From: Rhodococcus maanshanensis NBRC 100610
GTDB lineage: Bacteria > Actinomycetota > Actinomycetes > Mycobacteriales > Mycobacteriaceae
DNA: 33,400 nucleotides
Reading direction: 5' to 3'
Assembly (NCBI RefSeq): GCF_001894865.1
Contig: NZ_BCXA01000023.1
Location: forward strand, 1 to 33,400
This document shows positions 1 to 33,400 of the stretch, one piece after another. The notes beneath the pieces are model-generated. The model ran no database searches, had not been told where the DNA came from, and worked only from the letters and a program-made list of their open reading frames with translations. A program made the translations under genes and the position numbers. Position 1 is the stretch's first letter. The number at the start of each line of letters is the position of its first letter.

Positions 1-1337
1 CCCGCCACCGCCCGCCTGCGCGGCGGCGGGGCGGCCGCCCGCTGCTGGGCGGCACGCTGCTGGGCCGCGCGCTTCTGGGCCGCCTTCGCCTGTGCCGCCT
101 TGCGTGCGGCCTCCGCCCTCGCGGGCGAGAACTGCTCCGGCATGGGCAGCCGCAGCATCCTGCCGAACCGCCCGACCTGCCCGGCGTGCAGGGCGGCCAC
201 CGCCTCCGGCTCGTGCCTGGCGGCGTTGGCGATGACGCCGAACATGAACAGGGTGATCGCGATCGAGCTGCCGCCTGCGGAGACGAGCGGCAACTGCAGC
301 CCGGTGACCGGGAGCAGGCCGATCACGTAGCCGATGTTGATCAGCGCCTGGGCCAGGATCCAGGTGGTCGCGGTCGCGGTGAGCAGTCGCAGGAACGGGT
401 CGATCGAGCGCATCGCGATCCGCAGGCCGGCGTAGACGAACAGCGCGAACAACCCGATCACCGCCATGCAGCCCAGGAAACCCAGCTCCTCGCCGATGAT
501 CGCGAAGATGAAGTCGTTGTGCGAGTTGGGCAGGTAGCTCCACTTGGCCCGACTCTGTCCGAGCCCGCGACCGAACAGGCCGCCGTCGGCGAGCGAGAAC
601 TTGGCCTGCCTGCCCTGATAGCCGATGCCCTGCGGGTCGGCGCCGGGGTTCAGGTAGGCCTTGACGCGGTCGGATCGGTAACCGGCGGTCAACGCCAGCA
701 CCATCGCCGCCGCGACGCCTGCCCCGACGATGCCGAGGAACAGGCGCAGCGGCAATCCCGCGAACCAGAGCAGCGACGCCAGGATGATGCCGAACGCGAT
801 CGTGGTCGACAGGTTCGGCTGCAGCACGATGAGCACGCAGACCACCAGCGCCGCGGGCACCAGCGGCACCACCATCTCCTTGACGGAGGCGTTCTGCCTG
901 CGGGAGGCGAGCAGGTGCGCGCCCCAGACCACCAGGGTCACCTTCGCCAGCTCGGACGGCTGGAACGACAGCGGGCCGAGGGTGAACCAGCGCCGGGCGC
1001 CGCCCGACAGGGTGCCGACGCCGGGGATGAGCACCAGGGCCAACAGCACCACCGACACGGCGAAGGCGGGCAATGCCATCGTGCGCATCAACCGGACCGG
1101 CAGCAGCAGCGCCACGTAGAACAGGACGGCCCCGACCGCGACGAAGATCAGCTGCGTGGTGAAGGTGCCGTAGGCGGAGCCGGTGTCGGCGTAGGACTCC
1201 ACGCTCGAGGACGACAGGACCATCACGAGCCCGAGCACGGTGAGCAGGCCGGTGATGGTGACGATCAGGTGGAAGGACGCCAGCGGGCGCGCCAGCCAGG
1301 CGCCGAAGCGGGTGCGGGGTCCCGCGGCCTGCTTCAT
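1..1337 (-). CDS. ftsW: FtsW, septal SEDS peptidoglycan glycosyltransferase (3' end cut off)
   Basis: Polytopic membrane protein of the SEDS family that polymerises lipid II at the division septum with its partner PbpB/FtsI. The ATG at 1337 opens [19 protein letters not shown], followed by about ten hydrophobic segments. SEDS landmarks are visible: [21 protein letters not shown], a large periplasmic loop around [20 protein letters not shown], then [15 protein letters not shown], and [13 protein letters not shown] near the end of the core. The cytoplasmic tail is an Ala/Gln/Lys/Arg-rich low-complexity stretch ([19 protein letters not shown]) that runs off the left edge, so about 445 codons are seen and the stop is outside. 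Its start overlaps the murD stop by 4 bp (ATGA at 1337-1334), so it is probably translationally coupled to murD in the dcw operon. Identification is firm. Confidence 0.95.
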
Positions 1338-2800
1338 CGCGACCGACCCGCCACTTCCGCCACGGCCTGCGCGAAGCTGCGTCCGCGGTGACCGTAGTCG
1401 GCGAACATGTCCAGCGACGCCGCCGCAGGCGCCAGCAGCACCGTGTCTCCCGGCCGGGCCATCGACGCGGCGGCACGGACCGCGCGTGCCATCACGGCAT
1501 CAGGCGATTCCGGACTCGGCGCTGGACTCACCCCTGCATCGTCTCCCGCATCCACCCGCACGACCGGCACCTGGGGTGCGTGTCGCGCGAGTGCCTGTGC
1601 GATCTGCATCGCATCGCGGCCGAGCAGGACCGCGCCGACGAGCCGATCGGCCACCTCGGTGACGAGTTCGTCGACACTGGCGCCCTTGAGCAGACCGCCC
1701 GCGACCCACACCACCCGAGGGTGCGCGAGCAGCGACGAGCGCGCGGCGTGCGGATTCGTCGCCTTCGAGTCGTCGATGTACGTGACGCCGTCCGCCTCGG
1801 CGACGAGCGCCGCGCGGTGCGGGCCCACCTGGTAGCTGCGCAGCCCCTCCCGGACGGCGGTGGCGCCGACGCCGATCGACCTCGCCAACGCGGCCGCGGC
1901 CAACGCGTCCATCCGACCCGCAGGCCCCGGCGGGGTGATCTCGTCGACCAGAGCGAGGGTCTCGTCGTCGGCGAAGGCGCGGTCGACGAGGCGGTCGCCG
2001 TCGACGCCGAGCTCGCCCGGCGCTGGCACACCCAGCCTGAACCCCGTGGTCCGCCCTGCGCTGGACACCCGCGACAGTCCGGCCGTGACCGGGTCGTCGA
2101 GACCCAGCACCGCGACGTCCCCGGTCAGCACCTGCGCCTTCGCGTCGATGTAGCCCTTCATGCCGCCGTGCCAGTCCAGGTGGTCCTCCGCGATGTTGAG
2201 GATCACCCCTGCCGTCGGGCGCACAGACGGCGCCCAGTGCAGCTGGAACGAGGAGAGCTCGACGGCCAGCACCTCGTTGCGGGGGCTGTCGGCCCGCAGC
2301 GCGTCGACGATGGGCAGGCCGATGTTCCCGCAGGCGACCGTCGCGATGCCTGCGGCCCGCAGGATCGACTCCAGCATCGAGGTGGTCGTCGTCTTGCCGT
2401 TGGTGCCGGTCACCACCAGCCACCGCCTGGCCGGTCCGTAGACCTGCGCACGGTCGAGCCGCCAGGTGAACTCCACGTCGCCCCAGATCGGGACCCCGGC
2501 GCCCGCGGCCGCGGACAGCACCGGCGCGTCGGGACGCCAGCCGGGACTCGTGACGACCAGCGCGAACGCGCCGATCTCGGCCGCGGCCCGTTCCGGCGCC
2601 ACGACCGCGACACCGGAGGCGGCGGCCAGCTCGTCGAGCGAGGCCTGATTGCCGTCGGTGACCGTGACGTCGGCACCCAGCTCGCGGAGCGGTTCGATGA
2701 GGGCCCGGCCGGAGATCCCGGACCCCGCGATCAGGACCCGGCTGCCGTGCAGGCGGGCGAACTCGGGCGGGAGATCGGCGGCAGCGCCTTGGAGTGACAA
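1334..2800 (-). CDS. murD: MurD, UDP-MurNAc-L-Ala:D-Glu ligase
   Basis: Cytoplasmic ATP-dependent ligase adding D-glutamate to UDP-MurNAc-L-alanine. The N-terminal Rossmann-like domain begins [18 protein letters not shown]. The Mur-ligase P-loop is [16 protein letters not shown]. The central domain has [14 protein letters not shown], and the C-terminal domain has [13 protein letters not shown] and WVAGGLLKG, all standard for MurD. The open frame continues upstream inside mraY without a stop, so the start must be chosen. I take the TTG at 2800, 2 nt after the mraY stop, with a GGGGG stretch just upstream as a weak ribosome site. This gives 488 residues, close to the family norm. The CTG overlapping the mraY stop is a less likely alternative. 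Its stop overlaps the ftsW start. Confidence 0.93.
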
Positions 2801-2802
2801 GC

Positions 2803-3882
2803 TCAGCCCCCGATGTCGGCGAGGTACTCGCTGTAGAACAGCGCGAGTCCGATGGCCGAGGCGATCGCGGCGAGCAACCAGAATCTGATGATCACCGTGG
2901 TTTCCGCCCACCCGGCCAGCTCGAAGTGATGATGGAACGGCGCCATCCGGAACACCCGCCGCCTGCTCGAGCGGAACACCGCGACCTGCACGACCACCGA
3001 GGCCGCCTCGGCGACGAACAGCGCGCCGACGACCACCATCAGCAGTTCGGTGCGGGTGACGATGGACAGCCCGGCGAGCAGGCCACCGAGGGCAAGCGAG
3101 CCGGTGTCGCCCATGAAGATCTTCGCGGGCGCGGCGTTCCACCACAGGAAGCCGATGCACGCACCCGCCGCCGCGGCGCAGATCAGCGCCAGGTCAAGCG
3201 GGTCACGGACGTCGTAGCAGCCCGTGACGGGATCACGCTCGCAGGAGTTGCGGTACTGCCAGAAGGTGATGATCGTGTACGCCCCGAGCACGAGGGTCAT
3301 CGAACCCGCGGCGAGGCCGTCGAGGCCGTCGGTCAGGTTCACGGCGTTCGACCAGGCGCTGACCAGCAGGTAGCAGAACAGGATGAACACCACCGACCCC
3401 ATCGAGACCGTGGCGATGTCCCGGACGTAGGACAGGTTCGTGCTGCCAGGGGTCAGGCCGGTCGCGCCGGGGAACTGCAGCGCCAGGATTCCGAACAGCA
3501 CCGCCGCGATCAGCTGGCCGACCAGCTTCGCGGTCTTGTTCAGACCGAGGTTGCGCTGCTTGCGGATCTTGATGAAGTCGTCGAGGAAGCCGACGCCGCC
3601 GAGCATGGTCGTCAGTCCGAGGACCAGGAGCGCGGAGGCGCTCGGGCCGTCCGCGTCGTAGCCGATCCCGATCAGGTGCGAGCCCCAGTAGCCGGCCCAC
3701 AGGCCGGCGATGATCGCGACGCCGCCCATGGTGGGGGTGCCGCGCTTGGACTGATGGCTGGCCGGACCCTCGACCCGGATCTCCTGACCGAATCCCTGGC
3801 GCGAGAACGCCTTGATCAGGACGGGGGTGAGCAGGATCGCCACAGCGAGCGCGATCCCTCCCGCGAAGAGGATCTGTCTCAC
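2803..3882 (-). CDS. mraY: MraY (MurX), phospho-MurNAc-pentapeptide transferase
   Basis: Integral membrane enzyme that transfers phospho-MurNAc-pentapeptide from UDP to undecaprenyl or decaprenyl phosphate, making lipid I. The 359-residue protein has about ten membrane segments and the family motifs in order: PTMGG (50-54), the catalytic DD pair at 101-102 in [18 protein letters not shown] (179-189) with the Mg-binding Asp, [12 protein letters not shown] (257-267) and the HHH triad at 317-319 in APFHHHFEL. The GTG start at 3882 overlaps the murF stop by 4 bp (GTGA), again indicating coupling. Length and motifs are normal. It lies between murF and murD as in M. tuberculosis. Confidence 0.97.
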
Positions 3883-5438
3883 TGGTCTTCCTCCGTGTTA
3901 GTCCGCTGCTCGCCCTGCTGATCGGCACGCGGGCCCTCCAGCAGTGTGTCCGCCACCGCCCACAATCCGACCGACTGCGAGGCCTTGACCAGGACGATGT
4001 CATCGCCCGCCAGTTCCGCCCCGAGCACGGCGATCGCGGCCGCCTGGTCGGGAACCAGGATCGACTCCTCGCCCCAGGAACCCTCCATGACCGCGCCCTG
4101 GTGCATCGCGCGGGACGGCCTGCCGGTGCCGACCACGATCAGCCTGCTGACGTCCAGGCGCACCGCCAGCCGCCCGATCGCGTCGTGTTCGATCACTGAT
4201 TCTGGACCGAGCTCGGCCATTTCCCCGAGCACCGCCCAGGTACGGCGCGGCGTGCCCTCGCCCGAACGTCCCATCGAGACCAGGGCCTTGAGCGCCGCGC
4301 GCATCGAATCGGGGTTGGCGTTGTACGAATCGTTGATCACCGTGACGCCGTCGGCCCGGTGGCGCACGTCCATCCGGCGCACGGACGCGGCCGTCGCGGC
4401 GCCGAGCGCGGTCGCGATCTGGGCGACGGTGGCGCCGCATTCCAGTGCCACCGCGGCCGCGGCCAGCGCGTTGCCGATCTGGTGCTCACCGTGCACGCCG
4501 AGCTGGATCGGCACGGTCGCGATGTCGCCCTCGTGGGCGGAACCCGCCGGGTAGCGGCACTCCAGCGTGAAGGCGGGGCGCGCCTCCGCGTCGAGATGCA
4601 CGTCCACGGCCCGCACGTCCGCGCGTTCGGACTGCCCGACCAGCACCACCCGGGCCCTGGTCCGCTCGGCCATCGCCGCGACGAGCGGGTCGTCGGCGTT
4701 GAGCACCGCGACCCCACCCTCGTCCGCCGCGGGCAGCGCCTCCGCGAGCTCACCCTTGGTCCGCGCGATCGCGTCGCGGGAGCCGAACTCACCGAGGTGC
4801 GCGGTGCCGACGTTGAGGATGACCCCGATCCGCGGCGGCGCCGTCTCGGCCAGCGCGGCAATGTGTCCGGTGCCCCGCGCGGAGAGCTCGAGGACCAGGA
4901 AATCGGTGTCCGCGTCCGCGCGCAGCGCCGTCCAGGGATGGCCGAGTTCGTTGTTGAACGATCCGGGCGGTGCGACCACCGACCCGAGCGGGGCGAGCAC
5001 CGCCGCCAGCAGGTCCTTGGTCGAGGTCTTGCCCGACGACCCGGTGACCCCGACCACCGTCAGGCCGCGGGCCGCCAGGTCGTCGGTGCTCGCCCTGGCC
5101 AGGGCGGCCAGTGCCTTGAGCACCGCCGCTCCTGAACCGTCGGTGTCGTGCTCGAGGGCCATCGCGTTGGTCTGCGCGGGCGGCAACGGGGCCACCACGA
5201 TCGCGGGCACGCCGACCGGGCGGGCGGCGAGCACCGCCACCGCCCCCGCGGCGACGGCCGCCGCCGCATGGTCGTGCCCGTCCACACGGGCGCCTGGCAG
5301 CGCGAGGAACAGTCCGCCCGCGGTGACCTTGCGGGAGTCGAACTCCACTGTGCCGGTCACCATGGTGTCGGGATCGGGCACGTCGTGCAGGCTGCCGCCG
5401 ACGATCTCCGCGATCCGGGCCAGGCTCATCGGAATCAT
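3879..5438 (-). CDS. murF: MurF, UDP-MurNAc-tripeptide:D-Ala-D-Ala ligase
   Basis: Cytoplasmic ligase that completes the UDP-MurNAc-pentapeptide by adding D-Ala-D-Ala. The N-terminal UDP-binding domain has the [19 protein letters not shown] signature near residues 31-49. The ATP loop [17 protein letters not shown] lies near 128-144. Further Mur-ligase features are [13 protein letters not shown] in the central domain and [12 protein letters not shown] in the C-terminal domain, typical of MurF. At 519 residues it is slightly long for the family, with a hydrophilic Gln/Glu-rich tail. The ATG at 5438 overlaps the murE stop (ATGA), and a second Met three codons on is an alternative start. Its stop overlaps the mraY start. 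Confidence 0.96.
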
Positions 5439-7084
5439 CGGACTCCCCCTTCGTCGCTCCGGCCGACCGCGTCTATCGCAGCGGCGAGGACCTCGCGGTC
5501 GTCGAATGGGTGCTTCACCCCGTTGATCTCCTGTCCGATCTCGTGTCCCTTGCCCGCGACGAGGACCACGTCCCCCGCCTCGGCCCAGCGGACGGCGTCG
5601 GCGATGGCCTCCGCCCGGTCCGCGAACTCGCGGACCTGCGCGCGCGCCGCATCGGGCACGCCGAGCGCGCCCTCGCGGACCGCCGCGCGGATCGCGGCCG
5701 GGTCCTCGGTGCGCGGGTTGTCATCCGTGATGATCACCAGGTCGGCTCCCCTGGCGCTCACCTCGCCCATCATCGGTCTCTTGCCCTGGTCACGGTCGCC
5801 GCCCGCGCCGATCACCACGGCCAGCCGGCCTGCCGACTGTCCGCGGAGGGTTGCGATGACCGCCTCGAGCGCGGCCGGCTTGTGCGCGTAGTCGACGACC
5901 GCGAGGAAATCCTGTCCTCGCTCGACCCGTTGCACCCGGCCCGGCACGTCCACCGACCCGATACCGGCGGCCGCCCGCTCCAGGTCGACGCCGGCCGCGG
6001 CCAGTGTCGCCATGGCCAGCAGCGCGTTGGCCACGTTGTAGTGGCCGGGCAGGCGCAGCTCGACCCGAAGCGATCCGGTGGGCCCGTGCGCGACGAACCG
6101 CTGCGAACCGTCCTCTGCCGCGACGACATCGGATGCGGTCCAGTCCGCTCCGGAAGTCGTGGCCGAGACGGTCGTCGGCGGCGCCTCCGCCGAAGCGATC
6201 TCCGCCATCCGGGCGCCCCACTCGTCGTCGACGCACACCACGGCGCGGCGGGCGCGAACGGTGGAGTCCCTGGCGAACAGCCGGGCCTTGGCCCCGAAGT
6301 AGTCGTCGAGCCCGTCGTGAAAGTCCAGGTGGTCCTGGGAGAGGTTGGTGAACGCGCCGATCGCGAAGTCCGTTCCGTCCACCCGGCCGAGCGAGAGCGC
6401 GTGGCTCGAGACCTCCATCACCACGGTGTCGAGCCCGCGCTCGAGCATCACCGCGAAGAGCGCATGCAACTGCGGCGCCTCGGGGGTGGTCAGCGCGCTC
6501 GGCACACGGCGACCCTCGATCCTGGTCTCGATGGTCCCGACCAGTCCGGCCCGACGGCCGGCGGCGGTCAGACCGGCCTCGACCAGGTACGCGGTGGTCG
6601 TCTTGCCCGAGGTGCCGGTGATACCGATGACCTGCAACCGATCCGCCGGCCGTCCGTAGACGGCGGCCGAGACCTCGCCGAGGACCGACCTCGGGTCCTG
6701 GTGCACCAGTACGGGCAGCGCGGTCGCCGGGGCGAGGGCCGCCAGCGTGGCCAGGCCCGCGGGGTCCGTCAGCACGGCGGTTGCGCCGCGTTCGATGGCG
6801 GCCGCGGCGAACTCGGCGCCGTGCGCACGGGCGCCGGGCAGTGCGGCGAACAGGTCACCCGGCTCGATGCCCTGGGCGCGCAGCTCGACCCCGGTGACGG
6901 ATACCGGGGCGTCGCCTCCGGTGTGAGCCGGACCCGCGACCGTGTGGACCTGCGCGCCGATCAGCTCGGCCAGCGCGGTCACCGGCGTCTGCGGGGGGTG
7001 TTCGGGACGCAGGCCACCAGGCGCGGAGCCTGCGGAGCCTGCCACCTCTCCCGTCGAGTGCTGCGGAGTGTTCGTCCCTTGCAC
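5435..7084 (-). CDS. murE: MurE, UDP-MurNAc-L-Ala-D-Glu:meso-DAP ligase
   Basis: Cytoplasmic ligase adding the third stem-peptide residue. ATP loop VIGITGTSGKTTTAYLVE spans about 152-168; EVSSHALSLGRVDG and FTNLSQDHLDFHDGLDDYF follow in the central domain. The C-terminal domain has VVDYAHKPAALE, GAGGDRDQGKRPMMG and the DNPR motif at 455-458. DNPR is known to select meso-diaminopimelate, so this organism should have DAP-type peptidoglycan. The GTG at 7084 is preceded by GAGAGGAG about 10 nt upstream. The first 30-40 residues are poorly conserved in type, so a later start is possible. A 150-bp gap separates it from pbpB, the longest inside the murE-to-ftsW run. In M. tuberculosis extra genes (Rv2159c-Rv2162c) lie at this junction; none do here. 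Confidence 0.95.
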   Translation of the reverse strand: MQGTNTPQHSTGEVAGSAGSAPGGLRPEHPPQTPVTALAELIGAQVHTVAGPAHTGGDAPVSVTGVELRAQGIEPGDLFAALPGARAHGAEFAAAAIERGATAVLTDPAGLATLAALAPATALPVLVHQDPRSVLGEVSAAVYGRPADRLQVIGITGTSGKTTTAYLVEAGLTAAGRRAGLVGTIETRIEGRRVPSALTTPEAPQLHALFAVMLERGLDTVVMEVSSHALSLGRVDGTDFAIGAFTNLSQDHLDFHDGLDDYFGAKARLFARDSTVRARRAVVCVDDEWGARMAEIASAEAPPTTVSATTSGADWTASDVVAAEDGSQRFVAHGPTGSLRVELRLPGHYNVANALLAMATLAAAGVDLERAAAGIGSVDVPGRVQRVERGQDFLAVVDYAHKPAALEAVIATLRGQSAGRLAVVIGAGGDRDQGKRPMMGEVSARGADLVIITDDNPRTEDPAAIRAAVREGALGVPDAARAQVREFADRAEAIADAVRWAEAGDVVLVAGKGHEIGQEINGVKHPFDDREVLAAAIDAVGRSDEGGVR

Positions 7085-7234
7085 GGGCAGGTGGCTCCTC
7101 TCGGGTTCGGATCGGTGGCTGGGCTGCTGGCCGACGTGTCAGGTTACCGGCGAACTGTCACAGACTGGACTCGGTCATCGACTACGCCGTCGACGACGCG
7201 GTGCGATGGGCCCCGCGACCGGCTCCCCGAGGCG

Positions 7235-9106
7235 TCAATCGGCCTGGAGCACCAGTTGCCGCCCCGGATCGGCCGACAACGGGACGCGGTCCCGCTGCAG
7301 CATCCAGGAGGCGATGTTGTGGAACAACGGTGCCGCGGACTGGCCGCCCGAGCCGTCGGCGCTGCGGACCGGCGCATCGAGCATGATGCCGATCACGAAG
7401 CGTGGATTGTCCGCAGGAGCGATCCCCGCGAAGGTGATCCAGTAGTTCGAGTTCGAGTAGCACTTGCAGGCGGGGTCCACCTGCTGCGCGGTGCCGGTCT
7501 TGCCGCTGATCTGGTAGCCGTCGACGGCCGCGGGTGCGCCGGTGCCCTGCTGGTAGCCCATGGGATCGCGCTGGGTGACCGCGCGGAACATGTCCCGCAC
7601 GGTCGCGGCGGTCTGCGCGCTGACCACCTGGATGCCCTCCGGGCGCTCGGTCTCGGTGCGGTCCCCGTCCGCGTCGATCGTCGCGCGCACGACCCGCGGC
7701 GGGATCCGGACCCCGTCGTTCGCCATCGCCTGGTACATGGCTGTCATCTGCAGCAGCGTCATCGACAAGCCCTGGCCGATGGGCAGGTTGGCGAAGGTGC
7801 CGCCCGACCACTGGTCGCGGCTGGGTACGTCGCCCGCGCTCTCGCCCGGCAGACCGACGTCGGTGCGCTGACCGAGACCGAAGCGGGTCAGCATGTCCGC
7901 GAAGCGGTCCTCCCCCACCCGCTGCGCGAGCATCAGCGTGCCGACGTTGGAGGACTTCCCGAAGACGCCGGTCGAGGTGTACGGCGCGACGCCGTGCGAC
8001 CAGGCGTCCTTCACGGATACACCTGACATCTGGATCGAGCCCGGAACCTGAAGCACCTCATCGGGTTTGGTGAGCCCGTACTCGATCGCGGCGGCCGCGG
8101 TGACGATCTTGTTCACCGAGCCGGGTTCGAACGGCGTGCTCACCGGCAGGTTGCCCAGCTCGGCCTTGCCGCTGTTGCCGACCCCGAGCGACGGGTTGAA
8201 GGTGTTGTCGTTCGACATCGCGAGCACCTCGCCGGTGTGCGAATCGAGCACCACCGCTGAGGCGTTCTTCGCGCCGGACAGGTTCTTGGCCTGCTGCACC
8301 TGCTGCTGCACGTAGTACTGCAGATCCGAGTCGATCGTGAGCTCGACGGTCGAGCCGTCGACCGCGGGCTGCTTGTCGCGCCAGCTGCCGGGGATGACGG
8401 CGCCGTCCGACCCCCGGTCGTAGGTCTGCGAACCGTCGGTGCCCGCGAGGGTGGAGTCGAGCGAATCCTCGAGCCCGAGCAGGCCGTGACCGTCCCAGCC
8501 GGTCGCGCCGACCAGGTTCGCGGCGAGCGCGCCACCGGGGTACTCACGGATGTCCTGGCGTTCGAGGCCGATCTCGGGGAAGTCCTCGCTGAGCTTCGCG
8601 GCCACCGCAGGGTCGACGCTGCGGGCCAGGTACACAAAGGTCTCGTTGCTCTTGAGCTGGGCGAGCAGGTCCTTCTTCGGCGCCGAGTCGCCCAGCTTGG
8701 CATTGACACCCTTGGCAATGGCCTCGAGCCGCTCCTCGACCGTCGGCGCCTTGTCACTCTTCGCGCGCGCGGCCTCGAGCTCCTTGCGCACCTTGGTCGG
8801 CTGGAAGGTCAGCGCCTTCGCCTCCATGGTGAAGGAGATGGGGTTGCCGCGCCGATCGGTGATCGAGCCCCTGACGGCGGGGTCGATCACCGTGACCGAA
8901 CGCTGATTCGCGGCCTCGGCCGAGAGCTTGGGCGCCTCGACGCCCTGGATCCAGAGCAGCTGCACCGAGGCGATCCCGAGCGCGATGAACATGGTGATCC
9001 GGCCCGTCCGATACCGGAACCGGAACGAGGAGGTGTCGTCCTGGGCGGCACCGCGTCGAACCGGCGCACGACGCGGTGCGGGTGCGGGCGCGGTACCTCG
9101 GGTCAC
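7235..9106 (-). CDS. pbpB: PbpB/FtsI, class B penicillin-binding transpeptidase of the septum
   Basis: Division transpeptidase that cross-links peptidoglycan made by FtsW. The 623-residue protein has a short basic cytoplasmic N-terminus, one membrane anchor at about 37-53 (ITMFIALGIASVQLLWI), a pedestal domain starting near 70 (RSVTVIDPAVRGSITDRRG) and a C-terminal transpeptidase domain. Active-site motifs are complete: SVNK with the nucleophile Ser330, SSN at 385-387 and KTG at 536-538. The GTG at 9106 overlaps the stop of the ftsL-like gene (GTGA), so both should be made together. No odd feature; length fits mycobacterial PbpB once its N-terminal extension is allowed for. Confidence 0.96.
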   Translation of the reverse strand: MTRGTAPAPAPRRAPVRRGAAQDDTSSFRFRYRTGRITMFIALGIASVQLLWIQGVEAPKLSAEAANQRSVTVIDPAVRGSITDRRGNPISFTMEAKALTFQPTKVRKELEAARAKSDKAPTVEERLEAIAKGVNAKLGDSAPKKDLLAQLKSNETFVYLARSVDPAVAAKLSEDFPEIGLERQDIREYPGGALAANLVGATGWDGHGLLGLEDSLDSTLAGTDGSQTYDRGSDGAVIPGSWRDKQPAVDGSTVELTIDSDLQYYVQQQVQQAKNLSGAKNASAVVLDSHTGEVLAMSNDNTFNPSLGVGNSGKAELGNLPVSTPFEPGSVNKIVTAAAAIEYGLTKPDEVLQVPGSIQMSGVSVKDAWSHGVAPYTSTGVFGKSSNVGTLMLAQRVGEDRFADMLTRFGLGQRTDVGLPGESAGDVPSRDQWSGGTFANLPIGQGLSMTLLQMTAMYQAMANDGVRIPPRVVRATIDADGDRTETERPEGIQVVSAQTAATVRDMFRAVTQRDPMGYQQGTGAPAAVDGYQISGKTGTAQQVDPACKCYSNSNYWITFAGIAPADNPRFVIGIMLDAPVRSADGSGGQSAAPLFHNIASWMLQRDRVPLSADPGRQLVLQAD

Positions 9107-9834
9107 CCGCGACCGCCCGCGTTACCTGCCTGTCCGGTGTCCGGGGTGGGCCTGCTCATGGGTACCAATTGTTCACCCTGCGCCTGCAGCTGCGGCTGAT
9201 TGGCCGCCAACGGCGCGCCGGGACGGGGCGCCGTCGTGGTCGGGGCCGCGGGCCGGGTGGTCGGCACCGGGGCCGCGGTCCGCGGCGCCCCGTTCGACTG
9301 CGCGGGCGTCTGGGGGTTCAGCGGCGCCGCCGGCGCGCCCTGGGCCGGGGTCGGCTTGCCGACGATGTCCACCGAGCCGTCCGGGTTCACGACGAGCCGA
9401 GCGACGTCCTTCGCGGGGATCATGCCGAGCTCGGTCGCCTTGCGGGCCAGTTCCGGCGCGGAGTTGCCCTCCCGGACATCGCGCTCGAGCGCGGAGCGCT
9501 GCTCCAGCAGGTCCTGGTTGTGCGCCTTGGCCGCACTGAGCTCGTAGGAATCCTCCGCGGCCCGGGTGGTCAGCACCAGGGTCAATGCCAGCCCAACGGA
9601 CAGCATGCCGATGATGGTGGCGACGAACGGGATTCGCGCCGTGAAGTGACCACGACGACGGTCCTGCACCTCACCGGCCGGCTGGATCGCGGCACGCTGC
9701 TGCCGACGCTCGTATGCGCGCTGCGCCGCGGTGGAACGCTTGCCCGCGGCAACCGCCGCGCGGCCGCGCCCCCTCGGCCTGACGACACCGGCATCAGTGG
9801 ATCGAGAACCGCCCGGCCTCACGGGAACTGTCAT
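9103..9834 (-). CDS. FtsL-like bitopic division protein (Rv2164c-like)
   Basis: Small bitopic protein occupying the ftsL position between rsmH and pbpB. FtsL-type proteins link the FtsQ/B complex to FtsW-FtsI. Residues 1-65 are very basic with Ala-rich segments ([18 protein letters not shown]). A single membrane helix ([26 protein letters not shown]) covers about 70-95. The following helix ([24 protein letters not shown]) is a good coiled-coil candidate. A conserved-looking [17 protein letters not shown] segment follows. The last 80 or so residues are Pro/Ala/Gln/Thr-rich and look disordered outside the membrane. The ATG at 9834 overlaps the rsmH stop (ATGA). Identification rests on position and topology, because FtsL sequences diverge strongly. 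It corresponds to Rv2164c of M. tuberculosis. Confidence 0.85.
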
Positions 9835-10847
9835 GCCGTCACCCTCCTGGAAATCCGTTCGGCACTACGCAATCGGACCGGGGCCGACCGCGGGTTTTCC
9901 TCTATCTCCTGCTCACTCGCCCGTTCCGCCCCCCGGGTGAGCAATGCGAACTCCGCACCCATGCCCGGCAGCTCCATCGGGAGCCCCTCCGGACTACGAG
10001 ACTTGGTGCGAGGTGTCAGTTCCTGCTTGACGATTCGGTCCTCCAGCGACTGGTAGGACATGAAGACCACGCGCCCACCGATCGCCAGGGCGTCGAGCGC
10101 GGCCGGGATCGCCGCGCGCAGCGAATCGAGCTCTCCGTTGACCTCCACCCGAAGGGCCTGGAAGGTCCGCTTCGCGGGATGACCGCCGGTGCGCCGCGTG
10201 GCCGCGGGAATCGAGGCGTACAGCACCTCGACCAGCTGCGCGCTGGTGGTGAAGGGCTCGATCTGCCTGCGGCGCAAGATCTCTGATGCGATCCGGCCGG
10301 CGAAGCGCTCCTCACCGTAGGTGCTGAGGACCCTGGCCAGATCGCCGTGGCTGTAGGTGTTGAGCACGTCGGCCGCGGTCAACCCCTTGGTGGGGTCCAT
10401 GCGCATGTCGAGGGGAGCGTCCACCGAGTAGGCGAAGCCGCGCTCGGCCTCGTCCAGCTGCATCGACGAGACGCCGAGGTCGAACAGGATCGCGTGCACC
10501 GATTCCACCGGCGGAAGTCCAGCCTGCTCGAGCGCCGGGACGATTCCGTCATACCTGGTGTGCACCAGGGTGACTCGGTCGCCGAACGGCGCCAGCCGAC
10601 GGCCGGCGATCTCGAGTGCGTTGGGGTCGCGGTCGAGCCCGATCAGGTGCAGACCCGGGTAGGTCCGCAGGAAGTGTTCGGAGTGGCCACCGAGGCCGAG
10701 TGTCGCGTCGATCATCACCGCGCCCGCGGCATCCGGCGCGACCGCCGTCAGCGCCGGTCCGAGCAGTTCGTCCGCGCGACCGAGCAGGACGGGGACGTGC
10801 CCGAACTCGCCGGTGGAGGCGGGGCCGTTTGCCTCATCGTCCACCAT
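9831..10847 (-). CDS. rsmH: RsmH (MraW), 16S rRNA C1402 N4-methyltransferase
   Basis: S-adenosylmethionine-dependent enzyme that methylates N4 of C1402 in 16S rRNA. The SAM site is [16 protein letters not shown], followed by GLDRDPNAL. Family motifs [53 protein letters not shown] and [18 protein letters not shown] are all present. The open frame extends 49 codons further upstream, but the ATG at 10847 has a strong GGAGG 5 nt away and gives 338 residues starting [22 protein letters not shown], which matches the family start. It lies 169 nt downstream of mraZ and overlaps the ftsL-like gene. Confidence 0.96.
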
Positions 10848-11016
10848 TGCTGCCTCCGGGTCTTGAGTGCTTCGGGAATTTCCGATCGCGAAGGGGGAAG
10901 AGTGGCGAATGCCTCGAGGTCCCTGTCCGATTGACCGAACCTGGCGCTGGGGAAGTGCGTCAGGGTCGGCGTTCGGGCAGAGGCCTCGCGGCACTCGCCG
11001 TATGGCTCTGGCCGGG

Positions 11017-11448
11017 CTAGAAGATCTCGCCCAGTGACTCGGCTCTGGCTTGTGAGTAGCTCTCTTCGTGCTCCTCGAGGTAGTTCTGCCACGCCTGCGC
11101 GTCCCAGATCTCGAGGAAATCGACCGATCCGATCACCACGCACTCCTTCGACAGCCCCGCGTAGCGGCGGTGGTCGGCGGAGAGAGTGATCCGTCCCTGG
11201 GCGTCGGGATGCTGCTCGTCGGTGCCTGCCGCCAGGCCGCGCACGAACGCGCGGGCCTCTGGGTTGCTGCGTGATGCTGCGGCGGCTCGGCGTGCGAGAG
11301 CTGCAAACTCTTCTCGGGGATACACCGCGAGGCTGTGGTCCTGCCCTTTCGTGACCATCAACCCTCCCGCCAGTGCATCTCGAAACTTCGCGGGCAACGT
11401 CAGTCGCCCCTTGTCGTCGAGCTTCGGCGTGTAGGTACCGAGAAACAC
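11017..11448 (-). CDS. mraZ: MraZ, AbrB-like transcriptional regulator of the dcw cluster
   Basis: DNA-binding regulator that controls its own dcw operon in other bacteria. The protein reads [25 protein letters not shown], the first SpoVT/AbrB-like half, and then [33 protein letters not shown], the second half, so the usual two-repeat MraZ fold is complete. The start is the GTG at 11448, preceded by TGGAGGTG about 6 nt away. This gives 143 residues, the length I recall for the M. tuberculosis protein. A longer in-frame start at 11508 has no support. First gene of the dcw run. Three 10-bp-spaced GTGG repeats about 75-100 nt upstream are its likely autoregulatory site. Confidence 0.95.
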
Positions 11449-11521
11449 TCGACACCTCCACCCTGCGTTCCGATTCGAACGTCCTAGGCCCTCGCGGTCC
11501 GTCTGCACGTTCCGCTGCGCA

Positions 11522-11545
11522 CCACGTTACCCCACTTTCCTCCAC
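11522..11545 (-). promoter_or_regulatory. Putative MraZ boxes upstream of mraZ
   Basis: Read on the minus strand, GTGG occurs at 11545-11542, 11535-11532 and 11525-11522, so three copies sit exactly 10 bp apart (GTGGAGGAAA, GTGGGGTAAC, GTGGTGCGCA). MraZ is known to bind short TGGG-type direct repeats with one helical turn of spacing upstream of mraZ. The position, about 75-100 bp before the start codon, fits. The binding itself is inferred. Confidence 0.6.
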
Positions 11546-11615
11546 TTTCAATGCCAATTTTGGGTTCCACGACCGCAATTCGCATGAAAAGACCAGTTCA
11601 CAGCGGTGGTGCAAT

Positions 11616-11788
11616 GTGGGGAAAAGCTGTGCGATCTTCCCCACTGCCGGGGCGCCACGGCGAGCTTCGCCACTTGCCCGCACCGAAATCCCAGGTCAGA
11701 GGTCCGCAGCGAGACACTCCCCCAGGGCCGGACCGACCCGGGGGGAAATGTGGGGGAAAAGTGGGGAAAGTCGGGGCGAACGCGGGGA
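11616..11788 (+). promoter_or_regulatory. Second group of GTGGGGA motifs (possible distal MraZ sites)
   Basis: The plus strand has GTGGGGAA at 11616-11623 and its exact inverted copy TTCCCCAC at 11637-11644. Further on, a tandem run has G4-A/C blocks at 11753-11757, 11763-11767, 11773-11777 and 11784-11788 (spacings 10, 10 and 11), the first two being TGTGGGGGA and AGTGGGGA. No coding sequence explains this. The motif resembles the boxes next to mraZ but lies in the opposite orientation and about 170-340 bp from the mraZ start. Confidence 0.4.
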
Positions 11789-11827
11789 TCCGAGGCGACA
11801 CAACCGGCACAGGCGGCACAGCCAACG

Positions 11828-11860
11828 CAAAAACGGCGCGACACCTTCGGTGTCACGCCG
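11828..11860 (-). terminator. Intrinsic terminator downstream of the DUF3040 gene
   Basis: The stem pairs CGGCG (11834-11838) and GACACC (11840-11845) with GGTGTC (11849-11854) and CGCCG (11856-11860), with one C/A mismatch and a 3-nt loop. On the minus strand the hairpin is followed directly by GTTTTTG (five T's from 11833 to 11829), a classic rho-independent terminator, which is rare at this GC content. It insulates the mraZ promoter region from upstream transcription. Confidence 0.85.
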
Positions 11861-11910
11861 CTCCGCTTTTGCCTGCCGCCCGGACTCTTGCCTCCGCGGC
11901 GGCGTTTCGG

Positions 11911-12339
11911 CTACTCCTGTTCGAATCTCCGCTTGAACCGGTCCTCCATGCGCGAGGAGAACCCTCCACTGCTGCCGCCCTTGCGGCCGTCAGAACGCTT
12001 GCCTGCGGCCGACCCCTTCGCGGGCCTGCCGGCCTCGTCGGGCACTGCCGTGAGGCCCTTCTTCGATCCCCGCATGAGGAACAGGACCCCGGCTCCAAAC
12101 ATCACTACGAATCCGAGCAGGCTGATGATCGGGAAACCGCCCGGCTTGAACGGGAGCGCAACGCCCGCGACCAACAGGACGAGTCCGAGAAAGAAGAGCG
12201 CTCCGGCCTGGAGTCGACGCTTGCTCGAAGCCGCACGCATACGGCCTCCCCTCACGGAGGAAGCAAACTTCGGATCTTCGGCGTAAAGCGCGCTCTCGAT
12301 CTGATCGAGCATCCGCTGCTCGTGCTCGGAGAGTGGCAC
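11911..12339 (-). CDS. DUF3040 family small membrane protein (Rv2169c-like)
   Basis: A 142-residue protein of unknown function that starts PLSEHEQRMLDQIESALYAEDPKFASSVR, the DUF3040 signature. Two membrane helices follow at about 63-79 (AGALFFLGLVLLVAGVALPF) and 85-107 (FPIISLLGFVVMFGAGVLFLM), then a basic Gly/Ser/Arg-rich cytoplasmic tail. The GTG at 12339 has GGGGGAGG about 5 nt upstream. A strong terminator follows it and a TATCAT -10 candidate precedes it, so it may be a single-gene unit. The family sits next to mraZ in many actinobacteria, suggesting an envelope or division role, but no function can be read from the sequence. Confidence 0.88.
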   Translation of the reverse strand: MPLSEHEQRMLDQIESALYAEDPKFASSVRGGRMRAASSKRRLQAGALFFLGLVLLVAGVALPFKPGGFPIISLLGFVVMFGAGVLFLMRGSKKGLTAVPDEAGRPAKGSAAGKRSDGRKGGSSGGFSSRMEDRFKRRFEQE

Positions 12340-12423
12340 GGTACCTCCCCCGGCACTAAAGGTGGCGACCGATCCGTTGGGACGAAGCGGCGGGTTTCCG
12401 ACGATGGCGGCTACCTGTCGTCA

Positions 12424-12429
12424 ATGATA
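12424..12429 (-). promoter_or_regulatory. -10 candidate for the DUF3040 gene
   Basis: Minus-strand TATCAT matches the actinobacterial TANNNT -10 pattern closely and lies about 85 bp before the DUF3040 start. No good -35 hexamer is visible. Confidence 0.35.
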
Positions 12430-12505
12430 CGAGTACACGTCGCGGCGTACCACCTAGTCCATCGACGAGATGCCGACTTATTTCGATCGCACCGCAGATC
12501 CCCTG

Positions 12506-13003
12506 CTAGGCAGACCTCCCCACCAACGTGTGCGACGCGTCGCCCAGCCGGTGGTCGCCGCCGAGATGATCCTCGACAGCGGTGAGGAATCGAGAGACCT
12601 CGCGGTGGAATTCATCGGCCTCAGCCAGCGTGATCGTGCGCGAGATCCCCGCCTCGATCGCCGCCCTTGTGGCCGAGTACCCGGCGAAGAACTCCGACCA
12701 ACCGGCGAGCGACGGTTCGGCGCGCGCGAGCAGCACCCAGGCGCTGCGCGATCCGGTGCGTGGCCGTTGCTCACCCCCGAGCGCGGCCCCGGCACCACGG
12801 AGCGCGGCGAGGTACGCGGAGCGGAACCGGTCGGACGGGTCCCGCGCCCCCGCCGCCTCCGCCAGCAGCGCATCCGCCCTGTCGAGCAGCGCCCGCGCGC
12901 GGCGCGAGACCGGAGCCCCGACCCGCGACACCGTGTGTCGCGCCGATGACGCCGGAGCCCCCACTCGGAGGGCCGCCGCTGCCTGAACTGCCTGACTTGC
13001 CAT
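12506..13003 (-). CDS. SAV_6107-family HEPN domain protein
   Basis: A 165-residue soluble, helix-rich protein resembling the actinobacterial SAV_6107 HEPN family. Recognisable parts are RRARALLDRADALLAEAAGARDPSDRFRSAYLAALRGAGAAL (about 34-75) and SAWVLLARAEPSLAGWSEFFAGYSATRAAIEAGI (87-120), followed by the EADEFHREVSRFLTAVEDHL helix. Some HEPN proteins are RNases with an R-X4-6-H motif. One such match (R152-X5-H158) lies at the C-terminus here, but I do not know whether it is conserved. The ATG at 13003 is preceded by AGGAGGTG about 9 nt away. It is transcribed away from the GNAT gene across a region containing a perfect SOS box, so DNA-damage control is possible. No nucleotidyltransferase (MNT) partner is adjacent. 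Function unknown. Confidence 0.82.
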   Translation of the reverse strand: MASQAVQAAAALRVGAPASSARHTVSRVGAPVSRRARALLDRADALLAEAAGARDPSDRFRSAYLAALRGAGAALGGEQRPRTGSRSAWVLLARAEPSLAGWSEFFAGYSATRAAIEAGISRTITLAEADEFHREVSRFLTAVEDHLGGDHRLGDASHTLVGRSA

Positions 13004-13068
13004 CTTCCGAACACCTCCTGCGCAACCACGCCGACCCGCCGCGACGACCGGTCAGGCCTTAGGGTCGG

Positions 13069-13107
13069 AATCCGGCGAAGCCCGCTTCCCTCGCGCTTCG
13101 CCGGATT
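13069..13107. repeat. 13-bp perfect inverted repeat in the divergent control region
   Basis: AATCCGGCGAAGC at 13069-13081 is repeated in exact inverted form at 13095-13107, with a 13-nt spacer. Flanking TCGG/CCGA can extend the stem past a single bulged G. It lies in the HEPN gene leader, next to the SOS box. It could be an operator dyad or an RNA hairpin in a long 5' leader. Confidence 0.8.
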
Positions 13108-13114
13108 GCCGACA

Positions 13115-13130
13115 TCGAACATCCGTTCGA
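13115..13130. promoter_or_regulatory. LexA (SOS) box
   Basis: TCGAACATCCGTTCGA is a perfect TCGAAC-N4-GTTCGA palindrome, the LexA-binding consensus established for mycobacteria and related actinobacteria. It lies in the 173-bp divergent gap, 47-62 bp before the GNAT start and 112-127 bp before the HEPN start. It could control either or both. Next to it (13132-13142) is the short dyad ATATTCAATAT, and TATAGC at 13140-13145 could be a plus-strand -10 for the GNAT gene. LexA binding is inferred from the match. Confidence 0.75.
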
Positions 13131-13176
13131 CATATTCAATATAGCTGCCCCCACCGACACGTCGTCAAGAGAGAGG

Positions 13177-13815
13177 GTGAGTCCGGTCGGTATCAACACG
13201 ACACCGCTGCTGGTCGAGCTGTCCGCGCAGGAACTACGGCACCGCCTTGCCGAGGCTCTCGCCATCTACGTCGAGGCGATGGACTACCCGAAGGGGACCG
13301 AGTTCCACCGGGCCCCGATGTGGACCGAACACACCCATCGGCCCGGCTGGCGCGCGGTCGCCGCGATCCTCCCCGGCGACGATCCCCGCTCGAGCGAGGG
13401 CACCATGGTCGGCATCGCCTACGGCTACCGGGGCGCCCCGCACCAGTGGTGGCACCAGCAGGTGCGCGAGGGGATGCACCGGTCCGGTGCCGACGAACGG
13501 CGGATCCACGAGGTCCTCGGCGACTACTTCGAGCTGACCGAACTCCATGTGGCACGTGCCGCGCAGGGACACCGCACCGGCGAGGCGATGCTCCGCAGGC
13601 TCCTCGAAGACAGGCCGGAGAGTCACGTACTGCTGTCCACCCCCGAGGTCGGCGACGAGGACAACCGCGCCTGGCGTCTCTATCGCAGGCTCGGATTCAC
13701 CGATGTGATGCGACATTTCACCTTCACCGGGGACAACAGGCCGTTCGCGGTGCTGGGACGCCTGCTGCCGCTCCCCACCGAAGCGACCGAGAACGCACAC
13801 TCCCCCAGCCGATAG
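13177..13815 (+). CDS. GNAT-family N-acetyltransferase (Rv2170-like)
   Basis: A 212-residue GNAT-fold protein. It opens with LSAQELRHRLAEALAIYVEAMDYPKGTEFHRAPMWTEH, similar to Rv2170. The acetyl-CoA site is probably LHVARAAQGHRTGEAMLRRLLED (about 128-150), with R/Q-x-x-G-x-G/A-like spacing, followed by LLSTPEVGDEDNRAWRLYRRLGF, the usual late GNAT strand-helix. Rv2170 has been reported to acetylate isocitrate dehydrogenase in M. tuberculosis; the same role here is only inferred. The GTG at 13177 follows GAGAGAGG. It begins 47 bp after an SOS box and is followed 9 nt later by the CrtO-like gene, so the two are probably co-transcribed in part. Confidence 0.85.
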   Translation: MSPVGINTTPLLVELSAQELRHRLAEALAIYVEAMDYPKGTEFHRAPMWTEHTHRPGWRAVAAILPGDDPRSSEGTMVGIAYGYRGAPHQWWHQQVREGMHRSGADERRIHEVLGDYFELTELHVARAAQGHRTGEAMLRRLLEDRPESHVLLSTPEVGDEDNRAWRLYRRLGFTDVMRHFTFTGDNRPFAVLGRLLPLPTEATENAHSPSR

Positions 13816-13818
13816 CCT
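13813..13818 (+). promoter_or_regulatory. -10 element of a possible leaderless promoter for the CrtO-like gene
   Basis: TAGCCT overlaps the GNAT stop codon and lies exactly 6 nt before the ATG at 13825. This TANNNT-N6-ATG layout would put the transcription start at or next to the initiation codon. It may give the oxidoreductase its own transcript besides readthrough from the GNAT promoter. Confidence 0.4.
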
Positions 13819-13824
13819 GGACAG

Positions 13825-15402
13825 ATGATCGACGCGGTGGTGGTGGGATCCGGACACAATGCGCTGGTGTCGGCGTGCTACCTCGCCCGGTCGGGCTGGT
13901 CGGTCGAGGTGCTCGAGCGCGACACCGTGCTCGGCGGCGCGGTGTCGACCGTCGAGCGGTTCCCCGGCCATCAGGTGGACCGCGGTTCGTCCGCGCACAT
14001 CATGATCCGGCACACCGGCATCATCGAGGACCTCGACCTCGCCTCGCACGGGCTGCGTTATATCGACTGCGACCCATGGGCATTCGCGCCCGCTCCGCTC
14101 GAATCCGGCCGGCCGGGCATCGTCTTCCACCGCAGCCTCGACGGGACCTGCGCCTCCATCGCCGCGTCCTGCGGGGCCGCCGACGCGAGGGCTTACCGGG
14201 AATTCGTCGAGACCTGGGGTCCGCGCACCGCAGGCGTGATGCGGGCGTTCGCCGGTCCGCCGACCGGCGGGAGGCTGGCCCGCTCGTTCGGCACCCTGGA
14301 CCGGGGCGCAGGCGCCGCGGCCTTCTCACGGGAGTTTCTCGCCTCCGGGGACAGCTTGCTGGACAACTACTTCGACGACGAGCGCCTCAAGGCGGCATTG
14401 GCCTGGTTCGGCGCGCAGTCGGGTCCACCGATGTCCGAGCCGGGCACCGCCCCGATGGTGGGGTTCGCGGCGCTGATGCACACCCTGCCGCCGGGCCGGG
14501 CCGTCGGCGGGAGCGGCGCCCTCACCAGGGCCCTGGCGTCGCGGCTCGCCGCGGACGGTGGATCGGTGCGACTGGGCGACGCGGTGACCGAGCTGCGCCG
14601 CACGCCGAACGGCTGGACGGTACGCACCGCCGAGGGCCGGGAGGTGCGCGCGAGGACGGTGGTGGCCGGCTGCCACATCCTGACCACCCTCGACCTGCTC
14701 GAGCGCGGCGGCCACGACCGGACGCAACTGGACGGGTGGCGCCGCCGGATCCGGGTCGGGCCGGGGATCGGAATGGTGGTCCGGCTCGGAACCGATTCGC
14801 TCCCCTCCTATCCCAGCGCCCCCGAGGGCGACACCGTCACCTCCGGGCTGCAGCTACTGGTCTCCGATCGCGCACAGCTGAGGCTCGCGCACGGCGCGGC
14901 GCTGGCGGGCGAGCTGCCGCCCGTTCCAGCGGTCCTCGCCATGAGTTTCAGCGGGATCGATCCGAGCCTGACCCCAGCGGGCGAGCACCAGGCGACGCTG
15001 TGGTCGCAGTGGCATCCCTACGCCCTCACCGGCGGACGCGCCTGGGCGGACCTCGCCGAATCCGAGGGAGACCGGATCGTCGCCGAGATCGAGCGGCTGG
15101 CACCGGAATTCACGGACTCGGTGCGACACCGGCTGGTGCAGACCCCCGCGGACCTCGAGTCCGAGATGGGGTTGATCGGCGGCAACGTGATGCACGTCGA
15201 GATGTCGCTGGACCAGATGTTCATGTGGCGACCCCTCCCGGAACTGTCGGGACACCGGGTGCCGGGCGCGAAGGGGCTGTACCTGACCGGCGCGTCCACC
15301 CACCCGGGTGGCGGAGTGTCCGGCTCGAGTGGGCGCAGCGCCGCGCGGATCGCGTTGTCCGACGCCCGGTTCGGAGGCTTGCGCCGGGTGCTGCGCCGAT
15401 GA
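13825..15402 (+). CDS. crtO: CrtO-type carotenoid ketolase / phytoene-desaturase-like FAD oxidoreductase
   Basis: A 525-residue flavoprotein. The N-terminal dinucleotide site is DAVVVGSGHNALVSACYLARSGWSVEVLERD, followed by LGGAVSTVERFPGHQVDRGSSAHIM. The C-terminal FAD motif is GLYLTGASTHPGGGVSGSSGRSAARIAL. The overall pattern, including FGAQSGPPMSEPGTAPMVGFAALMH and GGSGALTRALASRL, strongly resembles from memory the Rhodococcus CrtO beta-carotene ketolase, which adds keto groups to the beta-ionone ring. Related PYROXD2-like proteins without known substrate are an alternative. crtI and crtB lie 3-8 kb downstream, which supports a carotenoid role. It follows the GNAT gene by 9 nt and has its own leaderless promoter candidate. 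The enzyme class is certain; the substrate is inferred. Confidence 0.78.
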   Translation: MIDAVVVGSGHNALVSACYLARSGWSVEVLERDTVLGGAVSTVERFPGHQVDRGSSAHIMIRHTGIIEDLDLASHGLRYIDCDPWAFAPAPLESGRPGIVFHRSLDGTCASIAASCGAADARAYREFVETWGPRTAGVMRAFAGPPTGGRLARSFGTLDRGAGAAAFSREFLASGDSLLDNYFDDERLKAALAWFGAQSGPPMSEPGTAPMVGFAALMHTLPPGRAVGGSGALTRALASRLAADGGSVRLGDAVTELRRTPNGWTVRTAEGREVRARTVVAGCHILTTLDLLERGGHDRTQLDGWRRRIRVGPGIGMVVRLGTDSLPSYPSAPEGDTVTSGLQLLVSDRAQLRLAHGAALAGELPPVPAVLAMSFSGIDPSLTPAGEHQATLWSQWHPYALTGGRAWADLAESEGDRIVAEIERLAPEFTDSVRHRLVQTPADLESEMGLIGGNVMHVEMSLDQMFMWRPLPELSGHRVPGAKGLYLTGASTHPGGGVSGSSGRSAARIALSDARFGGLRRVLRR

Positions 15403-15483
15403 GCGGGCCGGGATCCGCCGGATCCGCCACGCCGCGCACCCCTACCGCCTGACACCTGCATGGCTGCCTGGCACGATAACGCT

Positions 15484-16158
15484 GTGCAGCAGCCCCACTC
15501 CGATGTCCGAAGTCGATCCCGCGTCCGACTGTTCGCCCTGTCCGTACTCCTCCTGATCTGCATCCCCTTGCTCAGCGGGTGCCTCAGGGTCCAGGCGTCA
15601 CTCGGCGTCTCGCCCGACGACAGGGTGTCGGGACAGATCGTCGCCGCGACGGTTCCCGCGGACGACAACGACAAGGGCCCGGAGCTGATCCCGCCGGACT
15701 CGTTGACGCAGAAGGTCCGGGTGCAGGCGTACAAGCAGGACGGCTTCGTCGGCAGTCAGGCCTTCTTCAGCGACCTGACCTTCGGCGAGGTGCAGCAGCT
15801 CGGGGCGATGTCCAGCCAGACCGGCAGCTCCATCCAGCTGGACTTCCGGCGCAACGGCGACGTCGTGGTCCTCGAGGGCAAGGCGGACCTCAAGTCGGTC
15901 CCCGACGGCAGCGACGTCCAGTTCAGCGTCGCCTTCCCCGCGCGGGTGAACACCACCAACGGAACCCGCGACGCCGACTCCATCGTCACGTGGAAGCTGC
16001 CGCCCGGTGAGGTGAGCACGCTCCGCGCGGAGACCCGCTACGCCGACCCGAGCACCCGCGGCTTCGCCGGCTGGGCGGGCATCGTCGCCGGCGTCACGCT
16101 CGGCGTCGCGCTAGTGGTCGGCGCGATGGCGTACTTCAGCCGCCACCCGAGGCGCTGA
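15484..16158 (+). CDS. lppM: LppM-like lipoprotein
   Basis: Exported lipoprotein resembling LppM (Rv2171) of M. tuberculosis, which is linked to phagosome interaction and lipoglycan content. The basic start RSRSRVRLF is followed by a hydrophobic core and the lipobox LLSGC, so the mature protein begins CLRVQASLGVSPDDRVSGQIVAATVP. The middle is a beta-rich DUF3153-like domain. A second hydrophobic helix near the C-terminus (GWAGIVAGVTLGVALVVGAMAYF) ends in a basic RHPRR anchor. I choose the GTG at 15484, which gives 224 residues, close to LppM. An ATG at 15460 would add eight residues. CACGAT lies 6 nt before the GTG, possibly a weak leaderless -10. It is co-directional with, and 81 bp after, the CrtO-like gene. 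Confidence 0.82.
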   Translation: MQQPHSDVRSRSRVRLFALSVLLLICIPLLSGCLRVQASLGVSPDDRVSGQIVAATVPADDNDKGPELIPPDSLTQKVRVQAYKQDGFVGSQAFFSDLTFGEVQQLGAMSSQTGSSIQLDFRRNGDVVVLEGKADLKSVPDGSDVQFSVAFPARVNTTNGTRDADSIVTWKLPPGEVSTLRAETRYADPSTRGFAGWAGIVAGVTLGVALVVGAMAYFSRHPRR

Positions 16159-16162
16159 CGCA

Positions 16163-16205
16163 CCGTGCGCGTGTTGCATCCCGGGTGGGGTGCAACACGG
16201 CACGG
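16163..16205. terminator. Bidirectional hairpin between lppM and the MTHFR-like gene
   Basis: GTGTTGCATCCC (16171-16182) pairs with GGGGTGCAACAC (16187-16198) through one G-T wobble around a GGGT loop. Outer CCGTGC (16163-16168) and GCACGG (16200-16205) extend the stem. It sits in the 57-bp gap between two converging genes and has no T-tract on either strand, the usual U-less type in high-GC actinobacteria. Confidence 0.7.
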
Positions 16206-16215
16206 GCGCGGAGCG

Positions 16216-17181
16216 CTACCTGACCGAGCTGGCCAGCCCGAGGCGGGCCAGCACCTCGCGGGTCGCGCGGGCGAAGTTCAGCGTGATGAAGTGCAGGCAG
16301 GGCGCACCCTCGGCGATCAACCGTTCGCTCATCTCGGTGGCGAGCTCGATGCCGATCTCACGAACCGCGGCGCGGTTCTCCTCGGGTCCGTGGCCCGCCG
16401 CGCGATCGAGCCGCTCGGCGAGCTCGCGCGGCAGCTGCGATCCGGACAGTTCGACCATCCGCTTGACCGAGCGCAGCGACGTGATCGGCATGATCTCCGG
16501 GATGATCGGCTTGGCGCCCTGCTCGGCGTCGTACCGGGACACCCGGTCGCGCAGCCGCAGGTAGTCCTCGACGTCGAAGAACATCTGGGTGATCGAGTAC
16601 TCGGCCCCGGCACGCAGCTTGGAGACCAGGTACCTGGTGTCGTGGTCGAGGTCCGGCGCGCGGAAATGCCCCTCGGGGAAGGACGCGACACCGACGTGGA
16701 AGTCGCCGAGGTCGCGGACCAGCCGGACCAGCTCCTCGGCGTACTCGACGCCCTCGGGATGCCGGACCCACTCGCCGAGCGGGTCGCCCGGCGGATCGCC
16801 GCGCAGCACCAGGATGTTGCTGATGCCGCGGTCCGCATAGGCCCCGACCATCGCACGCAGTTCGTCAACGCTGTGGCCGACGGCGGTCAGGTGGGCGACC
16901 GGGAGCAGCGTGGTCTCCTCGGCGAGGGCACCGGTGACGCGCACGGTCCGGTCCCTCGTCGAACCGCCCGCCCCATAGGTCATCGAGACGAACGCGGGCT
17001 GCATCTGCTCGAACTCGCGGACCGCGCGCCACAGACGCGCCTCCGCATCGGCATCGCGCGGCGGCGAGAACTCCACCGAGAAGGGAATCCGCCCGCCACT
17101 CGAACCGATCCGGTCCACGATCGAGGGGGTCTGGGTCACCCAGCCCTCGCTTGACCGTCCCCTGACGGCATCGAATGTCAC
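16216..17181 (-). CDS. Methylenetetrahydrofolate reductase-like protein (Rv2172c-like)
   Basis: A TIM-barrel protein of the MetF family, which reduces 5,10-methylene-THF to 5-methyl-THF for methionine synthesis. Family features include FSVEFSPPRDADAEARLW, FVSMTYGAGGSTRDRTV, VAHLTAVGHS, NILVLRGDPPGDP, ASFPEGH, KLRAGAEYSITQMFFDVEDYLR and IIPEIMPI. The mycobacterial orthologue Rv2172c has been described as an unusual, apparently flavin-independent reductase; this protein matches its position between lppM and idsA2. The GTG at 17181 lies 6 nt after a TATGAT -10 box, which argues for a leaderless message and fixes this start (321 residues). GTG at 17139 is an alternative. Divergent from idsA2 with only 50 bp between. 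Confidence 0.88.
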   Translation of the reverse strand: MTFDAVRGRSSEGWVTQTPSIVDRIGSSGGRIPFSVEFSPPRDADAEARLWRAVREFEQMQPAFVSMTYGAGGSTRDRTVRVTGALAEETTLLPVAHLTAVGHSVDELRAMVGAYADRGISNILVLRGDPPGDPLGEWVRHPEGVEYAEELVRLVRDLGDFHVGVASFPEGHFRAPDLDHDTRYLVSKLRAGAEYSITQMFFDVEDYLRLRDRVSRYDAEQGAKPIIPEIMPITSLRSVKRMVELSGSQLPRELAERLDRAAGHGPEENRAAVREIGIELATEMSERLIAEGAPCLHFITLNFARATREVLARLGLASSVR

Positions 17182-17187
17182 CCGACA

Positions 17188-17193
17188 ATCATA
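17188..17193 (-). promoter_or_regulatory. -10 element of a probable leaderless promoter for the MTHFR-like gene
   Basis: Minus-strand TATGAT is near-consensus and ends 6 nt before the GTG at 17181, so transcription would start at the initiation codon. The -35 region is not recognisable. The divergent idsA2 start is about 40 bp away, so the two promoters must nearly share this short gap. Confidence 0.55.
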
Positions 17194-17231
17194 GTGGCGG
17201 GCGATGAGGGCGACTTCGACGGACCACTAGG

Positions 17232-18389
17232 GTGAGGGAGACGATCACGTTCCCAGGGCAATTTCCCGGGGCAATCACCGAGGAGGACACCCTGTCCGCC
17301 CACGCCGCCTCCCCCGAGGCCACCGAGTCGCTGCCCGCCGCCGTCGAGACGGCGCTGCGCGAGTTCTTCGACAGCCGCAGGCCGATGACCGATGCCGTCG
17401 CCGGCACGTTCACCGACGCCACGACCGCACTGGAGGCCTTCGTCCTGCGCGGTGGCAAGCGGGTCCGGCCCGCGTTCGCCTGGACCGGCTGGCTGGGCGC
17501 GGGCGGCGATCCGAACGGCCCCGACGCCGCCGCGGTGCTGCGGGCCTGCTCCGCGCTCGAGCTTGTCCAGGCCTGCGCCCTCGTGCACGACGACATCATC
17601 GACTCCTCCCGCACCCGCAGGGGCTTTCCCACCCTGCACGTCGAGTTCGCCGACCGGCACCGCTCGGGCGGGTGGTCCGGCGAACCGGCGAAGTTCGGTG
17701 AATCCGTCGCCATCCTGCTCGGCGACCTCGCGCTGGCATGGGCGGACGACATGGTCCGCGAGTCCGGGGTCGACGCGGCCGCCCAGTCCCGGCTCGGTCC
17801 GGTGTGGTCGGCGATGCGCACCGAGGTCCTCGGGGGCCAGTACCTGGACGTGAGCACCGAGGTGACCGCCGACGAGTCGGTGGCCGCTGCGCTGCGGATC
17901 AACCGCTACAAGACGGCGGCGTACACGATCGAGCGACCGCTGCACCTGGGTGCCGCCCTCGCCGCGGCCGATCCGGACCTGATCGCCGCCTATCGCGAGT
18001 TCGGCACCGACATCGGCATCGCCTTCCAGCTCCGCGACGACCTGCTCGGGGTGTTCGGGGACCCCACGGTCACCGGCAAGCCCTCCGGCGACGACCTGCG
18101 CGAGGGCAAGCGGACCGTGCTGTTCGCCGAGGCCCTGCTGCGTGCCGACGCCACCGACCGGGGCACCGCGGACGTGCTGCGTCGCAGCATCGGCACCGAC
18201 CTCACCGAGGAGCAGGTGCAGCGGCTGCGCGCGATCATCACCGATCTCGGCGCGGTCGACGAGGTCGAGCGCCGCATCGACGAGCTCACCGCCAGGGGCC
18301 TGAGCGCCCTCGACACGAGCACCGCGACGGAGACGGCCAAGCAGAGCCTGCGCGCGATGGCGCTGGCCGCCACCCGTCGCACGGCCTGA
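17232..18389 (+). CDS. idsA2: IdsA2-like polyprenyl diphosphate (GGPP) synthase
   Basis: All-trans prenyltransferase that condenses IPP with allylic diphosphates, probably yielding geranylgeranyl-PP. The first Asp-rich motif is VHDDIIDSSRTRRG, preceded by GGKRVRPAF. The second lies in FQLRDDLLGVFGDPTVTGKPSGDDLREGKRT. Both are complete. GGPP is the substrate for phytoene synthase, encoded 3.3 kb downstream, and the next gene is crtI, so a carotenoid role is likely. The start is uncertain. GTG at 17232 is the first standard start, but it overlaps a TAGGGT -10-like hexamer and has no clear ribosome site. A perfect AGGAGG at 17281-17286 lies 5 nt before an in-frame CTG at 17292, which would give 365 residues, nearer the M. 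tuberculosis length. crtI starts 5 nt after its stop. Confidence 0.88.
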   Translation: MRETITFPGQFPGAITEEDTLSAHAASPEATESLPAAVETALREFFDSRRPMTDAVAGTFTDATTALEAFVLRGGKRVRPAFAWTGWLGAGGDPNGPDAAAVLRACSALELVQACALVHDDIIDSSRTRRGFPTLHVEFADRHRSGGWSGEPAKFGESVAILLGDLALAWADDMVRESGVDAAAQSRLGPVWSAMRTEVLGGQYLDVSTEVTADESVAAALRINRYKTAAYTIERPLHLGAALAAADPDLIAAYREFGTDIGIAFQLRDDLLGVFGDPTVTGKPSGDDLREGKRTVLFAEALLRADATDRGTADVLRRSIGTDLTEEQVQRLRAIITDLGAVDEVERRIDELTARGLSALDTSTATETAKQSLRAMALAATRRTA

Positions 18390-18394
18390 TCGTC

Positions 18395-20005
18395 GTGAGC
18401 CTGCGCACGGTCCCCGGTCGCACCGATCACGTGGTGGTCGTCGGGGCAGGCCTGTCCGGACTGTCGGCGGCGCTGCACCTGCTCTGCAGCGGCCGCACGG
18501 TCACCCTCCTCGAACGCGACAGGTCGGTCGGCGGCCGGGTCGGCGTGTACGACGGCCCCGGCTACCAGATCGACAGCGGCGCAACCGTTCTCACCATGCC
18601 GGAGCTCGTCGCCGACGCGCTCGCCGCGGTCGGGGCCGACTTCGGGTCGGTGTCCCCGCCGCTGCGCCTGCGCCGGCTCGACCCGGCATATCACGCCCGG
18701 TTCGCGGACGGCGGGGCGATCGCCGTGCACTCGGACCCCGACGCGATGGCGGCGGAGGTCGCCCGGGCGTGCGGTCCCGACGAGGCACGCCGGTACCGCC
18801 GGCTGCGCTCCTGGCTGGAGCAGATCTTCACGGCCGAGTTCGACCGGTTCATCGACGCGAACTTCGACTCGCCGCTCGACCTGGTCCGCTCGCGCGCGGC
18901 CATCGCTGACCTGTCGACCCTGGTCAGGTTCGGCGGCTTCGGCAGGCTGGGGCCGCGGGTCGAGCGGTACCTCCGGGACCCCCGGCTGCAGCGCATCTTC
19001 ACCTTCCAGTCGCTCTACGCGGGGCTGAGCCCCGCGCGGGCGCTCGGCATCTACGGCGCGATCGCGCACATGGACACCTCAATGGGCGTGTACTTCCCCG
19101 ACGGCGGCATGCGGGCGATCGCCGAGGCCATGGCCGACGCCTTCACCACCGCGGGCGGCACCCTCGCGCTCGGGACCGAGGTGAGCCGGATCGACTACAG
19201 GAACGGTCGCGCGAGGCGGGTGATCACCGCCGACGGATCGGGGTTCGACGTCGACGCGGTTGTCCTGACCGCGGACCTCGGCGGCGGGAGCGCCCTGCTC
19301 CCCCGTCGGACCCGGCCGCGCCGGCCGGTCCGGCACTCGCCCTCGGCGGTCGTCGCGCATGGCACCATCCCCGCCTCCGTCGCCGCGCGCTGGCCCGACT
19401 CGGGCCACCACACCATCGACTTCGGAAGGGCCTGGGAGCAGACGTTCGCCGAGATCACCGCGCGCCGCGGTCGCGGCAGGCTGATGAGCGACCCGTCCCT
19501 GCTGCTCACCCGCCCCGCGGTCACCGACCCGGGGCTGCTGATCGACCGTGACGGCGAACCGCACGAACCGCTGTCGGTGCTGGCACCCTGCCCGAACCTG
19601 CACAGCGCCCCGCTCGACTGGGCCGCCCTCGGGCGGCCCTACGTCAGCGAGCTGCTCGTGGAGCTGGAGCGGCGCGGATACGCCGGGATCGCCGACTCGT
19701 TCCGGGTCGACCTCATCGACACCCCGCAGACCTGGGCCGATCGCGGGATGTCCGCTGGCACCCCGTTCGCGGCCGCGCACACCTTCGCGCAGACCGGACC
19801 GTTCCGGCGGGGGAACCTGGACACCGGAGCCGAGAACGTGGTGCTCGCCGGGTCGGGCACCACGCCTGGGGTCGGGGTGCCGACCGTGCTCGTCTCCGGG
19901 AAGCTGGCCGCCCAGCGGATCGCGGGCGAACTGCGGGCCAGGTCACAAACACACGCCGCGGGATCAAGGCGTTTCCCGCTGCAGAACACCGAGCCACTAA
20001 ACTGA
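18395..20005 (+). CDS. crtI: CrtI-type phytoene desaturase
   Basis: FAD-dependent desaturase that converts phytoene stepwise towards lycopene. The dinucleotide fold is HVVVVGAGLSGLSAALHLLCSGRTVTLLERD, followed by VGGRVGVYDGPGYQIDSGATVLTMPEL. Middle features include FTFQSLYAGLSPARALGIYGAIAHMDTSMGVYFPDGGM, typical of CrtI. The C-terminal signature is NVVLAGSGTTPGVGVPTVLVSGKLAAQRI. The GTG at 18395, 5 nt after the idsA2 stop, gives 536 residues. The frame is open far upstream inside idsA2, but an earlier start would be antisense to logic and has no ribosome site. It lies between idsA2 and mptA, a position empty in M. tuberculosis, where Rv2173 and Rv2174 are adjacent. Confidence 0.9.
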   Translation: MSLRTVPGRTDHVVVVGAGLSGLSAALHLLCSGRTVTLLERDRSVGGRVGVYDGPGYQIDSGATVLTMPELVADALAAVGADFGSVSPPLRLRRLDPAYHARFADGGAIAVHSDPDAMAAEVARACGPDEARRYRRLRSWLEQIFTAEFDRFIDANFDSPLDLVRSRAAIADLSTLVRFGGFGRLGPRVERYLRDPRLQRIFTFQSLYAGLSPARALGIYGAIAHMDTSMGVYFPDGGMRAIAEAMADAFTTAGGTLALGTEVSRIDYRNGRARRVITADGSGFDVDAVVLTADLGGGSALLPRRTRPRRPVRHSPSAVVAHGTIPASVAARWPDSGHHTIDFGRAWEQTFAEITARRGRGRLMSDPSLLLTRPAVTDPGLLIDRDGEPHEPLSVLAPCPNLHSAPLDWAALGRPYVSELLVELERRGYAGIADSFRVDLIDTPQTWADRGMSAGTPFAAAHTFAQTGPFRRGNLDTGAENVVLAGSGTTPGVGVPTVLVSGKLAAQRIAGELRARSQTHAAGSRRFPLQNTEPLN

Positions 20006-20087
20006 CCAGCTGTCCACGCATTCCGCAGACGGGCCATGCCCGGCCGGACCGCGCTCAACGCACAGCCATGGGGGAAGATCCGCACCG

Positions 20088-21692
20088 ATGACGTCCCCAC
20101 TCTCCGCTGCTGACAGGCAAATCGGCGACAGCCACGACCGGGCCAAGGACGCCGGGCGTCTCCGCGCGGTCGCCGGGTTCGCGCGCAGCGAGGCGGGGCA
20201 CGCCGCGATCCTCGGGTTGGTCGGCGCATCGATGATCACCTTCGGCGGTTTCGGCTCGGGCAGCGTTCGGCGCGAGGATCCGCTCCTGGAGGCGCTGCAC
20301 CTGTCCTGGCTGCGCTTCGGGCACGGACTGATCCTGTCGACGATCCTCGTGTGGGTCGGCGTACTGCTGATGATCGCGGCGTGGGTGCGACTCGGCCGCT
20401 GCACGCTCCGCGGCACGACCACGCTGCACGAGCTGCGCTGGGTGGTCCCGGCGTGGACGGCCCCGCTGCTGTTGTCGGTGCCCATGTTCAGCCGGGATGC
20501 GTACTCGTACCTGGCACAGGGCGCGCTGCTGCGCGACGGCTTCGACCCGTACGCGGTCGGCCCTGTGGTCAACCCTGGCATCCTGCTCGACAACGTGAGC
20601 AACGTCTGGACCACCACCACCGCGCCGTACGGACCGGTGTCGCTGCTGCTCGGTCAGGGCATCACCTCGATCACCGGGGACAACGTGATCGCCGGGACCA
20701 TGATGCTGCGGCTGACCATGCTGCCCGGCCTGGCGCTGATGGTGTGGGCGCTGCCGCGGCTGGCCCGTCAGCTGGGCGGCAACCCCGCGATCGCGCTGTG
20801 GCTGGCGGTGCTCAACCCGCTTGTCCTGATCCACCTGATCGGCGGCGTGCACAACGAGCTGCTGATGGTCGGCCTGATGGTCGCAGGCGTGACGCTGGCG
20901 CTCGACCGCAAGCACGCGGCCGGAATCGCGATCGTCACCCTCGGCGTCGCGGTCAAGGCGATGGCTGGAATCGCACTGCCGTTCATCGTGTGGATCTGGA
21001 TGTACCACGAACGCGAGAAGGCCAAGGCCGAAGGTCGTGAGCCTGCCGCCCCGTTCGCCCTGTTCGCCCGCACCGCGGGCGCCGGTTTCGCGATCTTCGC
21101 CGCCGTGTTCGCCGTCTGTTCGGCGGTCGCCGGCGTCGGCATCGGATGGCTGACCGCGCTGCAGGGTTCGGCGAAGATCATCAACTGGCTCTCGCTGCCG
21201 ACGATGCTGGCGCACTTCGTCACCGTCGGCACCTCCCCGTTCGCCGACCTGCGGCTGGCCCCTGTGCTCGAGGTGACCCGGATGCTGTGCGCGATCGCGT
21301 TGATCGCGATCCTGCTGACGGTGTGGTGGCGGTTCCGCAGCACGCCCAGGCAGGCCGTGCTCGGCATCCTGGTCGCGTTGGTCGCGATCGTCGTGCTCTC
21401 CCCCGCCGCGTTGCCCTGGTACTACTCGTGGCCGCTGGCGATCGCGGCGGGCTTCGCGATGTCCACCACCACCCTGATGATCCTGGTCGGCCTGTCCACC
21501 TGGCTGATGCTCGTCTTCCAGCCCGACGGCTCGATCGGGCTGTACACCCTCGTCCACGTACTGCTCGCGACCTTCGCGGCGGTCGTCGCGGCCAAGTCGC
21601 TGGTGACCGTCGATCCGCTGCGGCTGCGCTCAGCGCCTGCCGTCGCCGACACCTGGGACACCCACCAGGACGCGGCCCCCGTCCGGGACTGA
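20088..21692 (+). CDS. mptA: MptA, alpha-(1->6)-mannopyranosyltransferase (Rv2174-like, GT-C)
   Basis: Polytopic GT-C glycosyltransferase that extends the alpha-1,6-mannan backbone of lipomannan and lipoarabinomannan from polyprenyl-phosphate-mannose on the outer side of the membrane. The 534 residues contain a hydrophilic N-terminus (about 35) and more than ten membrane segments. The first extracytoplasmic loop has FSRDAYSYLAQGALLRDGFDPYAVGP, carrying the Asp expected at the GT-C active site, and later LNPLVLIHLIGGVHNELLMVGLM. The ATG at 20088 is preceded by GGGGGAAG about 9 nt upstream. TAAACT at 19998-20003, overlapping the crtI stop, could be a -10 for an internal promoter. crtB begins one base after the stop, so the two are likely coupled. 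Position next to idsA2/crtI favours MptA over the related MptB. Confidence 0.9.
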   Translation: MTSPLSAADRQIGDSHDRAKDAGRLRAVAGFARSEAGHAAILGLVGASMITFGGFGSGSVRREDPLLEALHLSWLRFGHGLILSTILVWVGVLLMIAAWVRLGRCTLRGTTTLHELRWVVPAWTAPLLLSVPMFSRDAYSYLAQGALLRDGFDPYAVGPVVNPGILLDNVSNVWTTTTAPYGPVSLLLGQGITSITGDNVIAGTMMLRLTMLPGLALMVWALPRLARQLGGNPAIALWLAVLNPLVLIHLIGGVHNELLMVGLMVAGVTLALDRKHAAGIAIVTLGVAVKAMAGIALPFIVWIWMYHEREKAKAEGREPAAPFALFARTAGAGFAIFAAVFAVCSAVAGVGIGWLTALQGSAKIINWLSLPTMLAHFVTVGTSPFADLRLAPVLEVTRMLCAIALIAILLTVWWRFRSTPRQAVLGILVALVAIVVLSPAALPWYYSWPLAIAAGFAMSTTTLMILVGLSTWLMLVFQPDGSIGLYTLVHVLLATFAAVVAAKSLVTVDPLRLRSAPAVADTWDTHQDAAPVRD

Positions 21693-21693
21693 G

Positions 21694-22641
21694 ATGACGA
21701 CACTGGACGACCGCACGGCGGCGAGCGATCTCGGAGCCGCCTACCGATACTGCGAGGGGCTGACGGCCGAGCACGGCCGCAGCTACGCGCTCGCGACCCG
21801 GTTGCTACCCGAACACCGTAGGCCCGCCGTGTACGCGTTGTACGGGTTCGCCCGCACCGTGGACGACCTCGTCGACATCGACGCGCCCGGTGGCCGTCCG
21901 GCCTGCGACTGCCTGGTCGAACTCGACAGGATCGAATCCGAGCTGACGGCCGCCGTCGCGGGCGCCCGTACCGGCGACATCCGGCCGGTCGTGCTCGCGG
22001 TCGCCGACACCATCGGCCGGTACTCCATCCCGCTCGAGCACTTCACCGCGTTCCTCGGGTCCATGCGGATGGACCTGCCTGGCGCACCCGGTTTCCGGGC
22101 CGTCTACACCTCGATGGACGAGCTCCACCGCTACATGCACGGTTCCGCCGCGGCGATCGGGAAGCAGATGCTGCCGATCCTCGGCACGGTGACCACGCGC
22201 GCCGAGGCCGAGCCCGCGGCCGCCGCGCTCGGCGAGGCCTTCCAGCTCACCAACTTCATCCGCGACGTCGGCGAGGACCTCCGGCGTGGACGCATCTACC
22301 TGCCGTCGGAGGAGCTGTCCGCGTTCGACGTGGACGGCGACCTCCTGCGCCACTGCCAGTCCACCGGCGCAACGGACCCCCGGGTCAGGCGGGCCCTCGC
22401 CCATTTCGTCGCACTGAACCGGTCGGGCTACCGCGATGCCCGGCCGGGACTGGCGATGCTCGATCCGCGGGCACGGCCCGCGATCACCGCCGCGTTCGAC
22501 CTGTACTCCGCGATCCTCGACGAGATCGAGACGAGCGATTACCTGGTGCTCGACCGCCGGGCCGTTGTGCCGAGGCGGCGTCGTCTGACGCTCGTCGCGC
22601 CGCGGCTACTGGAGTCCGCGGTCGCGGCAGCCCGCGGCTAG
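21694..22641 (+). CDS. crtB: CrtB, phytoene synthase
   Basis: Squalene/phytoene synthase family enzyme joining two GGPP molecules head-to-head into phytoene, the first carotenoid-specific step. Both Asp-rich motifs are seen: YGFARTVDDLVDID (about 50-63) and FQLTNFIRDVGEDLRRGRIYLP (about 186-207). SYALATRLLPEHRR near the start and YMHGSAAAIGKQMLPIL in the middle are also typical. At 315 residues it is of normal length. The ATG at 21694 lies one base after the mptA stop. It converges with the Rv2175c-like gene, leaving a 15-bp gap. No lycopene cyclase is encoded in the window. Confidence 0.93.
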   Translation: MTTLDDRTAASDLGAAYRYCEGLTAEHGRSYALATRLLPEHRRPAVYALYGFARTVDDLVDIDAPGGRPACDCLVELDRIESELTAAVAGARTGDIRPVVLAVADTIGRYSIPLEHFTAFLGSMRMDLPGAPGFRAVYTSMDELHRYMHGSAAAIGKQMLPILGTVTTRAEAEPAAAALGEAFQLTNFIRDVGEDLRRGRIYLPSEELSAFDVDGDLLRHCQSTGATDPRVRRALAHFVALNRSGYRDARPGLAMLDPRARPAITAAFDLYSAILDEIETSDYLVLDRRAVVPRRRRLTLVAPRLLESAVAAARG

Positions 22642-22656
22642 GGCTTCTCGAGCCGC

Positions 22657-23025
22657 CTAGAAGGCCATCGCCTGGGCGCGGCGAACCACCTCGCGCGCGA
22701 GGTGGGTGTGCAGCGCGGCGACAGGCGCACCCGGCAGGGTCTCGTCCTCGGTGAACAGCCAGCGCAGGATCTCCTCCTCGCCGTAGCCGCCGTCGCGCAG
22801 CACCACGAGCAGACCGGACAGGAGCCGAACCACCTCGCCCTCGTCGGTGAAGAAGGCCGCGGGCACGCCGATGACGCCATCGCGCCGCACCGCGATCAGC
22901 TCGCCGTCGCGGAGCATCTGGTGCACCCGGGTGACGACGATTCCGAGCAGTTTGGCCACATCCGCGAGCTGCAGCAGCTCCACCGAGGGATCGAGGACGT
23001 CGTCGCTATAAGGGATTGCACTCAC
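22657..23025 (-). CDS. Rv2175c-like winged-helix DNA-binding protein
   Basis: A 122-residue protein matching Rv2175c, a DNA-binding protein and known PknL substrate in M. tuberculosis. The core reads ELLQLADVAKLLGIVVTRVHQMLRDGELIAVRRDGVIGVPAAFF (helix-turn-helix with wing), then VVRLLSGLLVVLRDGGYGEEEILRWLFTEDETLPG and HLAREVVRRAQAMAF. The start is the GTG at 23025. Upstream in frame there are 11 codons with no start codon and then TGA, so the N-terminus cannot be longer. The M. tuberculosis protein has about 12 extra N-terminal residues bearing the PknL phosphoacceptor Thr9, and that tail is absent here. TACCGT lies 7 nt before the GTG, a possible leaderless promoter. Divergent from pknL. Confidence 0.87.
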   Translation of the reverse strand: MSAIPYSDDVLDPSVELLQLADVAKLLGIVVTRVHQMLRDGELIAVRRDGVIGVPAAFFTDEGEVVRLLSGLLVVLRDGGYGEEEILRWLFTEDETLPGAPVAALHTHLAREVVRRAQAMAF

Positions 23026-23032
23026 ACCGGTA

Positions 23033-23038
23033 ACGGTA
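23033..23038 (-). promoter_or_regulatory. -10 element of a possible leaderless promoter for the Rv2175c-like gene
   Basis: Minus-strand TACCGT fits TANNNT and ends 7 nt before the GTG at 23025. It overlaps the small dyad ACCG-GTAA-CGGT (23026-23037), which could be a site for the encoded DNA-binding protein. Confidence 0.35.
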
Positions 23039-23192
23039 TCGGGTCGGTGCGCGGTACGTCATGGGCGGTCCGCGCACCGCGGCCGCCGCGCCGTCGGCAC
23101 CGGGCGGGCGGCCCGCTGGCTACCATCGATGCGGACATTGTCGAAACTGCTGCGGTGGATCACCGAGCAGAACAGAAACGGGGTAAGCGCGG

Positions 23193-25232
23193 GTGGGGCC
23201 AGGAGATCAGGCGCTGATCGGCACACTGCTCGACCGCCGCTATCGGGTGGACTCCCCGATCGCGCGCGGCGGGATGTCGATGGTCTACCGCGGCCTCGAC
23301 ATGCGGCTCGACCGGCCGGTCGCGATCAAGGTCATGGACCCGAAGTTCGCGCACGACCCCCAGTTCGTCGCCCGATTCGAGTTCGAGGCCCGCGCGGTGG
23401 CCCGGCTGACCCATCCCGGGCTGGTCGCCGTGTACGACCAGGGCGTCGACGGCGAACACGCGTTCCTCGTGATGGAGCTGGTCGCGGGCGGGACGCTGCG
23501 CGAGCTGCTGCGCGAGCGCGGCCCGATGCCGCCGCACGCCGCCGCCGCGGTCACCGGACCGGTGCTCGATGCGCTCGCGGTCGCGCACCGCGCCGGCCTG
23601 GTCCACCGCGACATCAAGCCGGAGAACGTGCTTATCTCCGACTCGGGCGAGGTCAAGATCGCCGACTTCGGCCTGGTTCGCGCGGTCGCGGGATCCAACG
23701 CCACCTCCAGCAGCGTGATCCTCGGTACCGCCGCCTACCTCTCCCCCGAGCAGGTCACCACCGGCAACGCCGACGCCCGCAGCGACGTCTACGCGACCGG
23801 TGTGTTGCTGTACGAAATGCTCACCGGCCGAACGCCGTTCACCGGCGACACCTCGCTCTCGATCGCCTATCAGCGAATCAACGCCGACGTGCCGAGCCCG
23901 GGTTCCCAGATCCCCGGGGTGCCGCAGGAGTTCGACCAGCTGGTGCTCGAGGCGACCGCCCGTGACCCCGAGGAACGGTTCACCAACGCCGGCGAGATGG
24001 CGGCGGCGCTGCGTTCGGTGAGCCACCAGCTGCAGTTGCCCGCCTACCGGGTACCCGCACCGCGACGATCCGCGCAGCACCTCAGCGCGGCCATGCAGGT
24101 CGCGGGCGCGCTGCCCCCGCAGGTGCCCGCCGCGGCCGGACGCGACGACGCGACGACGGCACTGGCCTCGGCCGCGCCCACCGCGGTGCACCCAGGCATC
24201 CAGCACGCGGGCCCGCAGCCCACCAAGGTGGTCACCGACCTGACCGCGCGCCCGCCGGAGTTCCCGCAGCCGGACCTCGACCCCGCCGCGACGCGGCAGC
24301 ACCGCCGCGACCCCGCCCAATACGAGTTCCCCGATTTCGCGGCCGAGCGTCAGCGCTCGCGCCGCACGATCATGGTGTGGCTGCTCGTGATCGTGCTGCT
24401 CGGGGTCGCGGTCGGATTCGGCGGCTGGTGGATGGGGTCCGGCCGGTACGCGGCGGTGCCCTCCATCGACGGTCTGGACCGCGCGTCTGCGACATCCACG
24501 GTCGAGGCCGCTGGGCTGAGCACCGAGATCCGCGGCGAGTACTCGAACAGCGCCCCGGTCGACACCCTGCTCGGCACCGATCCCGCCGCCGGGTCTCGCG
24601 TGCCGAAGGAGTCGGTGGTGGCCCTGCTGGTGTCGCTCGGCAGGCCCGCGGTCCCCGAGCTGCCCGCGGCAGGCGATCCGGACCAGGTCGAGCGGGTGCT
24701 CCGCGAGCGCACCTTCGTGCCCGTCGAGGGCGGTGAGGCGTTCAGCACCAAGGTACCCACTGGTGGTGTGGCGGCGCTGAAGCCTGGTCCTGGCACCGTG
24801 CTCGACGTCGGGTCGCAGGTCCAGATGATCCGGAGCAAGGGTTCGCCGCCGGTCCGGATGCCGGACGTGCGCGGCAAGTCCGCCGATGAGGCCAGGGCCG
24901 CGCTGGACGCCGTCGGGATCACCGTCGGCGAGACCAGGGAAGAGTTCGACAGCGGCGTCGACGGCGGCGACGTGATCGGTACCGACCCGTCGACCGGCAC
25001 CGAGGTCGGGGCCGGATCGAGCGTCACGCTGGTCGTGTCGACCGCCGTGCGGCTCCCCTCGATGCTCGGACGCACGGTCGGCTCCGCCCGCGAGGAACTG
25101 ACGGGCCTCGGAATGGTGCCGCAGATCAGGCAGGTCACCGACTCCGACCGGTCACTGGTTCTCACCCAGAGCCCGGGACCAGGAACCCGGGTCGAAGCGG
25201 GCACCACCGTGTCGCTGGTCGCGGTGCCGTAG
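23193..25232 (+). CDS. pknL: PknL, Ser/Thr protein kinase with four extracellular PASTA repeats
   Basis: Transmembrane eukaryotic-type kinase. Kinase domain about 14-275: glycine-rich IARGGMSMVYRG, Lys46 in VAIKVMD, catalytic HRDIKPEN (Asp140), DFG at 158-160, activation loop with T171-S174 and T179, LSPEQ. A Pro/Ala-rich juxtamembrane linker runs to about 390. One membrane helix lies at 393-413. The extracellular part has four PASTA repeats at roughly 421-483, 487-548, 555-616 and 620-678, the third and fourth with clear PDVRGKSADEARAALDAVGI and PSMLGRTVGSAREELTGLGM patterns. PASTA domains bind muropeptides or lipid II. The M. tuberculosis PknL as I recall it is shorter and lacks them. The GTG at 23193 has a weak GGGG ribosome site; TACCAT about 60 bp upstream may be its -10. 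Divergent from its likely substrate gene. Confidence 0.92.
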   Translation: MGPGDQALIGTLLDRRYRVDSPIARGGMSMVYRGLDMRLDRPVAIKVMDPKFAHDPQFVARFEFEARAVARLTHPGLVAVYDQGVDGEHAFLVMELVAGGTLRELLRERGPMPPHAAAAVTGPVLDALAVAHRAGLVHRDIKPENVLISDSGEVKIADFGLVRAVAGSNATSSSVILGTAAYLSPEQVTTGNADARSDVYATGVLLYEMLTGRTPFTGDTSLSIAYQRINADVPSPGSQIPGVPQEFDQLVLEATARDPEERFTNAGEMAAALRSVSHQLQLPAYRVPAPRRSAQHLSAAMQVAGALPPQVPAAAGRDDATTALASAAPTAVHPGIQHAGPQPTKVVTDLTARPPEFPQPDLDPAATRQHRRDPAQYEFPDFAAERQRSRRTIMVWLLVIVLLGVAVGFGGWWMGSGRYAAVPSIDGLDRASATSTVEAAGLSTEIRGEYSNSAPVDTLLGTDPAAGSRVPKESVVALLVSLGRPAVPELPAAGDPDQVERVLRERTFVPVEGGEAFSTKVPTGGVAALKPGPGTVLDVGSQVQMIRSKGSPPVRMPDVRGKSADEARAALDAVGITVGETREEFDSGVDGGDVIGTDPSTGTEVGAGSSVTLVVSTAVRLPSMLGRTVGSAREELTGLGMVPQIRQVTDSDRSLVLTQSPGPGTRVEAGTTVSLVAVP

Positions 25233-25326
25233 CGCGGAAGGCGCCGCCCGACTGTGACTGCGGGCCACCACAATCCGACCGACCTCCGTCGCGCCGCCGA
25301 TTCGACAATTGCCAATACAAACAACA

Positions 25327-26301
25327 ATGCGATCGGTATGTTCGGTGCCTCGTACAACAGTCGGAGGCAAATTGTTCCGAGCACCGCGCGCCGCGGTCCT
25401 GGCGTGCTCGCTGATCGCGTTGATGTCGTCGTTCGGAACGGTTGCGGCAGATGCCGATCCGCTTCCCGAGAACTTCAGCTACTCCGCGGGCTTCGCGAAC
25501 GAACGGACCAATCCGGGCGGCTCGCTGCCTGGGTCCAACGACTTCGGATGCAAGCCCACCGCAGCCCACCCGCGACCCGTGGTGTTGGTGCACGGAACGG
25601 CAGGCGGAGAGCAGATCACCTGGAGTGCCTACGTCCCGATGCTCAAGAACGCCGGATTCTGCGTGTTCAACCTGACCTACGGCGCCATTCCAGGGCCTTG
25701 GCCGATATCCGCGGTCGGCGCGATGAATCCGATCGAGAGCAGCGCGCAACAACTCGGGGAGTTCGTCGATCGGGTCCTGACTGCGACGGGGGCTTCGACA
25801 GTGGACATCGTGGGTCATTCGCAGGGCACGCTCGTGCCGGAGTACTACGCGAAGGTCCTCGGCGGGCAGTCGACGATCACCAACTACGTGTCCCTGGCTC
25901 CCCTGTGGCTGGGAACGAAAGTGTCCGGCGGCGACGGGCTGCCCCTGCTCTTCGAACGGTTGGGGCTTCCGGACACCGCGTTCCCGATCTGTCAGGCATG
26001 CGGCCAGTTCGTCGCCGGGTCCGAGTTGATCAACAAGGTCAACGCCGACGGCACCCCCTATCTCAAGGGCATCGAGTACACCAACATCGGCACCCGATAC
26101 GACGAACAGGTAGTGCCGTACACCCGGGGAATGGTCCCCGGTCTACCCGGCTACGACGTCACCAACATCGTCATCCAGGACGGCTGCGAACAGGACACGT
26201 CGGATCACTTCGAGCTCACCGGCACCAAGCGGGCGGCCTACATGGTGCTCAATGCCCTCGACCCGACCAATCCGCGTGAGGTGCCGTGCGGACGAGAGTG
26301 A
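25327..26301 (+). CDS. Secreted class 2 lipase / triacylglycerol esterase
   Basis: Alpha/beta-hydrolase with an export signal. The N-terminus RAPRAAVLACSLIALMSSFGTVAADA is a good signal peptide, with likely cleavage after AADA. The oxyanion region is VVLVHGTAGGEQITWSAYVPMLKNAGFCVFNLTYG. The nucleophile elbow is VDIVGHSQGTLVPEYY, and late DGCEQDTSDHFEL supplies the probable His. Several Cys residues could form disulphides outside the cell. This matches bacterial lipase class 2 and predicts hydrolysis of acylglycerols or esters. The start is uncertain: ATG at 25327, or TTG at 25372 with GGAGG 4 nt upstream, which would begin right at the basic part of the signal peptide. The leader (25290-25330) is AT-richer than its surroundings. 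It is not part of the M. tuberculosis order I recall for this locus. Confidence 0.85.
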   Translation: MRSVCSVPRTTVGGKLFRAPRAAVLACSLIALMSSFGTVAADADPLPENFSYSAGFANERTNPGGSLPGSNDFGCKPTAAHPRPVVLVHGTAGGEQITWSAYVPMLKNAGFCVFNLTYGAIPGPWPISAVGAMNPIESSAQQLGEFVDRVLTATGASTVDIVGHSQGTLVPEYYAKVLGGQSTITNYVSLAPLWLGTKVSGGDGLPLLFERLGLPDTAFPICQACGQFVAGSELINKVNADGTPYLKGIEYTNIGTRYDEQVVPYTRGMVPGLPGYDVTNIVIQDGCEQDTSDHFELTGTKRAAYMVLNALDPTNPREVPCGRE

Positions 26302-26325
26302 ATCGCCGCCTGCGACCGTGACCAC

Positions 26326-27159
26326 TCACCGGCCGGACGCCGCCACGAGCTCCTCGAGGTAGCGGGCGACGCCGTCATCGTCGTTGCCTGCCAGGACCCG
26401 GTCGGCGAGCGAGACCACCTCGGGCAGCGCGTTCGACGGGCACAGCGCGGTACCGGCCCACGACAGCATCGGGATGTCGTTGATCCCGTCGCCCACGACC
26501 GCGACCTCGTGCGCCTCGATTCCGTCGGCCGCACACAGCTCCGCGAGGGCACTCGCCTTCGAAACCCCTGACGGGGCCATCTCGACGTAGGGCGCGCCCG
26601 AATGGGTCAGTTCGACGCCGTCCACACCCGCGGCGACGGCGGCGCGGTACAGCTCCGCACTGGACACCTCGGGGTGCCGCACGACGATCTTCACCATCGG
26701 CTCCTCCAGGGCGGGCAGCAGCTCCGAGAGCGACATCTCGTGCGGGTGCCGGTGATGGTCGGCGAACTCGCACAGTGCCGCGTACTCGGGTTCGGCGACG
26801 AAACTCGTCGGGCCGACATTCGCGAACACCACACCCGGCATGAGCGTGCGCACGCGGCCCATCGCCGTCGTCGCCGCGGCCGTCGTGATCGAGGTCGTCG
26901 CGGTGATGACCGGAGTGCCGTCGGCGAGGTCGAGCACGACCGCCCCGTTGGCGCAGATCGCCTTGCCGCGAAAGCCACACTCGAGCGCGAGTTCGTGGAC
27001 GGAATGGCGGGCTCGCGCGGTCGCCCACACGATCTCGATCCCGGCCAGGGCCGCCGCCGACATCGCCGCGGCGGTCCGTCGCGAGATGGATCGGTCCGAC
27101 CGCAGCAGGGTGCCGTCGAGATCAGTGGCGAGGAGTCGAATACCGGTCACTTCCGACAT
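26326..27159 (-). CDS. Cof-type HAD-IIB phosphatase
   Basis: Haloacid dehalogenase superfamily phosphatase, probably acting on small phosphorylated metabolites in the cytosol. Motif I is LLATDLDGTLLRSD (nucleophile Asp13, Asp15). Motif II is WATARAR. The C2B cap covers about 80-190. Motif III has Lys in VSKASALAELC, and motif IV is VAVVGDGINDIPMLSWAG. The 277-residue length is normal for Cof/YbiV-like enzymes. The ATG at 27159 is the natural start. It converges with the lipase gene (24-bp gap) and lies 55 bp after the VOC gene, separated by a hairpin. Substrate cannot be predicted. Confidence 0.88.
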   Translation of the reverse strand: MSEVTGIRLLATDLDGTLLRSDRSISRRTAAAMSAAALAGIEIVWATARARHSVHELALECGFRGKAICANGAVVLDLADGTPVITATTSITTAAATTAMGRVRTLMPGVVFANVGPTSFVAEPEYAALCEFADHHRHPHEMSLSELLPALEEPMVKIVVRHPEVSSAELYRAAVAAGVDGVELTHSGAPYVEMAPSGVSKASALAELCAADGIEAHEVAVVGDGINDIPMLSWAGTALCPSNALPEVVSLADRVLAGNDDDGVARYLEELVAASGR

Positions 27160-27179
27160 GATGCCAGCCGTGTCCGCGC

Positions 27180-27210
27180 GGCGCGGCCCGCCATCCGGGC
27201 GGACCGCGCC
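27180..27210 (-). terminator. GC-rich hairpin after the VOC gene
   Basis: GGCGCGG (27180-27186) pairs with CCGCGCC (27204-27210), and CCGCC (27188-27192) with GGCGG (27198-27202), with one C/A mismatch and a 5-nt loop. It lies between the VOC gene stop and the HAD gene start, both on the minus strand. There is no T-tract, so termination is probable rather than certain, and the HAD gene may depend partly on readthrough. Confidence 0.5.
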
Positions 27211-27214
27211 TCGC

Positions 27215-27973
27215 TCAGTCCTGCGGGCGGAAGACCGCGAACGCGCCGCCCTGCGGGTCCGTCAGGACCGCGAACCGGCCGGTCTCGGGGATGTCGGTGC
27301 CCGGCACGTGCACGGCCCCGCCCAGACCCGTCGCCTCCTCGACCGCGGCGTCGACGTCGTCCACGCCGAAGTACAGCGCCCAGTGCGGCGGAATGCCCTC
27401 AGGGAAGTCCTCGCCCATCGCCATCATGCCGCCGAAATCCGTGCCGCCCTGACCCCACTGGGTGTATCCGTCGCCCGGCGTGACCGTCCAGCCGAACACG
27501 GTGCGGTAGAACTCGATCGCCCCCGCGGTGTCGCGGGTGCGCAGCTCGATCCAACACAGCGCCCCGGTCTCGTTCAGCCGGGCCGCGCCGTGGAACTTGC
27601 GGCCCTGCCAGATCGAGATGACCGCACCCGCCGGGTCGGCGAGCACCGCGAATCTGCCCAGATCGAACACGTCCATCGGCTCGGCGATCACCGAACCCCC
27701 TGCCGCCGTGGCCGCCCGCGCGGTCGCATCCACGTCGGCCACCGCGATCGAGGCCGTCCACGCGACGGGCTGACCCTCCTGGTAGAGCGGGCTGGCCGCG
27801 GCCACCGGGTCCTGCTCGAGCAGCATCATCGTGTAACCACCGGCCTCCGGATTCGGATCCGTTTCCGGCTTCCACCCGAGCAGCGCGCCGTAGAACTCTC
27901 CTGCCGCCGCGACATCGGTCGTGCCGAGCTCGGCCCAGCACGGGGTCCCCAGCGTCGGTTCGGTGATCTTCAT
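27215..27973 (-). CDS. Two-domain VOC (glyoxalase-like) protein
   Basis: A 252-residue protein made of two tandem vicinal-oxygen-chelate modules. The first starts GTPCWAELGTTDVAAAGEFYGALLGW (about 9-34), the second GALCWIELRTRDTAGAIEFYRTVFGW (about 130-155). Each ends with a GRFAVLxDPxGA-type strand (GRFAVLADPAGAVISIWQ, GRFAVLTDPQGGAFAVFRP). This resembles the mycobacterial Rv0577/Rv0911 group; no reaction is established from sequence. The ATG at 27973 is preceded by GAGGGG about 9 nt away. A longer start at 28021 lacks a site and is not supported. Probably a stand-alone or two-gene unit with the HAD gene. Confidence 0.87.
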   Translation of the reverse strand: MKITEPTLGTPCWAELGTTDVAAAGEFYGALLGWKPETDPNPEAGGYTMMLLEQDPVAAASPLYQEGQPVAWTASIAVADVDATARAATAAGGSVIAEPMDVFDLGRFAVLADPAGAVISIWQGRKFHGAARLNETGALCWIELRTRDTAGAIEFYRTVFGWTVTPGDGYTQWGQGGTDFGGMMAMGEDFPEGIPPHWALYFGVDDVDAAVEEATGLGGAVHVPGTDIPETGRFAVLTDPQGGAFAVFRPQD

Positions 27974-28056
27974 GATGTGCCCCTCACTGCGATGGTTGGG
28001 TACGCGATTCGATCGCCCCAACCGTAACGCCGGCCACCGACACCAATTCGGCGGAA

Positions 28057-28097
28057 CACAACGGCCCGCACCCCTGGTCGGGGTGCGGGCCGTTGTG
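28057..28097 (-). terminator. Strong 18-bp hairpin terminator of aroG
   Basis: Positions 28057-28074 pair perfectly with 28080-28097 around a TGGTC loop. The stem includes ACAACGGCCCGCACCCC against GGGGTGCGGGCCGTTGT. On the minus strand it begins 15 bp after the aroG stop. Only TT follows it, so it is a U-poor but very stable terminator. Confidence 0.85.
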
Positions 28098-28111
28098 CGG
28101 AATCGGACGGC

Positions 28112-29548
<1,437 letters not shown>

Positions 29549-30040
29549 TCAGCGAATCGTGAGCGAAGCGCGGATCGCCTCGTACTTGACCAGGTTGTGC
29601 CTGGCGTCGGCCAGCGCATCGTGCGCATCGGCGGGAGCCGACGGCAGCGCGGGCGATCCGCTGTCCTCCCAGTACTGACGCAACTCGCGGGTGAACCGCG
29701 GCAGCGAGCGCGGCAGCGCCGTCATGTCCCCCCACAACTGGCAGAGCGCGACGTGGTCATATGCCGCGATCCAGGCCCACAGCTCCGGCGTGACGCCGGG
29801 GCGCGGAACCAGGAACTTCAGCAGGTCGTCGCGGATCTGGGCGCGCGAGCGCCACAGCGGCGAGGACGGCTGCGGCAGCTTAGGCAGGACGTTGGCCCGC
29901 ACCCACTTGCCCGCCTTTGTGGGGTCGAACTCGGTGGAGACGGCGTAGAACTCTCTGCCGTCCTCGGCGGCCACGCCGATCGAAACCAGGTCGATTGTGC
30001 GACCATCCTCGATGAACTCGCAGTCGTAGAAGTAGCGCAC
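29549..30040 (-). CDS. Rv2179c-like 3'-5' exoribonuclease (DEDDh)
   Basis: A 163-residue RNase-T-like exonuclease. The N-terminal YFYDCEFIEDGRTIDLVSIGVA supplies the first acidic pair (Asp6, Glu8). AYDHVALCQLWG supplies the middle Asp. The C-terminal DAHDALADARHNLVKY carries the His and last Asp of the DEDDh set. This matches Rv2179c, a structurally characterised exoribonuclease family that degrades RNA 3' overhangs. The GTG at 30040 is 6 nt after TAGTCT, again a leaderless-type start. It lies upstream of aroG and divergent from the GT87 gene with 63 bp between. Confidence 0.9.
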   Translation of the reverse strand: MRYFYDCEFIEDGRTIDLVSIGVAAEDGREFYAVSTEFDPTKAGKWVRANVLPKLPQPSSPLWRSRAQIRDDLLKFLVPRPGVTPELWAWIAAYDHVALCQLWGDMTALPRSLPRFTRELRQYWEDSGSPALPSAPADAHDALADARHNLVKYEAIRASLTIR

Positions 30041-30046
30041 CCGGGC

Positions 30047-30052
30047 AGACTA
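30047..30052 (-). promoter_or_regulatory. -10 element of a probable leaderless promoter for the exoribonuclease gene
   Basis: Minus-strand TAGTCT fits TANNNT and is separated from the GTG at 30040 by exactly 6 nt (GCCCGG), the same spacing as at aroG and at the MTHFR-like gene. Confidence 0.45.
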
Positions 30053-30103
30053 TGCCGCCCGGCACTTCCCCACGACCACCGCCCCCGACCCGAAGGACGA
30101 TTG

Positions 30104-31453
30104 GTGCCTGGCCAGGATCAGACCGCTCCCCGCGAGCACGTGAGCACCGACACAACGGCAGCCGAAGCGGCGACAGCCGCCGATCGAGAGCCGGATGGTT
30201 CGGCGGCCCGAATCCGTCGCGTCGTCGGCGGGCCCGCGGCCCGCGTCGGCATCCTGATCGCCGCGGCCATCGGCGTGATCTACAACCTCGTCGGGTTCCC
30301 CGGCCTGCGGCACGTCGGCAGCTACTACCGGATCGACCTCGACGTGTACCGCATCGGCGGCACCGCGCTGGCGAACGGCGTCGCGCTCTACGGTCAGATG
30401 CCGCCGACCGCCCTCGGCAAGTCGCTCCCGTTCACCTATCCCCCGCTCGCCGCGATCGTGTTCAGTCCGATGTCCGCGATCAGCCTCGCGGAGGCCAGCA
30501 CCGCCCTGACCGCGCTCTCGCTGGTGCTGCTCTTCGCGACCGCGGTCGTGACCCTCACCTCCATCGGGGTGCTGCCGGAGCGCACCCTGCTGTGGACGGC
30601 CGGGGCTGCGTTCGCCGGTGCGATGGCGCTGGAGCCGGTGTACTCCACCCTCGACTACGGCCAGATCAACATCGTGCTGATGGCCCTGGTCGCCGCCGAC
30701 TGCCTGCTCAAGAAGACGCCGTGGCCGCGCGGCGCGCTGGTCGGTCTCGTCGCCGCGGTCAAGCTGACGCCCGCGGTGTTCGTGCTCTACTTCCTGCTGC
30801 GCAAGGACTTCCGGGCCACCGCGGTCACCGCGGTGAGTTTCCTCGCAGGCACGGCCGTCGGCTTCGCGGTCTCGTTCACCGATTCCAAGCAGTACTGGAC
30901 CGACACCCTCATCGACTCCAACCGGATCGGCAGGCCCGCCTACCCCGCGAACCAGTCGATCACCGGCATGCTCGCCCGCCTCGGCCTCGACCCCTCGCTG
31001 CGCACCCCGCTGTGGATCCTGGCGAGCGCGGTGGTTCTGATCGTCACGGTCCTGGCCGCACGTCGGGCGCTGGCCGCGGGCATCCCTGCGCTCGCGCTCA
31101 CCATGACCGCGCTGTTCGGACTCCTGGTCTCCCCGGTGTCGTGGTCACACCACTGGGTCTGGGTGGTCCCGACGTTGCTGATCCTGGGGCACCTCGCCTA
31201 CACGCGGCGCAGCCTCGGCTTGGCGGTGTGGGTCGCAGGTGGTGTGGCTCTGTTCGTGGTGGCCCCGCACTGGCGGCTGGCGCCCGGCCGAACCAGTGGC
31301 CTCGGCTGGCCGCTGTGGGATCAGTTCCTTGCCTCGTCGTACGTGTGGTGGGGCCTGGCGACCTTGGTGCTGGTCGCCACGGTCGGCGTCACGGGCAGGG
31401 CGAGGCGGATCGCCGCGGACGAGCGGTCGAGGGTGCCCGCCCCTGCCGCCTAG
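30104..31453 (+). CDS. GT87 alpha-(1->2)-mannosyltransferase (Rv2181-like)
   Basis: Polytopic GT-C enzyme expected to add alpha-1,2-mannose branches to lipomannan/lipoarabinomannan from polyprenyl-phosphate-mannose. The membrane part opens with VGILIAAAIGVIYNLVGF, and the first outer loop has GSYYRIDLDVYRIGGTALANG with the catalytic-type Asp. Later signatures are FTYPPLAAIVFSP, EPVYSTLDYGQINIVLMALVAADCLL, GLVAAVKLTPAVFVLYFLLRKDF, NQSITGMLARL and SPVSWSHHWVWVVPTLL, all typical of GT87. The frame is open far upstream through the antisense of the exonuclease gene. The GTG at 30104 is chosen because AAGGA lies 6 nt upstream, giving 449 residues; GTG at 30140 is an alternative. It converges with the acyltransferase gene across a hairpin. 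Confidence 0.9.
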   Translation: MPGQDQTAPREHVSTDTTAAEAATAADREPDGSAARIRRVVGGPAARVGILIAAAIGVIYNLVGFPGLRHVGSYYRIDLDVYRIGGTALANGVALYGQMPPTALGKSLPFTYPPLAAIVFSPMSAISLAEASTALTALSLVLLFATAVVTLTSIGVLPERTLLWTAGAAFAGAMALEPVYSTLDYGQINIVLMALVAADCLLKKTPWPRGALVGLVAAVKLTPAVFVLYFLLRKDFRATAVTAVSFLAGTAVGFAVSFTDSKQYWTDTLIDSNRIGRPAYPANQSITGMLARLGLDPSLRTPLWILASAVVLIVTVLAARRALAAGIPALALTMTALFGLLVSPVSWSHHWVWVVPTLLILGHLAYTRRSLGLAVWVAGGVALFVVAPHWRLAPGRTSGLGWPLWDQFLASSYVWWGLATLVLVATVGVTGRARRIAADERSRVPAPAA

Positions 31454-31460
31454 GGCGCGC

Positions 31461-31490
31461 CTCTCAAATCCATCCGGAGGGATTTGGGAG
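31461..31490. terminator. Bidirectional hairpin between the GT87 and acyltransferase genes
   Basis: CTCTCAAATCC (31461-31471) pairs with GGATTTGGGAG (31480-31490) with one T-G wobble and an 8-nt loop. The two genes converge here with a 44-bp gap, so it can serve both. No T-tract is present. Confidence 0.65.
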
Positions 31491-31497
31491 ACGTGGC

Positions 31498-32265
31498 CTA
31501 GCTGGCCCGGGTGTCCGGGATCCGGTCGGCGACGGGCGCCTGCGCGGCCGTCGCCGTCTCGGCGGGCTTGTTCTTGAGCGTGGCCGCGTAGATGTCGACG
31601 TACTCCTGACCGGACAGCGCCATCAGCTTGTACATGACCTCGTCGGTGACCGCGCGCTCGACGAAGCGGTTCCCACCCATGCCGTTGAAGCGCGAGAAGT
31701 CGATCGGTTCGCCGATCTTGATGACGATCTTCGCGGGACGCGGGAAGCGCGAGCCGATCGGGTTCAGCTTGTCGGTGCCGATCATCGCGACCGGGATGAC
31801 CGGAACGCCGGACTGCAGCGCCATCCGCGCCATGCCCGTCTTGCCCTTGTACAGCCGGCCGTCCGGGGAGCGGGTGCCCTCGGGGTAGATCCCGAGCAAC
31901 TTGCCGTCGCCGAGCACCTTCATGCCCGCGTTGAGCGCGTCCTGCGCCGCGTCGGCCCCGGTCCGGTCGATCGGCACCTGGCCGACCGCCGAGAAGAACC
32001 ACCGCTGGAATCGGCCCTTGAGGCCGGTACCGGTGAAGTACTCGCTCTTGGCCAGGAAGGTGATCCGGCGCGGCGACTTCAGCGGCAGATAGAACGAGTC
32101 CATCACGGCCTGGTGATTACTGGCGAGGATCGCGGGACCATTGGTCGGAATGTGTTCGGCGCCTTCGATTGTCGGGCGCCCGAGTACCAGCAGGATCGGT
32201 CCGAGAAAGATGTATTTGAACAGCCAGTACCACATGGCGCCCTTCCCGAAGTCATCCGTGCTCAC
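31498..32265 (-). CDS. PlsC-like 1-acylglycerol-3-phosphate acyltransferase (Rv2182c-like)
   Basis: Membrane-associated acyltransferase of the LPLAT family, expected to acylate lysophosphatidic acid at sn-2 in phospholipid synthesis. The catalytic NHxxxD motif is seen in ILASNHQAVMDSFYLPL (block I); FQRWFFSAVGQVPIDR is block II, LLGIYPEGTRSPDGRLYKGKTGMARMAL block III (EGTR), and VPVIPVAMIGT block IV. The N-terminal hydrophobic stretch MWYWLFKYIFLGPILLVLG anchors it. The 255-residue length fits. The C-terminal 25 residues are Ala/Thr-rich and variable. GTG at 32265 is the start. It lies 90 bp downstream of the ROK kinase gene. Confidence 0.92.
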   Translation of the reverse strand: MSTDDFGKGAMWYWLFKYIFLGPILLVLGRPTIEGAEHIPTNGPAILASNHQAVMDSFYLPLKSPRRITFLAKSEYFTGTGLKGRFQRWFFSAVGQVPIDRTGADAAQDALNAGMKVLGDGKLLGIYPEGTRSPDGRLYKGKTGMARMALQSGVPVIPVAMIGTDKLNPIGSRFPRPAKIVIKIGEPIDFSRFNGMGGNRFVERAVTDEVMYKLMALSGQEYVDIYAATLKNKPAETATAAQAPVADRIPDTRAS

Positions 32266-32355
32266 GCTATGTTTCTCGTGTGATGACTGTACTCACGGCC
32301 GATGGATGTGGCCACCGGAGGGGCACCCCGGCCACCGGTACGGTCGCGAGCGGTC

Positions 32356-33336
32356 TCAGGATCCCAGTTCCGTGCGAGCGAGTTCGGCCGCGCCGATCAT
32401 GCCTGCCGCCTCGCCGAGCTGGGTCGGCCTGATCCGGGCCAACGGGCGGTGCCCGGATCCGGTGATGAGCGTGGCGTAGTGATCGCGCGCGTCGTCGAGG
32501 AAGAGCGGAGCCGAACTGGCGACGCCGCCGGCGATCACCACGAGGTCGGGGTCGTAGACATCGCTCACCATCGCGAGCCCGACACCCAACCAGCGCGCGA
32601 ACTCCGCCATCGTCGCCATCGCCACCTTGTCGCCGTCCTGTGCCGCGCCCGCGACTCGGCGACCGGTCAGGCCCCCCGGGTTCCCGGCCACCTCCCGCGC
32701 CAGGATCGTCGACTCGGCGGGATTGGCGGCCAGCAACTCGATCGCGGTGTCCACCAGCGCGGTGCCGCTGCAATAGCGCTCCCAACAGCCGCGTTTGCCG
32801 CAGGCGCAGGGCCGTCCACCGGACATCACCTGCACATGACCGAGTTCGGGTGCCACCCCGTGGCTGCCCCGGTAGAGCGCGCCGCCGAGCAGCAGACCCG
32901 CGCCGATCCCGGTCCCGATCGACATCATCAACACGTTGTGGCCGCCTGCCGCGGCGCCGAACCGGTACTCCGCCCACGCCGCCGCATTGGCGTCGTGCTC
33001 GAGGATGACCGGCATGCCGAGGCGATCGCTGAGGTCGCGCGAGACCGGGGCGTCCACCCACGGCAGGTGCGGCGCGAAACGCACCGTGGACCGGTCAGGG
33101 GTGATGAAGCCCGCCACCGCGAGGCCGACCCCGGCGATCTCGTGCCGCGCGCAGAGCTCCCGAACCGCGCGGTCGAGCCCGTCCTCCAGCGCCTGCGCCG
33201 ACCGCGGGGTCGGTGCCAAGGCCGAGTCCAGCACCTGACCGTCGGCGTCGACCACCGCCGCCCTGATGCTGGTTCCGCCGACGTCGATGCCGATCGTGAG
33301 AGCGGTCCGACCGCCGGTGCGCGTGCCCATGGTCAC
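32356..33336 (-). CDS. ROK-family sugar kinase (glucokinase-like)
   Basis: Cytosolic ATP-dependent sugar kinase, most like actinobacterial glucokinases. The phosphate-1 motif is TIGIDVGGTSIRAAVVD (about 13-29), the catalytic Asp lies in EHDANAAAWAE, and SIGTGIGAGLLLGGALYRGSHGVAPELGHVQV is the ROK signature. It is followed by the zinc motif CACGKRGCWERYCSG. AGGVASSAPLFLDDARDHY lies near the end. The 326-residue size is normal. GTG at 33336 overlaps the stop of the upstream frame (GTGA); ATG at 33330 would shorten it by two residues. Sugar specificity is inferred from family resemblance. Confidence 0.9.
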   Translation of the reverse strand: MTMGTRTGGRTALTIGIDVGGTSIRAAVVDADGQVLDSALAPTPRSAQALEDGLDRAVRELCARHEIAGVGLAVAGFITPDRSTVRFAPHLPWVDAPVSRDLSDRLGMPVILEHDANAAAWAEYRFGAAAGGHNVLMMSIGTGIGAGLLLGGALYRGSHGVAPELGHVQVMSGGRPCACGKRGCWERYCSGTALVDTAIELLAANPAESTILAREVAGNPGGLTGRRVAGAAQDGDKVAMATMAEFARWLGVGLAMVSDVYDPDLVVIAGGVASSAPLFLDDARDHYATLITGSGHRPLARIRPTQLGEAAGMIGAAELARTELGS

Positions 33337-33400
33337 CGATTGTGCTCGACCTGAACCGAGATCGGGACGAACTTCGGGCGAGCACCCTGCGCGTCGGCGC
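33333..33400 (-). CDS. C-terminal end of an unidentified gene (5' part outside the window)
   Basis: A minus-strand frame entering from the right edge ends at TGA 33335-33333 and would encode about 21 residues ending KFVPISVQVEHNR. The stop overlaps the GTG of the ROK kinase gene by 4 bp, the same junction type as in the dcw operon. This supports it as a real upstream operon member. Too short to identify. Confidence 0.45.
   Translation of the reverse strand, partial: ADAQGARPKFVPISVQVEHNR

Follow-up and report, generated by a model that had tools for sequence, protein, structure and literature searches.

The HEPN gene in the stretch of DNA analysed here (33,400 nucleotides of Rhodococcus maanshanensis NBRC 100610, contig NZ_BCXA01000023.1; below, the window) probably stands behind a damage-inducible promoter controlled by LexA and PafBC, and its product would act as a helper of error-prone DNA synthesis. 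The locus itself is likely what is left of an operon for damage-induced mutagenesis; its promoter would take two inputs, and its leader RNA lies outside Rfam. This would tie a widespread PF18726 protein to damage-induced mutagenesis, a driver of mutation under antibiotic stress, and it would draw attention to a promoter in which both regulators may meet and to a leader RNA with strong covariation. The features concerned are collected in Table 1.

Table 1. Features of the HEPN locus, in window coordinates.
Feature	Position	Strand	Remarks
mraW RNA element (RF01746)	10897..11002	-	72.5 bits; loop ACUUCCCC contains CUUCCC
mraZ, head of the division (dcw) cluster (presumed from sequence and position)	11017..11508	-	homologue adjoins DUF3040 in relatives
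DUF3040 / SCO2097-family gene	11911..12339	-	next gene 3' of HEPN; PF11239 99.9 bits, NF058603 145.8 bits
HEPN (SAV_6107-like) protein, 165 aa	12506..13003	-	PF18726, 107.6 bits
RNA hairpin in HEPN leader	13063..13112	-	stem CCGGCGAAGC/GCTTCGCCGG, loop AGGGAAG; covariance model R1
LexA operator (SOS box), predicted	13115..13130	.	palindromic, 0 mismatches; start site of the HEPN gene expected nearby
RecA-NDp/PafBC-type promoter, predicted	13138..13159	-	TGTCGGTG-N8-TATATT; toward HEPN, ends 7 nt before the box
GNAT acetyltransferase, divergent neighbour	13177..13815	+	PF00583, 21.8 bits; probably not box-controlled
CrtO-like oxidoreductase	13825..15402	+	264.6 bits vs CrtO cut-off of 1000 bits

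Probable operator and promoter of the HEPN gene

A sequence-only reading of the window had reported a perfect SOS box in the divergent gap between the HEPN and GNAT genes, and both parts of this claim hold: the site TCGAACATCCGTTCGA has 0 mismatches to TCGAAC-N4-GTTCGA and lies in that gap. Perfect sites occur only twice in the 5.67 Mb genome, against none for a backwards control pattern, and the other one (C60:16237) falls within an ORF. Weaker matches are abundant, with 45 box-like sites at up to three mismatches in the window (16.8 expected) and 782 at up to two mismatches in the genome (237 for the backwards pattern); 12 of the 20 near-perfect boxes inspected in this genome fall within ORFs. 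Since loose matches are this common, one of them alone means little, and it is the perfection, the intergenic position and the conservation of the box that carry weight. As controls from the same genome, lexA and an error-prone-type dnaE gene are each preceded by a box with one mismatch. Further one-mismatch boxes precede or touch four DUF222 genes, of which three carry an HNH domain, and another precedes a whiB gene (the set L250, L251, L255, L259, L256).

The sequence-only reading had proposed to look for the box in the same gap of relatives, and it is conserved there, far beyond Nocardia and Rhodococcus. Within the genus, a perfect box lies 5' of HEPN in 6/6 genomes. Among 64 family loci (66 minus two second copies of a genome; the best HEPN matches plus one or a few per genus, hence not a random sample), scanned from 450 nt upstream to 30 nt inside the HEPN match, a box with up to two mismatches was found in 58, compared with 7/64 for the downstream region and 0/64 for the backwards pattern. 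The best site has 0, 1, 2 and 4 mismatches in 25, 19, 14 and 6 loci, respectively, and the six loci with no box at up to two mismatches all belong to genera g4, g5 and g8. A closer HEPN alignment (A2) gave 80 named loci, several of them strains of one species, and 79 carry a box with 0 (21 loci), 1 (9) or 2 (49) mismatches. The sole miss (L103) is on a MAG contig of a Rhodococcus sp., where neither the box nor the promoter motif could be recognised ahead of HEPN, possibly owing to misassembly.

Across the class, PF18726 is present in 197 of 296 sampled genomes. Fourteen of the best 30 HEPN matches of the class (L067-L096) have a box with at most one mismatch; the other 16 are L083, whose contig starts just upstream, and 15 loci of family f20 (probably Streptomyces), none of which has a box at that threshold. 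Six of the f20 loci (L072, L081, L085, L089, L091, L093) hold a conserved TTGAACTGACTGGTCAGTGC element together with ATTGTCAGTG 5' of HEPN, at the position that the box takes in other families, and this is another control site. In a set of 20 further families, one genome each, limited to families whose HEPN place is known (those without HEPN or with its place not shown were excluded; f10, f33, f37 and f42 are already present in the best-30 set), the box is perfect in 18, has one mismatch in f18 and is absent from f39. This conservation, in 58/64 family loci and 18/20 further families, supports the damage control of the HEPN gene that had been proposed. We hold with high confidence that the site is a genuine LexA operator, with predicted LexA binding, and that it serves the HEPN gene rather than the GNAT-crtO unit.

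The second control element is a RecA-NDp/PafBC-type promoter, whose consensus we take to be TTGTCRGTG-N8-TANNNT. The genome contains 22 exact TGTCRGTG-N8-TANNNT sites, and the backwards control gives 0. With up to two mismatches the motif occurs in 79 of the 80 named loci, at a distance from the box of 7 nt in 23 loci and of 16-18 nt in 56; the two spacings differ by roughly one turn of the helix. The motif is not present everywhere, as a regular expression passes in 43 of the 58 boxed family loci and finds none in 15. Judged by this conserved motif, the gene would belong to the PafBC (RecA-NDp) regulon, and co-control of the HEPN gene by PafBC appears very probable. In the available parts of PMC8223512 and PMC11804915, recA is the known example of one gene under both PafBC and LexA, and mycobacterial recA resembles the present locus in combining a RecA-NDp element and an SOS box in one promoter region. 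However, recA has two promoters, P1 and P2, whereas the box of the HEPN gene lies 7 nt past a single -10, so the two inputs may act on one start site.

By sequence, the HEPN gene very probably belongs to the LexA (SOS) regulon, with a conserved palindromic TCGAAC-N4-GTTCGA in its promoter. Operator sequence and promoter position are those of the actinobacterial regulon described for C. glutamicum, Mycobacterium and Streptomyces venezuelae; the difference is that the gene controlled in the window encodes a HEPN protein. Regarding LexA binding and RecA-dependent induction, membership is suggested by analogy with cg2381, a named LexA-regulon gene of C. glutamicum that rose on ciprofloxacin with an M value of 3.86 (PMC5055667, in the part available). 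The C. glutamicum genome carries PF18726, cg2377 is mraW according to the accessible portion of PMC3890552, and the small-genome g3 loci (probably Corynebacterium; L204-L206) show the order GNAT-HEPN-DUF3040-mraZ, from which we infer that cg2381 is the HEPN gene. If so, induction of this gene would already be known in C. glutamicum.

A conserved hairpin in the HEPN leader

Judging from the aligned sequences, the HEPN leader holds a conserved hairpin with a GGGAAG loop, and its predicted structure is supported by covariation. The leader folds with a z of -2.88. The hairpin set comprises 46 rows, 40 of them distinct (L097-L099 not included). Over the 40 distinct sequences, changes on both sides were observed in 13 of 14 pairs, and 87.0% of hairpin cells pair against 70.3% in shuffles, with 0/500 shuffles reaching any of five measures; these figures lean in favour of the structure, because its prediction used the very alignment that is scored and the sequences had been chosen for their loop motif and stem pairing. 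Hairpin structures slid along the alignment give 22.6-48.0% pairing. The stems over the 46 rows contain 48 G-U against 8 A-C pairs, which argues for an RNA of HEPN sense, although the offsets, set so as to favour G-U, bring in some bias.

A covariance model of the hairpin (R1) finds a single copy above 31 bits in its own genome, at 59.2 bits, and the next match has 30.8 bits. It finds one match each in 82 of 201 family genomes, covering 16 of 31 genera, and all 82 matches lie 91-427 nt 5' of HEPN on the same strand; 58 of the 82 are outside the training set, an upper bound, since some of them may also be represented among the named training loci. In Rfam 15 the hairpin matches no family (up to E 5), and the sole match in the window is the mraW RNA. 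The hairpin was not found in the Nocardia HEPN loci. The model was built mostly on the window's family and hardly finds the hairpins of other families, its best match in the 20 further-family genomes being 25.6 bits (E 0.035). A regular expression combined with a stem count, applied to 19 of these 20, identified a GGGAAG hairpin of 12-14 pairs between box and HEPN in f9, f18 and f24 and weaker hairpins in f13 and f10, each of 10 pairs; the 14 remaining genomes gave no such hairpin. The twentieth genome, f39, was scanned apart and without a stem count, and has a GGGGAAG hairpin ahead of DUF6504. Similar GGGAAG hairpins lie between box and HEPN, or 5' of HEPN, in f2, f3, f41, f8, f11, f12, f22 and f30.

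A leader peptide was considered and rejected. An ATG or GTG within the box opens a reading frame in several relatives; that of the window (13122) is out of frame with HEPN (13003), and in L003 the frame continues into HEPN. The feature common to the relatives is the hairpin instead.

The HEPN protein and its polymerase neighbours

The HEPN protein belongs to the HEPN_SAV_6107 family (PF18726), with a profile score far beyond the curated cut-off of 27.2 bits and a domain that spans residues 50-144. An AlphaFold2 model based on 38 sequences (alignment A4, 38 of 39 references, L157 left out) places helices between residues 34 and 149, with 94 residues at a pLDDT of at least 90, and these predicted helices would fit the domain. 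The match to 2hsb at the sequence level is weak (E 0.06).

The gene content of the HEPN locus in other families is what points to a role in DNA synthesis. A polymerase gene is present in 15 of the 20 further-family loci (a raw count, without a control-gene baseline): DinB in 13, DnaE in 10, an ImuA'-ImuB-DnaE2 set in one (f19) and a DnaE2 5' of the box in one (f33). In 13 of the 20 genomes a perfect box precedes HEPN, followed by a DinB, DnaE-type or ImuA'-ImuB-DnaE2 gene on the same strand; the exceptions among the 15 are f39, which has no box, and f33, where the order is reversed. No polymerase was found in the fetched stretch of the other five, namely f9 and f17 (short contigs), f14, f18 and f21. 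The remark of the sequence-only reading that neither flanking family is known in DNA repair therefore needs revising, given bypass- or DnaE-type polymerases at these 15 HEPN loci. A literature search, carried out mostly without full texts, found no link of the SAV_6107 HEPN family to bypass polymerases.

The fullest arrangement, in f8 (L237), reads box-DUF6504-HEPN-DnaE-DinB-DUF3040, and its DinB exceeds the cut-off of its model. The DnaE proteins of L237 and L238 (f8 and f11) score 660.6 / 640.2 and 654.7 / 658.7 bits with the error-prone and replicative models, respectively, and exceed only the superfamily cut-off, so that the scores do not separate the subtypes. In f2 the order is HEPN-ImuA'-ImuB-DnaE2, with ImuA' and DnaE2 beyond their cut-offs. 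DUF6504 is found in 11 of the 20 further-family loci, often as the first gene of HEPN-DnaE-DinB loci (L237-L242, L276-L286). Modules of the DnaE2B-PolY-ImuB-C type in Actinobacteria were described in a 2026 survey, and the further-family HEPN neighbours DUF6504, DnaE and DinB, and likewise ImuA'-ImuB-DnaE2, look similar to these and to its ImuA-ImuB-DnaE2 modules, as far as the available part of that survey goes; the window locus differs in having no polymerases (PMC12926913). The word HEPN does not occur in the survey text available (count 0). It might be guessed that DUF6504 is ImuB-C. As an observation by eye, the end of the f19 ImuB resembles DUF6504, which Pfam did not report there.

Within the window's family, two genera (g12 and g18; L187, L192) show HEPN-DinB-DUF3040 behind a perfect box, and most HEPN loci have no polymerase adjoining HEPN. 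The window itself has no DnaE, DinB or ImuB gene beside HEPN, and thus no bypass-polymerase (mutasome) operon, and the four IMS (Y-family) matches of the genome lie on other contigs (C5, C8, C17, C22). The lone HEPN gene seems to be all that survives here of an SOS mutagenesis operon, and the simplest history would be that the polymerases were lost from the locus in this lineage.

Alternative readings and proposed mechanism

Two alternatives turn on what remains where HEPN has been lost. The box might mainly control the divergent GNAT-oxidoreductase unit, whose damage induction the sequence-only reading had considered; the GNAT start codon is 46 nt from the box, and a GNAT homologue lies across the gap in the family loci fetched widely enough. 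HEPN is present in 186 of 201 family genomes, and 14 of the 15 without it belong to genus g29 (probably Mycobacterium), where 11 loci were examined, 10 of them with GNAT as well as DUF3040 resolved. In all 10 of these gaps, with HEPN lost and GNAT kept, there is neither a box with at most one mismatch nor an NDp motif, and the best box-like sites have 2 (one gap), 3 (two) and 4 (seven) mismatches. The control elements thus go with HEPN, and on this comparison GNAT-crtO was rejected as an SOS target. In the 20 further families, moreover, the box stays with HEPN and a GNAT homologue occurs only in f15 and f18, far from the box in both, and the NDp promoter is oriented toward HEPN, which leaves a main role in GNAT control extremely improbable. 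The label crtO itself stands only in that the oxidoreductase is CrtO-like, as its score is far under the CrtO cut-off. The other alternative is base pairing between the GGGAAG loop of the HEPN leader and the CUUCCC loop in the mraW RNA, which would tie damage to division-gene expression. The mraW RNA (RF01746) is present in 199 of 201 family genomes and, like the leader element, is a hairpin with a conserved loop in the same neighbourhood; the leader hairpin differs in its position, its complementary loop and its place outside Rfam. The two conserved loops are complementary over exactly 6 nt at a distance of about 2 kb, and loops of 7 nt suit kissing complexes. Yet the mraW loop is kept in g29, without HEPN, and in Nocardia loci that gave no match to the HEPN hairpin, and in g28, the only case available, the HEPN loop reads AGGGGATG and the mraW loops remain CTTCCCC, with no compensating change. 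In C. glutamicum, moreover, the observed mraW transcript begins near the 3' end of the motif, according to the accessible part of PMC3890552, and such pairing is very doubtful.

Two further alternatives concern the protein. It was suggested that an R-X5-H match at residues 152-158 marks a damage-induced ribonuclease or growth-arrest toxin, and HEPN domains are often RNases (PMC3710099, in the portion seen); an SOS gene adjoining the division cluster would also suit a checkpoint. The match exists, but it occurs at those columns in only 1/68 and 1/38 aligned proteins and lies past the Pfam domain, in a stretch (151-165) with a pLDDT below 50, a disordered tail, and its catalytic reading is therefore rejected. 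Subclades have R-X4/5-H at other columns (135-141 in 21/38 and 14/68; 59-64 in 16/68), which could favour a ribonuclease, but no R-X4-6-H is conserved across the 68- and 38-row alignments, and the table in the available part of the HEPN review scores the SAV_6107-type family as without a conserved motif (PMC3710099). There is no MNT nucleotidyltransferase partner among the five window proteins scanned (the neighbours being DUF3040, GNAT, the oxidoreductase and LppM), and DNA polymerases are found at the locus in other families. A ribonuclease or toxin is thus quite improbable, and a non-catalytic binding role would be the likeliest for the protein. Somewhat less remote, yet still unlikely, is a role for HEPN in division or the envelope: as a factor of the dcw region under borrowed SOS control, it would serve as a checkpoint on DUF3040/mraZ. 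In most family loci DUF3040-mraZ directly follows HEPN on the same strand, the NCBIfam match of the DUF3040 gene is to a 'morphological protein' family, and in C. glutamicum mraZ goes down while cg2381 goes up (PMC5055667, available part). However, in f2 and f19 HEPN is accompanied by ImuA'-ImuB-DnaE2, and the stretch there showed no DUF3040.

For the preferred reading, a damage-inducible promoter of a gene that assists error-prone synthesis, the following mechanism is proposed. LexA, bound to the box beside the start site, would block HEPN transcription; position and conservation of the box are observed, and binding is predicted from them. When ssDNA appears, RecA would trigger LexA cleavage. 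PafBC, which ssDNA activates as well and which is established in mycobacteria as directing RNA polymerase, would steer it to the -26/-10 element that immediately precedes the box, as the motif suggests. The HEPN transcript would carry the GGGAAG-loop hairpin ahead of the start codon. Since a perfect box, HEPN and a same-strand polymerase occur together in 13 of the 20 further-family genomes, the most likely role of the protein is that of a small helper in error-prone synthesis, without catalytic activity of its own. In the window's lineage the locus has no polymerase genes, and HEPN stands alone ahead of DUF3040-mraZ. That HEPN acts in damage-induced synthesis is slightly favoured on this genomic context. 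More tentatively, HEPN could act in the error-prone polymerase complex of actinobacteria, as a non-catalytic subunit or regulator that has gone unrecognised. It would be produced on damage from a promoter requiring both LexA release and PafBC, and the leader hairpin, a new RNA element, would tune this, for example through HEPN binding its own leader or through pairing of the hairpin loop with the mraW RNA, which would couple division-gene expression to damage.

Some minor observations concern the surroundings of the locus. Of the named relatives found, Rhodococcus oryzae is the closest, with a HEPN identity of 90%, and LppM is among the plus-strand neighbours together with GNAT and the CrtO-like oxidoreductase. 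Four loci (L108, L109, L126 and L228) contain two mraW-type hairpins in tandem. Repeats of the GTGGGGAAA type lie 5' of mraZ, at 11520-11560 and 11740-11775 of the window, and are perhaps MraZ operator repeats.
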